A stretch of 64,000 bases of DNA from an uncultured Clostridia bacterium (lineage in GTDB: Bacteria; Bacillota; Clostridia; Oscillospirales; Acutalibacteraceae). The notes below the pieces were generated by a model. That model searched no databases, was not told where the DNA came from, and saw nothing but the letters and a program-made list of their open reading frames with translations. A program made the position numbers and the translations under genes. This document shows positions 1-64,000 of this stretch, one piece after another; position 1 is the stretch's first letter, and the number at the start of each line of letters is the position of its first letter. Location: NCBI GenBank assembly GCA_947598155.1, contig CANQFC010000002.1, positions 186,001-250,000 of the forward strand, read 5' to 3'.

Positions 1-1
1 G

Positions 2-556
2 GGTATTGCGCTCGGATATGCGGTTATTAAATATTTTAAGGAAAATCCGGATAAAATGCCTAAAAATTGCCGTATTATCGATATGAACTGCGGCTGTGAG
101 GAAGTTGGGTTGAGAGGCTCAATGGCTTTCACCGAAGAGCACAAAAACGACGGTATGCTTAACAACTGCTGGAACATCAACATTGACTCGGTTGCCGATA
201 AAGATTATTTCGAGGTTGTTATTAAAGACGATTGGCAGGGCTGCCGTTTTGACAAAGACCTTGAAAAAATGTTTAAGGATACTTTTGCCGAGCTTGGAAT
301 TGAGTCAAAAACCAACGGCTGTATTCACAATCCCGTCGGCGGTTGCGACTCAACGCCTATGACAAGAGCAGGCGTCAAATCTGTCACTTTTGCCGCTCAA
401 AATCCGATGCTTACATATTATTATCACACTTGGCGCGATACTCCGGAGCGTTTTGAGCCTGAAACTGTTTCGCAAGGATTTGATGTAATTTTAGAAGTTA
501 TCGACAAAATTGATAAATTCCAGAGCGAAAACGGATTTAACGGTGTTAATCGCTGA
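2..556 (+). CDS. M28-family zinc peptidase, 3' part (5' end outside window)
   Basis: The reading frame is open from the left window edge (base 2) to TGA at 554-556, so only the C-terminal ~184 residues are present. The segment carries the acidic metal-ligand motif CEEVGLRGS and, near the end, a YYYHTWRDTPERF segment in which His is the last zinc ligand of M28 aminopeptidases. The piece VGGCDSTPMTRAGVKS fits the family's loop that positions the substrate. M28 enzymes are di-zinc amino- or carboxypeptidases; the substrate cannot be told here, and a cytosolic or secreted location cannot be decided without the N-terminus. A terminator follows directly. The family call is firm, the specificity is not. 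Confidence 0.82.
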   Translation, partial: GIALGYAVIKYFKENPDKMPKNCRIIDMNCGCEEVGLRGSMAFTEEHKNDGMLNNCWNINIDSVADKDYFEVVIKDDWQGCRFDKDLEKMFKDTFAELGIESKTNGCIHNPVGGCDSTPMTRAGVKSVTFAAQNPMLTYYYHTWRDTPERFEPETVSQGFDVILEVIDKIDKFQSENGFNGVNR

Positions 557-578
557 TAAATTTTAATTTTCAACTTGC

Positions 579-616
579 AAGGCCGAAAGTTGCTTTCTTT
601 CGGTCTTGTTTTTTTC
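579..616 (+). terminator. Rho-independent terminator after the M28 gene
   Basis: Inverted repeat AAGGCCGAAAG (579-589) and CTTTCGGTCTT (597-607), 11 pairs with one G-U, a 7-base loop, followed after one G by seven T. The T-run doubles as part of the next promoter. Confidence 0.85.
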
Positions 617-634
617 TCATTCAAATGTTATAAT
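606..634 (+). promoter_or_regulatory. Sigma-A type promoter for the lipoprotein gene
   Basis: TTGTTT (606-611), 17-base spacer, TATAAT (629-634). The -35 lies inside the terminator tail of the upstream gene. The start codon follows 33 bases downstream of the -10. Confidence 0.55.
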
Positions 635-666
635 CCAAATATAGTTATATGTGATTGGGTGGTTAA

Positions 667-2232
667 ATGAAAAGGAGTTTAAAGGTTATTTCGGTTTTTA
701 TATCGGTAATTTTACTGTTTACCTCCTGCGGGAAAATTACCCCGGAAAAGGCGACCGATAAAATTAAAACATACTTTGAAAACAATGAATACAATGAATG
801 CAAAACTTATGTTTCATCAATAAATGCCGATGTAAAACGTGATATTTCAGACGCGGTAACAGCGCTTGCCGAAACTGAATTTACCGAAATATATGAAAAA
901 TATAAAACTTATAATATATTTGACATCACGCTGTTCGACGATTCGTTTACAGATAAATGTACTGTCCTGTGGAAAATCGTTTCCGAATTTACTCCGAGTG
1001 ATGACGCGAAATCGAGCGAAAATCTTCAGTATCTAAGATATTTTGCTGAAATTTCCGACTCAATGCGCTACAAGGAGCTTTTCAGAATGCTCAAGGATAT
1101 GTATAAATGCGGGTACTTATATGCTATACAAAAGTCGCTTAGCGATTACGATTCTTCGGGCGAATACGCCTATTTTGAAACAGCCAAAAAAATTGCCTCT
1201 GAATTTAATTACACCGATTACAACCCTCAGGAGTATTATATCAGCGATTTGCGCACTGTTTGCGAACAGACAAATAAGTTTTTGACTTCTGTAAACAACG
1301 GATTCGCGACTAACGACACAACTGTTGTAGCGTCCGCTATAAACGATATATACTCTTCGGCAGACACACTTCTTTTCGCCTGCGACTGCGTTCAGGAAGT
1401 TTATACTTCTCTGACAGAGGCAATGAACACATTCAGAATTAACGGCGCATTTGCGGAATATAAATTTAAAATAAATTTTGGAGATGCCCGAAAATATAAA
1501 GCGGGTACTGAATTTCAGCTTTCAAACATTTTCGGTACTGTTCAGGATAACACGAACGACTCCGACGGGGATAACAGCAACTCGAGTGAAAATCAGCCTG
1601 CCGTTTCAAAAAACGACGCTATTAGGATTGCCGTTAACTCAATTAACAAAACTAAATCTTACAAGTCAAAATTGACCGTAAACCGCACTCAAACCGTTGA
1701 TATTCAAATGACTGCGTTTAAGACAGAGTCAGAAATAACATCGGCAGTATCGCTTGTGCGTATGAAAGTAAACGACGCTTTAAAGCAATCAAACGGCACG
1801 TCGAAAATCTCAAAAACCTATGTCAACGGAGAATGCGATGGCGTCAGCTTATTTGACAGTATTCCGCCGTCTGGCCGTTCGGCATCTCTTGACCCATCGT
1901 TTGCGGAAAGCTTTACCGCGGTCAAAGGAAGCGGCGGTTACGTTATAACGTTTACGCTCTCCTCCTGTACGTCAACTGACGAAAACATATCGCACAACCT
2001 GCTTTCTATGGTTGACGGCTTTTACTTTGACAACAGCGCGCAAAATATTGAACACAAAACTTTTTACAAACCGACATATATTTCACTGACAGTAAATAAT
2101 TCGGGCTGTCTTTCAAAACTTTCATATACTATAAGCGGCGTTGCCGACTGTAAATTTACCGAGAACAACGAAAAAGTTGCGTCAGGCGAGTTTTCCTTTA
2201 ATCAGCAATATGACTATGAATTTGTTTACTAA
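667..2232 (+). CDS. Large lipoprotein of unknown function
   Basis: A 521-residue protein with a short basic start (MKRSLK), a hydrophobic stretch and a lipobox ending FTSC, with Cys21 as the predicted lipid-modified residue, so it should be anchored on the outer face of the membrane. Residues after the Cys read like a helical, TPR-like segment (EKATDKIKTYFENNEYNECKTYV). An Asp/Ser/Asn-rich linker lies near residues 297-315 and separates it from a C-terminal domain with many beta-type stretches. I do not recognise a catalytic motif or a named domain. It stands alone between its own promoter and terminator, so its neighbours do not suggest a role. The visible ribosome site is weak (GGGTGG). Confidence 0.8.
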   Translation: MKRSLKVISVFISVILLFTSCGKITPEKATDKIKTYFENNEYNECKTYVSSINADVKRDISDAVTALAETEFTEIYEKYKTYNIFDITLFDDSFTDKCTVLWKIVSEFTPSDDAKSSENLQYLRYFAEISDSMRYKELFRMLKDMYKCGYLYAIQKSLSDYDSSGEYAYFETAKKIASEFNYTDYNPQEYYISDLRTVCEQTNKFLTSVNNGFATNDTTVVASAINDIYSSADTLLFACDCVQEVYTSLTEAMNTFRINGAFAEYKFKINFGDARKYKAGTEFQLSNIFGTVQDNTNDSDGDNSNSSENQPAVSKNDAIRIAVNSINKTKSYKSKLTVNRTQTVDIQMTAFKTESEITSAVSLVRMKVNDALKQSNGTSKISKTYVNGECDGVSLFDSIPPSGRSASLDPSFAESFTAVKGSGGYVITFTLSSCTSTDENISHNLLSMVDGFYFDNSAQNIEHKTFYKPTYISLTVNNSGCLSKLSYTISGVADCKFTENNEKVASGEFSFNQQYDYEFVY

Positions 2233-2237
2233 ATGCG

Positions 2238-2273
2238 AAGAGCGGACAAAGTATTTACTCTGTCCGCTCTTTT
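2238..2273. terminator. Terminator hairpin between converging genes
   Basis: Perfect 11-base inverted repeat AAGAGCGGACA (2238-2248) / TGTCCGCTCTT (2261-2271) with a 12-base loop. The short T-run on the + side ends lipoprotein transcription; the minus-strand spoVM transcript also runs into it, but the T-run on that side is poor. Confidence 0.75.
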
Positions 2274-2296
2274 CGGTATATTTTTTGTGAGGACTT

Positions 2297-2380
2297 TTAT
2301 GTATTGTCCCCTTTTTTTATGCCGAAAATTGTTCGTAAAACCGCGCCCAACATTTTTGGCTTTAAAACAATAACTTTCAC
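2297..2380 (-). CDS. spoVM: Stage V sporulation protein M (SpoVM), 27 residues
   Basis: A 27-codon gene starting at GTG (2380-2378), with a near-perfect GGGGAGG seven bases upstream, and ending in TAA. The peptide MKVIVLKPKMLGAVLRTIFG plus a short basic/polar tail aligns with the 26-residue SpoVM of Bacillus: MK start, Lys-Pro-Lys core, LG, a single Arg mid-helix and a following Gly. SpoVM is an amphipathic helix that recognises the convex forespore membrane and recruits the SpoIVA coat base. Relative to Bacillus it lacks one residue before the key Pro. In Bacillus spoVM also lies downstream of prpC-prkC-rsgA, so gene order supports the call. It is far below usual ORF length limits. Confidence 0.88.
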   Translation of the reverse strand: MKVIVLKPKMLGAVLRTIFGIKKGDNT

Positions 2381-2393
2381 AACAGAACCTCCC

Positions 2394-2540
2394 CTATTTT
2401 TTGCAAAGAGCTACACCGCAAAATACCAGAGATATAGCCAACGCTACAACAATGAATTTTGTCGGCAGAATGAAAGAAATAACCAAGCCAAGGCCGAGCG
2501 ACGCAAAAATTATTCCGGTGCTCGAATTTCTTTTACCCAT
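2394..2540 (-). CDS. Small two-helix membrane protein, 48 residues
   Basis: ATG at 2540-2538 to TAG at 2396-2394. The product starts MGKRNSSTG, then has two hydrophobic stretches (about residues 9-25 and 29-46) split by a PTK turn, and ends CKK, which fits a hairpin membrane protein with both ends on the basic, cytoplasmic side. The ribosome site GGGGG is eight bases upstream and lies in the 3' arm of a terminator-like hairpin. The gene sits 13 bases ahead of spoVM and is probably co-transcribed with it, so a sporulation or envelope role is a reasonable guess. I do not recognise a named family. Confidence 0.68.
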   Translation of the reverse strand: MGKRNSSTGIIFASLGLGLVISFILPTKFIVVALAISLVFCGVALCKK

Positions 2541-2587
2541 AAAAAAGCCCCCTGCTAAAGTATTGTTAATACATTATATACAGGGGG
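2541..2587 (-). terminator. Terminator-like hairpin at the end of the rsgA operon, overlapping a ribosome site
   Basis: On the minus strand CCCCCTG (2587-2581) pairs with CAGGGGG (2554-2548), 7 bp, with a 26-base AT-rich loop, followed by C and six T (2546-2541) that run directly into the ATG of the small membrane gene. The GGGGG of the 3' arm is also that gene's Shine-Dalgarno. The long loop makes it a weaker terminator than the others here, so read-through into spoVM is likely. Confidence 0.5.
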
Positions 2588-2607
2588 AAATATTTTTGTT
2601 ACCGAGT

Positions 2608-3486
2608 TTATTTAGTTTCCCAGCAGTTAATTTCAGCCGCGGCTTTATAGAGGCTGACATAATTCTCGTGACGCGTTTTATTGATTTCGCCTTTCGCAAC
2701 CGCTTCGCAAATTTTACACCCTTTATCGCCGATATGAGAGCAAGTAGAAAATTTACAATATCCTAAATATTCACGAAATTCACGGAAACAAAACGCCAAT
2801 TCATCTTTCGGAATAAGTTCGTCCTTATCAAAATCCAGCGAAGAAAAGCCCGGAGTGTCAACAACAAAACCGCCGCATACTTTAAAAAGCTCCGCCTGCC
2901 TTGTTGTATGGCGGCCTCTTCCCAATTTTTGGCTTATCGGCGCGGTTGACAATTTCAGCGATGGTTCAAGCCTGTTCAAAAGAGTGGATTTGCCTACGCC
3001 GGAGTTACCCGTAAACGCGGTAGTCTTCCCTTTCATAACAGCCGTTAATTCGCCGTCAGAGCCGTTTTCATCGAGAGATATAACTTTAATCCCGCTTTTG
3101 GCATAAACGTCTTTTACGGCGCTTGCAGGCGAAATATCGCCCTTTGATATTGCAATTACAGGCTCAATTTTCTTATACTCCGCGTTTGCTATAAGCCTGT
3201 CTGCAACGAGAAAATTAGGTTTTGGTTCCGCCGTTGATATAACTATAATTAAATTATCTATATTGCTTACAGGCGGACGGTTAAGGAAATTTTTCCTGCT
3301 ATGTATTTCTTCAATCGTGTTATTTGAATTTTCACTGACAGTAATAGTGACAAAATCGCCGACAAGGGGCGTTATGCGCATTTTGCGGAAAACTCCCCTT
3401 GCTTTACATTCATATACAGTACCGGCGACGTCCACATAATAGAAGCCGCCGATTCCCTTAATTATAGTTCCCTGAAGTTCGCTCAT
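2608..3486 (-). CDS. rsgA: Ribosome small-subunit-dependent GTPase A
   Basis: A 292-residue circularly permuted GTPase that helps late 30S subunit maturation. Domain order is an N-terminal OB fold (about 1-65), GTPase motifs in the order G4 (SKGD), G1 (GNSGVGKST, P-loop), G3 (DTPGFSS), and a C-terminal zinc finger with the pattern Cys-x5-Cys-x-His-x5-Cys (CKFSTCSHIGDKGC). Length is normal for the family. The start lies two bases after the prkC stop. The prpC-prkC-rsgA order is conserved in Bacillota. Confidence 0.97.
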   Translation of the reverse strand: MSELQGTIIKGIGGFYYVDVAGTVYECKARGVFRKMRITPLVGDFVTITVSENSNNTIEEIHSRKNFLNRPPVSNIDNLIIVISTAEPKPNFLVADRLIANAEYKKIEPVIAISKGDISPASAVKDVYAKSGIKVISLDENGSDGELTAVMKGKTTAFTGNSGVGKSTLLNRLEPSLKLSTAPISQKLGRGRHTTRQAELFKVCGGFVVDTPGFSSLDFDKDELIPKDELAFCFREFREYLGYCKFSTCSHIGDKGCKICEAVAKGEINKTRHENYVSLYKAAAEINCWETK

Positions 3487-3488
3487 CG

Positions 3489-5624
3489 TTAACTTTCCGT
3501 ATTCGGTTCTTTAGGAGCTTCAGCGATTACGATTGTAATTTCGGTATTAGTCGCGCACCTTGTTGTTCCGTCGGATGAGGGCGTCTGTTCAATAACGGTG
3601 CCGGGAGATGCCGAGGCGTCTTCCCTATATACAACTGTAATATTATTGAATTTCGCTTCGGAAAGCGTTGTTTTTGCGTCCTGTTCCGTCTTACCGCGAA
3701 CATCGGGAAGCGCGTCGTAAAGGTTTGACGTAATCTTTCCGCTGTTAAAATCAATTGTGCCGTCCTGAACCTTTACTCCGTCAATTACGACCGAATACGG
3801 AATATCTGCGCCTGAGCCGCTAACCTGATATACCTTTTCGGAATTATCTTGGAAAATTCTGTCTTTTTCGAGCTTGGGCTCATTGTTGACGTAAATTATA
3901 ACTTTACCCTCTTTTTGAGTATTCAAGAGCTTTACAGTTATGTCTACTGTTGAGTCGGGCTTGTTTCCGTTACTTACTTCAAAATTGATTTTCGTACCTT
4001 CGGGAACCATTGCGTCGTACTCGGTTTCCTGCGAAACTACTCTGCCCTTGTCCTTTTCGCTCGGAACCTCCTTAACATTGCCTACCTCAAGCCCTACGGC
4101 GTTCAAAGCGATTTTTGCTTCGTCAAGAGTCATATTTTCAAGTTTCGGGACTTTAACGGTCTTTTTATCCGATGAAATGTAAATTGTAACGTTTGAAGCG
4201 TACGGAACCTGAGTGCCGATCGCTGGCTCGGTACGAATTACCTTACCTGATTCTACATCGTCACGGCTTTCATATTCTACTTTCGGTAAAAGCATTAAAG
4301 TATTTCTCAAATAGTTTACCGCCTGCTCCTCAGTCATATTAAGTATTGATTCGTCAAGCAAAACGTTCGCGTTATTCGTAACTACCTCAAGAGTAATTTT
4401 AGAGCCTTTTTTGACCTTAGTATTTGCCTCCGGGTCCTGTGATACAACCGTACCGTCTCCGAAATTATCATTTTTAACTTGAGTTATTTCAAATTGGAAA
4501 TCTTTATATTTATCGTTGTTTTCTATATCGTTATAATAATTCAGATTTTTAAAGTCAGGAACAACAAGCTTTTTGCCGCCGAACGCCGAGAGTATCGCAA
4601 ATATAACTATCGCAAGTACGACAACGCCTGAAATTGCTCCAATCATTACAGCGGTCGTCTTGTTGACAGATTTTTTCTCTGCCTCCTCTGCCGATTCAAT
4701 ACCCAGATTTTCAGAAGACGGGGAAGAAATACTGTTATCGGGTACGTACCTTGTAGGCTCTTTGTCAACAAAATATGAGTAATTAAATTTAACGGAGGGA
4801 TTTCTCTTAAATTCGTTAATATCCATAAGCATTTCCGCTGCGGAACGGTATCTGTCCAACGGATTTTTCTGCATTGCGCGCATTATTATCTGCTCAAGAC
4901 CAAGCGGCAATGTCGGAACAAGCTCACGCGGTCTCAACGGCTCATTTTGGAGCTGCATAAGAGCGACAGAAACTGCGCTGTCTGACTGAAACGGGAGCTG
5001 ACCAGTTGTCATCTCATAAAGGACTACGCCGACTGAGTAAATATCTGCCTTGTCATCAGTCATTTCGCCCCGCGCCTGTTCGGGACTTATATAATGCACC
5101 GAGCCTATTGCGTTATCGGACGTTGTGTCATTATCGGTTCTGCTGAATCTTGCAATTCCAAAATCGGCAACCTTAATTGTGCCGTCGTGCAAAAGCATAA
5201 TGTTCTGAGGTTTAATATCCTGATGGACTATGCCCTTGTCATGAGCGTGCTGAAGAGCGGCAAGAATCTGCCCTGTAAAATGCACAGCCTCTTTCCAATC
5301 AATGATATGCTGCTGTTCAATGTATTCCTTTAAGGTTATGCCGTCAACATATTCCATAACAATGTACTGAAGACGGTCGCCGAAGCTGACGTTATAAACA
5401 CGAACAATATTTGGGTGCGAAAGGACGGCAATCGCTTTTGATTCATTTTTAAAGCGGCGCTTAAACTCTTCGTTTGCCAAATATTCGTCCTTTAATATCT
5501 TAATAGCGACAATTCGGTCGTCAATGTTGTCATAAGCCTTGTAAACGACCGCCATTCCGCCTACGCCGATTATTTCTCTGATTTCATAACGTCCGTCAAG
5601 ACGTTTACCGCAGAAATTTTCCAT
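3489..5624 (-). CDS. prkC: PASTA-domain Ser/Thr protein kinase
   Basis: A 711-residue membrane kinase. Residues 1-270 are a Hanks-type kinase: glycine loop GVGGMAVV (20-27), Lys42, catalytic loop HQD (134-136), DFG (154-156). After a Ser/Glu-rich juxtamembrane part comes one membrane helix (about 325-350), then extracellular PASTA repeats that bind peptidoglycan fragments. I count four PASTA units: three in tandem, then a beta-rich insert of about 85 residues, then one at the C-terminus (ALPDVRGKTEQDA). The catalytic loop has Gln where most homologues have Arg (HRD). It is co-transcribed with its phosphatase prpC, 15 bases apart. PrkC acts in growth, cell-wall homeostasis and spore germination in related bacteria. 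Confidence 0.96.
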   Translation of the reverse strand: MENFCGKRLDGRYEIREIIGVGGMAVVYKAYDNIDDRIVAIKILKDEYLANEEFKRRFKNESKAIAVLSHPNIVRVYNVSFGDRLQYIVMEYVDGITLKEYIEQQHIIDWKEAVHFTGQILAALQHAHDKGIVHQDIKPQNIMLLHDGTIKVADFGIARFSRTDNDTTSDNAIGSVHYISPEQARGEMTDDKADIYSVGVVLYEMTTGQLPFQSDSAVSVALMQLQNEPLRPRELVPTLPLGLEQIIMRAMQKNPLDRYRSAAEMLMDINEFKRNPSVKFNYSYFVDKEPTRYVPDNSISSPSSENLGIESAEEAEKKSVNKTTAVMIGAISGVVVLAIVIFAILSAFGGKKLVVPDFKNLNYYNDIENNDKYKDFQFEITQVKNDNFGDGTVVSQDPEANTKVKKGSKITLEVVTNNANVLLDESILNMTEEQAVNYLRNTLMLLPKVEYESRDDVESGKVIRTEPAIGTQVPYASNVTIYISSDKKTVKVPKLENMTLDEAKIALNAVGLEVGNVKEVPSEKDKGRVVSQETEYDAMVPEGTKINFEVSNGNKPDSTVDITVKLLNTQKEGKVIIYVNNEPKLEKDRIFQDNSEKVYQVSGSGADIPYSVVIDGVKVQDGTIDFNSGKITSNLYDALPDVRGKTEQDAKTTLSEAKFNNITVVYREDASASPGTVIEQTPSSDGTTRCATNTEITIVIAEAPKEPNTES

Positions 5625-5639
5625 ATATAAATCTCCTTA

Positions 5640-6368
5640 TCAATAAGACAGTGTAACAACCGTGATATTATCGCCGCCGCCGTTTTCATTTGCTTTATCA
5701 ACAAGCCTTTCGGCAAAATCATTGAATTTACCGTCGGAGGTCAGAGAAATTATTTCCTTTTCCGAAACATAATTTGTCAGCCCGTCGGTACAAATTAAAA
5801 CAACGTCGTCTTTATCTATAAATTCCGCGCAAAAGTCGACCCTGAGCTCGTTCTGAACGCCGAGCGCTCTTGTGATAATATTTTTCCTGGGGTCATCCTT
5901 TGCCTCATCGGGAGTCAAGCGGCCTTTATCAACCATTTCCTGAACAAATGAATGGTCTTTCGTAATCTGTTTCAAATTCCCTTTTGACAGAATATAAGCT
6001 CTTGAATCACCTGCGTGAGCGACATAAACCGAACCGTCCGCAATTATTGCGGCTACAACAGTTGTGCCCATTCCCATAAGGGAAGAATCGGAACGGCTTT
6101 CATCAAAAACTTGAATGTTTGCCGCCGCGATAGCTGAAGAAAGAATGTTTTTAATTGAATTAAAATTCATTCCCGATTTGTAAGATGAGGTTATTCTCTC
6201 AGAAATAATTTTAACTGCCGTCGAACTTGCAATATTACCGCCCGAAGCTCCGCCCATACCGTCACAGACAACTGCCCAAGCGACTGAATCGGGAAGCTCG
6301 CCTGCCGCGTAAGAATCTTGGTTGTTCGGTCGAACACAGCCGACATCGGTTTTTGCGACAATTCTCAT
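5640..6368 (-). CDS. prpC: PP2C-type Ser/Thr protein phosphatase
   Basis: A 242-residue cytoplasmic PPM/PP2C phosphatase that reverses PrkC phosphorylation. Metal-binding acidic motifs typical of the family are visible: VRPNNQDS near the start, VCDGMGG, HAGDSRAY, a GDNITVVTL at the end. Length is normal. The gene begins one base after the rlmN stop and is followed 15 bases later by prkC, so the three are transcribed together. The Shine-Dalgarno AGGTG lies about six bases upstream of the ATG. Confidence 0.96.
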   Translation of the reverse strand: MRIVAKTDVGCVRPNNQDSYAAGELPDSVAWAVVCDGMGGASGGNIASSTAVKIISERITSSYKSGMNFNSIKNILSSAIAAANIQVFDESRSDSSLMGMGTTVVAAIIADGSVYVAHAGDSRAYILSKGNLKQITKDHSFVQEMVDKGRLTPDEAKDDPRKNIITRALGVQNELRVDFCAEFIDKDDVVLICTDGLTNYVSEKEIISLTSDGKFNDFAERLVDKANENGGGDNITVVTLSY

Positions 6369-7406
6369 TTAATCACCTGTCTTTCTTTTAGAAGCCCTGA
6401 GCTGACCGCAGGAAGCATTTATATCACTGCCGAGAGTTCTTCTGACAGTGGCCGTAATTCCGCTTTCTTCAAGAATCGCTTTAAAACGCATTTGGCGCTC
6501 TTTTGTGCTTTTCTCATAATTTCTTTCACGGACATTGTTAACGGGAATTAAATTAACGTGGCACAACGTACCTTTTAAGCGGCCGGCAAGTTCACGCGCC
6601 GCCTCGTCGCTGTCATTAAGCCCTTTTATCATAGCGTATTCAAAAGATATACGCCTGCCTGTTGTATTCTCATAATATCGGCACGCTCTTAAAAGCTCAT
6701 CAATACTGTATTTTTTGTTAACTGGCATTGATTTTGAACGAATTTGATTGTTCGGCGCATGGAGCGAAACAGAAAGAGTAATTCCGAGTTTTCTGTCGGC
6801 AAGCTCATAAATTTTGGGAACAATTCCGCAGGTGGAAAGTGAAATATGACGGATACTCATATTCTGGCCGTTTTCATCGGTTAAAAGTTCTATAAAGCGC
6901 AGAACGTTTTCAAAGTTGTCAAGAGGTTCGCCTGTTCCCATTAAAACAAGGTGATTTATTTTGACATTCAAATCGCGTTGAGCCGCGAACACCTCGGAGA
7001 GCATTTCGCCTGCCGAAAGTTGACGGACAAACCCGCCTATCGCGGAGGCGCAGAAGGTACAGCCCATTTTACAGCCGACCTGCGATGAAACGCAAATCGA
7101 ATAGCCGTATTTGTATTTCATAACAACGCTTTCAACATATTCGCCGTCATATAACTCAAAAAGGTATTTTACCGTACCGTCAATTTTGGACAAAAGCTTT
7201 GTGTTGATTTTACAGTCAAAAAAAGCGAATTTTTCCGAAAGAGCCGCGCGCAGAGCGTCAGGTATATTCGTCATTTCGTCAAATGATGAAACGCATTTTT
7301 TCTGCACCCAAAAATATATTTGCTTTGCCCTGAACTTCGGAAAACCCATATGCACAATTTCAGAGGACAATTCCTGAAAATTCAAAGCACGAATATCCTT
7401 CCGCAT
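6369..7406 (-). CDS. rlmN: Dual-specificity 23S rRNA/tRNA adenine-C2 methyltransferase
   Basis: A 345-residue radical SAM enzyme that methylates C2 of A2503 in 23S rRNA and A37 in some tRNAs. The radical SAM cluster motif CxxxCxxC is present (CKMGCTFCAS), with the preceding SSQVGC and following GTGEPLDN motifs. A C-terminal Cys (SCGQLR) matches the second catalytic cysteine that carries the methyl group. A clear AAGGAG precedes the ATG. It sits between rsmB and prpC, as in many Clostridia. Confidence 0.97.
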   Translation of the reverse strand: MRKDIRALNFQELSSEIVHMGFPKFRAKQIYFWVQKKCVSSFDEMTNIPDALRAALSEKFAFFDCKINTKLLSKIDGTVKYLFELYDGEYVESVVMKYKYGYSICVSSQVGCKMGCTFCASAIGGFVRQLSAGEMLSEVFAAQRDLNVKINHLVLMGTGEPLDNFENVLRFIELLTDENGQNMSIRHISLSTCGIVPKIYELADRKLGITLSVSLHAPNNQIRSKSMPVNKKYSIDELLRACRYYENTTGRRISFEYAMIKGLNDSDEAARELAGRLKGTLCHVNLIPVNNVRERNYEKSTKERQMRFKAILEESGITATVRRTLGSDINASCGQLRASKRKTGD

Positions 7407-7408
7407 AA

Positions 7409-8677
7409 TTACTCCTTAGTAAAAACGGCAAAAAAGAAACCGTCGGTTTTATCTTTATGGGGCATAAGCGTTACGGGAAACCCGTCAATCATTTTAAAAT
7501 CACAGTGTTCTTCAAGAAAACGGGCGCATATATTTTCATTTTCCGCTTTATTAAGCGAACAAGTTGAATATACAAGCCTGCCGCCCTTCTTTAAATATTC
7601 GGAAGAAGAACAGATTATATTATATTGCAATTCGGTTAATTTGTCAATAAAGCCCAAATCCTTGTACTTTATTTCAGGTTTTCGCCTGATAACTCCCAGA
7701 CCGCTGCAAGGAACATCGCAAAGAATTTTGTCCGCAAACGGAATATCGCTGTGAGCCTTGGAAGAGTCGCGCACACAGGCGTTTATTATGTCAATTCCAA
7801 GCATCTTCGCGCCTGAATTTATTAAAGCAAGACGGTGCTCATAAATGTCATAAGAGTAAACTTTGCCTTTGTTTTGCATTATTTCCGCAATGGTAAACGA
7901 TTTTCCGCCCGGCGCGGCGCACATATCAAGCACAGTGTCATAAGGCTTTGGCTCCAAAGCGTTTACGCACATCTGTGAAGATAAATCCTGAATATGGAAC
8001 AGTCCCTTTTTATAACAATCCGTTTCAAAAATATTCCCGCTTTTCACGGCTAAAGCCCCGTCTAAGCCGTAGGAAAACGCATCTATTCCTTCGCTTTTTA
8101 AAGAACCTATAAGCTCGTCAGGCGTTGTTTTAAGCGTATTTACACGGATAAATAAAGGAGGAACCGCAAGCGCGTCGCTCAAAATTCCGACTGCGTTTTC
8201 AAAACCGTAATCATTTATGTAATGCTCCGCCAAAGAAACAGGACAGGAGTATTTTACGCTTAGGTAGCGGGGACTTCCATCGTTCGGAGGGTAGACAACT
8301 GCGCTGTCCGCCGTTTTTCTCAGCACTGAATTTACAAGTCCAGATGCGAACGCAAATCCCTGCTGTTTAACAATCTTTACGCTTTCATTTACGGCGGCGG
8401 ACGCGGGAATTTTGTCCATAAATTTAATCTGATAAACGCCCATACGCAAAACAGTTAACACCTGCGGTTTGAGCTTGTTTATCGGCTGAGATAAATGGCA
8501 CGATAAAATATAGTCGAGAGTGATTTTTCTCTCCGTTACACCATATACCAATGCGCGAACAAAAGGCTTATAGCAATCCGCCTCTGTTTCGAGTACGGAA
8601 TCAAGCGCCAAATTGGAATAAGCCTTGTCTTTCTCTATTTTCAATAAAATTTTATAAGCAGTTATTCTATCGTTCAT
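7409..8677 (-). CDS. rsmB: 16S rRNA (cytosine-967-C5)-methyltransferase
   Basis: A 422-residue protein. The N-terminal NusB-like RNA-binding part spans about residues 1-140. The methyltransferase half has the SAM loop DMCAAPGGKSF, the DVPCSGLGVIRRKPEI motif (TPCSG-type cysteine) and the STCSLNKAENE motif with the catalytic cysteine. It makes m5C967 in 16S rRNA. Length and both catalytic cysteines are normal. Two bases separate it from rlmN and from the upstream peptidase gene. Confidence 0.96.
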   Translation of the reverse strand: MNDRITAYKILLKIEKDKAYSNLALDSVLETEADCYKPFVRALVYGVTERKITLDYILSCHLSQPINKLKPQVLTVLRMGVYQIKFMDKIPASAAVNESVKIVKQQGFAFASGLVNSVLRKTADSAVVYPPNDGSPRYLSVKYSCPVSLAEHYINDYGFENAVGILSDALAVPPLFIRVNTLKTTPDELIGSLKSEGIDAFSYGLDGALAVKSGNIFETDCYKKGLFHIQDLSSQMCVNALEPKPYDTVLDMCAAPGGKSFTIAEIMQNKGKVYSYDIYEHRLALINSGAKMLGIDIINACVRDSSKAHSDIPFADKILCDVPCSGLGVIRRKPEIKYKDLGFIDKLTELQYNIICSSSEYLKKGGRLVYSTCSLNKAENENICARFLEEHCDFKMIDGFPVTLMPHKDKTDGFFFAVFTKE

Positions 8678-8679
8678 AA

Positions 8680-9384
8680 TCAGCGCTGCCTTCTGTTGGA
8701 AAGAAGAATCAGTCTTAACAGATTAGCAAGACTTACCGCAAACGATGCAACATATGTCAGCGCGGCGGCGGTCAAAACCTTTTTAACGCCGCTTATTTCC
8801 TCGGTTTGCAGAATGCCTATTTCGTCTATTACTTTGACAGCTCTTCTGCTGGCGTTAAATTCCACTGGCAAAGTTACAAGCTGAAAAAAGACCGCCAAAG
8901 TGAAAAAAGCAACGCCGAGCGTTATCAAAAATTCAAAACTGAAAACAATGCCTAAAAGCGCAAGCGGAAATCCCAATTTTGACCCTATTGAACAGGCAGG
9001 ATAAATTACCGAGCGAAGCTTGACAGGTAAATATCCTTCGGCGTACTGAGCCGCATGGCCCGCCTCATGGCAGGCGACGCCTATCGCCGCGACGGAAGTC
9101 GAGTCATAAACCTTATCGGAAAGACGTATAACATTTGATTTAGGGTCATAATGGTCGGTGAGCGTTCCCGAAACACGTTCAACGGCAACATTGTTTATAC
9201 CGTAAAACCTCAGAACCTCGCCTGCCGCCTGAGCGCCCGTAAGCCCTCTCAGCGATTTAAAAGCGGAATACTTCTTAAAAGCCGAGTTAACCTTTGCCGA
9301 CGCAAAAAGCGACAGCAAAATCATAGGCATAACTAAAATTAAATAATAGTAATTTGACGCAAAATAATATGAATAATAACCCAA
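8680..9384 (-). CDS. YugP-type membrane zinc metallopeptidase
   Basis: A membrane protein of the Zn-peptidase family represented by Bacillus YugP. The HExxH zinc motif is intact (ACHEAGHAAQ), preceded by the SVAAIGVACHE segment and followed by hydrophobic helices near residues 135-165 and at the C-terminus. Physiological substrates are not known for the family. I place the start at TTG 9384 rather than at the TTG at 9417: the run GGGGGG that ends fmt sits seven bases upstream of 9384, and the shorter start gives a typical N-terminus (GYYSYYF... then a membrane helix). The gene is in the fmt-rsmB part of the operon. Confidence 0.88.
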   Translation of the reverse strand: MGYYSYYFASNYYYLILVMPMILLSLFASAKVNSAFKKYSAFKSLRGLTGAQAAGEVLRFYGINNVAVERVSGTLTDHYDPKSNVIRLSDKVYDSTSVAAIGVACHEAGHAAQYAEGYLPVKLRSVIYPACSIGSKLGFPLALLGIVFSFEFLITLGVAFFTLAVFFQLVTLPVEFNASRRAVKVIDEIGILQTEEISGVKKVLTAAALTYVASFAVSLANLLRLILLSNRRQR

Positions 9385-9388
9385 AAGA

Positions 9389-10318
9389 TTACCCCCCAAG
9401 TACGGTACCCTTTTCAATCGGGTGACCTCTTAAAAAATCAGTATAACTCATACGTTTTTTACCCTCAAGCTGAACGGATGTAAGCAAGAGAGCGCCGCCG
9501 TCGCCGCAGGCAACGCAAATCCCGCCTTCAGTTGACACAACCTCGCCCGGACGAGCGTCGGTTTTAATGTCGGAAAGCCTGCTTTCAAGAACTTTGAGCG
9601 TTTTTCCGTTCAATTCGGTTAAAGCGATAGGCCAAGGGTAAAGCCCTCTTATTTTATTGTGAACATTTTTGGCCGTATCGGAAAAATCAATCGGACACAG
9701 TTTTTTGGAAAGCATTGAGGCGTAATCGTCAAAAACTTCCTCCTGCTTTTGAGGTTTTAATTCGCCTTTTTTTAGTAAATCAAGCGTTTCAATCAGAACT
9801 TCTGCGCCCAAAACGGCCAAAACGTCATGTAACTCGCCCGCGTTCATATTTTCGGTTATTGCAACGGATTTTTTGACGAGCATATCGCCCGTATCAAGAC
9901 CCTCGTCCATTTGAATCGAGGTAACTCCCGTAACCTCTTCTCCGTTTATAATGCTCCACTGTATGGGAGCGGCTCCCCTTAATTTCGGCAAAAGCGAGGC
10001 GTGAATGTTGATACAGCCGAAATTTACGCTCTCTAAAATTTCTTTCGGTAATATTTTGCCGAATGCAACAACAATTATAATCTCGGCGTTAAGACTGTTT
10101 ATAATTTCCAAAGCCTTGCCGTCGCGCATAGACGCGGGCTGAAAAACGGGTATTCCGAATTTTTCGGCGCAGACCTTAACAGGCGGAGGAGCAAGCTCAT
10201 ACCCTCGGCCTTTTGGCTTATCCGGCTGAGTAAAAACGCCGGCAACATCGTGATTTTTAATTAAAGATTCAAGGCAGGGCACGGCAAAATCAGGCGTGCC
10301 CATAAAAATTACTCTCAT
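9389..10318 (-). CDS. fmt: Methionyl-tRNA formyltransferase
   Basis: A 309-residue enzyme that formylates initiator Met-tRNA. The N-terminal formyltransferase domain carries the catalytic set: Asn/His in NIHASLLPKLRGAAPIQW and Asp in DTGDM. The C-terminal OB-like domain runs from about residue 205. It follows def, the deformylase, so the two steps of N-formyl-Met handling are adjacent. No good Shine-Dalgarno precedes the ATG; an 8-bp hairpin lies just upstream instead. Confidence 0.97.
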   Translation of the reverse strand: MRVIFMGTPDFAVPCLESLIKNHDVAGVFTQPDKPKGRGYELAPPPVKVCAEKFGIPVFQPASMRDGKALEIINSLNAEIIIVVAFGKILPKEILESVNFGCINIHASLLPKLRGAAPIQWSIINGEEVTGVTSIQMDEGLDTGDMLVKKSVAITENMNAGELHDVLAVLGAEVLIETLDLLKKGELKPQKQEEVFDDYASMLSKKLCPIDFSDTAKNVHNKIRGLYPWPIALTELNGKTLKVLESRLSDIKTDARPGEVVSTEGGICVACGDGGALLLTSVQLEGKKRMSYTDFLRGHPIEKGTVLGG

Positions 10319-10330
10319 ATTAAATTCAAT

Positions 10331-10356
10331 TCGGCACAGTTTATTTTTTGCGCCGA
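10331..10356 (-). other. Hairpin in the def-fmt gap
   Basis: On the minus strand TCGGCGCA (10356-10349) pairs with TGTGCCGA (10338-10331), 8 pairs with one G-U, loop of 10 bases. No T-run follows, so it is not a plain terminator. It ends 13 bases before the fmt ATG, where a ribosome site would be expected but is not visible. Confidence 0.45.
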
Positions 10357-10377
10357 CCTTTCAAACAAAATTACAGG

Positions 10378-10851
10378 TTAATCTTCTTTTTTGTATTTTT
10401 CAATTTCATCTTGAGTCGCGGTTTTATCTATAAACAATGTTCCTTTTAAGTGGTCAAGCTCATGGCAAAATGCCCTTGCTTTTAAGCCCTCTCCTTTGTA
10501 AACGCACCACTTTCCGTCCCTATTAAGCGCCTTTACCTTAACGTAAGCAGGACGGATTGTATAGAATTGCTTGCCCGGAAGTGAAAGACAGCCCTCAAGT
10601 TCGCACTGTACACCCTCTGACTCGATAATTTCAGGGTTTATAAGCTCCAAAAGCCCATCGCCAACGTCAATTATAACGACGTTGCGCAAAACGCCGACCT
10701 GTACCGCCGCAAGACCTACGCCGTCAGAGGCGTACATCGTATCAGCCATATCGTCAAGCAAAGTTAAAATTCTGCCGTTGATTTCGGTTACCTCGCGGCT
10801 TTTTTTCCTTAAAATTTCGTCGTTTTCTTTTCTGATGTTTCTTATTGCCAT
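10378..10851 (-). CDS. def: Peptide deformylase
   Basis: A 157-residue metalloenzyme that removes the formyl group from nascent proteins. The three signature motifs are intact: [10 protein letters not shown] (GxGxAAxQ), EGCLSLP (metal-binding Cys) and HELDHLKG (HExxH). Length is typical. A GAGGTAAAG ribosome site precedes the ATG. It lies between priA and fmt, as in many Bacillota. Confidence 0.98.
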
Positions 10852-10892
10852 TACTTTACCTCGTTAATCTGCGATTTTTAACATTTGTTAAA

Positions 10893-13337
10893 TTAAACTA
10901 TGTCCTCGGGATTCATATCAGCAAATGCGCTTATTTGCTTATTATTTTTCAAAAACTCTTTTAAAAGAATGCTTATCATCTCACGCATTCTTTTAGTATT
11001 TTTACATTTAACAATTATCCTTACTCTGTATTTACCGTTTATTTTTGCAATTTTCGGCACCGCAGGGCCAAGGACAATCACATTTTGTTCAGAATATTTT
11101 TCGGAATGAAGGGATTTTAAATCATTTAAAAACTTTAAAGCGGATTTCATAGTAAGGGACTCGGATTCGCCCGAAAAGCCTATTTCGCATATATCGCAAA
11201 ACGGCGGATAAATCAACTGCCTGCGCAACGGAAGTTCTACATTGTAAAATGACTCATAATCCTGCGACTTCGCATAATCAATAATTTCATTTTGAACAAA
11301 ATCAGTTTGAATAAAAGCCTTCCCCGGAAGATTGCCTCTGCCGCATCTGCCCACCACTTGCGTAATTAAGTCAAACGCTCTTTCCATTGATTTATAGTCG
11401 TCGTTGTAGAGCATTTGGTCAATAGAAAGCACGCCTACAAGCGTAACGTCGGGAAAATCAAGACCTTTCGCCACCATTTGCGTGCCTATTAAAATGTCGT
11501 ACTCCTTGTTGGCGAAAGCATTAAATTTTTCTTCATACGAATAGCGTGAAGAGGTTGTGTCAGCGTCCATTCTGAGTACCTTTGCGGACGGTACGATTTT
11601 TGCAAGCTGTTCTTCCAATTTTTGAGTGCCTGAGCCTTTGAAATTTAAAGTATCGTTTCCGCAGTTTGAACATTTTTTTGTAAACGGAACGGAATACCCG
11701 CAATAATGGCACATAAGGCGGCCGTTTTTGATGTGGTACGTCAATGAAATACTGCAATTCGGGCAGGTTGCGACGGTGCTGCACTCCGAGCAGACGGCAA
11801 AAGTATTATACCCGCGTCTGTTTAAAAGTAAAATAGACTGCTTACCGTTTTCAAAATTTTCCTGTAAAGCGTCGGCCAGCCGTTTGCTTATATTATCGGT
11901 AGCCATATCTGAACTGTATGTTGTATCAACGGCCTCAACAGACGGCAAAACGGCATTTCCAAACCTGTTTTTAAGAGTAAAAAGCGAATATACGCCCGTT
12001 TGCGCCTTTGTGAATGAATCAAACGACGGAGTAGCAGATGACAGCAGTAAAAGCCCTTTATGTTTTCCGACTCTGTAAGCGGCTACGTCCTTTGCGCCAT
12101 AACGCGGCGTCATCTCGGATTTGTATGTATGCTCCTGTTCTTCATCAATTATAATCAAGCCAATATCGTCAAACGGAGCGAATACTGCAGAGCGGGTTCC
12201 GACCGCGATTTTTGCCTCTCCCCTTTTAACGCGTTTCCATTCGTCAAGCCGCTCACCCAAAGAGAGCGCGCTGTGAAAAACTGCGACATTATCCGGATAA
12301 CGGTTATAAAAAAGAGAAATAATTTGCGGTGTCAGCGATATTTCCGGAATCATCACAATGACTCCACGCCCTGTGTTTATAGTTTCGTCAATTAGTTTCA
12401 AATACACCTGCGTTTTGCCGCTGCCTGTCACTCCAAAGAGGAGCGCGCCCTCGGCCTTATCACTGTTATACAGTTTCTTTAAGCCCTCAAACGCGGCGTT
12501 CTGTTCTAAAGAAAGCTTGATTTCACCGTTTGACTTATCGCTTGCCTGCATTTTAACGGAACGGTAAACCTCACGGTCATAAGTTTCAAGCACGCCCTTT
12601 GACTCAAGCCCCGTAACAACGGTAGCAGTAACGCCTGCGTAATAACAAAGCTCATTTACCGACAGCGTTTTAAACTCTTCAATAACCTTTATAACGTTTT
12701 CCTGCTTTTTTGTCAATTTCGGAGTCTGCGAATCGCTTTCAATATCTTTTAGCTTAACCATTTTAAGTACGGCGTCATTCACTCTGCGTTTTGACTCGGT
12801 ATTCCTGAGCAATTTACCCGAAACGAACATCTTATCCAAAATATCCGAAGACTTTTGCAATTTGCACTCATTTAATACCGTTTCATCTTTCAGGTAACGG
12901 TTTTTGGCAATCAAAAAGTCATATACCGTTTTTTCCGTTTCGTCTGAAAATTCGCCGTCATAATCCGGGTCGGCCGCGTAATAAACGGTAATTTTAGCGG
13001 AATAGCCAATTGGCAAAAATTGCTTGCAGGCGTCAAAATATGTGCAAAATGTCTGCTCCCTTACAAAGTTTGCAGTCAAGAGCATCTCCTCTGTCAAAAG
13101 AGGCTCTGAGTCAAGAACACCGCTGATACTTTTCAGTTTAGGAGATTTCTCTTTTTCTTTTCTGACGGAAAATACTATTCCGATACGCTTTTTCGCCCCG
13201 TTTCCGAAAGGCAGAAACACACGAACTCCCGGTTTAACGGATGATAATAAAAAATCGGGAACAGAATAATCAAACAACATATCAAAGGAATATGCCGTAT
13301 TTTCAACAGCAACCTTCGCAATGGTAAAAAGATTCAT
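10893..13337 (-). CDS. priA: Primosomal replication-restart helicase PriA
   Basis: An 814-residue DEXH-type helicase that reloads the replisome at stalled forks. Walker A is GVTGSGKTQVYL, Walker B IIDEEQEH. The helicase core is interrupted by the cysteine-rich zinc module: CSECSTVATCPNC and CHYCG with CSNCGN, eight cysteines in all. The motif QVVGRCGRG is the C-terminal helicase motif. Strong GGGGGCGGAG ribosome site. It follows rpoZ in the operon. Confidence 0.97.
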   Translation of the reverse strand: MNLFTIAKVAVENTAYSFDMLFDYSVPDFLLSSVKPGVRVFLPFGNGAKKRIGIVFSVRKEKEKSPKLKSISGVLDSEPLLTEEMLLTANFVREQTFCTYFDACKQFLPIGYSAKITVYYAADPDYDGEFSDETEKTVYDFLIAKNRYLKDETVLNECKLQKSSDILDKMFVSGKLLRNTESKRRVNDAVLKMVKLKDIESDSQTPKLTKKQENVIKVIEEFKTLSVNELCYYAGVTATVVTGLESKGVLETYDREVYRSVKMQASDKSNGEIKLSLEQNAAFEGLKKLYNSDKAEGALLFGVTGSGKTQVYLKLIDETINTGRGVIVMIPEISLTPQIISLFYNRYPDNVAVFHSALSLGERLDEWKRVKRGEAKIAVGTRSAVFAPFDDIGLIIIDEEQEHTYKSEMTPRYGAKDVAAYRVGKHKGLLLLSSATPSFDSFTKAQTGVYSLFTLKNRFGNAVLPSVEAVDTTYSSDMATDNISKRLADALQENFENGKQSILLLNRRGYNTFAVCSECSTVATCPNCSISLTYHIKNGRLMCHYCGYSVPFTKKCSNCGNDTLNFKGSGTQKLEEQLAKIVPSAKVLRMDADTTSSRYSYEEKFNAFANKEYDILIGTQMVAKGLDFPDVTLVGVLSIDQMLYNDDYKSMERAFDLITQVVGRCGRGNLPGKAFIQTDFVQNEIIDYAKSQDYESFYNVELPLRRQLIYPPFCDICEIGFSGESESLTMKSALKFLNDLKSLHSEKYSEQNVIVLGPAVPKIAKINGKYRVRIIVKCKNTKRMREMISILLKEFLKNNKQISAFADMNPEDIV

Positions 13338-13371
13338 ACTCCGCCCCCTTTTTTTGATTTAATTGTAAAAG

Positions 13372-13575
13372 TTATTTTATTTCATCCGGCTCAATAATCT
13401 CTACTTTGCCCTCAATGATTTCATCAAGCGCAAGGCTTACCGGTTTTTCCTCAAGAATATTGCCCTCATTTTCAGCGTCAGCGGCAATTTCTCTCGCCCT
13501 TTTTGCCGTTGCGGCTACAAGCGAATACCTGCTTTCATACTTTTCAAGTACTTTTGTTAAATCAGGATTAAACAT
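13372..13575 (-). CDS. rpoZ: RNA polymerase omega subunit
   Basis: A 67-residue protein with the conserved omega core YSLVAATAKRAREIA and the LALDEI segment near the C-terminus. Omega assists folding and assembly of beta-prime. The ATG lies inside the last codons of gmk (8-base overlap), the usual gmk-rpoZ coupling, with GAGGTAG as ribosome site. Confidence 0.95.
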   Translation of the reverse strand: MFNPDLTKVLEKYESRYSLVAATAKRAREIAADAENEGNILEEKPVSLALDEIIEGKVEIIEPDEIK

Positions 13576-14182
13576 TTTTAACTACCTCACTTATTTTATT
13601 GCTCATTTTTTTGTATGTAAAATTCATTGAATTTATTATATTTAAAACATTGCTTGCGGCCTCGTCAATTTTGTCGTTAATTACGACAAAATCGTAATCG
13701 GCACTGCGAAGAATTTCATTTTTCGCAATTTCAAGGCGTTTCGCAATATCCTGCTCGTTTTCGGTTCCTCTTGCGCGGATTCTTTTTTCAAGGATTTGCA
13801 TTGACGGCGGCAAAAGGAATATTGAAACGGCGTCAGGGTACAGTTCACGGATTTTTTGCGCTCCCTTTACCTCAATTTTAAGAATAACGGTTTTTCCCTC
13901 GGAAAGCCATTTGTCAACAGGGGCTTTGGGCGTGCCGTAAATATTGTCGCCGTACTGCGCGTATTCAAGCACCTGACCGTCATCAACCATTTTTATAAAT
14001 TTCTCTTTTGAAATAAAATAATAATCCACTCCGTCTGTTTCGCCCGAGCGCTTTTCACGTGTAGTAAGTGAAACCGAACGCTGGAAAAGCTCGTTTTTTC
14101 CGAGAATTATGTCGAGCAGAGTATCCTTTCCGACGCCCGATGGGCCGGAAAAAAGTATGAGCATACCACTCTCATTCTGCAT
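13568..14182 (-). CDS. gmk: Guanylate kinase
   Basis: About 204 residues; phosphorylates GMP to GDP. P-loop GPSGVGKDT near the start, SLTTREKRSGETDGVDYYF (GMP-binding) and the lid segment RIRARGTE are visible. I start at ATG 14182, which has GAGGAGG nine bases upstream; an ATG at 14191 directly abuts that site and is unlikely. Overlaps remA upstream and rpoZ downstream. Confidence 0.97.
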   Translation of the reverse strand: MQNESGMLILFSGPSGVGKDTLLDIILGKNELFQRSVSLTTREKRSGETDGVDYYFISKEKFIKMVDDGQVLEYAQYGDNIYGTPKAPVDKWLSEGKTVILKIEVKGAQKIRELYPDAVSIFLLPPSMQILEKRIRARGTENEQDIAKRLEIAKNEILRSADYDFVVINDKIDEAASNVLNIINSMNFTYKKMSNKISEVVKNV

Positions 14183-14435
14183 AATTTTCATCCTCCTCTG
14201 AAACTGCGTCCGAACGGTTAAGGATAGTTTCGGGTTTTAAGTAAGAGGCAACAATATGGTCGCTGTCCATAACAATAACAGAATGCGTTTTGCGCCCCTG
14301 AGTGGCGTCAATAAGCATATTATTTTCCTTTGCCTTTGCAATGATTCGCTTTGAAGGCGCAGAATCTATTGAAATAACCGCAATTACGCGGTCGGAATTT
14401 ACAGAATTGCCGAATCCGACATTTATAAGTTTCAT
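14172..14435 (-). CDS. remA: RemA-family DNA-binding regulator (DUF370)
   Basis: An 87-residue protein starting MKLINVGFGNSVNSDR, which is the typical RemA N-terminus, with the conserved IDATQGRKTHSVIVMD segment. In Bacillus RemA is an oligomeric DNA-binding activator of biofilm matrix genes. A longer frame reads further upstream, but the ATG at 14435 has a GAGGG ribosome site just after the yicC stop and gives the family length. The yicC-remA-gmk-rpoZ order is conserved in Bacillota. Its exact targets here are unknown. Confidence 0.93.
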   Translation of the reverse strand: MKLINVGFGNSVNSDRVIAVISIDSAPSKRIIAKAKENNMLIDATQGRKTHSVIVMDSDHIVASYLKPETILNRSDAVSEEDENYAE

Positions 14436-14442
14436 AACGCCC

Positions 14443-15327
14443 TCACTCAATATTTTGGATTTGTTCGCGAATCTTCTCAATTTCAGCCTTAATGTCGATA
14501 ACGCACCCGGCAATTTCAACGTCCTGAGCTTTTGACCCTATCGTATTCGCCTCTCTGTTCATTTCCTGAACAAGAAAATCGATTTTTCTGCCGATTGGCT
14601 CGTCGCTGTTCATAAAATCTGAAAGCTGGGAAATATGGCTCCTTAACCGCACGGTTTCCTCGGCAACGGCGACCTTGTCTGCAAAAATCGCGCATTCGGT
14701 TGCAATTCTTTGCTCGTCAACGTGAATATCTGAGAGAAATTCGTTTATTCTTTCCAAAAGCTTACTGTTATATTCTTTAACCGTTTCGGGCGAGCGCCGT
14801 TCAATAAATGCGACTTTTGAAAGAATAAAATCAACTCTTGAAAGAACATCTTCACGAAGTTTTACTCCCTCGGCCTCACGCATTGAAATAAATTTTTCAA
14901 CAGCCGCATTTGCAACCTCGCTGACGCTTTTCCAAACCTCTTCTTCATCAACAGCCTTTTTTGAAACAGAAAAAATCTCAGGATTTCTCGCAAGCGCGCT
15001 GAAAATGTAAGAATCCTTAACATTAAGGTCAAATTTATCGGCTAAAGCGCCGTAAGCTTTAAAATATTCTTCAGCTAAATTTTCGTCTAAAGTAACTTCG
15101 CTGTCCGATTCGCCTATATTTTCAATCGAAACGTAGCATTCAACTTTACCTCTTGAAACAAAAGTACCGACTAAATTTTTTAGCTTGTCCTCCAAAAAGC
15201 CGTAACTCCTGGGCACCCGCGAAGAAAACTCAAAGTACCTGTGATTAACGCTTTTTAATTCTACCGTAATATTATATGAACCGACAGTTTCCTGAGCTCT
15301 GCCGTATCCCGTCATACTTTTTATCAT
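14443..15327 (-). CDS. YicC/YloC-family endoribonuclease
   Basis: A 294-residue protein with the family start MIKSMTGYGRA, the SVNHRYFE segment, and the C-terminal acidic helix region EQRIATECAIFADK and GRKIDFLVQEMNREANTIGSK. YicC proteins are endoribonucleases implicated in small-RNA turnover. Full length and in its conserved place ahead of remA-gmk. Confidence 0.95.
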   Translation of the reverse strand: MIKSMTGYGRAQETVGSYNITVELKSVNHRYFEFSSRVPRSYGFLEDKLKNLVGTFVSRGKVECYVSIENIGESDSEVTLDENLAEEYFKAYGALADKFDLNVKDSYIFSALARNPEIFSVSKKAVDEEEVWKSVSEVANAAVEKFISMREAEGVKLREDVLSRVDFILSKVAFIERRSPETVKEYNSKLLERINEFLSDIHVDEQRIATECAIFADKVAVAEETVRLRSHISQLSDFMNSDEPIGRKIDFLVQEMNREANTIGSKAQDVEIAGCVIDIKAEIEKIREQIQNIE

Positions 15328-15329
15328 TA

Positions 15330-15719
15330 TTATTCAACTCCGGAGTGTTTGCAGCAGCTCCCCGTTAAAAGCGTAGGAATATCGCCGCTGTAAATACCGT
15401 TATTTTTTTGGAATCCCAATAGCAAAAGAACATTTTCAATTCTCTCATCGCCGCAGTACGCCATATACGCACTGCGATTGGCGCAGAAATTCAACGCCGC
15501 GCGAACAAAGCCTTCAACCAAAAGGGTGTCCGAAACATCACATTCCAACGATGAAACATAACATTTGGTGTCGTCAATTTTCATAAAAATTTTACCGACA
15601 TTTTCACCTGTTTGCGTAAGCCCCGTATAACCGCCGTAAATAAAATCCCCGTCAAGGTTTTCGTTCGGGAACATTTCTTTAAGAACGCTTTTATCGGTAA
15701 TAGGCTTATAATATATCAT
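15330..15719 (-). CDS. Hypothetical protein, possibly GNAT-like
   Basis: About 129 residues from ATG 15719; a TTG at 15740 is a possible earlier start overlapping rluB. No Shine-Dalgarno is obvious for either. The order of strands and helices (a central EGFVRAALNFCANR helix, a NVLLLLGFQKN segment near the end, as in the acetyl-CoA N-acyltransferase C-terminal part) loosely recalls a short GNAT fold, but I see no clear acetyl-CoA pyrophosphate loop. The C-terminus carries a Cys-Cys-Lys-His cluster. It sits between rluB and yicC and is surely co-transcribed. Function not recognised. Confidence 0.72.
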   Translation of the reverse strand: MIYYKPITDKSVLKEMFPNENLDGDFIYGGYTGLTQTGENVGKIFMKIDDTKCYVSSLECDVSDTLLVEGFVRAALNFCANRSAYMAYCGDERIENVLLLLGFQKNNGIYSGDIPTLLTGSCCKHSGVE

Positions 15720-15723
15720 AAAA

Positions 15724-16464
15724 TCATTTCTTTCTGTCAAGCGATGATGATGCCATCAGCTTTCGCACCTCGTCATCGGTAAGATTGCGCCAATCGCCCG
15801 GCTTTAACATTCCCAGCTTTACCGAGCCTATTTGAGTCCTTTTAAGCCGCGCAACCTCAAGCCCCAACGATTCGCACATTTTTCTGATTTGGCGGTTTCT
15901 GCCCTCATAAATAACAAGTTCTATTACAACTCTGCCCTCTGCCTTTTCAAGAATATGAACCTCTGACGGCATTGTAACTTTACCGTCAATCTCAATTCCG
16001 GTTGAAAGAGCGGTTATTTGCTCCTCGGTAATAGAAGGCCTTATTGTAACTCTGTAAGTTTTCGGGACGTGCTTTGAGGGATGTGTCATCGCATTTGCAA
16101 ATTCACCGTCATCGGTCATTAAAAGAAGTCCCTCCGAATCCCTGTCAAGCCTTCCTACGGGGTAAACTCTTGTTCCAACGTCCTCTACAAGCTGAGCTAC
16201 ACATTTCCTGCCTAATTCATCGCTGAGCGTAGTAATATATCCTCTGGGTTTATGGAGCATAATATATGTTTTCTTTTTAGTTTTAATTACCTTTTTTCCC
16301 GAGACAACTACTGTATCTTTACCGGGGATTATTTTATCGCCTATAACGGCCGGTTTTCCGTTAACCTTTACTCTGCCCGCCGCAATAAGCTCCTCGGCTT
16401 TTCTGCGGGAGGCAACTCCGCAGTCGGAAAGATACTTTTGAAGTCTTACTTGTAAATCTGCCAT
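15724..16464 (-). CDS. rluB: RluB/RsuA-family rRNA pseudouridine synthase
   Basis: A 246-residue enzyme: N-terminal S4 RNA-binding domain (LQKYLSDCGVASRRKAEELI) and a synthase domain with catalytic Asp in GRLDRDSEGLLL and the C-terminal RNRQIRKM motif. Members of this family modify 23S rRNA near U2605 or 16S rRNA; Gram-positive members next to scpAB are usually called RluB. Strong AAGGAG before the ATG. Confidence 0.94.
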   Translation of the reverse strand: MADLQVRLQKYLSDCGVASRRKAEELIAAGRVKVNGKPAVIGDKIIPGKDTVVVSGKKVIKTKKKTYIMLHKPRGYITTLSDELGRKCVAQLVEDVGTRVYPVGRLDRDSEGLLLMTDDGEFANAMTHPSKHVPKTYRVTIRPSITEEQITALSTGIEIDGKVTMPSEVHILEKAEGRVVIELVIYEGRNRQIRKMCESLGLEVARLKRTQIGSVKLGMLKPGDWRNLTDDEVRKLMASSSLDRKK

Positions 16465-16518
16465 TTTTACTCCTTAAAAGTGAAAAAGTTTAAGTAAAAA
16501 ACCGATATTCACAATCTT

Positions 16519-17595
16519 TCACTGTGAGCACGAAACATCTTTTTCGGCTACCAAGTCAACCGATTTTAAAAACTTGCCGTCATCGCCGAAAAAATCAACG
16601 AATCCAACCGTCTCTCCTTTTAAAACAGGAGCGTATTCAAACTGCTTAATATGGATTTTGTATGTATATGATACCGGGTTATTCAAAAAGGTATAATCGG
16701 CGTTTTCCGCAAAAACAGTCGCTACGCTTTTTTCGGTACCGCCGACGACATTCAGTTTGGGCAAGTCTTCTTTACACGTAAGAGGGAGCGATTTAGCGAG
16801 AGGAACAGAGTATTCATAGAGCTTTTCGTGGTCGCTCCAGTCATTCGGCGCAGACAAAGTAACGGCTATAAGCGTTTTACCGTCACGCCGAATTGCGGAG
16901 ACCAAACACCTGCCGCTTTTTTTAGTAAATCCCGTTTTAACGCCGATATATTCATCTGAAACCGAAAGGAGCTTATTGTGATTTGTAAGCACCCGTCTGT
17001 ATGGCGGTGAGCCGTAATATGCTTTCACATTTTTTGACGAACATATATTTAAGAAGACGGGATTTTTAATCGCTTCCGCAGTTAAAATCGCCATATCGTA
17101 AGCCGAAGAATAATGTGAATCCGCGTCAAGCCCCGAGGGCGTAACAAAATGAGTATTATTCATACCGATTTGCTTTGCCCTTTCGTTCATCAGCTCGGCA
17201 AACGGCTCGACTCCGCCCGAAATTATATAAGCCGTCGCATTAGCGGCGTCATTCCCGGAGCATATCAGCATCCCTTTGACAAGCGACATAAGAGAAACTC
17301 TGTCGCCGCCCTTAAGACCCATAGATGTGCCTTCTACTTTCAGCATTTCATCGGTAACGGTAACGAATTTTTCGTCGGCGCCATACTCAAGGGCAATAAG
17401 AGAGGTCATAATTTTAGTTGTACTTGCCATCGGCAAGCGTTCATCGGAATTTTTTGAATACACGATTTCACCGCTGTCGGCGCATATGACAGCCGCCGCC
17501 TTTGCGGAAACCGACGGCTCGGCAAAGCAAGGAATCGACAGCGTCATAAACAGGGAAAAAACAGTAAGTAAAATAATTATCTTTCTCAAAACCAT
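16519..17595 (-). CDS. dacF: D-alanyl-D-alanine carboxypeptidase (DacF type)
   Basis: About 358 residues with an N-terminal signal peptide ending near SIPCFA. Serine-type penicillin-binding motifs are intact: STTK (SxxK), SGN (SxN) and KTG. It trims the terminal D-Ala of peptidoglycan stem peptides outside the membrane. Both the place after ytfJ and scpAB and the size fit the DacF/DacB sporulation group, which lowers cortex cross-linking. The start is uncertain between TTG 17601, GTG 17598 and ATG 17595; I use the ATG. Confidence 0.92.
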   Translation of the reverse strand: MVLRKIIILLTVFSLFMTLSIPCFAEPSVSAKAAAVICADSGEIVYSKNSDERLPMASTTKIMTSLIALEYGADEKFVTVTDEMLKVEGTSMGLKGGDRVSLMSLVKGMLICSGNDAANATAYIISGGVEPFAELMNERAKQIGMNNTHFVTPSGLDADSHYSSAYDMAILTAEAIKNPVFLNICSSKNVKAYYGSPPYRRVLTNHNKLLSVSDEYIGVKTGFTKKSGRCLVSAIRRDGKTLIAVTLSAPNDWSDHEKLYEYSVPLAKSLPLTCKEDLPKLNVVGGTEKSVATVFAENADYTFLNNPVSYTYKIHIKQFEYAPVLKGETVGFVDFFGDDGKFLKSVDLVAEKDVSCSQ

Positions 17596-17637
17596 CACCA
17601 AAAAATATTATGCTTTAAGGTGCGGTTTAAGAATAAA

Positions 17638-18090
17638 TTATTCTTCTGGCTCGGCAATATTCTCTTCCGCGGTAACGGCAATATCCGCGACCGCTTTGTC
17701 AAAAGCCTTATCCATTTTTGCTCTGTTAACTGCAACGTTAACCTTGTCAAACATTTCGGGTACAAGACTTACAAGACGTTCCGCCGCATTATCAAACGCA
17801 GTGATATGTTTAATTTCAACATTTCCGTATTTATCAATTACGAGGAAAGCAACCGGCGTTATTGTAACGCCCGCGCCGCCGCCGCCGCCAAAAATTTCCT
17901 GATTTGACTTTGACGGAAAATCCGAACCGCCTGAAGCGAACCCGTACGTAACCTTTGATACGGGAATAACAGTAACTCCGCCCTGAACAGAAATCGGCTC
18001 GCCGATTATTGTGCTGACATTTACAAGGTCTTTTACCTTTTCGATGGTATTTTCAAGAATACCTGCCGCAGATGATGATTTATCTTTCAT
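17638..18090 (-). CDS. ytfJ: GerW-family sporulation protein (YtfJ)
   Basis: About 150 residues. The conserved core is visible: PISVQGGVTVIPVSKVTYGF, a glycine run GGGGGAGVTI and PVAFLVIDKYGNVEI. GerW/YtfJ is a forespore protein needed for full germination in Bacillus. I start at ATG 18090, which overlaps the DUF2953 stop by 11 bases; a GTG at 18099 lies too close to the ribosome site. DUF2953 and ytfJ are neighbours in most spore-formers. Confidence 0.93.
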   Translation of the reverse strand: MKDKSSSAAGILENTIEKVKDLVNVSTIIGEPISVQGGVTVIPVSKVTYGFASGGSDFPSKSNQEIFGGGGGAGVTITPVAFLVIDKYGNVEIKHITAFDNAAERLVSLVPEMFDKVNVAVNRAKMDKAFDKAVADIAVTAEENIAEPEE

Positions 18091-18766
18091 CAATAGCACC
18101 GCCTTTATCAGTTTTTTTATTTTTAATTCCTTTGAGGAATTTAATACCTACTTTGAACAACAGTCTGAACGCCAAAACAACAACAGCGTTTGTAAAGAAA
18201 ATCGGCCTTACGCTGATTTTAAAAGAAAACTCAGCCGAATTTTTGGCGGCAAGATAATCCGGCTCTACAACGGCGCTGTATTTTTTTACGGGAAGAGTTG
18301 AGCAGATAAACGAGAGCGGAGGAAATACCTTTTGACAAACCCTGCCGTATTTAACCGCAGTCTCTGCGGCGTCGCCGTTGGCAGAAACGGTCATATTAAG
18401 GAAAAATTCTCTTAAAACAATGTGTTTTCTGAATGAATTTAACATTCTGCCAAGTGAATACGCGGCGTTGTTTATAAGCTCAATTACGCCGTCAAACCCC
18501 TTGTTTTTATAAAAAGTAAGGAAGATATTTTCCTTCTTTTCACCCGCTTTTTTGTCTTCGGGAGATTCATCACTCTGCTTTTCCGACTTTTTCTTTTCCT
18601 TTTTCGGTTTGTCTTTCTTTTTTCTCGGGAAAATATCAAATTTAAGAAACAAGTACGAAACGGACATATAAAATTCATCTGTATAATCGCCGCATATATT
18701 GATTCTGAGGCTAAAAGCCAATATTATAAATGCAATAATTCCGCCTATTATGTAAACTGCTGTCAA
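18080..18766 (-). CDS. DUF2953 membrane protein
   Basis: A 228-residue protein with an N-terminal membrane helix (VYIIGGIIAFIILAF), a highly charged Lys/Glu linker (about residues 48-75) and a second hydrophobic stretch near the C-terminus. This matches DUF2953, found beside ytfJ in spore-formers; its function is not established. The start is TTG, supported by AGGGAGGTG seven bases upstream. Confidence 0.88.
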   Translation of the reverse strand: MTAVYIIGGIIAFIILAFSLRINICGDYTDEFYMSVSYLFLKFDIFPRKKKDKPKKEKKKSEKQSDESPEDKKAGEKKENIFLTFYKNKGFDGVIELINNAAYSLGRMLNSFRKHIVLREFFLNMTVSANGDAAETAVKYGRVCQKVFPPLSFICSTLPVKKYSAVVEPDYLAAKNSAEFSFKISVRPIFFTNAVVVLAFRLLFKVGIKFLKGIKNKKTDKGGAIDER

Positions 18767-18803
18767 CTCGTCACCTCCCTAAAATTCAGGTAATTATGTT
18801 AAA

Positions 18804-19367
18804 TCAGATAGTATCGGAACCGCTGTTTTCGTCTTGTTCCTCCGATTTTACCGTTTCCTTCTCGGGAAGCGGCGGAAGTTCATCAAGAGAAGAAATGCAG
18901 AAAACTCTTAAAAACTCAGGCGTTGTGCCGTAAAGGAGCGGTCTGCCCGGTAAATCAAGCCTGCCGCGTTCTTCAATTAGTTTTTTTTGACAAAGAGTTG
19001 ATATTACCGCTGTGCAGTCAACGCCTCGCACCTGCTCGACAAAGGATTTTGTAACGGGCTGATTATACGCAATCACAGCCAAGACCTCAAATGCGGCCTG
19101 AGAGAGAGGCGCGTTTTTACGCTGTTCAAGAAAATTTCTGATTATCTCGGCATATTCCGTTCTGCTTGCAAGTTGGTATTTATCGCCGAGTCTTAACAGG
19201 CAAACGCCGCTGCCGCGTTCATCAAGCTGCGCCCCGAGATTTGATAAAATTCTTTCCGCAAGTTCGGGTTCAATTTCAAAAATCGAAGCAATTTTTTGCA
19301 GCTCAATCGGCTCGCCTACCGCAAAAAGCACTGCCTCAACTGCGGATTGAATTTTGCTCGCGTTCAT
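18804..19367 (-). CDS. scpB: Segregation and condensation protein B
   Basis: About 187 residues. Winged-helix protein of the SMC-ScpA-ScpB condensin; the start SAVEAVLFAVGEP and the core EVLAVIAYNQPVTK and GRPLLYGTT are typical. The start at ATG 19367 overlaps the scpA stop as ATGA, with GGCGAGGAG just upstream, indicating translational coupling. The C-terminus is acidic. Confidence 0.97.
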   Translation of the reverse strand: MNASKIQSAVEAVLFAVGEPIELQKIASIFEIEPELAERILSNLGAQLDERGSGVCLLRLGDKYQLASRTEYAEIIRNFLEQRKNAPLSQAAFEVLAVIAYNQPVTKSFVEQVRGVDCTAVISTLCQKKLIEERGRLDLPGRPLLYGTTPEFLRVFCISSLDELPPLPEKETVKSEEQDENSGSDTI

Positions 19368-20104
19368 TCGTTCCACTCCTCGCCAATTTCACCGATTTTA
19401 CTGTCTATAAGTTCTATTTCAGGATTATCCCCGTCACCTGAAACCATAATTTTTTTTGATTTTGCAAGCTCTAAGAGAGCCAAAAAGGTAGCAACCATAT
19501 CAGAGCGTGAGGCGGCGTCCGAAAAAAAAGTTTTAAACGACGCTCTGCTCCCTTTTGCTTTAAATTTTGAAAAAATAGATGTAATTTTAGAGCTGACTGA
19601 AACTATCTTTTTAACGACGATTTCGCGGAAAGCTTCAATCGGCGGAGGAACATTGATTTTTTTACCCGCCGCAGCGATATAAGCGCTGACAAGCTCGCCC
19701 GGTTCGTGTACCCGCCGATACGTCGGGTCAATATTCAATTTTATCGGCGTTCTGACGAACAAATCAAACCCCGGCGTATTAGTTTCCGAAAGCTTTTGCG
19801 CCATAAGTTTCATATCTCGGTATTCGATAAGCTCGCCCTGAAGTTCTTTTTTCAGTTCCTCGGCCTCAGCATAAACAGGAAGAAGCGAAACGGATTTAAT
19901 ATAAACAAGCCTTGCGGCCATTTCAAGAAAATCCGACGCAACATACATATCGTTTTCCTGCATTTGCCTTACATAATCCACATATTGCTCTACAAGCGTT
20001 ACTATCGGTATATCGTAAATATTTAATTTGTGTTTTGAAATAAGATGCAAAAGAAGGTCAAGAGGACCTTCAAAAGCCTCTAATTTATAGGATATTTTTT
20101 CCAT
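19364..20104 (-). CDS. scpA: Segregation and condensation protein A (kleisin)
   Basis: A 246-residue kleisin that bridges the SMC heads and binds ScpB. The start YKLEAFEGPLDLLLHLI is the family signature, followed by the VSDFLEMAARLVYIKS-type segment (ASDFLEMAARLV) and a C-terminal winged helix (VATFLALLELAK). Length is normal. Confidence 0.97.
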   Translation of the reverse strand: MEKISYKLEAFEGPLDLLLHLISKHKLNIYDIPIVTLVEQYVDYVRQMQENDMYVASDFLEMAARLVYIKSVSLLPVYAEAEELKKELQGELIEYRDMKLMAQKLSETNTPGFDLFVRTPIKLNIDPTYRRVHEPGELVSAYIAAAGKKINVPPPIEAFREIVVKKIVSVSSKITSIFSKFKAKGSRASFKTFFSDAASRSDMVATFLALLELAKSKKIMVSGDGDNPEIELIDSKIGEIGEEWNE

Positions 20105-20118
20105 AACACACCGATATA

Positions 20119-20793
20119 TTAAAATAAAATCAAAGAAAACAAATTTCTGAAACCATTGTATATAAAATTTGTGATGTATGAAAGCGGAATCGTCAAAATA
20201 TTCGTAAATAAAAGTACAAAAACAACTAAAATAATATAGCGCTCATACTGCAAAAATTTATAATAATACTTTGAAGGAATTAAAAGCTGTAAAATTCGTG
20301 AACCGTCAAGCGGCGGAATCGGTAAAAAGTTAAATACCGCAAGCTGAATATTCACAACAGCCGCATAATTAAAGAAAAGATAAATTGCCGACACAAGGAA
20401 TGACGCGTTTACACCGATTGAAAATTTGAGGCAAAGAAACGCCAAAAATTCCGATATAAATCCCATAATAAAATTTGAAACGGGACCTGCGACGGCAACG
20501 AGCGCCATACCCTTTTTGGGGTCATTAAAGTTTCTCGGATTAACGCCGACAGGCTTTGCATAGCCGAATCCTACAAGCAATATCATTAAAGCGCCGATCG
20601 GCGAAATGTGCGCCATTGGATTTAACGTAAGCCTGCCCTGAAGCCTTGGAGTAGGGTCACCGAGTTTTGTCGCCACAAGAGCGTGAGCGTATTCGTGTAT
20701 CGGCAGAGTGCAAAATACAACAAACGACATTGAGAAAAGATATATAATCAGCGTGCCGAAATCAAAGCCGTTCCTGAATAGATTTATAAGCAT
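20119..20793 (-). CDS. M50 site-2-protease-like membrane peptidase
   Basis: About 224 residues, with several membrane helices. The zinc motif is HEYAH (HExxH), followed by GDPTPRLQGRLTLNP, and the third ligand lies in PIPPLDGSR (NxxPxxxLDG). This is the short, PDZ-free rhomboid-neighbour M50 group often beside scpAB. Substrates are unknown. The start at 20793 is chosen because AAGGA lies nine bases upstream; an ATG at 20802 abuts that site. Confidence 0.92.
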   Translation of the reverse strand: MLINLFRNGFDFGTLIIYLFSMSFVVFCTLPIHEYAHALVATKLGDPTPRLQGRLTLNPMAHISPIGALMILLVGFGYAKPVGVNPRNFNDPKKGMALVAVAGPVSNFIMGFISEFLAFLCLKFSIGVNASFLVSAIYLFFNYAAVVNIQLAVFNFLPIPPLDGSRILQLLIPSKYYYKFLQYERYIILVVFVLLFTNILTIPLSYITNFIYNGFRNLFSLILF

Positions 20794-20816
20794 AGTTATC
20801 ATTCCTTAAAAAAATA

Positions 20817-21647
20817 TTATATTCTAAAAACAACAATTCTGTCAATATTATTGAAATCAAAAATAACTTTTTTTTCTGATAAATTATTCGAAAACAGAGA
20901 CAAAACGTCGCTTGACTGACCGTCGCCGCACTCCAAAGCGACAAATCCTTTGTTTTTTACTTTAGAAATCCACCTTGAGGCGATACACCTGTAAAAATTT
21001 AAGCCATCTTTGCCGCCGTCAAGCGCAGAAATCGGCTCAAATTTAACCTCGGCCTGTAAAAGCGGTATCTCGTCGGATTTTATATACGGCGGATTTGACA
21101 CGATTACATCTGCGTCAGGTAAATCGGAAAAATCGAAGTCAAAAATATCACATTTAACGGGAAATGCGTTTTTTAAATTAAACCGTTCAAGATTTTTCAG
21201 CAAATAGGAATACGCCTTGTCCTCTTTTTCAAAAAGATAGACCTTTGAATCGGGGCGCAGAAACGCGGCGGTAATCCCTAAACAGCCGCTTCCCGAACAT
21301 AAATCAAATATGATTGGATTGCTTATGTGTTCAATTTCTTTTAAAACGCATTCAAGTAAATTTTCGGTTTCGGGACGGGGAATCAATACGCCGTCTCCAA
21401 CATAAAACGTTAATCCGTAAAAATCCCATTTTCCCGCAATATACTGTAGCGGTTCACCTTTTTTGCGCCTTTCGATTACCTCTTTCACAAGCTCGATTTG
21501 CTCATCGGAAGCAGTAACGGAAGCATAATCATAAGGCTTTGTTTCAAGATTCAGTATATCCTCAAAAATCACCTTTGCCTCAAATTCGCCGCAGCCGCCA
21601 AACGAAAGCGCCTGTGAGGTCTTTTTGTATAACTCAAAAACGGTCAT
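20817..21647 (-). CDS. prmC: Release factor N5-glutamine methyltransferase
   Basis: A 276-residue SAM enzyme that methylates the GGQ glutamine of RF1 and RF2. It has the catalytic NPPY motif (VSNPPYIK) and the SAM loop DLCSGSGCLGI. It begins at the base next to the yqhQ stop. prmC normally follows prfA; here only yqhQ is adjacent, and prfA is not in this window. Confidence 0.95.
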   Translation of the reverse strand: MTVFELYKKTSQALSFGGCGEFEAKVIFEDILNLETKPYDYASVTASDEQIELVKEVIERRKKGEPLQYIAGKWDFYGLTFYVGDGVLIPRPETENLLECVLKEIEHISNPIIFDLCSGSGCLGITAAFLRPDSKVYLFEKEDKAYSYLLKNLERFNLKNAFPVKCDIFDFDFSDLPDADVIVSNPPYIKSDEIPLLQAEVKFEPISALDGGKDGLNFYRCIASRWISKVKNKGFVALECGDGQSSDVLSLFSNNLSEKKVIFDFNNIDRIVVFRI

Positions 21648-22625
21648 TTATATTTCGTCATCCTTCGGATTGTCGGTAATGCAGGCTTTCAGCGCTTCAA
21701 TTCCGACTTCAATTATATCGTCAGACGGTTCAACTGTCGTAATTCTCTGCATTAAAAGACCAGGTGCGGATAAAATTTTCACAAAGATGTTTTCGTGCCT
21801 GCCGGCGTATTTTATAAATTCATATCCGACGCCCGTTACAAGCGGTAAAACAGCCAGTTTCAGCAAAATCCAAATCGGACGGCTTACATATCTTAAATTC
21901 GGGAAAATAAGAACAAGTGCCGATGAGATTAGAATACTTATAATCAATATAACAAAAATGAAGCTTGTGCCGCACCTTGGGTGAAAACGTTTCATTTTGC
22001 GGACATTGTCAACCGTTAATTCAAGCCCGTTTTCATAGCAAAAAATCGTTTTATGTTCGGCGCCGTGGTACATAAAAACGCGTTTTATGGATTTAGTCCT
22101 TGAAACCAACCACATATAAAGCACAAATATAATTATTCGGACAATTCCCTCAAACAGCGGATGAAACTTTGAGAGATCCTCCCCTCTTACGGCGTATTCG
22201 TCAAATAAATCCACAAGAAGTGACGGAAGATACATAAATATTCCGAGCGCAAGCAACAATCCCAAAACAGTTGAAATTACACCTATTACGGTCATCATTG
22301 CGGGGCCCATATGGTCGGTAAGCCATTTGTCGAGCTTTGACATATCCTCTTCTTTTTCTTCATCGGTCATTGATTTGTCGGCGGATTTCATAAGATATTT
22401 GTACCCGCTTACCATTGAATCAATGTATGTTACAACGCCTCTTACTAAAGGTATCCCAAAGAATTTATGCTTTTTTACAAACGGTACGTTATTGTCAACC
22501 TCAACGTCAATCGAGCCGTCGGGCATCCTGACAGCCATTGCGTTTCCTGCCGGTCCGCGCATCATAATTCCTTCTATCAGCGCTTGACCGCCAACAGATG
22601 TTTTGTGTTTTGTTCTTTCGCCCAT
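21648..22625 (-). CDS. yqhQ: DUF1385 membrane protein (YqhQ family)
   Basis: A 325-residue protein with the family start GGQALIEGIMMRGP, the central HGAEHKTIFCYENG motif and the RCGTSFIFVI segment, and four to five membrane helices. Its biochemical role is not established. yqhQ-prmC adjacency is common in Clostridia. Ribosome site GAGGAAA. Confidence 0.93.
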   Translation of the reverse strand: MGERTKHKTSVGGQALIEGIMMRGPAGNAMAVRMPDGSIDVEVDNNVPFVKKHKFFGIPLVRGVVTYIDSMVSGYKYLMKSADKSMTDEEKEEDMSKLDKWLTDHMGPAMMTVIGVISTVLGLLLALGIFMYLPSLLVDLFDEYAVRGEDLSKFHPLFEGIVRIIIFVLYMWLVSRTKSIKRVFMYHGAEHKTIFCYENGLELTVDNVRKMKRFHPRCGTSFIFVILIISILISSALVLIFPNLRYVSRPIWILLKLAVLPLVTGVGYEFIKYAGRHENIFVKILSAPGLLMQRITTVEPSDDIIEVGIEALKACITDNPKDDEI

Positions 22626-22637
22626 ATTGTTTCCTCA

Positions 22638-24050
22638 CTAAATATTTATAGGTAAATTTATTGTAACGACAGTGCCCTCGCCTAAAGTGCTTTCAATATT
22701 AAGCTCTCCTTTGTGCAAAGCTATTATTTCATCCGACACCGCAAGACCTATTCCACTGCCTCTCGCGCTTTTGTTTGCTTTGAAAAACTTTTGCCGAATT
22801 TTAGGCAAGTCGTTTTTGGAAATTCCGCACCCGTTATCTTCAAAAATTATCTGAACGCTGTTGTTTAAGCGCTTTAAAGTTATTTTAACAAAACCGCCGT
22901 TTTTGCCGTATTTAATTGCGTTGTCTATAATATTGACAAAAACCTGCTTTAAACGGTTCCCGTCGGCGTTTATATAAATACGGCCTGCGAAAAGATTTGG
23001 AATTATTTCAATATTTTCCCTTTCGGCGCGCTCCTGCATAGCCTCTATAACATCGGAAAGCTCTTTTACTATATCAATTCTGCTTATTTTAAGCGGCATT
23101 TTTCCGTTTTCCATCCGTGAAAAGTCAAGAAGCTCTTCAACAAGCTGAGTTAAACGCTCGCTTTCATTTACAATAACGTTAATTCCCTTTTCGGTAATTT
23201 CCCTGTCGCCGTCTGACGAACGGATAGTTTCGCCCCAGCCCTTTATTGCCGTAAGCGGAGTGCGCAGTTCGTGCGAAACGGTCGAAATAAATTCGTTTTT
23301 TAACTGCTCCGACTGCTTTATTTCATAAGTCATATGGTTGATTGTTTCGCAAAGCTGACCTATTTCGTCGTTATATTTGTATTTTTCAATGGAAACGTCA
23401 AAGTCGCCGTTTGCTATTCTTTCCGCTGTCTCATTGATTTTCTTTACGGGATTTATTATTGAACGTATAAAAAACGCGCCGGAAGTGATGACCAACAAAA
23501 TTACAAATGCCGCTACAAAAGCGACTATAACATAAATTAAGACAAGCTGACGGTCAATATCCTGTAAAGAAACAATATACCTAACCGCGGCGGAGGTTAT
23601 TACGTCGCTATTGGGAAGCATATAGGTCTGCGCCATTATTTTTTCGCCGTTAGAGTTTTTACCAATCCATTCGCCGAATTTACCGTCCGCCTTGGCATAA
23701 CTGTAATCAGGATATTTTTCATTATTGACCGAAAAGCCTGTTGAAGAAACAAGCACTTCTCCGTCCGAATCAATTACCCAAACCTCCATAACGTTTTTGT
23801 CGGAAAAATTTTCGACAAAAGTCCTTGCGGTTGTAATGAACTGCTCCTTAGATGAAAGCGAGGTCTGATTAAAATATGAGAGAACAACCTCTGATGAGCG
23901 AGATTCAAGCGTTAAACGGGCGGAGTTATAATAATTTAAACGAAAAATAACGCACAGAAAAACAGCGCAAGCAATCGTAACCACTATAATGCTTAAAAGT
24001 ACGGTCAGCACCCACCGTTTTACTATACTGTTTTTTATCAATGCGCTCAC
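22638..24050 (-). CDS. Sensor histidine kinase (WalK/PhoR-like)
   Basis: A 470-residue membrane kinase. Membrane helix near 13-33, extracellular sensor of about 135 residues, second helix (LVLIYVIVAFVAAFVILLV), HAMP linker, then the HisKA phospho-acceptor site STVSHELRTPL and an ATPase domain with NIIDNAIKYG, EDNGCGI and RGSGIGLAV. It pairs with the response regulator directly upstream. The start is GTG at 24050; a TTG at 24041 has a similar case. Its signal is unknown; the neighbouring lipoprotein may contribute. Confidence 0.94.
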   Translation of the reverse strand: MSALIKNSIVKRWVLTVLLSIIVVTIACAVFLCVIFRLNYYNSARLTLESRSSEVVLSYFNQTSLSSKEQFITTARTFVENFSDKNVMEVWVIDSDGEVLVSSTGFSVNNEKYPDYSYAKADGKFGEWIGKNSNGEKIMAQTYMLPNSDVITSAAVRYIVSLQDIDRQLVLIYVIVAFVAAFVILLVITSGAFFIRSIINPVKKINETAERIANGDFDVSIEKYKYNDEIGQLCETINHMTYEIKQSEQLKNEFISTVSHELRTPLTAIKGWGETIRSSDGDREITEKGINVIVNESERLTQLVEELLDFSRMENGKMPLKISRIDIVKELSDVIEAMQERAERENIEIIPNLFAGRIYINADGNRLKQVFVNIIDNAIKYGKNGGFVKITLKRLNNSVQIIFEDNGCGISKNDLPKIRQKFFKANKSARGSGIGLAVSDEIIALHKGELNIESTLGEGTVVTINLPINI

Positions 24051-24074
24051 CGACCTTTCGGAACTGCATTAAAA

Positions 24075-24785
24075 TTAAACTATCCACTTATAACCCATAC
24101 CCCAAACCGTTGTCAAATGAACGGGAGAAGACGGCTCTGCCTCAACTTTGTTTCTTAACCTGTGAATATTAACGTCTACGATTTTTTCATCGCCGAAATA
24201 CGTGTCGCCCCAAACGAATTTTAATATATCGCTCCTGCTCAGCGCGGCATTTGGATTTGAAAAGAAATATTCCATAATTTGAAATTCAACCTGAGTTAAA
24301 TCAATAGGCTCTCCGTTTTTGGTCAAAGAATGGCTTCGCAGGTCAAGGGTAAATTCGTTCAGTGTAACGGCGCTGTTCGCGTTGCCGGCAGAATTATCAT
24401 CAGCCTCTGCCGTGAGCGTTACTCTTCGGTAAACCGCGTCAATTCTTGCCATAAGCTCCGACGGAGAAAAAGGCTTTGTAACATAATCGTCGGCGCCGAC
24501 AAGAAGCCCTGTGACCTTGTCCATCTCCTGAGTGCGAGCAGTCAGCATAATTATTCCGATGCGTTTGCTTTTTTCTCGAAGATATTTGCACACTTCCAGT
24601 CCGTCCGCTCCCGGCATCATAATGTCGAGAATAGCAATATCAATATTTCCTCCGGCGCTGTCAAACAGCGACATAGCCTCCGTTCCGTTTGACGCCTCAA
24701 GCACATCATATCCGCTTCTGCGAAGATTTATTACCACAAAATCTCTTATGGAGGTTTCGTCCTCCGCTATCAATACCTTTTTCAT
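24075..24785 (-). CDS. OmpR/PhoB-family response regulator
   Basis: A 236-residue regulator. Receiver domain with the phosphorylated Asp in DIAILDIMMPG and the Lys in YVTKPFSPSEL, then a winged-helix DNA-binding domain ending HLTTVWGMGYKW. It forms a pair with the downstream kinase. Strong TAGGAGGACGCG ribosome site. It resembles PhoP/WalR; which regulon it controls cannot be read here. Confidence 0.95.
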   Translation of the reverse strand: MKKVLIAEDETSIRDFVVINLRRSGYDVLEASNGTEAMSLFDSAGGNIDIAILDIMMPGADGLEVCKYLREKSKRIGIIMLTARTQEMDKVTGLLVGADDYVTKPFSPSELMARIDAVYRRVTLTAEADDNSAGNANSAVTLNEFTLDLRSHSLTKNGEPIDLTQVEFQIMEYFFSNPNAALSRSDILKFVWGDTYFGDEKIVDVNIHRLRNKVEAEPSSPVHLTTVWGMGYKWIV

Positions 24786-24794
24786 CGCGTCCTC

Positions 24795-26162
24795 CTAAGA
24801 CATTACGACAAAGTTATCCCTTATTTCCTGTTTGGAAATATAATCGTTCGGTTCGTATTTATACCCGTAGACATACGCGTCGTCATCATAAAGTAAATCA
24901 AAGTCGTATTTATTGTTATTCCAGTCGGATTTTGAAAATGTCATAATAGAAAAAAGCTTATCGGAAATCGCGCCGTTTTGGACAGAATAGAAAACAAGCA
25001 GAGAACTGTTTGAGTTGTAAACGGCTGAGATTTTTGAAATCCAGTCGTCTTCAAAAATAAAGTAATAATTATTTGCCTTATTGTAAAGAGTTTTTAGCTT
25101 TGGAACGCATTTTTGGTTTTGCAGCTGCGACCATACAACAAGATTAAGAGTATTTTCCTTATACGCAGTATTATTATCTATACGCTTACTGAAAGGAAGC
25201 TCCTGAAGAGTCGGAATTTCAACTATGCCGTCGGAGTTTATATCAATAGAATATACTGAGTTTGAACGTGCGGTCAGAGGGATTTTTTCGTTAGATTTAC
25301 CGTGTAGAGGTAAAGAAATTTTACCGTCGGATACCGAAAAACGAATTACATCGGTAACATATGCGGCTCCGCTCAAAAGTCCGTCGACATAAATTCGTGT
25401 ATATTGATTTTTCCCGATTACTTCGGAATCAGAATCAATGTTTACGACGTCAAGCATACCGATAAGCGCAAAAGATTTGTCGAACTTTACTGAACAGTCG
25501 TCGTTGAAAGTGATAATTCTGCCTCTGGTTTTATTTGAATCGACTGAAATACTTACGGTTGAAAGAAAAATATCATCCGACCCGTCACCGTTAAAATCAC
25601 GCACATACATTTTAGTGAAATCTTCGGTTTTTAAGAGAGTCACAGAGCTTTTAGCGAATTTGTAGAGAGTAAGTATTCTGTTGCCGACAAGCGTAAGAGT
25701 TTCGTTTGACGAAGAATCGGGATTTAGGGTTGTCCAAGAAATAAGAACCTCAAATACGCCGTCGCCGTTTATATCCTTAAAATCGGCCTCATAAATTTCC
25801 TCGGCTAAGCCGTCAAGAACAGAAACATTTTTCCACTCTGAGCCGTCGTGCGTAAATACCGCAACGCGGGCAAATTCATTGACAGACGGGTCAGAGTAAA
25901 AAACAAGCCCGTCATCATTGCCGTCGGAATCAATGTCAAATATAATATAAGACGAGCGGTTCTCCCCGCCGATAGGCGTCTTCATTTGAATAAGCTCATT
26001 ATCAATCATTTGTTCAAACGCCTGTTGCAGTGAACTGATTTCACCGCTGATTTTCGGCGGACGAATAAGCTCCTTAGCCGGCGAAAGAGTAAAATCGCAC
26101 CCTGAAAAGCATATACAAACGCAAATCAAAACCGCAAAAATCGCCAAAACTTGCTTTTTCAT
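24795..26162 (-). CDS. Lipoprotein with FG-GAP-like Asp-rich repeats
   Basis: About 455 residues with a signal peptide and lipobox (FSGC, Cys22), hence extracytoplasmic. It contains repeated calcium-loop-like motifs of the form D-x-[DN]-x-DG: DIDSDGNDDG, DINGDGVFEV, DFNGDGSDDI and DINSDGIVEI, spaced over about 230 residues. That suggests an FG-GAP/VCBS-type beta-propeller. It is immediately upstream of the response regulator and kinase, so it may belong to the same signalling unit. The start at ATG 26162 has GGAG eight bases upstream. No enzyme motif seen. Confidence 0.82.
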   Translation of the reverse strand: MKKQVLAIFAVLICVCICFSGCDFTLSPAKELIRPPKISGEISSLQQAFEQMIDNELIQMKTPIGGENRSSYIIFDIDSDGNDDGLVFYSDPSVNEFARVAVFTHDGSEWKNVSVLDGLAEEIYEADFKDINGDGVFEVLISWTTLNPDSSSNETLTLVGNRILTLYKFAKSSVTLLKTEDFTKMYVRDFNGDGSDDIFLSTVSISVDSNKTRGRIITFNDDCSVKFDKSFALIGMLDVVNIDSDSEVIGKNQYTRIYVDGLLSGAAYVTDVIRFSVSDGKISLPLHGKSNEKIPLTARSNSVYSIDINSDGIVEIPTLQELPFSKRIDNNTAYKENTLNLVVWSQLQNQKCVPKLKTLYNKANNYYFIFEDDWISKISAVYNSNSSLLVFYSVQNGAISDKLFSIMTFSKSDWNNNKYDFDLLYDDDAYVYGYKYEPNDYISKQEIRDNFVVMS

Positions 26163-26188
26163 CAGCGTCACTCCGATAAAATAAATAA

Positions 26189-27493
26189 TCAGCTCAATTT
26201 TGAAACTGAAATTTTTATGTCGTATTTACCGCATACCCAGCATTTACCGCTCGGAACAGAAGCTGTGACAACGGCAGTGGCAGTGTTCTCTCCAATAGCC
26301 ACGCCCTGTAAATCAACGGTAAGGACTATCTCGTTATCATTTATTCCTTTAATTATATCTTTTTCACCGATGACTCTGAACGATAAATTTCTGTTATCGG
26401 TAATTTCCACTTTATAGTCGCCATTTGAATTGATAATTTTTCCCTTTGATGCAGGAACGGTAACGGTTTTGAACGACATATCGGAGGCGTCAACCGTTAT
26501 TCTGAATTGAGATGATGTTTCGGAAGTAGTCATAATCCCCTCAATATCCGAGGACTGGATAGTAAAGGTATTCAGCCCGTTTGTTAAATCCGCAAAATCA
26601 ATTACCGTAACGGGGATTGATTTCATAGAATCAACAAGGTCAACTGGCACGGCCGCCGTAACCGTTCTGGGATAGACGCTGTATTTAACTGAATCAACGT
26701 CAAAATTTGCAGGCGCATTTTTAAATGTGACGGACGCGGGTAGAGTTACTTTTTTCAAAATCGGAATTGACATAGTAATGTCACTGCTCTCGCCGTCAAT
26801 TTCAGAATACAAAAGATTTGAGCCGTCGTCAGTAACAAGGGTAATTTCGGGAACGACAGTTGTATTTTTCTCTAATTTGCCGTTAAGATTCGCCGTAGCG
26901 ACGGCTTTGCTTATTTTGTTGATTTCGGTAGCCGGGCCGTCTACGGTGACGGTTTGTTTTGAAAAAACAATATCGCCTAAAATACAGTTATTCGGAAGAA
27001 GAGAATTTATATCGTCTGAAAAATCCGCTTGTAAAGGAAGTTCAACCTGCTTAAAAATATCAAAATACACTTCAATATATGACGATGATAAAGAAACAAT
27101 ATCAAAATCATCCGCCCCGTCTGCCGCAGTGCATTTTAGCTGAAGTGTTTTCTTGCCGGAGCTGTCCACGTAATTTGTTATTGCCGTAACTACAAGATCG
27201 GTTTTATCAAGAGAGGCCAAAACATATTTTCTGCCGGATACTGTGACGTCGACTTTAAAATCTTTGTCGCCGAAAATTTGAAGATTTAACTGCTCTGGAA
27301 TACTGCCGGTTAAGTCAAATGTTACCGGAACGTCAGGTATTACAGCTTGCGAAATAGGGCTTTTTTCAACGGAAAACCAAACCCACAAGCCAAAAGAAAT
27401 CAAAAGCGATATGAGCATAAGCACGCGGTTATTTCTGATAATTCGCGAAAAAGAAAATTTAGGCTTTTCAATGTTAATAGGCTTAGTGTTCAT
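26189..27493 (-). CDS. ybbR: YbbR-domain protein, regulator of CdaA
   Basis: About 434 residues: a membrane helix near the N-terminus (VLMLISLLISFGLWVWFSV) and an extracellular part with about four YbbR-type beta domains. Homologues (CdaR) bind the diadenylate cyclase CdaA in the membrane and modulate c-di-AMP synthesis. I start at ATG 27493, with GAGGT eight bases upstream, inside the cdaA 3' end. glmM, usually next in this operon, is absent. Confidence 0.93.
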   Translation of the reverse strand: MNTKPINIEKPKFSFSRIIRNNRVLMLISLLISFGLWVWFSVEKSPISQAVIPDVPVTFDLTGSIPEQLNLQIFGDKDFKVDVTVSGRKYVLASLDKTDLVVTAITNYVDSSGKKTLQLKCTAADGADDFDIVSLSSSYIEVYFDIFKQVELPLQADFSDDINSLLPNNCILGDIVFSKQTVTVDGPATEINKISKAVATANLNGKLEKNTTVVPEITLVTDDGSNLLYSEIDGESSDITMSIPILKKVTLPASVTFKNAPANFDVDSVKYSVYPRTVTAAVPVDLVDSMKSIPVTVIDFADLTNGLNTFTIQSSDIEGIMTTSETSSQFRITVDASDMSFKTVTVPASKGKIINSNGDYKVEITDNRNLSFRVIGEKDIIKGINDNEIVLTVDLQGVAIGENTATAVVTASVPSGKCWVCGKYDIKISVSKLS

Positions 27494-28370
27494 TTTTATT
27501 ACCTCTGAAAATCTTCTTGATTTTTTTGCCGCTGCCGCCGTCATCGTGAATAAAGTTTTTCATTAGTATTTCACGAAGGTCGCCGTCGGATATTCCTCGG
27601 CGAAGAACGCCTTTCTCAGCCACTGAAATACTGCCCGTTTCCTCCGAAACAACAACTATTACCGCGTCGCTGAATTCACTCATTCCGATAGCCGCTCTGT
27701 GCCGCGTTCCAAGTTCGCTTGAAATGTCGGTATTGTTCGTCAGAGGTAAAATACAGCCTGCGGCAACAACTCTGCCGTCCTCAATAATTGCCGCGCCGTC
27801 GTGCATGGGGGCTTTCGGGAAAAATATGTTTCCGATAAGCTCTGCCGAAACGGCCGCGTCCACAAAAGTACCTGTTTGAATTATTTCACCGAGCATTGTT
27901 TCCTTTTTAAAAACTATAAGCGCGCCAATCTTTTTGTCGCTCATATCGGCGCAGGCTTTGCAAACTCCGTTAATTGCCGACTCAATTTTTTCTTTCTTAA
28001 ATATGCTGTCCTTATTCGCAAAATTAAATATATTCAGCTTTGAAACAGAACTTCTTCCGACGCTTTCAAGGGCGTGGCGGATTTCGGGAGAAAAGATTAT
28101 AACGAGAATAACAAGCAAATCGCTGAACACAAAGCTTAAAAGGTATTTGCTGACCTGCATTTCAAGCAGAGATACCAAAGCAAAAAGCACAATAAGCAAA
28201 ATTGCGCCTTTAAAAAGCTGTATAGCTCTTGTTTCGCGCATCAGCTTAATTGCGCTGTAAATTATAAAAGCAACCAATAATATATCAAGAAAGTCCGTAA
28301 CTCTGTCAAAAGAATAAATTGCCTGCTTAAAATTATCTAAAATGTCGGAAAAAACAGAAAGCAAATACAT
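27483..28370 (-). CDS. cdaA: Diadenylate cyclase CdaA
   Basis: About 295 residues. Three N-terminal membrane helices, then a DAC domain with the catalytic motifs MHDGAAII (DGA) and GTRHRAA (RHR). It makes cyclic di-AMP from two ATP, controlling potassium and osmotic balance and wall homeostasis. Start chosen at ATG 28370 (GGG eight bases upstream); a GTG at 28379 abuts the ribosome site. It is the first gene of the long leftward operon. Confidence 0.96.
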   Translation of the reverse strand: MYLLSVFSDILDNFKQAIYSFDRVTDFLDILLVAFIIYSAIKLMRETRAIQLFKGAILLIVLFALVSLLEMQVSKYLLSFVFSDLLVILVIIFSPEIRHALESVGRSSVSKLNIFNFANKDSIFKKEKIESAINGVCKACADMSDKKIGALIVFKKETMLGEIIQTGTFVDAAVSAELIGNIFFPKAPMHDGAAIIEDGRVVAAGCILPLTNNTDISSELGTRHRAAIGMSEFSDAVIVVVSEETGSISVAEKGVLRRGISDGDLREILMKNFIHDDGGSGKKIKKIFRGNKNEH

Positions 28371-28393
28371 TTTTAACACCCTTTATATAAAAA

Positions 28394-28460
28394 ATACAAT
28401 ATACCGCAAAATCAAAATTCAAAAAAGCATACCTGAATAGATATTCGCAGTATATTGTAT
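28394..28460. repeat. Inverted repeat across the cdaA promoter
   Basis: ATACAATATACCGC (28394-28407) and GCAGTATATTGTAT (28447-28460) are inverted copies, 13 of 14 bases matching, separated by 39 bases. The right copy contains the -10 element of the cdaA promoter; the left copy lies in the leader. It could be a paired operator. Confidence 0.6.
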
Positions 28461-28482
28461 CATATTTTTCTTTAATTTGCAA
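28454..28482 (-). promoter_or_regulatory. Sigma-A promoter of the cdaA operon
   Basis: On the minus strand TTGCAA (28482-28477), 17-base spacer, TACAAT (28459-28454). It overlaps the last codons of the cysteine desulfurase-like gene and lies about 85 bases ahead of the cdaA start. Confidence 0.7.
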
Positions 28483-29608
28483 TTTTTTTTATACAATTTA
28501 CTAAAAATTCTGTTTCATCTTCGCTTGTAAACCAAGAAGGCGTTATTCTAACCGTACCGCTTTTAATTGTGCCGAATTTTTTGTGCGCTAACGGAGCGCA
28601 GTGAAGTCCGCCCCTGACGCATATCCCCTTTTCAGCCAAAAGCGCGGCTGTTTCTTCGCTCGGCTTTGACCTGATATTAAATGACAATACAGGTGATTTC
28701 GGTATTCCGTCATAAAAATCAGTGTATAAAATAACGTTTCCAAGCGAGCTTAGTTCATCATAAATATAATTTATTATTTTATTTTCGTGCGATAAAATAT
28801 TTTCGCGTTTTACATTGAGAACAAATTTTATACCTGCCGAAAGGCCAGCTATTCCGTGGACGTTGGGCGTCCCGCTCTCAAATCTGTCGGGAGGAAAATC
28901 GGGTTGGCTCAAGCTTTCGGAATTACTGCCTGTTCCGCCCTCCGTCAGAGTGCCGAGGGCAACGTTATTTGAAATTATCAGCAACCCCGTTCCCATTGGC
29001 CCGAAAAGTCCTTTATGCCCGGCACAGCAAATAATATCCGTATTATCTTTTTTCATATTTACCGGCAGATAACCCGCGCCTTGAGCGGCGTCGAGAATAA
29101 ATATAATTCCGTTTTTATGCGCCTCCCGCGCAATTTTTTCCACAGGCGGCATTATTCCGAATACATTTGAAGACAGCGTGCAGACAACCGCAACTGTATT
29201 TTTTCTGAAAGCAGATGCAAAATTATTTACGGTTGTTGAGTCATCAGGCGTAATTTCCGCCACGGAATACTCGCAAAGACCCATTTTTTTCAGCTTTTCA
29301 AGCGGTCTTATTACCGAATTGTGTTCCAAATCTGAAATAACGAAATGAGAACCGGGGCGGCAAAGTCCTTTAATGGCAGTATTTAGAGAAAACGTACAGC
29401 CCGGGGTGAATATCACGTTTTCAGCGTCTGCGTTGAAAAGCCGAGCCGCGCTTTCCCTTGCGTTATATATCATTTCGGCGGATTTCATAGCGGATTTGTA
29501 ACCGCCTCTGCCGGGATTTGCGCAAAATTCGCAGAAAGACAAATTAACAGCATTCACTACCGAAAAAGGCTTTGGAAATGACGTAGCGCCGTTATCAAAG
29601 TATATCAT
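28472..29608 (-). CDS. Class V aminotransferase, cysteine desulfurase / selenocysteine lyase-like
   Basis: A 378-residue PLP enzyme. The PLP Lys lies in CCAGHKGLFGP and the phosphate-binding and cofactor segment in FILDAAQGAG. The conserved catalytic Cys is at VRGGLHCAPLAH, as in SufS/CsdA. It starts within the DUF3343 stop (ATGA overlap). Fused or adjacent DUF3343 proteins are proposed sulfur or selenium carriers, so the pair probably moves sulfur or selenium; it is not next to an Fe-S scaffold gene. This family is often labelled simply aminotransferase class V. Confidence 0.88.
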   Translation of the reverse strand: MIYFDNGATSFPKPFSVVNAVNLSFCEFCANPGRGGYKSAMKSAEMIYNARESAARLFNADAENVIFTPGCTFSLNTAIKGLCRPGSHFVISDLEHNSVIRPLEKLKKMGLCEYSVAEITPDDSTTVNNFASAFRKNTVAVVCTLSSNVFGIMPPVEKIAREAHKNGIIFILDAAQGAGYLPVNMKKDNTDIICCAGHKGLFGPMGTGLLIISNNVALGTLTEGGTGSNSESLSQPDFPPDRFESGTPNVHGIAGLSAGIKFVLNVKRENILSHENKIINYIYDELSSLGNVILYTDFYDGIPKSPVLSFNIRSKPSEETAALLAEKGICVRGGLHCAPLAHKKFGTIKSGTVRITPSWFTSEDETEFLVNCIKKIAN

Positions 29609-29826
29609 TTCGGAATTTCATATCCCGTATATTTTATTTTACCCGCGTCAAAGGCATCTTTAACCTTATCCGTATTTCCGAATACAGTTAAGCTGTATCC
29701 GCATCCTTCGCCTTTTTTGGGATTCGGATTTTTCAGCATTCTCGTCTTAGAGCCCAATCTTTCGGCCGTATTTTTAGCCTTTATTGCGTAGGTTATTGAA
29801 TTAAACTTAAAAATTACTTTGTCCAT
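29605..29826 (-). CDS. DUF3343 putative Se/S carrier-like protein
   Basis: A 73-residue protein matching DUF3343, thought to carry sulfur or selenium. Conserved features are the start VIFKFNSITYAIKAK and GCGYSLTVFGN, where the single Cys would be the carrier residue. The ATGA overlap with the desulfurase-like gene points to a functional pair. Its ribosome site lies in the 3' arm of the hairpin just upstream. Confidence 0.85.
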   Translation of the reverse strand: MDKVIFKFNSITYAIKAKNTAERLGSKTRMLKNPNPKKGEGCGYSLTVFGNTDKVKDAFDAGKIKYTGYEIPK

Positions 29827-29827
29827 T

Positions 29828-29863
29828 AAAAAACCACCCTGTCACATCTTATGCGGCAAGGTG
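29828..29863 (-). terminator. Terminator-like hairpin after ispF, overlapping the DUF3343 ribosome site
   Basis: On the minus strand CACCTTG (29863-29857) pairs with CAGGGTG (29841-29835), 7 pairs with one G-U, 15-base loop, then G and six T (29833-29828) followed by A and the ATG of DUF3343. The GGGTGG is that gene's Shine-Dalgarno. Same arrangement as at 2541-2587. Confidence 0.55.
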
Positions 29864-29874
29864 AATTTTGATAT

Positions 29875-30351
29875 TTATTTTTCAATAAGCGCTACCGAGT
29901 GAGCCGCTATTCCCTCTTTTTGACCTGTAAAGCCCAAGCCCTCTTCAGTGGTGGCTTTTACGCTTACAAACCCGACGGGGATTTCCAGCGCATTTGCAAT
30001 ATTTTCACGCATATTTAAAATGTACGGAGCAATTTTCGGCTCTTGAGCAAGAACGGTGGCGTCTATATTCACAACAGAATATCCCTCGTTTTTGAGAAGT
30101 AAATTTACTTTTTTCAGCAATTCTAAGCTGTCGGCGTTTTTATACCTGTCGTCGCTGTCCGGGAAGTGCTTTCCGATGTCTCCGAGAGCCGCCGCTCCAA
30201 GGAGACTGTCCGAAATTGCGTGAAGTAATACGTCGGCGTCGGAATGACCCAAAAGGCCTAAATTGCCGTTTGGTATAAGAACTCCGCCTAAAATCAGTTT
30301 TCTGCCGTTTACAAGCTTGTGAACATCGTATCCGTGACCTATTCTAAACAA
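29875..30351 (-). CDS. ispF: 2-C-methyl-D-erythritol 2,4-cyclodiphosphate synthase
   Basis: 158 residues from a TTG start at 30351: it gives the canonical IspF start ([13 protein letters not shown]) and has AAGGAG eight bases upstream, while the GTG at 30360 lies inside that site. Zinc ligands DVH and the [11 protein letters not shown] motif are intact. Fifth step of the MEP isoprenoid pathway, as ispD's partner. Confidence 0.96.
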
Positions 30352-31063
30352 TTTCTCCACTCCTTAAAATTGCGTCGGCAAAGATTATATCCTCAGGCGT
30401 TGTTATTTTGATATTGAAAGGACTTCCCTGAACCGCAAAAACGGGTTTACCGAATTTTTCCATAAGCATACAGTCATCGGTAAATTTTTCACTTCCGGGG
30501 ACGGTTTGCATTGCCTTAATATATGTATCTTTCGCAAAAACCTGCGGAGTCTGCATAAGACGGACGGCGTTACGGTCAACTGTTTTTATTATTTTACCGT
30601 CTTCATCTGCAATTTTCACCGTATCCTTTGCCGTCAGCGCCGCCGACGACGCTCCGAATTTAACGGCTGTTTCAACCGTATGCTTAATTACATCTTGAGT
30701 GACAAACGGACGGGCGCCGTCGTGAACGGCAATATATTTGCAGTCATTTGAGGAGGCGGAAATGCCGTTAAACACACTTTTTTGCCTTGAATCCGCGCCC
30801 TTTACAACAGCTTTTACCTTTTTAAATCCGTATTGCAAGACAAATTCATTTACCTTGCATATTAAATCCTCACGCGTTACTATGACAATTTCGTTAATTG
30901 ATTCGGATTGCTCAAAAGCGGAAACAGCCCTTGCGATACAAGGCATTCCGCCAATATCCAAAAGCTGTTTATCAATGCCGCGCATACGTGAAGAAGAGCC
31001 TGCCGCTACGATTACAGCAGACACCTTTATTGTATTGTCGTTTTTGTTCGCGGCAGTATTCAT
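30344..31063 (-). CDS. ispD: 2-C-methyl-D-erythritol 4-phosphate cytidylyltransferase
   Basis: A 239-residue enzyme with the nucleotide-binding start [14 protein letters not shown] and the active-site segment VHDGARPFV, and the KLTTPED-type end (IKITTPEDI). Third step of the MEP pathway. Overlaps ispF by 8 bases, and is transcribed with the upstream aminotransferase. GAGGT ribosome site. Confidence 0.97.
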
Positions 31064-31078
31064 ATTTACCTCTTAATA

Positions 31079-32347
31079 TTAAAGTAAAGATTCCACTGCT
31101 GATATTTTAGCACATAAACAGAAAATTTCAACTGCCTTTTTAAGGTCATCATCTGACGGGAACGTCGGAGCGATACGGATATTGCGGTCCTGCGGGTCAA
31201 TTCCGTAAGGATACGTTGCGCCGACGGTAGTTAAAACAAGACCCGCGTCTTTGCAAAGCTCGCCTATTCTCTTTGCACTGCCGACAGCGGTGTTATAGCT
31301 TATGAAGTAACCGCCGTTCGGTTTAATCCACTCGCCTATTCCCAAAGGAGCAATTTCAGATTCCAAGGCATCAAGAACAATTCTGAACTTCGGCGCGATT
31401 ATAGCGGCATGCTTTTTCATATGGGCTCTAATCCCGTCCGCGTTCTTGTAATACCGCACATGGCGGAGCTGATTCAGCTTATCAAATCCTATTGTCTGTG
31501 AACTCATTCTCTTTTTTATATCCGCTATATTGTTATTTGAAGCGGCAATAGCGGAAATTCCGGCGCCGGGGAATGAAATTTTTGATGTGGAAGTAAATTC
31601 AACAAAATAATCTTCTGAGCCGTATTTTTTGCACGCCTCAAAAATGTTCATAAGTCTGTCGGGAGTATCGGTAAGGTCATGTACGCAGTACGCGTTGTCC
31701 CATATAACTCTGAAATCCTTTGCGGCAGGCTTTAAGGCGGCAAGAGATTCAACCGTATCATCGGAATATGTAACGCCGTCGGGATTTGAGTATTTAGGTA
31801 CGCAGAAAATACCTTTAACAGACGAATCCTTTACAAGCTCTTTAATTTTTTCAACATCGGGTCCGTTGGGCGTCATAGGCACGGAAATCATCTCAATACC
31901 GAAATATTCGGCTATTCCGAAGTGCCTGTCGTACCCCGGTACATTGCAGATGAATTTTACATTTCCCTGATCTTTCCACGGCGCGCAACCGCCTATGCCG
32001 GAGACCATACACTGGCAAATAAAATCGAACATAAGGTTAAGGCTTGACGAGCCGCCGATTATTATGTTTTCGGGGGGTACTTCAAGAATTTCGGAAAAGA
32101 GCTGTTTGCATTCTGGAATACCGTCAAGCACGCCATAGTTTCGGCAGTCAATGCCGCTGTCCGAAATGCAGGTTTCACCGCCGTTAAATACCTTTAACAC
32201 ATCATAAGAAAGGTCAAGCTGTTCACGTCCGGGCTTGCCTCTCGACATATCGAGCGATAACTTTAAATTTTTGATTTTCTCATACTCATTTTGAAGACTG
32301 TTTTTTAGTGACAGTAAGTCTTCCTTTTTCATTTCGGTGTATTTCAA
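31079..32347 (-). CDS. Aspartate aminotransferase, subgroup Ib type (class I/II fold)
   Basis: About 422 residues. The start is TTG at 32347, supported by GGAGGT seven bases upstream; the first codons read MKYTEMKKEDLLSLKN. The segment DMSRGKPGREQLDLS, the cofactor motif GGSSSLNLM and the PLP-Lys segment STSKISFPGAG match the subgroup Ib aspartate aminotransferases described from Corynebacterium and Clostridia, rather than classical AspC. It is first in the operon with ispD and ispF. Confidence 0.88.
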   Translation of the reverse strand: MKYTEMKKEDLLSLKNSLQNEYEKIKNLKLSLDMSRGKPGREQLDLSYDVLKVFNGGETCISDSGIDCRNYGVLDGIPECKQLFSEILEVPPENIIIGGSSSLNLMFDFICQCMVSGIGGCAPWKDQGNVKFICNVPGYDRHFGIAEYFGIEMISVPMTPNGPDVEKIKELVKDSSVKGIFCVPKYSNPDGVTYSDDTVESLAALKPAAKDFRVIWDNAYCVHDLTDTPDRLMNIFEACKKYGSEDYFVEFTSTSKISFPGAGISAIAASNNNIADIKKRMSSQTIGFDKLNQLRHVRYYKNADGIRAHMKKHAAIIAPKFRIVLDALESEIAPLGIGEWIKPNGGYFISYNTAVGSAKRIGELCKDAGLVLTTVGATYPYGIDPQDRNIRIAPTFPSDDDLKKAVEIFCLCAKISAVESLL

Positions 32348-32375
32348 AATAATTACCTCCGATAAATTTTCTAAT

Positions 32376-32404
32376 ATTTTATAACAAAGCTCCTGATTTT
32401 GCAA
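32376..32404 (-). promoter_or_regulatory. Sigma-A promoter for the aminotransferase-ispDF operon
   Basis: On the minus strand TTGCAA (32404-32399), 17-base spacer, TAAAAT (32381-32376). Confidence 0.65.
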
Positions 32405-32425
32405 GTCGTTAATACAAAATTGTAA

Positions 32426-32454
32426 TTGAAATGGAATAAAAAGTATGGTAAAAT
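32426..32454 (+). promoter_or_regulatory. Sigma-A promoter for manA
   Basis: TTGAAA (32426-32431), 17-base spacer, TAAAAT (32449-32454), diverging from the aminotransferase promoter. Confidence 0.65.
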
Positions 32455-32484
32455 AAAGAACAAATTTTACAAACGGAGAAAGAT

Positions 32485-33432
32485 ATGGAAATAATAAGAC
32501 TTAAACCTGTTTTCAAAGATTACATTTGGGGCGGGAACAGACTCAGAGATGAATTCGGTTTTGAAAGCGAATACAAAATTCTTGCCGAGGGTTGGATGCT
32601 CGCGGCGAGAAACGACGGTGAAAACACCTGCATAGGCGGAAAATTTGACGGTATGCCCTTTTCCGATATAATAAAAGCCCACCCGGAATATTTAGGGACA
32701 AACGGGAACAAATTTCCCTTCTTTCCTCTCCTGATTAAACTTATTGACGCGAAAAACGACTTGTCCGTTCAGGTTCACCCAAATGACGAATACGCTATGA
32801 AAACTGAGGGCGAATTCGGTAAAACGGAGTGCTGGTATATTCTTGACTGCGAACCTGACTCGGAGATAATTTTCGGTTTCAAAAAAGAAATATCCAAAGA
32901 CGAGTTCAGGCGTTCTGTCGAGGACGGGACTTTTCTTCAGTATGTAAACCGTGAAAAAGTGAAAAAGGGCGATTTGTTTTTTATAGAGGCCGGCACACTT
33001 CACGCCATAGGAAAAGGCATTTTACTTGCGGAAATTCAGCAAAATTCAAACATAACATACAGAGTTTACGACTACGGCAGACTCGGCGCAGACGGCAGGC
33101 CGCGCCCCCTGCACATTGAAAATGCGATTGAAGTTACCGAATGCGTGCCGCCAAAGCCCGAAAGTAAGGGCGCAGGCGTTCCTGAAATATATGACGGGTT
33201 CACAAAACAGCCGCTTGTAAAATGCGATTTATTCACAACCGATAAATACACCTCTCACGGCTCATTTACTTTAAACGCCGACGATACCTCGTTTGTATCT
33301 CTCCTCATAACCGACGGTAGCGGCGAAATAGACGGGCTTAATGTGAAAAAAGGCGACAGTTTATTTGTGCCGGCGCGCTACGGAGAATTTACACTGAGCG
33401 GTAATTTTGACGTAATTGTATCGAGGGTATAA
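32485..33432 (+). CDS. manA: Mannose-6-phosphate isomerase, class I
   Basis: A 315-residue zinc enzyme interconverting mannose-6-phosphate and fructose-6-phosphate. Zinc ligands are in VQVHPNDEYA and KTECWYIL, the EAGTLHAIG motif provides the last His, and the segment QNSNITYRVYDYGR is the family signature. Length is normal for the short Gram-positive ManA. CGGAG ribosome site. Followed six bases later by an MFS transporter. Confidence 0.96.
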   Translation: MEIIRLKPVFKDYIWGGNRLRDEFGFESEYKILAEGWMLAARNDGENTCIGGKFDGMPFSDIIKAHPEYLGTNGNKFPFFPLLIKLIDAKNDLSVQVHPNDEYAMKTEGEFGKTECWYILDCEPDSEIIFGFKKEISKDEFRRSVEDGTFLQYVNREKVKKGDLFFIEAGTLHAIGKGILLAEIQQNSNITYRVYDYGRLGADGRPRPLHIENAIEVTECVPPKPESKGAGVPEIYDGFTKQPLVKCDLFTTDKYTSHGSFTLNADDTSFVSLLITDGSGEIDGLNVKKGDSLFVPARYGEFTLSGNFDVIVSRV

Positions 33433-33438
33433 GGTATA

Positions 33439-34629
33439 ATGATTTCATATAAAAGAACAAAACTCTCCTGCTACACAGGTTACTTTGTGCAGGCAATTAT
33501 CAACAATCTTCCTCCCCTGCTTTTCATAGTATTCAATCAGAAATTCGGAATCGGTCTTAATAGGCTGTCTTTGCTTATAACGGTCAACTTTGTTTCTCAA
33601 ATACTGATTGACTTGTTTGCGGTAAAATTTTCCGACAAAATAGGATATAAAAAACTTTCTGTTCTTTCGCAGGCAATAACGACGGCGGGGCTTATTTGCC
33701 TCGCGGTTCTCCCTAACATAATCAACGCATTTACCGGAATTCTGATCGCTATACTTTTGAACGCTGTCGGAAGCGGACTTATGGAAGTAATTATCAGCCC
33801 GATAATTGAGGCTATTCCCGGTGATAAAAAGACATCTCAAATGGCTTTTCTGCATTCGTTTTACTGTTGGGGGCAGGTATTTGTAGTTCTTGCCACGACA
33901 ATCCTCGTAAAGATTCTCGGAAAAGATAATTGGCACTGGATTCCGCTTGTTTGGGCGATACTCCCTCTTTTTAACACAATTTCATTTTTAAAATGCAGAA
34001 TGCCTGAAAATTTGGCGGCGGAAAAACAAACTCCTTTAGGCCGTCTGTTTTTTAAAAGAACTTTTGTTATAATGCTTATTTTAATGCTTTGCGCGGGCGC
34101 TTCGGAATTGGGAATGTCGCAATGGGCGTCTTACTTTGCCGAAACTGCTCTTCACGTTACAAAACAGGTCGGCGATATTCTCGGGCCGTGTATGTTTGCG
34201 GTGCTTATGGGACTTGGGCGTGTTCTTTTTGGAATATTCGGTGAAAAGCTGAAAATTAAAACATCCTTAGCTGTTTCGGCTTTACTTTGCGCCGCAAGCT
34301 ATATCGCGGTTTCCGTATCGGGCAATCAATACATTTCGCTCATTTTCTGCGCTTTTACGGGAATGTGCATAAGTATAATGTGGCCGGGAACTTTCAGCCT
34401 TGCCGCGAAAGAATTTCCCGACGGAGGAAACAGTATGTTTGCGCTTTTAGCCCTTATGGGCGACGTTGGCTGTACTCTCGGGCCGTGGATAGTGTCTTTT
34501 ACTGCGATTCAATTTTTTGACGGTAACTTAAAGGGCGGAATCGGTTTCGGCTCCGTTTTCCCGATTATAATGATTATCGCCGTTTTGCTTGTAAAAAATA
34601 AAAATATGAGTATTGACAAATTAAATTAA
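33439..34629 (+). CDS. MFS transporter
   Basis: A 396-residue membrane protein with about 12 helices, of the major facilitator superfamily. A motif-like loop DLFAVKFSDKIGYKKL lies between helices 2 and 3, and a gating-type GSGLMEVIISP follows. Being only six bases from manA suggests a sugar or sugar-phosphate, but the sequence does not show specificity. Confidence 0.85.
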   Translation: MISYKRTKLSCYTGYFVQAIINNLPPLLFIVFNQKFGIGLNRLSLLITVNFVSQILIDLFAVKFSDKIGYKKLSVLSQAITTAGLICLAVLPNIINAFTGILIAILLNAVGSGLMEVIISPIIEAIPGDKKTSQMAFLHSFYCWGQVFVVLATTILVKILGKDNWHWIPLVWAILPLFNTISFLKCRMPENLAAEKQTPLGRLFFKRTFVIMLILMLCAGASELGMSQWASYFAETALHVTKQVGDILGPCMFAVLMGLGRVLFGIFGEKLKIKTSLAVSALLCAASYIAVSVSGNQYISLIFCAFTGMCISIMWPGTFSLAAKEFPDGGNSMFALLALMGDVGCTLGPWIVSFTAIQFFDGNLKGGIGFGSVFPIIMIIAVLLVKNKNMSIDKLN

Positions 34630-34641
34630 ACCGTATATAAT
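34613..34641 (+). promoter_or_regulatory. Perfect-consensus sigma-A promoter of the FMN riboswitch
   Basis: TTGACA (34613-34618), 17-base spacer, TATAAT (34636-34641). It starts inside the last codons of the MFS gene and lies 19 bases before the aptamer. Confidence 0.9.
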
Positions 34642-34659
34642 CAAATTGCAAATAAAGTT

Positions 34660-34766
34660 TATCTTCAGGGCGGAGTGCAATTCTCCACCGGTGGTTAAAG
34701 TCCACGAGCTTCGGCTGAACGGGTGTGATTCCCGTACCGACGGTATAGTCCGGATGTAAGAAGATA
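34660..34766 (+). ncRNA. FMN riboswitch (RFN element)
   Basis: Hallmarks of the RFN element are present: P1 strands TATCTTC and GAAGATA, the core AGGGCGGAGTGCAATTC, CCACCGGTGG and GTCCACGAG, and the CCCGTACCGACGGTATAGTC CGGATG segment. It binds flavin mononucleotide and controls the downstream riboflavin transporter by transcription termination. Confidence 0.97.
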
Positions 34767-34791
34767 CGGCAGTATTTCAATAGTCGTAACG

Positions 34792-34820
34792 GCCCTGCAT
34801 TTACGCAGGGCTTTTCTTTT
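34792..34820 (+). terminator. Terminator of the FMN riboswitch
   Basis: GCCCTGC (34792-34798), 6-base loop, GCAGGGC (34805-34811), then a T-rich run (TTTTCTTTTT). FMN binding is expected to favour this hairpin and lower ribU expression. Confidence 0.85.
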
Positions 34821-34840
34821 TGTAGAAAGGGGTTTAAACT

Positions 34841-35452
34841 ATGAAAAACAACATCGCGTCAAAAAGTAAAATCAACGCCCGCGTAATAACGGGAACGGCT
34901 ATGCTCTCAGCGCTTTCATACGCACTTATGTTTATTGAAATCAGCTTGCCTATTATGCCGTTTTTTATTAAATTCGACTTATCCGAATTGCCCGCTCTAA
35001 TAGCGTCGTTCGGATACGGCCCTATAAGCGGAATTGTAGTTTGTCTTATAAAAAATGTATTAAATTTATTGCTGAAATCGCAGACTATGGGCGTGGGCGA
35101 GCTCTCAAATTTCATTTTAGGCGTTCTGTTTGTTGTGCCGGCAGGTATTATATATAAACGTAATAAATCAAGAAAAAATGCCGTTCTTGGGGCGGCAGTC
35201 GGGGCAATTATCAGCACGGTGGTATGCTTTTTCTCAAATTATTATATAGTTTACCCGATATATGCAAAAATTCTTATGCCGGAAGATGTAATTCTTTCGG
35301 CTTACCGTGCAATTTTACCCTCGGTTAAAAATCTTCAGCAGGCAATTCTCATTTTCAATCTCCCCTTTACATTCTGCAAATTCGCGTTAGTCGCCGTCTT
35401 TACCTTCTTAATATATAAGCATATTTCACCTATTCTTAAAGGTAAATTGTAA
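34841..35452 (+). CDS. ribU: Riboflavin ECF transporter S component
   Basis: A 203-residue membrane protein with about six helices and the RibU-like segment FIKFDLSELPALIASFGYGP. It binds riboflavin for uptake through the shared ECF module, which is not in this window. No biosynthesis genes are near, so the FMN riboswitch controls import alone. AGAAAGG ribosome site. Confidence 0.93.
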   Translation: MKNNIASKSKINARVITGTAMLSALSYALMFIEISLPIMPFFIKFDLSELPALIASFGYGPISGIVVCLIKNVLNLLLKSQTMGVGELSNFILGVLFVVPAGIIYKRNKSRKNAVLGAAVGAIISTVVCFFSNYYIVYPIYAKILMPEDVILSAYRAILPSVKNLQQAILIFNLPFTFCKFALVAVFTFLIYKHISPILKGKL

Positions 35453-35492
35453 TGACTGGGCAAGCTCTTACTTAAATTTACCGAGAATACTG

Positions 35493-35520
35493 TTGACATC
35501 GGTCGTTTTTATGTTAAAAT
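35493..35520 (+). promoter_or_regulatory. Sigma-A promoter of the SAM riboswitch
   Basis: TTGACA (35493-35498), 16-base spacer, TAAAAT (35515-35520); the aptamer starts 20 bases downstream of it. Confidence 0.75.
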
Positions 35521-35539
35521 AAATTGTAAATTAAATATA

Positions 35540-35633
35540 CCTTATTAAGAGTGGTCGAGGGACTGGCCCGTTGACGCCACGGCAACCTGCGTTTGCAAGG
35601 TGCTAATTCCTGCGGTTATTCCGAAAGATAAGG
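35540..35633 (+). ncRNA. SAM-I riboswitch (S-box)
   Basis: P1 strands CCTTAT and ATAAGG enclose the S-box core: GAGTGGTCGAGGGACTGGCCC, GCCACGGCAACCTGC, and AAGGTGCTAATTCCTGCGG. Sits 51 bases ahead of metK, a classical SAM-I target. Confidence 0.97.
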
Positions 35634-35639
35634 ACTTTA

Positions 35640-35669
35640 AGGCGTCCTTACAAAAGGGCGCCTGTTTTT
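35640..35669 (+). terminator. Terminator of the SAM riboswitch
   Basis: AGGCGTCC (35640-35647) pairs with GGGCGCCT (35656-35663), 8 pairs with one G-U, followed by GTTTTT. GGAC just before and GTCC inside the left arm offer a competing antiterminator stem. Confidence 0.85.
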
Positions 35670-35684
35670 AGGAGGATTTTTAAA

Positions 35685-36875
35685 ATGGCAAAATTTCTTT
35701 TTACTTCCGAATCTGTTACAGAGGGACATCCGGATAAAATTTGCGACAAAATTTCCGACGCTATTCTGGACGCTATGATAGCGCAGGATAAAATGTCAAG
35801 AGTCGCGTGCGAGACTACCTGCACAACCGGGCAGGTGCTTGTTATGGGTGAAATAACCTCAAAAGCAAACGTTAATATTTCCGAAATCGTAAGAAATACC
35901 GTATGCGAAATCGGATACGATTCAGGCGATAAGGGCTTTGACGGAAATACCTGCGCGGTTTTGGTTGCGCTTGACAAACAGTCACCCGATATAGCCCTCG
36001 GCGTAGACAATTCACTTGAAATTAAAGAAGGCGCAACCGACGCCTACGACCTTTACGGCGCAGGCGACCAAGGTATGATGTTCGGCTTTGCCTGCGACGA
36101 AACGCCCGAGCTTATGCCGTTGCCAATATCAATGGCAAATAAGCTCGCCGTTCAGCTTACAAAAGTCAGAAAGGACGGCACTCTCCCGTATCTTCGCCCC
36201 GACGGAAAAACGCAGGTTACTGTTGAATACGACGAAAACAGAAACCCCGTAAGAATAGACGCAGTTGTTATTTCTTCACAGCACAGCGCGGACGTTTCAC
36301 TTTCTCAAATCCGTAAGGATATTAAAGAGAATGTTATTCTTCCCGTTATTCCAAAAGAGCTTATTGACGAAAACACAAAAATATATATTAACCCGACAGG
36401 CAGGTTTGTAGTCGGCGGGCCCGCAGGCGACTCGGGCCTTACAGGCAGAAAAATCATTGTCGATACATACGGCGGTTATTCACGCCACGGCGGCGGAGCT
36501 TTTTCGGGCAAGGACCCGACAAAGGTTGACCGCTCGGCGGCCTATGCGGCAAGATATGTCGCAAAAAACATTGTCGCCAGCGGCCTTGCAAAGAAATGCG
36601 AAATTCAGTTGGCTTACGCAATAGGCGTGGCAAATCCCGTTTCGGTTATGGTTGACACATTCGGCACAGGCAAAATCAAAGATGAATCTTTAGCGGATAT
36701 TGTTGACCGGGTATTTGATCTCCGTCCGGCCGCGATTATAGAATATCTTAAATTAAGAAATCCGATTTACAAACAGCTCGCCGCTTACGGCCACGTCGGC
36801 AGAACCGACATCGACGTTGTTTGGGAGCACACCGACAAGGCTGACGAAATTAAAAAACTCGCAGAAAATTTATAA
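35685..36875 (+). CDS. metK: S-adenosylmethionine synthetase
   Basis: A 396-residue enzyme making SAM from ATP and methionine. Signature motifs are intact: [15 protein letters not shown] near the start, [12 protein letters not shown], and [22 protein letters not shown] ribosome site directly after the riboswitch terminator, so SAM level controls it by feedback. Confidence 0.98.
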
Positions 36876-36891
36876 ATTTCCAATATAAATT

Positions 36892-36921
36892 TTGAATAAA
36901 AAAAAGTTAAAATCTCATAAT
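36892..36921 (+). promoter_or_regulatory. Possible promoter for the DUF378 gene
   Basis: TTGAAT (36892-36897), 18-base spacer, CATAAT (36916-36921). A weaker match than the others. Confidence 0.4.
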
Positions 36922-36959
36922 AATTTTGCAAGACAAAATGCGAAAAAGGAGTGAGATGA

Positions 36960-37172
36960 ATGCTTGACAGAATTTCTTTAATACTTGTTGTAATCGGTGC
37001 GCTTAACTGGGGCTCTATCGGTCTTTTTCAATTTGATATAGTAGCTTGGATTTTCGGCGGACAGGGCGCAATTTTAAGCAGAATTATATATACGCTCGTT
37101 GCGTTGGCAGGTATTTGGTGCTTGTCGCTTTTATTCCGTGAGAATGAAATGCTCGCTGTAAACGAAAACTAA
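36960..37172 (+). CDS. DUF378 small membrane protein
   Basis: A 70-residue protein with two membrane helices. The start (LDRISLILVVIGALNWGSIG) and the FQFDIVAWIFG motif are those of DUF378, a family without an established function. A clear AAGGAGTGAG ribosome site precedes the ATG, and a terminator follows. Confidence 0.9.
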   Translation: MLDRISLILVVIGALNWGSIGLFQFDIVAWIFGGQGAILSRIIYTLVALAGIWCLSLLFRENEMLAVNEN

Positions 37173-37186
37173 AAATTTAAAAAAGT

Positions 37187-37220
37187 AAAAGCCGCGTATA
37201 TGTGCGGCTTTTATCTTTTT
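37187..37220. terminator. Bidirectional terminator between DUF378 and rqcH
   Basis: AAAAGCCGC (37187-37195), 8-base loop, GCGGCTTTT (37204-37212), then ATCTTTTT. The A-run on the left arm makes it usable from both strands by the converging genes. Confidence 0.88.
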
Positions 37221-37231
37221 AAGTGTTAATA

Positions 37232-38980
37232 TTACGACGGTTTCAGGCTGTCAACAATTTCTTTTTCAGGAGTTACATAGACCGTGCTGTATGAGTCATA
37301 AATTACCTTTCCGGGCTTTGCGCCGGCAGGCTTTTTGACATTTTTTACAAGCGTATAATCAACGGCTACCGATGACGATTCAGCTGATTTACTGTGATAT
37401 GCCGCAATTATTGACGCCTCATAAATCGCTTTTTCCGAAATTCCCCTGTTATCGCTGCAAATTATGACGTGCGACCCCGACTGCTTGCTTACATGGAGCC
37501 ACATATCGTAATTTTTTGCCGTTTTTAATGTCAAAATATCGTTTTGAACATTGTTTCTGCCGACTAATATTCTAAACCCGTCTGTCGATACAAATTCAAG
37601 CGGCGGCAACGCCTTTTCTCTTTTTTGACGCGAGTTTTTTTGAGGTTTAAGATAACCGCCGTTCTGGAGCTCCTGCCTTATTTGCGCTATCTCATTTTCG
37701 GTTTCGGCGCGGCTTAAATTGTCAAAAACGGAATCAAGGTACAAAAGCTCCTGCTCGCCGTCCTCAATCAGCGAATGAAGCATTTTTTCGGCATTTGAGG
37801 CTTTTTTATATTCCTTAAAATATTTCTGCGCATTCTGACGGCAGGTAAGCGAAGGGTCGGCAGGAACGACAATCAATTTATTGTTATCATAATAATTTTC
37901 AACCTCGTAAGAGGACTGTTTTTGAGAAAATCTATATTGATTTGCAGTAAGGAGCTCGGCAAAAACGCGGATTTCCTCTCTTTTTTCGCTTTTTTCAAGC
38001 TCCAAACGCCTATTATTTATTTTACGCGCGGTTCGCTCAGTCGCGTTGCTCAAAAGCTTATATAAATCCCCCGCTTTTCGCTTTATCCTTAAATTTTTGT
38101 CCTTTTCATAGTAAAAATCATCAATAAGCTCGCAAAAAGAGCAGTATTCAATACATTTTGCATCCGAACCGTACTGACGAATATTTAAAAAAGAAAAATC
38201 GAAAAACTCGTTATCGGGAACCGATACCCTGTAAGGCGTCGGATTTTCGGCGGATTCAATCAGATTTTGCACCTCGTTCATAACTCTTTCCTTTTCAATT
38301 TCGGAAAGAAGAGAAATCTGCTTATCGGCAAAGACGGCTCTGTAAGCGACTTCTCTGCCGATTAACGGCGAAATTCCGCCGATAGTGTCAATTACCGCTT
38401 TAGAAAGCATTTTTGAGCTATGCGAGAAGATACTGTCGGTTATTGTTTGAGCGTTATCCTTAAACAAATTATGTTTCGGTATCATAGGCGGAAACTCATA
38501 ATTAAGACCGGGCAAAACCTCACGCACGGAGGACTTGCTTTCATCGACACGTTTAATCGCGTCTAAAATTTTCTTATTTTCATCAAGCAGAATAACGTTG
38601 CTTTTCTGCGCCATAATTTCACAGACGAGATAGTATTTTGTTTTGTCGCCTATTTCGGTTGTGCCGTCAAAGGTAAATATCAAAATTCTGTCATTTTCAA
38701 TTTGATCTACCGAAACGAGATTTGCGCCGACAAGACGTTTCCTCATCATCATACAAAACATCGGGGGCTGTTTCGGATTTTCAAAATTATAGCTTGTGAG
38801 GTGAACGCGAGGGCTTTGGCCGTCAGCAGAGAAATAAAGTCTGTACGCGCCGTTTCGGGTGCGCAAAAGAAACACCAATTCCTGTTTTGAGGGTTGATGC
38901 ACCTTTTCTACCTTTGAACCGATTATATAGTCCGTAAGCTCGTTTTTTATAAATTTTAAAGTTAATCCGTCTAATCCCAT
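37232..38980 (-). CDS. rqcH: Rqc2 homologue RqcH (NFACT protein)
   Basis: A 582-residue NFACT protein (formerly fibronectin-binding FbpA/YloA). It binds stalled 50S subunits carrying peptidyl-tRNA and adds C-terminal alanine tails that mark the peptide for degradation. NFACT-N start MGLDGLTLKFI and the Asp-Arg pair in IENDRIL match residues needed for Ala-tailing in Bacillus. Then a coiled-coil region, and an NFACT-R domain (VGRNNVQNDILTLK... WLHVSKQSGSHVII). Full length. Confidence 0.95.
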   Translation of the reverse strand: MGLDGLTLKFIKNELTDYIIGSKVEKVHQPSKQELVFLLRTRNGAYRLYFSADGQSPRVHLTSYNFENPKQPPMFCMMMRKRLVGANLVSVDQIENDRILIFTFDGTTEIGDKTKYYLVCEIMAQKSNVILLDENKKILDAIKRVDESKSSVREVLPGLNYEFPPMIPKHNLFKDNAQTITDSIFSHSSKMLSKAVIDTIGGISPLIGREVAYRAVFADKQISLLSEIEKERVMNEVQNLIESAENPTPYRVSVPDNEFFDFSFLNIRQYGSDAKCIEYCSFCELIDDFYYEKDKNLRIKRKAGDLYKLLSNATERTARKINNRRLELEKSEKREEIRVFAELLTANQYRFSQKQSSYEVENYYDNNKLIVVPADPSLTCRQNAQKYFKEYKKASNAEKMLHSLIEDGEQELLYLDSVFDNLSRAETENEIAQIRQELQNGGYLKPQKNSRQKREKALPPLEFVSTDGFRILVGRNNVQNDILTLKTAKNYDMWLHVSKQSGSHVIICSDNRGISEKAIYEASIIAAYHSKSAESSSVAVDYTLVKNVKKPAGAKPGKVIYDSYSTVYVTPEKEIVDSLKPS

Positions 38981-38984
38981 AAAT

Positions 38985-39737
38985 TTAAACCGTTTTTATC
39001 GGAGAAGTCTGCGGCGCTTTAATACATTCTACCGCAAATTTTTCACCGATTTTTTTCATCATAATATCTACCGAAGGATTTTCGGTTTCAAAATGCCCGG
39101 CGCACACAAGCGCAATACCCATTTCGTTTGCGTCGAGAAAGCTGTGATGGCCGCCGTCGCCTGTTAAAAGCGCATCTGCCATTATATTCTTAGCCTCTGT
39201 TAAATAATCTGCTCCCGCGCCGGCGCACACAGCGACAACGGAAATTTTTTTGTCTATATCGCTGTACCTGACCGCTCCGCCCAACTTTTCCTTTACGTAA
39301 TTCGCAAACTCAGCTAAGGAGCATTCATTTTTAACGGTACATTTATATATAACCGCGCCGTCATATGTTTTTACCGAGTCAACAATTTTCAGATTAAGTT
39401 TAGCGCAAAGAGCGTCGTTTACTCCGCATTTTGCAATATCAAAATTCGTATGGACGCTTATATGCGCAATTCCGGATTTTACTGCCTTATAAAGAATAGA
39501 ATCCGAACGAACAGATTTAACCGGTCTGAAAATCAAAGGATGATGCGTCACGATTAAATCGGCGTTTTCGCTTTCGGCAAAGTCAATTACCTTTGAGGTT
39601 ATGTCAAGAGCAAAAACTATTTTTTTGACCTCAGAATTGATATTTCCCTCGGAAAAGCCGGTGTTGTCCCATTCGCAAGCTGTTGAATACGGCGCAAAGG
39701 AGTCAATATAATTTAAAATATCTATTGCTTTAGGCAT
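38985..39737 (-). CDS. Nif3-family dinuclear metal protein
   Basis: A 250-residue protein of the Nif3/YqfO family with HHPLIF and GDGGHH metal-ligand motifs and SVHTNFD. Its role in bacteria is not settled (GTP cyclohydrolase I type 2 is a frequent but doubtful label). The short form lacks the large insertion seen in Bacillus YqfO. It overlaps trmK by 16 bases, the usual yqfN-yqfO order. Confidence 0.92.
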   Translation of the reverse strand: MPKAIDILNYIDSFAPYSTACEWDNTGFSEGNINSEVKKIVFALDITSKVIDFAESENADLIVTHHPLIFRPVKSVRSDSILYKAVKSGIAHISVHTNFDIAKCGVNDALCAKLNLKIVDSVKTYDGAVIYKCTVKNECSLAEFANYVKEKLGGAVRYSDIDKKISVVAVCAGAGADYLTEAKNIMADALLTGDGGHHSFLDANEMGIALVCAGHFETENPSVDIMMKKIGEKFAVECIKAPQTSPIKTV

Positions 39738-40393
39738 TTTTCAATCTCCTTAACTATGGATTCCGTTTCAATAAAATCTTTTTTCGCGTTTTTCAGCATT
39801 TCGCATTTAACGGTATATTTTTTTAGGAGAGATTCAAGATATTCTCTTGACAGAGCGTCGGAATTTTTACGGATTTCGCCTATTACACAGTCCGCGGTTG
39901 TAACATTTTGGGTAACGCCGTTAAAATAAGCGCTTATAATTATGTAAAGTTTGCCGTTTTCTTTGACAGCGGCCTCCTTTTCAATAAAAAAACCGTTTAG
40001 GTAAAGAGTTTTACGCAAATTTTCTGCGTGCGTCATTGGCTGTAAAATAAGGTGTATATCTTGATTTTTAAGCCAAGGGGTACTCTCAATAAAGCGCGAT
40101 ATTAAAAGCCCGCCCATACCTGCAACGGCTATTTCGTTAACTTCGCCGCCACGGTACCCGTTTAGCCCGTCGGAAAGGCGCAAATCCACTTTACTTTCAA
40201 GGCCGTATTTTTTTACGGTTTCCTCGGCGTTCTTTAACGGACCTTTGCGCAAATCGGAGCAAACGGCATATTCAATTTTACCGTTCAGTAAAAGGTACAC
40301 GGGCAAATAAGCGTGGTCTGTGCCGACATCGGCAAACCGAGAGCCGTCTCTTACAAAATCGGCAACCGCTGAGAGTCTTGAATCCAATAACAT
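39722..40393 (-). CDS. trmK: tRNA (adenine-22-N1)-methyltransferase
   Basis: A 223-residue SAM enzyme that makes m1A22 in tRNA. Visible are the SAM loop DVGTDHAYLPVYLL, the AGMGGLLIS motif and LILQPMTHAENLRK. C-terminal coiled coil. Translational coupling with the Nif3 gene is typical in Bacillota. Confidence 0.95.
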   Translation of the reverse strand: MLLDSRLSAVADFVRDGSRFADVGTDHAYLPVYLLLNGKIEYAVCSDLRKGPLKNAEETVKKYGLESKVDLRLSDGLNGYRGGEVNEIAVAGMGGLLISRFIESTPWLKNQDIHLILQPMTHAENLRKTLYLNGFFIEKEAAVKENGKLYIIISAYFNGVTQNVTTADCVIGEIRKNSDALSREYLESLLKKYTVKCEMLKNAKKDFIETESIVKEIEKCLKQ

Positions 40394-40403
40394 TTTTACT
40401 CCT

Positions 40404-40433
40404 AAAATAAATCCCCCTGTATTTCAAGGGGGA
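40404..40433 (-). terminator. Terminator between DUF1858 and trmK
   Basis: Inverted repeat CCCCCT (40413-40418) / AGGGGG (40427-40432) plus one closing T-A, 8-base loop, T-rich tail on the minus strand (ATTTATTTT). It separates ileS-DUF1858 from trmK, though trmK's own promoter is not clear. Confidence 0.65.
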
Positions 40434-40440
40434 ATTTCTT

Positions 40441-40650
40441 TTACTCGGATTTTTCCGCCAAAAACTTATTGATTTTCTCAATAAGCTCATCGGCGTCTAC
40501 TCCGTGAACAAAGCAAGCCTGCTCAAGGGTTTCGCCTCTTGAAGACGGACAGCCGAGACAGTGCATTCCCATTTCAAGGAAAAACGGCGCCGTTTCCCTT
40601 GCATTGTCAAGAATTTCTCCGATGTTCATATCTTTTGTAACCTGAAACAT
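40441..40650 (-). CDS. DUF1858 small protein
   Basis: A 69-residue protein with the DUF1858 pattern: VTKDMNIGEILDNAR near the start, the central MGMHCLGCPSSRGETLEQAC motif and LIEKINKFL at the end. The three cysteines suggest a metal or redox centre, and the domain is fused to hybrid-cluster-type proteins elsewhere; alone its function is unknown. It follows ileS by five bases, so the two are co-transcribed. AAAGGAGAG ribosome site. Confidence 0.9.
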   Translation of the reverse strand: MFQVTKDMNIGEILDNARETAPFFLEMGMHCLGCPSSRGETLEQACFVHGVDADELIEKINKFLAEKSE

Positions 40651-40655
40651 AATCT

Positions 40656-43600
40656 TTACTCTCCTTTTGATACTGAAATTTTAACGTTGTTCCCGTTAAC
40701 GGAAACTGTTTTTGAAAGGTCTGCCGAGATGTCGTCGCCGACAGTGAGCGAATCCGCAAGAAGTTCTGCCGCAATGTAATCCTTCTTTTCGTTCAATGCC
40801 GCGAGCAAAAATTCGGCGTCGGTATTTATAGATGCCGCTATGTGTTGCTCAACCTGATAGCCCGCCTCTTTGCGCAAAAGCTGGCACTGACGTATAATAT
40901 CGCGTACAGCGCCGTCTTTAAGGAGTTCATCTGTGAGCACAACGTCAAGGGCGAGAACGGAATCCGCCCCGAATTCTGCCGAAACAATACCCGATTTTGT
41001 CTTTGAATTAACGGTAAAAATGGAAGAGTCAAATTTTTCGTCAAAACCTGGAACTGCGACCTTGCCGCCCGCCAAAACTTCCTCGGTAACAGCTTTCATT
41101 TCATCGTTTGAAAGATTTTCAAGCGTTTGTTTCATTTTATTTACATTCTGCTTTAAAACTGCTCCCGCAACTTTAAAATTGACCGCGCAGTATTTATCTT
41201 CAAGAAGATTCGCATCGTCGATATACTCAATATTTTTGATATTAAGCTCATCAAGAATATTTTTCTCAAAAGTTTTGATTTTATCAGCTTGATTTTTCTC
41301 ACAGCAAATAAAAAGTTTATTGAGCGGCTGACGGACTTTAATTTGCTGTTCGTTGCGAAGGCGCATTGCAACAGCAATTACATCTCTGGCAAGAGCCGTT
41401 TCTTCAATAATTCCGTTGTCTTCAAATCCTTCAATAACAGCAGGCCAATCGCTCAAATGAACGGACTCGGCGCATTGAGGCTCGCATACTCTAATGAGCT
41501 TTTGCCAAATATACTCTGTCATAAACGGAATTACGGGAGCCATTATCTGAACGCAAATTTTGAGAGCGGTAAACAAAGTCCAATAAGCGAGCATTTTGTC
41601 CTGACCGTTCTCCGTCTTCCAGAAACGGCGGCGATTGGTTCTGATGTACCAATTTGAAATATCGTCAACAAAAACCTCAAAATCTTTAATAAGGAGATAA
41701 ACCTTGTAATCGTCCATATAAGATTGAGCTTTTTTTATAAATTCGTTTGCTCTTACGATAAGCCATTTATCCGTTACGGTCATATTTTCCTTATTCGGTT
41801 TATAATCCGTAAACACAGGCTTATCAATCTGAGCGTAGGTATCAAAGAAAGTATAAATGTTCCAGAATGAGAGCAATTTTCTTCTTGCCTCATCGCCGAG
41901 GTTAAACCCGAATCGCACATCGTTTGTATTCGGCGCGCCTGCATAAAGATAGCGGACAGTATCCGCGCCTATCTTTTCGGCGGCCTCGTCAAATTTAATC
42001 ATAAAACCGGTTTTTGAGAATTTTGAGCCGTCCTCAGCTACAACTGCGCTGTTTGTAAGAACGCGCTCATAAGGCGCTCTGTCCTCAAGAACAGTACTCA
42101 TAAACAGCATTGAATAGAACCAAAGCCTAACTTGCTCGTGCATTTCGGTAACCCATTCGGCAGGGAAATTCTTTTCCCACTCTTTTCTGTCGGTAAAATA
42201 ACCGAAGGTGGAATACGGAACAATACCTGCGTCAAGCCAAACATCGCCTATCTCGGAAACGCGTGAAACCTCTTTTCCGCAGTGCGGACATTTAATTTTA
42301 ATTTCATCTATCCAAGGTCTGTGAAGCTCGGGAAGCGAGTCAACCAATGCAGGGTCAACTGCCTTTTCGCGAAGCTCGGCTTTAGAGCCTATAACCGTTA
42401 CCTTACCGCATTCGCAAGGATAGAACGGCAGCGGCAATCCGTAATAACGCTTACGGGAAATATTCCAGTCGCCCATATTATTGAGCCAGTCAATCATTCG
42501 TTTGCCGTTTGAGGCAGGCTCCCATTTAACTGAATTTGCGTTTTTGATAAGACGGGGTTTTAACTCTTCGGTGCAGATATACCACGCGGGAACAAGCCTG
42601 AATACAACCTCTGATTTACAGCGCCAGCAAACCGGGTAGCTGTGCTCATGCGGCTCAACCTTATAAAGCTTATCGTCTGCCTTTAAATGCTCAAACACTT
42701 CATCGGCAACCGTATGGCTGTCTTTGCCCGTCATCCAGCCGAATCCGTCAAGGTAAATGCCCATATCGTCAATAGGCATAACCTTAGGAAGACCCAAGCG
42801 CTCGCCGAGTTCAAAGTCCTCAACGCCGCATCCGGGGGCAATGTGAACAACGCCTGTACCTTCGTCAGCCGCAACATCCTCCCAAGCGACAACCTTATGC
42901 TCAATACCCTGCTGTGCGGGAATATCGGGGAAACAAGTGTCATAATGCAGCCCTACAAGTTCTTCGCCTTTAAATGCGCGTATAACCTCAGATTTGTCAT
43001 CGCCAAGGTACTTGATAGCATTTTTGGCAAGAATTAAAGTCTTTTTGTCGCTCTTAATTTTAACCTCAACGTAGTCAATATCGGGATTTACCGCCAAAGC
43101 GACGTTAGAAGAAAGAGTCCAAGGAGTCGTTGTCCAAACAAGGATTTTTGAGTCAATCTCTTCTAAAGGAAGTTTAAAAAATACTGAATTATGGGTCATA
43201 AGCTTATAAGAGCCGGTCATTTCGTGCTCTGAAAGCGATGTTCCGCAGCGAGGGCACCACGGCATAGGCTTATATTCGCGCTTAATCCAGCCGTTGTCGT
43301 CGCAAACCTTTAAAAAATGCCAAATTCCTTGAATATTAAGGTCTGTATTTGTGTAATAGGAATTATCCCAATCCATCCACTGACCGAGCCTTTTTGACTG
43401 CTCTGTAATTATACCCGAAAAATGCTTTACACGGTCAACGCACTGGCGTGTAAACTTGTCCATTCCGTAATTTTCGATGTCTTTTTTAGTTTTAAAGCCG
43501 AGTTGCTTTTCAACCTCAACTTCAACCCAAAGGCCCTGTGAGTCAAAGCCGTTCTGCCTGCGGCAGTCATAGCCTCTCATAGACTTATATCGAATAAAAA

Positions 43601-43790
43601 TATCCTTTATACTTCTGCCCCAGGCGTGGTGAACGCCCATGGGATTGTTCGCCGTAATAGGGCCGTCAAGGAAACGGAACATTTTGTTCCCTTTGTTTTT
43701 TGCAACAAGCTTGTCGTAATACTTCTCTTCTTCCCAGAGCTGTAAAATTTCGTGCTCCAGTTCAATAAAGAAATTTTTGTCTTCTGCCAC
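40656..43790 (-). CDS. ileS: Isoleucyl-tRNA synthetase, divergent type with GVHH signature
   Basis: About 1044 residues. I start at GTG 43790, which has AAAGGTGG seven bases upstream; a longer frame to 43844 lacks this. Class I aminoacyl-tRNA synthetase with the WTTTPWTL editing-domain motif, a GGTGVVHIAP-like segment and a KFSKT (KMSKS-type) loop. In the HxGH signature the first and third residues are swapped: residues 52-55 read GVHH, in the context ITANNPMGVHHAWG. This identifies a variant of the IleRS2 type. It is the only ileS in the window and appears to be a housekeeping copy. Own promoter with a very short leader, so no T-box. Confidence 0.93.
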   Translation of the reverse strand: MAEDKNFFIELEHEILQLWEEEKYYDKLVAKNKGNKMFRFLDGPITANNPMGVHHAWGRSIKDIFIRYKSMRGYDCRRQNGFDSQGLWVEVEVEKQLGFKTKKDIENYGMDKFTRQCVDRVKHFSGIITEQSKRLGQWMDWDNSYYTNTDLNIQGIWHFLKVCDDNGWIKREYKPMPWCPRCGTSLSEHEMTGSYKLMTHNSVFFKLPLEEIDSKILVWTTTPWTLSSNVALAVNPDIDYVEVKIKSDKKTLILAKNAIKYLGDDKSEVIRAFKGEELVGLHYDTCFPDIPAQQGIEHKVVAWEDVAADEGTGVVHIAPGCGVEDFELGERLGLPKVMPIDDMGIYLDGFGWMTGKDSHTVADEVFEHLKADDKLYKVEPHEHSYPVCWRCKSEVVFRLVPAWYICTEELKPRLIKNANSVKWEPASNGKRMIDWLNNMGDWNISRKRYYGLPLPFYPCECGKVTVIGSKAELREKAVDPALVDSLPELHRPWIDEIKIKCPHCGKEVSRVSEIGDVWLDAGIVPYSTFGYFTDRKEWEKNFPAEWVTEMHEQVRLWFYSMLFMSTVLEDRAPYERVLTNSAVVAEDGSKFSKTGFMIKFDEAAEKIGADTVRYLYAGAPNTNDVRFGFNLGDEARRKLLSFWNIYTFFDTYAQIDKPVFTDYKPNKENMTVTDKWLIVRANEFIKKAQSYMDDYKVYLLIKDFEVFVDDISNWYIRTNRRRFWKTENGQDKMLAYWTLFTALKICVQIMAPVIPFMTEYIWQKLIRVCEPQCAESVHLSDWPAVIEGFEDNGIIEETALARDVIAVAMRLRNEQQIKVRQPLNKLFICCEKNQADKIKTFEKNILDELNIKNIEYIDDANLLEDKYCAVNFKVAGAVLKQNVNKMKQTLENLSNDEMKAVTEEVLAGGKVAVPGFDEKFDSSIFTVNSKTKSGIVSAEFGADSVLALDVVLTDELLKDGAVRDIIRQCQLLRKEAGYQVEQHIAASINTDAEFLLAALNEKKDYIAAELLADSLTVGDDISADLSKTVSVNGNNVKISVSKGE

Positions 43791-43835
43791 TGTTTTTCCA
43801 CCTTTCAAAGTGTTTACCCATAATTTTACTAATAT

Positions 43836-43863
43836 ATTATACACGAATAATATGAGATTTCAA
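43836..43863 (-). promoter_or_regulatory. Sigma-A promoter of ileS
   Basis: On the minus strand TTGAAA (43863-43858), 16-base spacer, TATAAT (43841-43836). The start codon is about 45 bases downstream. Confidence 0.75.
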
Positions 43864-43907
43864 GTGCATATTACAAAATTCGGCTCATTTTATTTGAAGA
43901 TTACGGT

Positions 43908-43937
43908 AAAAAAATAAGACGGCTATTTTGCCGCCTT
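43908..43937 (-). terminator. Terminator overlapping the spoIIID stop codon
   Basis: On the minus strand AAGGCGGC (43937-43930) pairs with GCCGTCTT (43923-43916), 8 pairs with one G-U, loop AAAATA, then ATTTTTTT. The stop TAG lies in the loop and 3' arm, so the last codons form the 5' arm. Confidence 0.85.
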
Positions 43938-44177
43938 AAGGTATTTTTCTTTAGTTGCGAGCCCGCCCCTGATATGCCGTTCGGATTTATTGATTTCAAG
44001 TATTTCCCTTACCTGCCTGTATAAAACGGGATCATATCTTTTAAGCCGCGATGAAACGTCCGTATGTACTGTGCTTTTACTTACGCCGAACTGTCTTGCC
44101 GTAGAACGCACGGTAGCCCTGTTTTCTACTATATATTCTCCTAACACAATTGCTCTTTCCCTTGACGTATCTATCAT
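43923..44177 (-). CDS. spoIIID: Sporulation transcription factor SpoIIID
   Basis: An 84-residue helix-turn-helix protein that modulates the mother-cell sigma-E regulon. The start RERAIVLGEYIVENRATVRS, the HTH segment FGVSKSTVHTDVSSRL and the end RHIRGGLATKEKYL are those of SpoIIID. Strong GGGAGGAAG ribosome site. It stands alone between two terminators; a sigma-E promoter would be expected upstream but I cannot point to one. Confidence 0.96.
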   Translation of the reverse strand: MIDTSRERAIVLGEYIVENRATVRSTARQFGVSKSTVHTDVSSRLKRYDPVLYRQVREILEINKSERHIRGGLATKEKYLKAAK

Positions 44178-44229
44178 ACATAATCTTCCTCCCTTGCTCG
44201 GTCAGTAGAATATATGAGCAGTGAAAGGA

Positions 44230-44267
44230 AAATATTACAAAGACAGGGCGCTTTAAAACGCCCTGTC
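44230..44267 (-). terminator. Terminator of the PHP-ispE-MBOAT-DHHW operon
   Basis: Perfect 9-base inverted repeat GACAGGGCG (44242-44250) / CGCCCTGTC (44259-44267), 8-base loop, T-rich tail on the minus strand (TTTGTAATATTTT). Confidence 0.85.
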
Positions 44268-44278
44268 CGTGAATAAAA

Positions 44279-45598
44279 TTACAAGGTTGCCTGAAGCTCT
44301 TTCATTAGCTTTTCGTTTCTTATAGCGGAAACATTGTTGATATATAGAACGGTATCAATATTTTTTTCAAGAACGACCTTTGAAACGCTGCCTGAATAGT
44401 GGCGGTAGTCAATAATATAAATATTTTCGTAATTTTCAACGAGGAAAGGTACAAGCGAGTTGGCGAACGATTCCTTTACGACCATTATTGACGAACCGTC
44501 CGTTATCTGCGGATTATGAATTTCGGTATAAGGATTATCCCCTGCTATAAAGCAGCTGTATTTGACGGATTCGGGGTATTTTGAAACGTCGTTGATAATA
44601 GGCCACGAAATTTTATTCCCCTTAGAATCGGTGTAAAACATCGTTGCCGAAGAATTTGGCTTGTAAGCGTAAATTGTATCGGGGTTAGATTTAAGCTCGG
44701 GAATTTTGCCCGTATCGTTATAGAAAGTTCCTCTGAAACCTTCAAATGTTACTTTTTCATATTTATCAAGAGGCTGAGCGGTAATACCCGCGGCATTTGC
44801 AAATTCACAATATGCGTAGTATGCCCCGAGCTGAGTCCAATGGTGGTCTGTATTAAAATAGATATACTCGCTCCTGTGCTGCATAAGCGTTTTAAAAATC
44901 GGCACTTTTATAATCCCGCTTTCTAAACCGCTGTTGATATAGTCGATAGCTTTGCTTTGGTCAGAGCTGTTTATATGCCCCATATAGGCGTCCGGGAGCG
45001 TTATTCCGATACTTGTCGGAACAATCATATCGTAAACCTTGGCTTTGCCAGAAAGCTTTTCCGCAAGCGTATTCATTGAAGAGATATATTTATTTGCCTG
45101 CGGGCGGCTGAAATTATAATATTCAAACGCTCGGTTGCCTACAACAAAAACGGCTCCTATGCTCTGCGAATCTCCGTTCGCGCTTATTTCGTCGTAATTT
45201 TCCTCGGAAACGGCGCTCTCGGTTATATCCGCGTCCGCGTTCGGGTCATATTTATCGGGAATATCATCGCCTTTTTGTACGTCGCCGTGAATGTTGATTG
45301 CGGATTTTATACCGTAATAGCTCTTGATTTTAGAGTTAATGGCGACAATTTTCTCTCTTCCGGGGTAGCTGTCCGAATACCAATCGTTAAACCCGTCGAA
45401 AAAATCGCCGGATTTGAGAGATTCATAGGTCAGCTTAGGAAATTCCGCAAGCTTTCGCTTTTCGGATACAGATTCTTTTGGCCTTAACGGTATAATCAAA
45501 CCGATAATTGAAATTATCGCTATTGTCAGAGCAAACGAACAGCATTGATAGATAACAATTTTTCCCTTATTGCTGCGTTTTCCTTTATTTCTTTCCAT
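44279..45598 (-). CDS. DHHW-family (AlgX/AlgJ-like) surface O-acetylation protein
   Basis: A 439-residue protein with one N-terminal membrane helix (about 19-37) and a large extracytoplasmic part containing the DHHW motif (FNTDHHWTQLGAYYAY), as well as the SGDNPYTE-like and VVKESFANSL segments of the SGNH-type fold. DHHW proteins work with MBOAT acyltransferases, moving acetyl groups to surface polysaccharide. It follows the MBOAT gene by 12 bases. Which polymer is acetylated is unknown. Confidence 0.9.
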   Translation of the reverse strand: MERNKGKRSNKGKIVIYQCCSFALTIAIISIIGLIIPLRPKESVSEKRKLAEFPKLTYESLKSGDFFDGFNDWYSDSYPGREKIVAINSKIKSYYGIKSAINIHGDVQKGDDIPDKYDPNADADITESAVSEENYDEISANGDSQSIGAVFVVGNRAFEYYNFSRPQANKYISSMNTLAEKLSGKAKVYDMIVPTSIGITLPDAYMGHINSSDQSKAIDYINSGLESGIIKVPIFKTLMQHRSEYIYFNTDHHWTQLGAYYAYCEFANAAGITAQPLDKYEKVTFEGFRGTFYNDTGKIPELKSNPDTIYAYKPNSSATMFYTDSKGNKISWPIINDVSKYPESVKYSCFIAGDNPYTEIHNPQITDGSSIMVVKESFANSLVPFLVENYENIYIIDYRHYSGSVSKVVLEKNIDTVLYINNVSAIRNEKLMKELQATL

Positions 45599-45610
45599 AT
45601 TTCCCTCCGA

Positions 45611-47059
45611 TTAAAACTGAAAATACAAAAACGGATTATAACTGCTGCCGACAATGTTGATAAGCGAAAGAACAATAAGCACAGGCGGCAGTACAACAGA
45701 AGATGCGCCGTATATCAAAGAGAAATTTTTCTTATTGATTTTTGAAAACTTAATTTTTCTTGAAATAAATGATACTAACGGAGTACATGCAATTACAGCT
45801 ATTATAATGAAAATAAGATTACCCTTTAAAAGCGTAATTGTTTCAAAGTCGGACGCTGAATTTTTATTGAGGCAGAACATACCTCTAAGAACAGCAGACA
45901 TAACAGACATATTTTCAAATTTAAAAAGCACCCAGCCGAAGTAAACTACAATCAGCAAATAAATATTTGATATTATGGGAATCTTTCCGAGCGTTTTTCC
46001 GAAAAACATTTTTTCGAGAGCTATAAAGACAAAGAAATACAAGCCCCAGAAAACATAATTCCAAGAGGCCCCGTGCCAAAGACCCGTAAGCGCCCAAACA
46101 ACAAAAAGATTAAATATTGTGCGGCCTTTTCCCCTTCTGCTTCCGCCGAGCGGAAAATAGACGTAATCCCTGAAAAATGTTCCCAGAGAGATATGCCATC
46201 TTCTCCAAAATTCGGAAACGGAACGCGAAAGATACGGGTAATCAAAATTTTCCTTATATTCAAGGCCAATCATTTTGCCCATTCCTATCGCCATATCCGA
46301 ATACGCCGAAAAGTCAAGGTAAATCTGCATTGAAAACATAAATATTCCGAGCCAAAGAGAAAGAGCCGATTTATGAGAAATAACTTCTATCGCCTCATCT
46401 GTGTTTATAAGCGAGTCGGATACGACAAAAAGCTCAAAAAGCTTGCCGCACATATTGGCTACGACCGCTTTTTTTGCCAGCCCCACGCAAAATCGGTTAA
46501 TGCCCTCGTTAATTGAAATGACCGTAGGTCTTCTTGAAAGAAGCTGAAGCTCAACATCTTTGTACCTGACAATGGGCCCGGCTATGCACTGGTGAAACAG
46601 AGACGCATAAAGCAAAACTATTCCGTAATTTTTCTGCGCCTTAACATCTCCTCTGTAAACGTCAATAACATAAGACAAAAGCTGAAAAGTGTAAAAGGAA
46701 ATGCCAATCGGCAAAATAATGTTCGGTATCTGCCGAGGAATGCCGAACAAACTTTGAAAATTAAGCAAAGTAAAGCTGCCGTATTTGAAGATGCCTATAA
46801 TTCCCAAATTTACCGCACACGCAATAAAAAGAAAAAGTTTTTTAAAATCTCTGTGTCGCTCAATCAAAATTGCAAACAACCAGTCGCAAAACGACATAAG
46901 CAAAAGCAGAAAGATGTAAACAGGCTCGCCCCAGGCGTAAAACACAAGCGAAAAAACGAGCAGGACGGCATTTTTTTGCTTAATATTTTTTGCATAAAAA
47001 TATGCTAACATACAGAGCGGAAAGAAAACGCACAAAAAATTTAAACTTGCAAAAACCAT
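45611..47059 (-). CDS. MBOAT-family membrane O-acyltransferase (AlgI-like)
   Basis: A 482-residue protein with about 11 membrane helices. The catalytic His lies in TGLWHGASWNYV and the segment SEFWRRWHISLGTFFRDYVY is the MBOAT signature. It carries acetyl groups across the membrane to its DHHW partner, as AlgI with AlgX/AlgJ or DltB. Full length. Confidence 0.95.
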   Translation of the reverse strand: MVFASLNFLCVFFPLCMLAYFYAKNIKQKNAVLLVFSLVFYAWGEPVYIFLLLLMSFCDWLFAILIERHRDFKKLFLFIACAVNLGIIGIFKYGSFTLLNFQSLFGIPRQIPNIILPIGISFYTFQLLSYVIDVYRGDVKAQKNYGIVLLYASLFHQCIAGPIVRYKDVELQLLSRRPTVISINEGINRFCVGLAKKAVVANMCGKLFELFVVSDSLINTDEAIEVISHKSALSLWLGIFMFSMQIYLDFSAYSDMAIGMGKMIGLEYKENFDYPYLSRSVSEFWRRWHISLGTFFRDYVYFPLGGSRRGKGRTIFNLFVVWALTGLWHGASWNYVFWGLYFFVFIALEKMFFGKTLGKIPIISNIYLLIVVYFGWVLFKFENMSVMSAVLRGMFCLNKNSASDFETITLLKGNLIFIIIAVIACTPLVSFISRKIKFSKINKKNFSLIYGASSVVLPPVLIVLSLINIVGSSYNPFLYFQF

Positions 47060-47073
47060 TGAATAACCTCAAA

Positions 47074-47937
47074 TTAAAATTCAGTAATACCTTTGCTTAC
47101 AGCAGAGCATTTAAAAACATTTTCGTAATATTTGTTAAGCTCGTTAAAACAACGATCGGCATTTTCTTTATCGGAGAAAAGACCGAAAACAGTGGGACCG
47201 CTTCCGCTCATAAGGCAGGCGTCCGCTCCGCATTTACGCATAATGCTTTTTATGTACGGGCGTTCGGATACTTCCACCGCCTGTTCAAAAACATTTCCGC
47301 ATTTTGAGCAAATAGCGTTAAAATCGTTTTTTGACAGCGCCTCAAGCATACCCACTCTGTCAAGATGGCGCAGCCTTTGAAGTGAGTCGAGCATTGAATA
47401 AGCCTCTTTTGTGGAAACATCCTGATTGGGCTTTACAATAACAATTTCGCAGTCGGGCAGCGGATTAACAGGGGCTATTATATCGCCCGTGTTCAGCACT
47501 ACCGCCGTTCCGCCCGTTAGGCTGAACGGAATGTCCGCGCCTACTTTACCGCCTATCTCGCAAAGCTGCGCGTGCGAAAGACCTGTGCCGTATATTTTGT
47601 TAAGGCAGTAAAGAACTGCCGCGCCGTCGGCGCTGCCGCCCGCCATTCCTGAGGCCATCGGAATATTTTTCCCTATTCGTATCGTTATTCCGCATTGGCT
47701 TATTTCCATATCCTCAAAAAACTTTTCAGCGCACTTATAGGCAATATTTGATGAATCCTTAGGCATTTTCGCGGAGTCAGATTCAATAAGAATTCTGCCG
47801 AGCCCGTTTCGCTGAACGTCAACAGTATCATAAAGATCTACGGACTGCATTACCATAAAAAGGCTGTGGTAACCGTTATCAAGTTTTTTTAACATATCCA
47901 GCATTAAATTTAATTTTGCTGCCGCTCTGACTTTCAT
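47074..47937 (-). CDS. ispE: 4-diphosphocytidyl-2-C-methyl-D-erythritol kinase
   Basis: A 287-residue GHMP kinase. The ATP loop is IPMASGMAGGSADGAAVL; the N-terminal KLNLMLDM and the C-terminal GSGPTVFGLF complete the set. Fourth step of the MEP isoprenoid pathway; ispD and ispF lie 17 kb away. GAGGT ribosome site follows it for the MBOAT gene. Confidence 0.96.
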   Translation of the reverse strand: MKVRAAAKLNLMLDMLKKLDNGYHSLFMVMQSVDLYDTVDVQRNGLGRILIESDSAKMPKDSSNIAYKCAEKFFEDMEISQCGITIRIGKNIPMASGMAGGSADGAAVLYCLNKIYGTGLSHAQLCEIGGKVGADIPFSLTGGTAVVLNTGDIIAPVNPLPDCEIVIVKPNQDVSTKEAYSMLDSLQRLRHLDRVGMLEALSKNDFNAICSKCGNVFEQAVEVSERPYIKSIMRKCGADACLMSGSGPTVFGLFSDKENADRCFNELNKYYENVFKCSAVSKGITEF

Positions 47938-47939
47938 AA

Positions 47940-48761
47940 TTAAATTTCCTCCGCAATGCTCAGCTGTATCGGTGTACGATTTTGAAAAAGCGTTATGCTG
48001 CTGAATCCGGCCTCAAAGGCGCATTTAAATGCCTCGGGAATATTTTTCGCCAAATCGGCGGCATAGTGCGCATCGGAGCCTACCGATATAAATTTTCCGC
48101 CAAGCTCTTTAAAACGCTTTACAACGTCGATTTCGGGCTGGAGCTTTTTTAGCTTTTGCCTAAGACCTGCCGTGTTTATTTCAAGAGCTATACCGTTTTT
48201 TGCAATAAGCTTTAATATCTCGTCAACATAGGACTTATATATATTTAAGTCAACCGAAATACCTGATTTTGCAAAGAAATATCTCAACGGATACGTTAAA
48301 TGCGCCAGAACATCAAAGTTGCCCCACTTGCACATTTGTATCATTTCATAATAATACTCTTTTAAAAAATCATCTACGCCCTTTTCGGTAAAGGAATCGG
48401 CAAAATAAGGGTCATAGCCGTTGCGCAGATTGTGAATTGAGCCGAGTACAACGTCAAATTTCTGTGAATTTAAAATGCGCTCGGCAATTTTGGGAGCATA
48501 AGACGGCTGGCCGAGTTCAATTCCGTTAAGAATGAGAAATCTGCCAAAAAAAGCGGATTTTGCTTTTTCAATTTCAAAAAACGTCTGAAAAACCGCCCGT
48601 TCGTGCGCTGAGTCTATAATACAGCGGTCTACCTCGCAGTGGTCGGTAAAAGCAATAGCGCGCAAATTATTAAAATCGGCCCTTTCACACATAAAAGTAG
48701 CAGAGTGATTGCCGTCAGAATTATCTGTATGAACATGAAAATCTACGATATGACTATACAT
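47940..48761 (-). CDS. PHP-domain histidinol-phosphatase-like hydrolase
   Basis: A 273-residue metal-dependent phosphoesterase with the four PHP motifs: DFHVHTDNSDG, FTDHCEVD, GSIHNL and VGSDAHY. The family includes HisK-type histidinol phosphatase; no other his gene is near, so the histidine role is a guess. First gene in the operon with ispE, MBOAT and DHHW, three bases from ispE. Confidence 0.9.
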   Translation of the reverse strand: MYSHIVDFHVHTDNSDGNHSATFMCERADFNNLRAIAFTDHCEVDRCIIDSAHERAVFQTFFEIEKAKSAFFGRFLILNGIELGQPSYAPKIAERILNSQKFDVVLGSIHNLRNGYDPYFADSFTEKGVDDFLKEYYYEMIQMCKWGNFDVLAHLTYPLRYFFAKSGISVDLNIYKSYVDEILKLIAKNGIALEINTAGLRQKLKKLQPEIDVVKRFKELGGKFISVGSDAHYAADLAKNIPEAFKCAFEAGFSSITLFQNRTPIQLSIAEEI

Positions 48762-48802
48762 TGAATACTTCCTCTGTTTTTATATCCATTTTTTTCAAGT
48801 TT

Positions 48803-48831
48803 ATTATATTACAGTTATTATGTAAATTCAA
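48803..48831 (-). promoter_or_regulatory. Sigma-A promoter of the PHP-ispE operon
   Basis: On the minus strand TTGAAT (48831-48826), 17-base spacer, TATAAT (48808-48803). Confidence 0.72.
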
Positions 48832-48915
48832 CTGAAATAGTTAAAAAACAAGCCGATTTTTTATAGCGCGGGCCCTTTATTGTAATATATTTTAAAATTT
48901 GATTATGATTAACTA

Positions 48916-48944
48916 TTCACTTTTTCAGAAAAATATGTTAAACT
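48916..48944 (+). promoter_or_regulatory. Probable promoter of the ACT-UPF0210 operon
   Basis: TTCACT (48916-48921), 17-base spacer, TAAACT (48939-48944). Weaker than the divergent promoter; the start codon is 51 bases downstream. Confidence 0.45.
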
Positions 48945-48994
48945 ATTTAAGCTAAAAACGCAATGCTATAAATTTGTTCGGAGGTAAATCTAAA

Positions 48995-49264
48995 ATGAGA
49001 GGTATTATTACCGTTATCGGAAAAGACAAAGTCGGCATTTTAGCGCAAATTTCAGGTATATGCGCTGAATACGGTGTAAACGTAGTTGAGGTTACTCAGT
49101 CAATCCTTCAGGATATGTTCTGTATGATTATGCTTATAGATATTGATAACGCAACTATTCCATTTACCGAATTTTCCGAAAGGACAAAGAAAATGGGCGA
49201 GGAGCATTCACTTGTCGTTCACGTTATGCACGAAGATATTTTTAACTCTATGCACAGAATATAA
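48995..49264 (+). CDS. ACT-domain protein (UPF0237 family)
   Basis: An 89-residue single ACT domain, start MRGIITVIGKDKVGILAQISG, with the VVEVTQSILQDMFCMIML segment. It resembles GcvR-type regulators, which sense amino acids. I start at ATG 48995 with GGAGGT eight bases upstream. UPF0237 genes are nearly always beside UPF0210, as here; the joint function is unknown. Confidence 0.93.
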   Translation: MRGIITVIGKDKVGILAQISGICAEYGVNVVEVTQSILQDMFCMIMLIDIDNATIPFTEFSERTKKMGEEHSLVVHVMHEDIFNSMHRI

Positions 49265-49348
49265 CTTAGGAAAGGTGTCCCCCGCCTTGCCGCGTTTAAT
49301 GACGGGGCAAATCCCTTATTGAAATTTAAAAATGCGCGGCATAAAACT

Positions 49349-49429
49349 ATGAGGAAGGAGAGATACATTTCGCCGGAGAAATCGGCAATTCCCTGCGCGA
49401 ACTGTGTATCACACGGCGATTACTTATGA
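49349..49429 (+). CDS. Possible 26-residue leader peptide before UPF0210
   Basis: ATG at 49349-49351, TGA at 49427-49429 overlapping the UPF0210 start as ATGA. The peptide [19 protein letters not shown]... is basic then has a CxxC. The UPF0210 ATG itself lacks a good ribosome site, which a coupled leader would explain, but this ORF lacks one too. AAGGAG lies inside it at 49355-49360 without a usable start nearby. Weak call. Confidence 0.3.
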
Positions 49430-50781
49430 TAAATACAAGAGATATACTTGAAACCATAAATATGATACAGGAAGAAAATCTCGATATTCGCACAATTACT
49501 ATGGGAATTTCACTTCTTGACTGCGCGGACAGCGATATTGACAAGTCCTGCGACAGAATTTACGATAAAATTTGCCGCAAAGCCGAAAATCTTGTTAAAA
49601 CGGGCGAAGACATTGAAAAGGAATACGGCATTCCGATTATAAATAAGAGAATATCCGTCACTCCGATTGCCATGGTCAGCGCCGCAAGCGGCGGAAATCC
49701 GGTTAAATATGCCAAAATTCTTGACAAAGCGGCTAAAGAAGTGGGGGTTAATTTCCTCGGCGGTTATTCAGCTCTCGTTCAAAAGGGCTTTGCGGTAGGC
49801 GATGAAAGGCTTATTAGGAGCATTCCCGAGGCATTGGCCGTAACCGACAGAATCTGTTCAAGCGTTAACATCGGCTCAACCAAATCCGGCATCAATATGG
49901 ACGCTGTACGCCTTATGGGCGAGGTCGTTAAGCAATCGGCGGAGCTTACCAAAGATAAAGGTCTTGTCGGGCCGTCAAAGCTCGTCGTATTTTGCAACGC
50001 GCCTGACGACAATCCGTTTATGGCAGGCGCTTTTCACGGCGCCGGCGAGCCTGACTGCGTTATAAATGTAGGCGTTTCAGGCCCCGGAGTTGTACGAACC
50101 GCAGTTTCAAAAATACCGAACGCAGATATTACGGAGGTTGCCGACACCGTTAAAAAAACAGCGTTTAAAATAACACGAATGGGGCAACTTGTCGCAAAAG
50201 AGGCCTCAAAACGTCTTGGCGTTCCTTTCGGAATTGTCGACTTATCGCTTGCTCCCACTCCGGCGGTCGGCGATTCGGTTGCGCATATTCTTGAAGAGAT
50301 GGGTCTTGAGTGCTGCGGAGCCTGCGGTACCACAGCCTGCTTAGCGCTTTTAAACGACGCTGTCAAAAAAGGCGGCGTAATGGCGTCGTCGCACGTCGGA
50401 GGGCTTTCCGGAGCATTTATCCCCGTTTCCGAGGACGCGGGTATGATTGACGCCGCAAGGAAACAGGTTCTTTCAATAGAAAAGCTTGAGGCAATGACCG
50501 CCGTTTGCTCGGTCGGACTTGATATGATCGCCATTCCGGGCGATACTCCCTCTGAAGTTATAGCCGCTATTATAGCAGACGAGGCCGCGATAGGTATGGT
50601 AAATTCTAAAACAACTGCCGTAAGAGTTATTCCCGCCATAGGCAAAAAAGACGGCGAGGAAATTGAGTTCGGCGGGCTGTTCGGCGTTTCTCCGATTATG
50701 AAGGTGAGCACGTCGTCGCCTGCAAAGTTTATTTCAAGAGGCGGGCGGATTCCGGCTCCCCTTCAAAGCCTAAAAAACTGA
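49426..50781 (+). CDS. UPF0210 family protein (DUF711)
   Basis: A 451-residue protein, the usual UPF0210 length. Hallmarks: start [31 protein letters not shown], and the glycine-rich [13 protein letters not shown] and [19 protein letters not shown] segments. The structure belongs to the glycyl-radical/pyruvate-formate-lyase-like fold group, but no catalytic role is established. Conserved pair with the ACT protein. Weak ribosome site (see leader ORF). Confidence 0.93.
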
Positions 50782-50805
50782 TAAAACTTACTGCTTTAAA
50801 AAATC

Positions 50806-50833
50806 GAGGGGCGGAATCCGCCCCTCTTTTTTT
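50806..50833. terminator. Bidirectional terminator between UPF0210 and spoIVB
   Basis: GAGGGGCGG (50806-50814), loop AAT, CCGCCCCTC (50818-50826), then seven T. An A-run on the left arm side makes it work for spoIVB too. Confidence 0.92.
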
Positions 50834-50836
50834 GTG

Positions 50837-52087
50837 TCAGGCTACGCTGCCGGCCTGATTCTGCCGTGCAGTCATTTCCTCACACGCGGAAGTTTCAAGC
50901 ATTTTATCAGCAAATATAGCGTAACCTTGCGTTGGATCATTTATAAACACATGTGTAACCGCGCCGACAAGCATTCCGTTCTGAATAACAGGGCTTCCGC
51001 TCATACCCTGTAATATTCCTCCTGTTTTTGATAGAAGATCGGAATCGGTAATTTTCACTATCATATCTTTGTTTACTTCTCCGGATTTTTTCAGTAATTT
51101 CACTATTTCAGCCTTATAATTTTTAGGTCCGTTCTTATCCACCGTACATATTATTTCCGCTTCTCCTGCTTTTACTTCACCGCTTAACGCCACAGGCACA
51201 ATACCGTTTTTCGGAATACTGTCTGAATACCCGTACATTCCCGCTTCGCAGTTGACGAGCAGGCTTCCTTTTCGGTTACCTGTAAAAACTCCGCAAAGCT
51301 CTCCGACGCAACCGTTTGAGCTCTTATAAAATCCGTTTACATACGCCTCCGACATTTCACCGTTTATCATAGGCATTATTTCACCGGTGTCTATATCGCA
51401 TATAGCGTGGCCGAGCCCTGCAAAGGCATTGTTTTTCGGGTTGTAAAACGTAACGGTTCCTATTCCCGCTGTGCTGTCACGCACCCAAAGACCCGCCTTA
51501 TATTTTCCTGTATCGTCCTCTTTTACAGAAGAAAAGGAAACGTTTAAAGCGTCGTTTTCTCTGACAACCGTCACGTCCAATACTTCTCCGCCGCTTTTTT
51601 CAATTATCTCAGACAAAGCTTTATTAGTGTAAACTTTTTCGCCGTTGACCGTTTTGATTATATCTCCGACTTTTATACCGGCCTTTTCTGCCGGATTTAC
51701 CGTTTTACCGCCGGACTGAACCGACTCACAGTCAACTACAAGCACGCCGTCTGTAAACAGCTTTATTCCGAATATCTCTCCGCCGAGAACCACATATTGT
51801 CTTTTCACGGATTGGACGTTTGTTCGCTTAACGGGAATAATATTCAAAAAATTCACTTGCATGCTTTTTTCGTCGTTTAAAGCTTTACCGTTTACAACTC
51901 CTACCGTCGCAATAGGATCATCGCAAGTGAATAACGAAATTCCGAAAAATTTCGGCGCTTCGTATTTTGAATTTTCCGCTATTACAACATTTTTAGGTAT
52001 TGTAAACTGACCGAGAAGAATTATTGCAAAAAGAAAAATACAAATTCCTGCAATAAAAACAGAAAAGCATTTTACAAAATTACGCAT
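50837..52087 (-). CDS. spoIVB: SpoIVB intramembrane-signalling serine peptidase
   Basis: A 416-residue S55 peptidase. An N-terminal membrane helix (about 11-30) is followed by a PDZ domain (KAGIKVGDIIKTVNGEKV), then the peptidase domain with His in GLGHAICD and catalytic Ser in GMSGSPVIQNG. It is secreted from the forespore and cleaves SpoIVFA to trigger sigma-K processing. Partner spo0A, its usual neighbour, is not in this window. A weak sigma-G-like promoter may lie just upstream. Confidence 0.95.
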   Translation of the reverse strand: MRNFVKCFSVFIAGICIFLFAIILLGQFTIPKNVVIAENSKYEAPKFFGISLFTCDDPIATVGVVNGKALNDEKSMQVNFLNIIPVKRTNVQSVKRQYVVLGGEIFGIKLFTDGVLVVDCESVQSGGKTVNPAEKAGIKVGDIIKTVNGEKVYTNKALSEIIEKSGGEVLDVTVVRENDALNVSFSSVKEDDTGKYKAGLWVRDSTAGIGTVTFYNPKNNAFAGLGHAICDIDTGEIMPMINGEMSEAYVNGFYKSSNGCVGELCGVFTGNRKGSLLVNCEAGMYGYSDSIPKNGIVPVALSGEVKAGEAEIICTVDKNGPKNYKAEIVKLLKKSGEVNKDMIVKITDSDLLSKTGGILQGMSGSPVIQNGMLVGAVTHVFINDPTQGYAIFADKMLETSACEEMTARQNQAGSVA

Positions 52088-52155
52088 TTTTCACCTCCGC
52101 ACGGCATTTGTTGCCGCAATAGTAATTTGCCACAATTAAAATAAAATATGAGAGG

Positions 52156-52188
52156 TAAAAAATAGCGCATTGCAAAATGCAATACGCT
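52156..52188 (-). terminator. Terminator of pfkA-aroK
   Basis: AGCGCATTGCA (52164-52174), loop AAA, TGCAATACGCT (52178-52188), 11 pairs with one G-U. On the minus strand it is followed by ATTTTTT. Confidence 0.85.
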
Positions 52189-52213
52189 TTTAATTTTTAA
52201 AAATTATTATTTT

Positions 52214-52714
52214 TTAATAATCATTTTTTAAATAATCGCAAATCAGATTAACCGTCTGCTCACAGGAAAGAGAACCGGCATTTAAGGTTATATCGGCAAA
52301 TTTTTTATACAGAGCAACCCGTTTATTGTAAATATTGGCGACGGATTCGCCTTTTTCGGCGGCGATACCTCTGGTTTTTATATTGTTAAGCCGATTTTCA
52401 AGCACATCTACGGGAACGTCGAGAAAAATTACCTTACCGTTTTGCTTGAGATGTTCCATAGACTTTTCTCTTAAAATTACACTTCCGCCGGTTGCGATTA
52501 CAGCATTGTCAAACGAGGAATTTAAAACGGCATCGGATTCTTTATCAAGAAAAGCGTCAATACCCTCGCTGTCAATAATATCCTGTAAAAGTCTTTTTTC
52601 ACGGCGCTGAATAATCAAATCGGTGTCGATAAAGTCAACACCGAGACTTTTAGCCAGTATAACGCCTACCGTACTTTTACCGGACCCCGGCATACCGATA
52701 AGTATAATATTCAT
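52214..52714 (-). CDS. aroK: Shikimate kinase
   Basis: About 166 residues; start ATG at 52714, two bases after the pfkA stop (an overlapping TTG at 52720 is possible). P-loop GMPGSGKSTVG, DTDLIIQRRE (shikimate-binding Asp), and ATGGSVILRE are present. It phosphorylates shikimate in aromatic amino-acid synthesis. Co-transcribed with pfkA, an unusual pairing. Confidence 0.94.
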   Translation of the reverse strand: MNIILIGMPGSGKSTVGVILAKSLGVDFIDTDLIIQRREKRLLQDIIDSEGIDAFLDKESDAVLNSSFDNAVIATGGSVILREKSMEHLKQNGKVIFLDVPVDVLENRLNNIKTRGIAAEKGESVANIYNKRVALYKKFADITLNAGSLSCEQTVNLICDYLKNDY

Positions 52715-52716
52715 AA

Positions 52717-53679
52717 TCAAATGGAAATCTCATGAGCTAACCTGTAAAGATTAAGGTCAAGCGACTTTTTCATATTTAGCGCCTCAAAAATGTCAAAATC
52801 GACAATTTCATCTTTCTGCATTGCGACAACGCGGTTTCCTATGCCGTTTTTGAGAAGTTCAACCGCTTTACAGCCCATAATACTTGCATTTACACGGTCG
52901 CGAACGGTGGGAACGCCGCCGCGCTGAACGTGGCCGAGAGTCGTTGCGCGGGATTCAACGCCTGTTTCCCTTTCAATGCGCTTAGCCATTTCGTCAACTC
53001 CGCCGATTCCCTCGGCAACAATAATGATAAAATGTTTTTTGCCGGTAGTCTGCGTTTTGCGCATTCTTTCAATAACATCGCGCTGAAAATCATATTCAAC
53101 TTCGGGAATAAGAATTGACGTTGCCCCGCAGGCAATACCCGCGTTAAGTGCAATGTAGCCCGCTCTTCTGCCCATAACCTCAACAACCGAGCAACGGTCG
53201 TGGGATTCTGTCGTGTCACGAAGACGGTCAACCATTTCACGAACAGTATTCATTGCCGTGTCATAGCCGATGGTGTAATCGCAGCAGGCGATGTCGTTGT
53301 CAATAGTTCCGGGGATACCCACGCAGGGAATACCTCTGAGCGACAAATCGCGAGCTCCTCTGAAAGAGCCGTCGCCGCCGATAACTACAAGGCCTTCAAT
53401 TCCAAATTCTTTGGCAGTCTTTATAGCCTTTTGCATACCCTCTTCGGTTTTAAACTCAGGACTTCTTGCGGAATAAAGTATTGTTCCGCCTCTGTTAATA
53501 ATATTTGAAACACTTCTAAGATTCATCTCAAACATATCGCCCTGCATAAGGCCGTTGTAACCGCGAAGTATGCCCAAAACTTTTATTCCGTTTTCACAGC
53601 CTGAACGGACAACCGCACGAATAGCGGCATTCATACCCGGCGCGTCTCCGCCGCTTGTTAAAACACCAATTGTCTTCAT
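52717..53679 (-). CDS. pfkA: ATP-dependent 6-phosphofructokinase
   Basis: A 320-residue glycolytic enzyme, typical bacterial length. Motifs: GVLTSGGDAPGMNAAIRAV, GGDGSFRGA, PGTIDNDI with the catalytic Asp in TIGYDTA. The start at ATG 53679 has GGG eight bases upstream. Controlled by the promoter at 53730-53758. Confidence 0.97.
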   Translation of the reverse strand: MKTIGVLTSGGDAPGMNAAIRAVVRSGCENGIKVLGILRGYNGLMQGDMFEMNLRSVSNIINRGGTILYSARSPEFKTEEGMQKAIKTAKEFGIEGLVVIGGDGSFRGARDLSLRGIPCVGIPGTIDNDIACCDYTIGYDTAMNTVREMVDRLRDTTESHDRCSVVEVMGRRAGYIALNAGIACGATSILIPEVEYDFQRDVIERMRKTQTTGKKHFIIIVAEGIGGVDEMAKRIERETGVESRATTLGHVQRGGVPTVRDRVNASIMGCKAVELLKNGIGNRVVAMQKDEIVDFDIFEALNMKKSLDLNLYRLAHEISI

Positions 53680-53729
53680 TTCTATCACCCTTTTATCTGA
53701 ACAAAATATTAAACATAATTTGAGTAGTG

Positions 53730-53758
53730 ATTATAACATAAATATTTCCAAATTTCAA
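53730..53758 (-). promoter_or_regulatory. Sigma-A promoter of pfkA-aroK
   Basis: On the minus strand TTGAAA (53758-53753), 17-base spacer, TATAAT (53735-53730). It lies just after the dnaE stop. Confidence 0.78.
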
Positions 53759-53767
53759 TAGTTAAAT

Positions 53768-56700
53768 TTACTGTTGGAGAATAACATTATTCTCCCCTGC
53801 TATATTTTTGATTTCAGACAGTAATTTTTCCGTAAAATTTATTTTTCCCAAGAAAAAATATTTTTTTGTATCGGAAAAATAGTAGTAAAGATTAAGGGAA
53901 CCGTCTTTTCCGAATTTTTCCGCAAGAGCGGAAACACGAGCGTATTCATCGCACTCGGCGGAATCAAAGCGGATAAAAAGCCCCGTCCGCTTTTCACGCT
54001 CGCTTTTAACTTCGGCGGCAAGCTTAGCACTTTGGAGTATAAGTTTCGGCGCCTCATCCTCGCGCACAGTTAAATGACCCGTTATCAAAGCCGCTTTACC
54101 CGTCTCAATATATTTGAAAAAAGTCGGCATTAGCTTTGGGAAAATAATAACTTCAATACTTCCCGTCATATCCTCCACCGTGACAAAAGCCATTGTATCA
54201 CCGTTTTTTGTGCGCTTTTTTGTTATATGGGAAACCATACCCATAATCTTAACGGTTTTGTATTCCACGCTTTCCGATTCGGAAATTTCAAGCAAATCAC
54301 AAATTTTTGTGCAGTTCAGCTTTTCCGCCAATTCAACGTACTGCTCCAAAGGGTGTGAAGAAATATAGAGCCCCATGGTTTCTTTTTCGCCGTTCAGCAA
54401 TTCTTCTGCGTCCATTTCAGCTGTTTTCTTCATTGTATATGACTCTCCGGAATTGCCGGAAACATTTGAAGGCAATAAATCAAAAAATCCAATTTGACCA
54501 TCGAGATTTCTTCTGCGGGTTCCGTCAAGCTCGCTTATAATAAACGGAAGATTTGTAAGCATTTCCCTCCTGTTGTTGCCAAGAGAATCGAGCGCCCCGC
54601 TCCTAATCAGGCTTTCAACGGCGCGCCTGTTAAAGCTTTTTCCGTATGTGCGCTTACAAAATGAATAAAAAGAAGTAAATTTTCCGCTTGATTCACGTTC
54701 CGAAATGATGCTGTCAATATAATCCCGGCCTAAATTTTTAATGGCAAGAAGACCGAAACGTATTGTTTTTTTACCCTCCTGAGCGGTAAAGTCATTAAAG
54801 CTTTCGTTTACGTCCGGAGGAAGAATTTTAATGCCGCCGCGTTTGCAGTCCTCAATATATCCGGCAACCTTTGACGAATTTTCAAGTACGCTCGTAAGAA
54901 GAGCCGCCATAAATTCGCAGGGGTAATAGCATTTAAGGTACGCGGTGCGATAAGCGACTATCGCGTAAGCCGCCGCGTGAGATTTGTTAAATGCGTAAGA
55001 GGCAAAAGAAGACATATCGTCAAATATATCATTCGCAATTTCGCGGCTTATATTATTGCGTTCACAGCCTTCGCAAAAATATTCGCGTTCCTCTTCCATT
55101 ACCTTATGCTTTTTTTTCGACATCGCCCTACGGACAATATCCGCTCTGCCGAGCGAATACCCCGCAAGTGTGCGGAAAATCTGCATTACTTGCTCCTGAT
55201 AAACGATACATCCGTAAGTCACGTCGAGAATATCCTTTAAAAGCGGCGTTTTATAACAAATGTTTTTCGGATTGTGCCTGTTTGCTATATAAGTGTCGAT
55301 TGAATCCATAGGACCGGGTCGGTAAAGCGCAATAACCGCAATAATATCTTCAAGACTACTCGGTTTTAATTTGGAAATTACGTTTCGCATACCTGACGAT
55401 TCGCATTGAAATACCCCGTCCGTTTTGCCGGATGAAAACAGTGCGAATACGTTGTTGTCCTCAAGAGAAATATTTTCAATATTAAAATCAGGATTTTTCG
55501 CCCTAATCATCTTAACGCAGTCATCAATAACCGTGAGCGTGCGAAGCCCCAAAAAGTCCATTTTAAGCAGACCTAATTCTTCGATAGCGGTCATGGTAAA
55601 CTGGGTTACTATTGAATCGTCATTGCGCGCAAGCGGAACATAGTCGCTGACCGGTCTGTCCGTAATAACAATGCCTGCGGCGTGAGTAGATGCGTGCCTT
55701 GGCATTCCCTCAACGCTTTTAGCAGTGTCAAATAACTCACGCGCAACCGGGTCGGAATTATACAGTTGTTTCAGGTCATCGATTTCATTTAATGCTTTTT
55801 CAAGGGTAACGCCTTTTGCGTGCGGAACTTTTTTCGCCACATTATCAACAACGCCGTAAGGAATTCCCATAGCTCTGCCGCAGTCACGGATTGCGGCCCT
55901 TGCCGCCATTGTGCCGAATGTCACTATCTGCGCAACGTGGTCCGAACCGTATTTTTCGACTACATAGTCGATAACCTCTTCTCTGCGTTCATAACAAAAA
56001 TCGACATCAATGTCCGGCATACTGACTCTTTCGGGATTCAAAAATCTCTCAAAAATCAAGCCGTATTTAATCGGGTCAACATTAGTAATGCCCATACAGT
56101 ACGCGCAAATACTGCCGGCGCCCGAACCTCTGCCGGGGCCGACGGGAATGCCGTTGCGCCTCGCATAACTGATAAAATCCGCAACTATAAGGAAATAGTC
56201 GATATAACCCATATCCTTTATTACGGAAAGCTCATATTTAAGCCTTTCAACGTGTTCTTTTGAAGGATTCCTGCCGTAACGCTCATAAAGCCCCTTATAG
56301 CAAATGTCACACATATAATCAAAATGTGAAATACCGTCCGGCACGCTGAAATTCGGGAGCTTTGTTTTTCCAAATTCAAAGTCGAAATTACACATATCGG
56401 CGATTTTTTGTGTGTTTTCAAGCGCCTCCGGAACATAATTGAAAAGCTCTTTCATTTCATCTTCGGTTTTAAGATAGAAACGGTCGCTGTCAAACTCAAG
56501 GGCGTTTTCATCGTCTACGGTTTTATTGGTCGCAATGCAAATCAGCACTTTTTGCGTTTTGGCGTCTTCGGGGTCAATGAAATGCACGTCGTTTGTGCAG
56601 ACAAGCGGAATACCGGTTTTTTTTGAAATTTGTATCAGGGCGGCGTTTACCTTAGCTTGCTCGGGCATACCGTGATTTTGCAGTTCAAGATAATAATTGC

Positions 56701-57202
56701 CCTGTCCAAATATATTCTGATACCACAGAGCCGTTTTCTCGGCGGCAATTAAATCTCCGCCGATTATAAGTTTAGGAATTTCGCCTGCAAGACAGGCGGA
56801 AAGGCAGATTAGCCCCTCATGGTATTTTTCAATAAGCTCGCGGTCAATTCTCGGTTTAGTATAAAATCCGTCGACCCAAGCCTTAGAAATCATCTTAATT
56901 AAATTGCTGTAACCCGTTTCGTTTTTGCATAGTAAAATCAAATGGTGGCGGTCCGAATCAACGCCATGGACTTTATCAAAACGGGAACGCGCGGCAACGT
57001 ACGCCTCACAGCCGATTATGGGCTTTATCCCCTCTTTTTTAGCCGCTTTGTAAAAATCGACTGCGCCAAATAAATTGCCATGGTCGGTAATTGCTATCGC
57101 GTTTTGACCGCGTTCTTTCGCAACGGCGCAAAGCCTGCCTATACGGCAAACGCCGTCAAGCAGGCTGTATTCCGTATGCACATGTAAATGAACAAAGGAC
57201 AT
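53768..57202 (-). CDS. dnaE: DNA polymerase III alpha subunit, DnaE type
   Basis: A 1144-residue C-family polymerase. The N-terminal PHP domain starts VHLHVHTEYSLLDGV; the palm aspartates are in PDIDVDFCYERR; a tandem helix-hairpin-helix region follows and a C-terminal OB fold is seen at TVKIMGMVSHITKK. In Bacillota DnaE works beside PolC, extending primers on the lagging strand. It is last in the lon-engB-lysA-dnaE run. AAGGTGG ribosome site. Confidence 0.97.
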   Translation of the reverse strand: MSFVHLHVHTEYSLLDGVCRIGRLCAVAKERGQNAIAITDHGNLFGAVDFYKAAKKEGIKPIIGCEAYVAARSRFDKVHGVDSDRHHLILLCKNETGYSNLIKMISKAWVDGFYTKPRIDRELIEKYHEGLICLSACLAGEIPKLIIGGDLIAAEKTALWYQNIFGQGNYYLELQNHGMPEQAKVNAALIQISKKTGIPLVCTNDVHFIDPEDAKTQKVLICIATNKTVDDENALEFDSDRFYLKTEDEMKELFNYVPEALENTQKIADMCNFDFEFGKTKLPNFSVPDGISHFDYMCDICYKGLYERYGRNPSKEHVERLKYELSVIKDMGYIDYFLIVADFISYARRNGIPVGPGRGSGAGSICAYCMGITNVDPIKYGLIFERFLNPERVSMPDIDVDFCYERREEVIDYVVEKYGSDHVAQIVTFGTMAARAAIRDCGRAMGIPYGVVDNVAKKVPHAKGVTLEKALNEIDDLKQLYNSDPVARELFDTAKSVEGMPRHASTHAAGIVITDRPVSDYVPLARNDDSIVTQFTMTAIEELGLLKMDFLGLRTLTVIDDCVKMIRAKNPDFNIENISLEDNNVFALFSSGKTDGVFQCESSGMRNVISKLKPSSLEDIIAVIALYRPGPMDSIDTYIANRHNPKNICYKTPLLKDILDVTYGCIVYQEQVMQIFRTLAGYSLGRADIVRRAMSKKKHKVMEEEREYFCEGCERNNISREIANDIFDDMSSFASYAFNKSHAAAYAIVAYRTAYLKCYYPCEFMAALLTSVLENSSKVAGYIEDCKRGGIKILPPDVNESFNDFTAQEGKKTIRFGLLAIKNLGRDYIDSIISERESSGKFTSFYSFCKRTYGKSFNRRAVESLIRSGALDSLGNNRREMLTNLPFIISELDGTRRRNLDGQIGFFDLLPSNVSGNSGESYTMKKTAEMDAEELLNGEKETMGLYISSHPLEQYVELAEKLNCTKICDLLEISESESVEYKTVKIMGMVSHITKKRTKNGDTMAFVTVEDMTGSIEVIIFPKLMPTFFKYIETGKAALITGHLTVREDEAPKLILQSAKLAAEVKSEREKRTGLFIRFDSAECDEYARVSALAEKFGKDGSLNLYYYFSDTKKYFFLGKINFTEKLLSEIKNIAGENNVILQQ

Positions 57203-57211
57203 TAAACCACC

Positions 57212-58483
57212 TTATTCGTTTACTTTTTTGTAAAAATCAAATCCGTCAAAAGTTCTGAAATAGTCTGCGGGAGTTTCGGCGCGCCTTATAAGCTCAAAGC
57301 TACCGTCAGTTTTAAGGAGAATCTCCGCAGATTTAAGCTTTCCGTTATAATTATACCCCATAGCAAAGCCGTGCGCGCCTGTATCGTGAATGTAAATAAG
57401 ATCGCCCATATCAATCTTTGGGAGCATTCTGTCAATGGCAAATTTATCGTTATTTTCACAAAGCGACCCTGTAACATCGTACATTCTGTCGCATTTCAGA
57501 TTTTCCTTGCCGAGAACGGTAATATGGTGGTACGCTCCGTACATTGCGGGACGCATAAGGTTAACAGCGCATGCGTCGACTCCTATATATTCTTTATGAG
57601 TATGCTTTTCATTTATAGCTCTTGTGACAAGCGCGCCGTAAGGACCCATCATATATCTGCCGAGTTCCGTGTAAATAGCCACATCGCCCATACCGTTCGG
57701 AGTTAAAATCTGTTCATAAACATTCTTAACGCCGTTTGCTATTTCAAAAATGTCATTCGGAGTCTGCTCGGGCTTATAGGGAATACCTATACCGCCGGAA
57801 AGATTGATAAATTTAATATCCGCTCCAGTTTCATTTTTAAGCTTAACGGCGACCTCAAAAAGTGTTTTTGCCAGCGTGGGATAATACTCGTTTGTTACAG
57901 TATTGCTCGCAAGAAAAGCATGTATGCCAAACTGCTTTACGCCTTTTGATTTCAATATTTTAAAAGCCTCAAAAAGCTGTTCGGTCGTCATACCGTATTT
58001 AGCGTCTCCGGGGTTGTCCATAATATTATTTGAGATTTTGAAGTATCCGCCGGGATTATAACGGCACGAAAGTTTTTCGGGTAGCCTGCCGAGCGTCTTT
58101 TCAAGTATGTCAATATGTGTAATATCGTCAAGATTTATGATAGCGCCGAGGTCGTTTGCGTATTTAAACTCCTCCCTTGGGGTATCGTTTGAGGAAAACA
58201 TAATCAAATCGCCCTCAGCCCCAATAGCCTTTGAGAGCATAAGCTCGGTTTTTGAAGAACAATCGCACCCGCAGCCGTATTCGCGGAGAATATTTATAAG
58301 AAACGGGTTCGGCGTTGCCTTTACCGCAAAATATTCACGAAAGCCCTTGTTCCAAGAAAAAGCCTTATAAAGATTTTCGCAGTTTTCGCGTATTCCCTTT
58401 TCATCGTACAAATGGAAAGGCGTCGGGTAAACGGAGGCAATTTCCTCCGCTTTTTCTTTTGTTACAAAAGGTATTTTGTCCAT
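57212..58483 (-). CDS. lysA: Diaminopimelate decarboxylase
   Basis: A 423-residue alanine-racemase-fold PLP decarboxylase. PLP-Lys is in FAVKATPNP, with GCDCSSKTEL, HAFLAS and the C-terminal CENNDKFAIDRMLP and HDTGAHGFAMGYNYNG segments that bind PLP and substrate. Converts meso-diaminopimelate to lysine. The HAFLAS and lack of HVGS differ from E. coli LysA, so an ornithine- or other diamine-type activity is possible but less likely. Confidence 0.88.
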   Translation of the reverse strand: MDKIPFVTKEKAEEIASVYPTPFHLYDEKGIRENCENLYKAFSWNKGFREYFAVKATPNPFLINILREYGCGCDCSSKTELMLSKAIGAEGDLIMFSSNDTPREEFKYANDLGAIINLDDITHIDILEKTLGRLPEKLSCRYNPGGYFKISNNIMDNPGDAKYGMTTEQLFEAFKILKSKGVKQFGIHAFLASNTVTNEYYPTLAKTLFEVAVKLKNETGADIKFINLSGGIGIPYKPEQTPNDIFEIANGVKNVYEQILTPNGMGDVAIYTELGRYMMGPYGALVTRAINEKHTHKEYIGVDACAVNLMRPAMYGAYHHITVLGKENLKCDRMYDVTGSLCENNDKFAIDRMLPKIDMGDLIYIHDTGAHGFAMGYNYNGKLKSAEILLKTDGSFELIRRAETPADYFRTFDGFDFYKKVNE

Positions 58484-58486
58484 TTT

Positions 58487-59071
58487 TTACTCCTCCAAGT
58501 GCGATTCGATTACCGCTTTGATTTTTTCAATATTTTCGCCCGTGCGCGATGAGAAAGGAATAATAAACCCGTTTTTGACAAAACTGAGCTCGTCCTTCGA
58601 TTCCTCAAGACGTTTTTGATATTCACTTTTATTTAATTTATCGCTTTTTGTCATTACAACGGCAAAATCTATTCCCGTATTTTGAAGAAAATCCATCATC
58701 ATAATGTCGTCTTCTGTGGGCGGACGGCGCATATCAATAAGCTGAATAACAAGCCTTATATTTCTGCCGGAGTTAAAATAACCCTCCATCATCTGCGCCC
58801 AGCGCTGTTTTTCGGAGCGTGAAACCTTAGCGTAGCCGTAGCCGGGCAGGTCCACAAAATTCACGCCGCCTGCGCCGTAAAAATTTATTGTAATTGTTTT
58901 GCCCGGAACAGAGCTTACTCTCGCAAGGTTTTTTCGCGAAAAAAGCCTGTTAAGGAGCGAGCTTTTGCCTACGTTTGACCTGCCGGCAAACGCAATTTCG
59001 GGCAACTCGGATTCGGGTAACTGCTCAAAAGTACCGTATGCGCTTTTAAATTCCGCGTTTTCGTATTTCAT
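58487..59071 (-). CDS. engB: Ribosome biogenesis GTPase EngB/YsxC
   Basis: A 194-residue GTPase of 50S assembly. G1 GRSNVGKSSLL, G3 DLPGYGYA and G4 TKSDK are all present. It follows lon by seven bases, the conserved lon-engB order. Confidence 0.97.
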   Translation of the reverse strand: MKYENAEFKSAYGTFEQLPESELPEIAFAGRSNVGKSSLLNRLFSRKNLARVSSVPGKTITINFYGAGGVNFVDLPGYGYAKVSRSEKQRWAQMMEGYFNSGRNIRLVIQLIDMRRPPTEDDIMMMDFLQNTGIDFAVVMTKSDKLNKSEYQKRLEESKDELSFVKNGFIIPFSSRTGENIEKIKAVIESHLEE

Positions 59072-59078
59072 ATTAACC

Positions 59079-61430
59079 TCATACCAAAGCCGCTTTTAAA
59101 ACGTCATCCGCGTTTTCGGCAAAAATAAATTCTATATTATTCTTGACCTTTTCGTCAACTTCATCCAAGTCGCTCTCATTAGCTTTCGGAATAATTACAG
59201 TCTTTATTCCCTCAACATACGCCGCCATTGTCTTTTCGCGAAGTCCCCCTATCGGCAAAACTCTGCCTGTAACGGTAATTTCACCTGTCATAGCGACGTT
59301 TGCTTTCACTTTACAGCCTGTGAGCGCGGAGATAAGCGCCGTAAATATAGTTACGCCCGCCGACGGACCGTCTTTCGGTACCGCGCCCTCGGGAAAATGA
59401 ATATGTATATCCTTCTTCGTATAAAACGAGCTGTCTATTCCGTATTTATCAGCGTTTGCCCTGATATAAGACACAGCCGCCCTTGCGGATTCCTTGATAA
59501 CGTCGCCGAGCGAACCCGTAAGCTCCAAAGCGCCTTTGCCGCTCATTGTGACAACCTCAACCGTCAGCATTGTTCCGCCGACGGCGGTATAAGCCAAGCC
59601 GTTGACTACTCCCACCGCGTTTTTAAACGATTTTTCATCAGGCTTGAATTTTCGTGAGCCTAAATATTCCGCAATGTCAGTGTCCTTAAACGTAATTTTA
59701 CCGTCAAAGCCCTTTGCGTACTCCACAGCGGCTTTGCGAAGGCAAGAGGCAATAAGCCTTTCAAGCTGTCTTACGCCGGCCTCCTTAGTATAGCCTGTAA
59801 TTATTTCTTTAATTGCCCTGTCGGTAAATTTCACACACGATTTTTTAAGGCCGTTCGCTTTAATCTGTTTAGGCACAAGATGCCTTTTTGCGATTTGAAA
59901 TTTTTCCTCAAAGGTGTACCCGGGAATATCGATAACTTCCATTCTGTCAAGCAGCGGCGCAGGTATATTGCTTTTATCGTTTGCTGTTGTTATAAACAAA
60001 ACCTTGCTTAAATCAAACGGAATTTCAAGGTAATGGTCAACAAAAGAGGAATTTTGTTCGGAATCAAGCACCTCTAAAAGCGCAGACGACGGGTCGCCGC
60101 GGTTATCAGAGCCGAGTTTGTCAACTTCATCAAGCAGAATAAGAGGATTTGAACTGCCGGCATTCTCAATAGCCTCAATAATTCTTCCCGGCATTGAGCC
60201 GATATATGTCTTTCGGTGGCCTCTTATATCCGCCTCGTCGCGGACACCTCCGAGGGAGATTCTCGCAAAATTTCTGCCCATAGCCGCGGCCAACGACTTT
60301 GCCACCGAGGTTTTGCCCACTCCGGGCGGACCGGCAAGGCAGATTATCTGCCCTTTTACATCAGGGTTAATTTTTCTCACGGCAAGAAATTCAATTATAT
60401 GTTCCTTAACGTCTTTGAGCCCGTAATGGTCCTTATCTAGAACAGCCTCGGCGTTTTGAATATCAAGGTTTTCTTCCGTAAACTCGTTCCAAGGAAGGGA
60501 TAATATCTTGTCAAGATAAGATCTTGTAACCGCCGATTCAGGACTTGACGACTGCATTTTCATCATTCGGTCGCATTCGCGCAAAAGCTTTTTCTCTATT
60601 TTCCCGTCAAAACCTATCTCCCGTATTTTTTCTCTGTAATCTTCCGCCTCGGAAATTGAATCCTCACCATCGCCGAGTTCTTCCGAAATTGCTTTTATCT
60701 GCTCGCGAAGATAGTATTCTTTCTGATTTTCGTCAATTTGCTGCTGAACCTTTTCGCTTATCTCCTCTTCGATTTTCAAAAGCTCCTTTTCCCTTGATAA
60801 AACCGCGCAAAGCCTTTCGGCGCGTTTTATCGGGTCAAGCTCTTCAAGCAAAGCCTGTTTAAGAGTATATTCAAGCGGAATATTCGACAGAATGTAGTCT
60901 GTGAGCTCATTTGTCTCCTTTCGGACGGCAACGCCGATAATAACGTCGGGAGGCATTTTCGGAAGCAGATATGAATACTCTTCAAATATAGCGGCAAGCC
61001 TGCGAACAAGCGCCTGCTCATAAATTAAATCGTCCCTTTGCACCTTTTTGCTTTCAACCTTTGAAACTATCGCGGAAAGGAACGGATTTGCAGAATTTAT
61101 GCTTATAAGCTCCGCTCTGTAAAGCCCGTCAACAACAATCCTGAGCGCGTCCGTTCCCGGCAGTTTAACGACCTGCTTAATTTCACAGACAACGCCTATC
61201 CGGTAAAGGTCGGACATTCTGGGATCGTCACATTCCATATCAATCTGTGTTGAAAGAAAAATATTCTTTTTCTGTTCCATAGCCGTTTTAATTGCTTTTA
61301 TGGATTTTTGCCTGCCTACGTCGAAATGCATTGTCATCTGCGGAAAAATAACAAGCCCCCGCAAAGCAACCATCGGCATTGAAACAGATTTATCATTAAA
61401 ATCCTTTATAATTTTGCTTACTGTTTCCAT
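59079..61430 (-). CDS. lon: ATP-dependent protease Lon
   Basis: About 783 residues. N-terminal substrate-binding LON domain (PMVALRGLVIFPQM), a coiled-coil, AAA+ module with Walker A GPPGVGKTSVA and Walker B ILLDEVDKL, and protease domain with the Ser in KDGPSAGVTIF and Lys in GGLREKTMAA. Start at ATG 61430: GGAG is 14 bases upstream, which is long. It degrades damaged and regulatory proteins and heads an operon with engB. Confidence 0.96.
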   Translation of the reverse strand: METVSKIIKDFNDKSVSMPMVALRGLVIFPQMTMHFDVGRQKSIKAIKTAMEQKKNIFLSTQIDMECDDPRMSDLYRIGVVCEIKQVVKLPGTDALRIVVDGLYRAELISINSANPFLSAIVSKVESKKVQRDDLIYEQALVRRLAAIFEEYSYLLPKMPPDVIIGVAVRKETNELTDYILSNIPLEYTLKQALLEELDPIKRAERLCAVLSREKELLKIEEEISEKVQQQIDENQKEYYLREQIKAISEELGDGEDSISEAEDYREKIREIGFDGKIEKKLLRECDRMMKMQSSSPESAVTRSYLDKILSLPWNEFTEENLDIQNAEAVLDKDHYGLKDVKEHIIEFLAVRKINPDVKGQIICLAGPPGVGKTSVAKSLAAAMGRNFARISLGGVRDEADIRGHRKTYIGSMPGRIIEAIENAGSSNPLILLDEVDKLGSDNRGDPSSALLEVLDSEQNSSFVDHYLEIPFDLSKVLFITTANDKSNIPAPLLDRMEVIDIPGYTFEEKFQIAKRHLVPKQIKANGLKKSCVKFTDRAIKEIITGYTKEAGVRQLERLIASCLRKAAVEYAKGFDGKITFKDTDIAEYLGSRKFKPDEKSFKNAVGVVNGLAYTAVGGTMLTVEVVTMSGKGALELTGSLGDVIKESARAAVSYIRANADKYGIDSSFYTKKDIHIHFPEGAVPKDGPSAGVTIFTALISALTGCKVKANVAMTGEITVTGRVLPIGGLREKTMAAYVEGIKTVIIPKANESDLDEVDEKVKNNIEFIFAENADDVLKAALV

Positions 61431-61447
61431 AATGGTGTAAATCACTC

Positions 61448-61517
61448 CTATTTTATGCGTATTATTATATAACAAAAAGACAAATTACGCAAGTAAACAG
61501 GCTATTTTTATGCGTAT
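61448..61517. repeat. Direct repeats flanking the lon promoter
   Basis: CTATTTTATGCGTAT (61448-61462) and CTATTTTTATGCGTAT (61502-61517) differ only by one T. On the lon strand the distal copy lies just upstream of the -35 and the near copy sits between the -10 and the ribosome site. Confidence 0.65.
61464..61492 (-). promoter_or_regulatory. Sigma-A promoter of lon
   Basis: On the minus strand TTGCGT (61492-61487), 17-base spacer, TATAAT (61469-61464). Confidence 0.6.
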
Positions 61518-61626
61518 AAATAAATAGTATTTTTTGTAAGTATTGTATAGTTTGTTAAATTCCTAAATAACTTTTAGCAAATATTTGATTAAATCGGGGA
61601 AAATTTGTTAAAAATTTGTCAATACA

Positions 61627-61656
61627 TTGACTTTTAACGGATAATTTTGATATAAT
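61627..61656 (+). promoter_or_regulatory. Sigma-A promoter of serC-serA
   Basis: TTGACT (61627-61632), 18-base spacer, TATAAT (61651-61656). The stretch between the lon and serC promoters (about 61518-61626) is AT-rich and I see nothing further in it. Confidence 0.72.
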
Positions 61657-61723
61657 ACACGCAATGCGTAAAAGGATTTCTTTTTACACAACTAAGACAA
61701 AATTTTTTTCGGAGGTTGCTATT

Positions 61724-62806
61724 ATGGCAAGAGTTTACAATTTTTCAGCAGGTCCCTCAATGCTTCCAGAAGAAGTGTTAAAAAAGGCGGCAGCAGAATT
61801 GCTTGATTACAAGGGCTGCGGTCAGTCCGTAATGGAAATGAGCCACCGTTCAAAGGTTTTTGACGAAATAATTAAGGGCGCTGAGGCTTTGCTTCGCGAG
61901 CTTATGAACATTCCCGATAACTACAAGGTTCTTTTCCTTCAAGGCGGCGCGTCAACTCAGTTTGCGGCTATTCCAATGAATTTTATGAACGGCAGCGGCA
62001 AGGCAGATTATGTTGTTTCCGGCCAGTGGTCAAACAAAGCATATAAAGAGGCGGTTAAATACGGCGATGTTAAGGTTGCCGCTACGTCCAAGGAGCAGAA
62101 TTTTTCCTGTGTTCCCGAAATGGATAAATCCAATTTCCGCCCAGACGCCGACTATGTTTATATTTGTATGAACGAAACAGTTCACGGAAATATTATCCGT
62201 GATTTGCCCGATACAGGCGATGTTCCGCTTATTGCCGACATTTCCTCATGTTTCCTTTCGGAGCCTATCGACGTAACAAAATTCGGTATGCTCTACGGCG
62301 GCGCCCAGAAAAACGTAGCTCCGGCAGGTCTTACAATCTGCATTATACGCGAGGATATGCTCGGAAACGCAAGAGAATATACTCCCTCTATGCTTGATTA
62401 TAAGCTTATGGCGGATAACGATTCTCTTTACAACACGCCCCCCTGCTACACCATTTACATCTGCAAGCTCGTCCTTGAATGGCTCAAAGAAAACGGCGGT
62501 CTTGAAAAGATGAAAGAGAAAAATGTTAAAAAGGCAAAGCTCCTCTATGATTTTCTTGATAATTCAAAAATGTTTAAAGGTACAGTTGTGCCGAAAGACC
62601 GTTCTATTATGAACGTTCCGTTCGTAACGGACAGTGAAGAGCTTAACGCGAAATTCGTTAAAGAAGCGACAGAAGCAGGTCTTGTAAACATTAAGGGTCA
62701 CCGTTCGGTAGGCGGTATGAGAGCTTCAATCTATAACGCGATGCCTTATGAGGGCGTAGAAGCGCTTGTTAAATTTATGGCTGAATTTGAAGCGGCCAAT
62801 TCATAA
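61724..62806 (+). CDS. serC: Phosphoserine aminotransferase
   Basis: 360 residues from ATG 61724, which has GGAGGT eight bases upstream; the longer frame starting at 61664 lacks this. Start ARVYNFSAGPSMLPEEVL is canonical, the PLP-Lys is in GGAQKNVAPAG, and the GHRSVGGMRASIYNAMP segment is the C-terminal signature. Second step of serine synthesis; first gene of an operon with serA. Confidence 0.97.
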   Translation: MARVYNFSAGPSMLPEEVLKKAAAELLDYKGCGQSVMEMSHRSKVFDEIIKGAEALLRELMNIPDNYKVLFLQGGASTQFAAIPMNFMNGSGKADYVVSGQWSNKAYKEAVKYGDVKVAATSKEQNFSCVPEMDKSNFRPDADYVYICMNETVHGNIIRDLPDTGDVPLIADISSCFLSEPIDVTKFGMLYGGAQKNVAPAGLTICIIREDMLGNAREYTPSMLDYKLMADNDSLYNTPPCYTIYICKLVLEWLKENGGLEKMKEKNVKKAKLLYDFLDNSKMFKGTVVPKDRSIMNVPFVTDSEELNAKFVKEATEAGLVNIKGHRSVGGMRASIYNAMPYEGVEALVKFMAEFEAANS

Positions 62807-62820
62807 CAGAGGTAATTTCA

Positions 62821-63984
62821 ATGTATAATATTTTAACATTAAACAAGATTTCCGCAACAGGAATTAAAAATTTCACGTCTGATTACAAATGCTCCGACGA
62901 TATAAAAAATCCCGACGCTGTCCTTGTTCGCTCTGCGTCAATGCATGAAACGGAGTTAGCGCCGGAAACGCTCGCCATTGCAAGAGCCGGCGCAGGCGTC
63001 AACAACATTCCAATCCAAAAATGCGCTGAAAACGGCGTTGTTGTTTTCAACACCCCCGGCGCTAACGCAAACGCGGTAAAAGAGTTGGTTCTCTGCGGGC
63101 TTTTCCTTGCCTCAAGGAAAATTGTTCCCGCCATTGATTGGGTTAAAACAACTCTTAGAGGCGACGAGAATTTTTCAAAATCTGTCGAAAAAGGCAAATC
63201 TGCCTTTGCAGGCCCTGAAATCAAGGGCAAAAAGTTAGGCGTCATCGGTCTTGGCGCTATCGGCGTTCTTGTTGCAAATGCCGCAAATTCACTCGGTATG
63301 GAGGTTTACGGCTATGACCCCTACCTTTCTGTTGACGCCGCTTGGAACCTTTCAAGAAGTGTTAAACACGTTACAAATCTTGACGAAATTTTCACGAATT
63401 GTGAATATATCACCCTTCACGTTCCGCTTAACGACGCGACAAAGGGTATTATAAACACCGTAAATATTGCGAAAATGAAGGAAAGCGTAAGGATACTCAA
63501 CTTTGCCCGCGGCGAGCTTGTTGATACAAACGACATTATCGCCGCCCTTGCCGAGGGAAAGGTTGCCGCGTATGTTACGGATTTCGGTAACGACGCTTTG
63601 CTTGACGCAAACGGCGCTATCGTTATACCGCATCTTGGCGCTTCTACGCCTGAATCCGAGGACAACTGCGCAGTAATGGCCGTAAGCGAAATTATGGATT
63701 TCCTTGAAAACGGCAACATCACAAATTCGGTTAACTTCCCGAATGTTAATGTTCCGAGAACAGGCAAAACAAGAATAACGATTATTCACAAAAACGTCGC
63801 CAATGTTATTAGCCAGATTTCAACGGCTGTTGCGAGCGAAAACGTCAACATTGACAATATGGTCAACAAATCAAAAGGCGAATTTGCTTACACTATGCTC
63901 GACGCAGACGCAGACGTTTCAGCTACCGCTATTGATTCAATCAAGGGCATTGAAAACGTTATCAGAGTAAGAGTAATTAAATAA
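62821..63984 (+). CDS. serA: D-3-phosphoglycerate dehydrogenase
   Basis: A 387-residue NAD-dependent dehydrogenase, complete in the window. NAD loop GLGAIGVLVANAA, catalytic Arg in NFARGELVD and the His in IPHLGASTPESE. A C-terminal ACT-like regulatory domain (about residue 320 on) probably mediates serine feedback. It is 14 bases after serC. Confidence 0.96.
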   Translation: MYNILTLNKISATGIKNFTSDYKCSDDIKNPDAVLVRSASMHETELAPETLAIARAGAGVNNIPIQKCAENGVVVFNTPGANANAVKELVLCGLFLASRKIVPAIDWVKTTLRGDENFSKSVEKGKSAFAGPEIKGKKLGVIGLGAIGVLVANAANSLGMEVYGYDPYLSVDAAWNLSRSVKHVTNLDEIFTNCEYITLHVPLNDATKGIINTVNIAKMKESVRILNFARGELVDTNDIIAALAEGKVAAYVTDFGNDALLDANGAIVIPHLGASTPESEDNCAVMAVSEIMDFLENGNITNSVNFPNVNVPRTGKTRITIIHKNVANVISQISTAVASENVNIDNMVNKSKGEFAYTMLDADADVSATAIDSIKGIENVIRVRVIK

Positions 63985-64000
63985 CAGTAATACGATACAA

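Follow-up and report, generated by a model that had tools for sequence, protein, structure and literature searches.

The ileS locus

The window, by which we mean the whole stretch of 64,000 nucleotides that was analysed, carries on its minus strand a gene for an isoleucyl-tRNA synthetase (IleRS), with the following features.

40656..43790, minus strand: ileS, type 2 isoleucyl-tRNA synthetase (open frame, TIGR00392, Pfam, model)
43626..43637, minus strand: GVHH at residues 52-55, where class I enzymes have HxGH (codons read, clade alignment, model)
42009..42023, minus strand: KFSKT replacing KMSKS, the second class I signature, residues 590-594 (sequence read, clade counts)
42045..42053, minus strand: Asn-Ser-Ala, residues 580-582, mupirocin/adenine contact site by alignment to 8c8w
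43836..43863, minus strand: sigma-70-like promoter TTGAAA-16-TATAAT upstream of ileS (11/12 matches, consensus match only)
43915..43938, minus strand: terminator-like hairpin separating ileS from the gene upstream (consensus match only)
40412..40433, minus strand: terminator-like hairpin between ileS and trmK (consensus match only)

The ileS reading frame runs without interruption from 43844 to 40656 on the minus strand. Translation likely starts at a GTG codon (43788-43790), with a AAAGGTGG ribosome site upstream, and ends at the stop codon at 40656-40658, giving a complete product of 1044 amino acids. This protein scores 711.7 bits against the NCBIfam isoleucine--tRNA ligase equivalog TIGR00392, above the cut-off of 621.4. 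Its four Pfam matches include the class I core (PF00133), the anticodon domain (PF08264) and, over residues 844-1043 in the C-terminal region, PF19302 (DUF5915), which we take to be a marker of the type 2 enzyme (IleRS2); no zinc-domain family of the IleRS1 type is among the four. Residues T220-T222, H316 and D325, presumably those of the editing site, are invariant across 28 aligned rows. The AlphaFold2 model (mean pLDDT 90.1, pTM 0.80) has as its nearest solved structures those of the Priestia megaterium IleRS2 (8c8v, 8c9d and 8c8w; TM 0.86-0.87 by query length). The enzyme of the P. megaterium entries (8c8u, 8c8v, 8c8w, 8c9d) shares its fold and domains with the window IleRS at 32-33% identity in the structure alignment; unlike the window enzyme, however, the natural P. 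megaterium IleRS2 has HVGH and KMSKS, and 8c8w is a laboratory GVHH form. The structure matches, the DUF5915 C-terminal domain and the tree described below identify the window enzyme as an IleRS2, as the sequence-only reading had supposed.

The genes trmK, nif3 and rqcH come after ileS on the same strand and were matched in 35, 33 and 30, respectively, of the loci of 80 relatives, as far as those loci reach. The promoter-like site at 43863-43836, a consensus match only at 11 of 12 positions, agrees with the earlier suggestion that ileS has a promoter of its own. The companion suggestion, that the gene lies in a core operon, is doubtful, since terminator-like hairpins, likewise consensus matches, stand on both sides of it. 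Because of these hairpins (43938-43915 and 40433-40412), ileS appears to be transcribed separately from its neighbours trmK, nif3 and rqcH. A T-box leader was sought with Rfam in 43780-44300 and none was found at E up to 1, and T-box control of ileS was rejected on that ground. At gathering score, Rfam matched nothing in 30000-64000 but two ordinary riboswitches on the plus strand, an FMN riboswitch (34657-34769) and, downstream of it, a SAM riboswitch (35539-35634) directly before a gene (35685-36875) that we read as metK-like. On the minus strand, a gene for a DHHW/AlgX-like protein (44279-47059), matched in only 5 of the 80 relatives' loci, adjoins one that we read as encoding a membrane O-acyltransferase-like protein, the two presumably forming an alginate-type acetylation pair.

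The host genome (2.14 Mb in 33 contigs, 99.69% complete) was searched with the protein and with the class I family PF00133, and no second IleRS was found by either route. A second ileS in this genome was rejected on these searches; the outcome that would have refuted the earlier reading, a canonical second copy as the essential one, did not turn up, and the window gene stands as the probable housekeeping copy. The other PF00133 matches are a 900-aa frame with HMGH and KMSKS, which by reading we take to be ValRS-like, and frames of the sizes of LeuRS, MetRS and CysRS, named on the same assumption. MupA and MupB are, like the window enzyme, type 2 IleRS homologues, but the window gene is the only IleRS gene of its genome and lies on a 402-kb contig. 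Its product reaches 592 and 586 bits against the MupA/MupB models NF000257 and NF000258, far under their cut-offs of 1900, and membership of MupA/MupB was rejected. All 194 matches in plasmid records are less than 60% identical to the window IleRS (the top-ranked full-length ones, among the best 40 of 194, are about 33-34% identical), which excludes a plasmid-borne member of the window's clade from these records.

A type 2 enzyme with a swapped HxGH signature

At least 567 confirmed relatives were found in genome contigs. The best 80 of these were kept; by record title, nearly all belong to Oscillospiraceae, Ruminococcaceae or Clostridia that are uncultured or metagenome-assembled, many from gut sites, and the nearest are 93% identical. 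One relative, 56% identical and with GIHH and RFSKT as its two signatures, lies in the complete genome of Oceanirhabdus sp. W0125-5, presumably a cultivated strain. An IleRS tree was built from 40 chosen rows, with ValRS as outgroup and the signature columns removed, by a quick search in which the program warned that long branches meet. With that warning, 30 IleRS2 rows stand together, apart from IleRS1, with support 100. Within IleRS2, the window protein belongs to a clade of 17 sequences (support 100, branch 1.23). A second GxHH clade, of four rows, groups with the HxGH IleRS2s with support 99. The two separate GxHH clades agree with the view of PMC10485003 that GxHH arose two or more times, and the window's clade may correspond to the 'minor clade' (node 747) of that paper.

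The codons at 43637-43626 on the minus strand read GGC GTT CAC CAC, that is Gly-Val-His-His, and confirm the motif at residues 52-55 of the complete, GTG-initiated protein, where, in the model, the first core helix starts. Among 95 distinct clade sequences, including the window, G[IV]HH is present in 90 of 90 readable members, the other five being cut at the site, and a second reading found it in 13 further members beyond the 95. The codons vary silently across the clade, with all four Gly codons in use and both CAC and CAT for each His. The invariance of the residues together with this silent variation indicates that the motif is held by selection and is not an error, and a sequencing error behind GVHH is ruled out.

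With Gly in position 1 and His in position 3 of HxGH, the window enzyme belongs with the IleRS2s that carry Gly or Ala and His at these positions (G/AxHH). The GVHH IleRS2 of the window is real and correctly read; the swap, its effect and its lone housekeeping occurrence were already published in 2023 (PMC10485003). In the parts of that paper open to us, Brkic et al. describe G/AxHH in 86 IleRS2s, with a mupirocin Ki up to 1000-fold higher, and a lone IleRS2 gene as the normal state of such enzymes (PMC10485003). The D. radiodurans IleRS2, with ALHH, has a mupirocin Ki of 6.6 mM, and GVHH versions of two canonical IleRS2s show a Ki raised about 175- and 430-fold (Table 1 of PMC10485003). With the same swap, IleRS1 loses activity; IleRS2 tolerates it because the motif helix is shifted (PMC10485003). 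According to the same sections, NE2 of the third His takes the position of NE2 of the first His in the swapped IleRS2, and the clash of the third His with mupirocin comes from modelling (PMC10485003). The window enzyme shares with these G/AxHH enzymes the type 2 form, the swap of HxGH positions 1 and 3, the lone housekeeping copy and a distribution over two distinct regions of the IleRS2 tree, and differs from them in KFSKT and in the Ala at the site that corresponds to Phe586/His582 (comparison with the available text of PMC10485003). A word search found neither 'Clostridia' nor 'Firmicutes' in the main text of PMC10485003, and the passages of PMC13085705 consulted held nothing decisive on this family.

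Further changes at KMSKS and at the Phe586/His582 site

Across the 95 clade sequences, the second position of the KMSKS signature is Phe and the fourth is Lys in every one. The first position holds Lys 75 times, Arg 17 times, Glu twice and Gln once, the first Lys being lost in 20 of 95; the third is Ser in 91 and His in 4, and the fifth is Thr in 86, Ser in 8 and Asn in 1. The signature of the clade is mostly [KR]FSK[TS], with EFHKS in one genus with small genomes, where it was read in 12 of 12 clade members.

Ala582 of the window IleRS aligns, in the alignment to 8c8w, with His582 of the P. megaterium IleRS2, which corresponds to Phe586 of the IleRS1 of that species (PMC10485003, accessible part). 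At this site the 95 clade rows have Ser (45), Ala (27), Met (11), Thr (8), Tyr (2), Trp (1) or Lys (1), so that Ser, Ala or Thr accounts for 80 of 95. Since all 12 EFHKS members have Tyr there, a small residue is common at the site and not universal. Among 61 HxGH IleRS2s the residue is His in 48 and Leu in 13. In the second GxHH clade, the four members read all have Leu at this site and all keep KMSKS. We therefore reject a general coupling of GxHH with a change in KMSKS and regard the latter as a trait of the window's clade.

Our literature search found no paper on KFSKT in IleRS, and nothing on these variants stood in the titles or abstract openings of the further matches. To our knowledge, no enzyme of the window's clade has been assayed. 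Those assayed in PMC10485003 and PMC4861432 are apparently members of the other IleRS2 clade. Fig. 2b of PMC10485003 may already show the KMSKS change; what is new here is the set of further active-site changes of the clade, its distribution, and the HxGT IleRS1s described below.

Distribution of IleRS kinds, one per genome

In a sample of 150 genomes from the window's family, searched at E up to 1e-60, 140 gave a match and each of these had exactly one IleRS; of the ten without a match, nine are less than 90% complete and one (G024) is 99% complete. The kinds divide into 23 like that of the window (the window and 22 others at 59-74% identity), about 42 HxGH-type IleRS2s (33-39%) and about 75 IleRS1s; these counts come in part from sequences that were read, and a few fragments were placed solely by their identity. 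These kinds were mapped on a DnaE tree of 68 family genomes (70 fetched, two dropped for want of an IleRS label), which includes 20 of the 23 carriers and in which the IleRS1 label of G061 was taken from a fragment. A single sub-lineage of 28 genomes (support 93) contains 18 of the 20 carriers, and therefore the window's kind is mainly inherited vertically in the family. It requires 8 changes on the tree against a shuffled mean of 17.4, at least one of them forced by supported branches. The HxGH IleRS2s are scattered, with 14 changes, a number that 134 of 500 shuffles also reached or undercut, and at least 7 forced.

A genus from a different family is split: of its 41 genomes, 22 carry the window's kind, in one case as a fragment, and the other 19 a kind that is 35-37% identical, with one IleRS each. 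Eighteen of these 19 were read, and all are HxGH IleRS2s; EFHKS GxHH IleRS2s and HxGH IleRS2s thus occur in the same genus. Inside a single family, and even a single genus, one IleRS kind thus takes the place of another, with one in each genome. Outside the family and that genus the window's kind seems to be rare. In a class sample it occurs in at least 3 of 393 genomes, the window included, though fragments could hide more, and in a phylum sample 2 of 299 genomes, again including the window, have a close relative at E up to 1e-220.

HxGT in the IleRS1s of the same family

Among the IleRS1s of the window's family, 68 of about 75 were read, and 52 of these carry HxGT and 16 HxGH. Every HxGT IleRS1 of the family is the sole IleRS match in its genome at E up to 1e-60. 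From the class sample, 50 of the 98 IleRS1s were read, giving 27 HxGT and 23 HxGH, a count biased by the 30 that are best matches to an HxGT query and sharing two sequences with the family count. On a tree of 116 IleRS1 sequences with the motif columns removed (quick search, simple model, one long-branch warning), the His/Thr state changes 11 times, against 32.4 when shuffled, and at least 10 of the changes are forced by well-supported branches. The Phe586 site holds Trp or Tyr in 77 of 78 HxGT IleRS1s and Trp or Phe in 22 of 38 HxGH IleRS1s. Seven IleRS1s have AMHKS, QMHKS or VMHKS in place of KMSKS, a parallel to the EFHKS of IleRS2.

According to Brkic et al., all their IleRS1s have HxGH, and the Methods state that sequences without the catalytic motif were removed (PMC10485003); this filtering may have hidden HxGT IleRS1s. 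Laboratory S. aureus mutants have a His-to-Gln change at the fourth motif position (PMC10485003), and the available part of PMC13029688 lists H67Q, which we infer to be that fourth His, among low-level resistance changes. Our literature search found no report of HLGT in an isoleucyl-tRNA synthetase or of HxGT as a natural IleRS1 resistance form.

Discussion

The reading that we favour, and consider very probable, is that the window encodes the sole IleRS of its cell, a type 2 enzyme with a swapped motif that would confer intrinsic, very high resistance to mupirocin. In the proposed mechanism, motif positions 1 and 3 are exchanged, so that His54, now in the third position, would take over the catalytic role that the first His normally has, while its bulk at that position would block mupirocin. 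We infer for the window's clade that the catalytic substitution and the change in Ki, both shown on other IleRS2s, hold there too. The Ki in this clade could differ in either direction, because the clade is unlike the assayed enzymes at KMSKS and at the Phe586/His582 site. No tie of these bacteria to mupirocin exposure was seen.

The strongest alternative, which we regard as a serious possibility though short of probable, holds that GVHH is an ancient trait of the lineage, retained for reasons that have nothing to do with mupirocin, such as another inhibitor, the balance of tRNA and editing, or drift in a permissive IleRS2 active site, with resistance as a by-product. The motif is fixed in the clade, its inheritance in the family is mostly vertical (8 changes on the DnaE tree against 17.4), and many relatives come from gut samples, as judged from record titles, with no source of mupirocin in view, all of which would fit such a history. 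Yet a second GxHH clade stands apart, in line with the two or more origins given in PMC10485003, and it is on mupirocin that the swap has its known biochemical effect.

It is less probable, and in our view rather unlikely, that the rebuilt pocket, that is KFSKT together with a small residue at the Phe586/His582 site, sets resistance as much as GVHH does and may make it stronger or weaker than in the assayed GxHH enzymes. An invariant Phe in the second place of KMSKS (95 of 95 sequences), loss of the first Lys in 20 of 95, Ser, Ala or Thr at the contact site in 80 of 95 and EFHKS in all 12 members read in one genus would be expected of such a pocket; the overall fold nevertheless matches that of the P. 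megaterium IleRS2, the second Lys of KMSKS is invariant, 15 of 95 sequences have Met, Tyr, Trp or Lys at the contact site, and the 12 EFHKS members have Tyr. That GVHH stems from a mistake in sequencing or assembly, or that the gene is dead, has next to no probability, given the fully open frame, the same motif in relatives 93% identical, the silent variation at its codons and a genome in which no other IleRS was found.

Beyond intrinsic resistance through the swapped motif, a wider and speculative proposal, which we put forward as doubtful, would see in the window's clade a separately built mupirocin-excluding active site, with three contact elements rewritten together: GxHH, [KR]FSK[TS] or EFHKS, and the mostly lost large side chain at the Phe586/His582 site. 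Such a site would be one of four interchangeable IleRS solutions, along with HxGH IleRS2, HxGH IleRS1 and HxGT IleRS1, that swap in these Clostridia under antibiotic pressure, and HxGT would be a natural IleRS1 resistance form.

The HxGT IleRS1s are a natural variant at the position of the His-to-Gln change in laboratory S. aureus mutants, and their majority in the family, if confirmed, would amend the statement in the accessible text of PMC10485003 that natural IleRS1s carry HxGH. With the clade of the window, a little-studied branch of the GxHH IleRS2s comes into view, in which the remaining active-site elements are unlike those of the enzymes assayed in PMC10485003 and PMC4861432, as far as the available text describes them. 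Taken with the lone ileS of the host genome, the swapped motif points to a probable intrinsic, housekeeping hyper-resistance to mupirocin in uncultured Oscillospiraceae-like bacteria, many of them, by record title, from animal guts.
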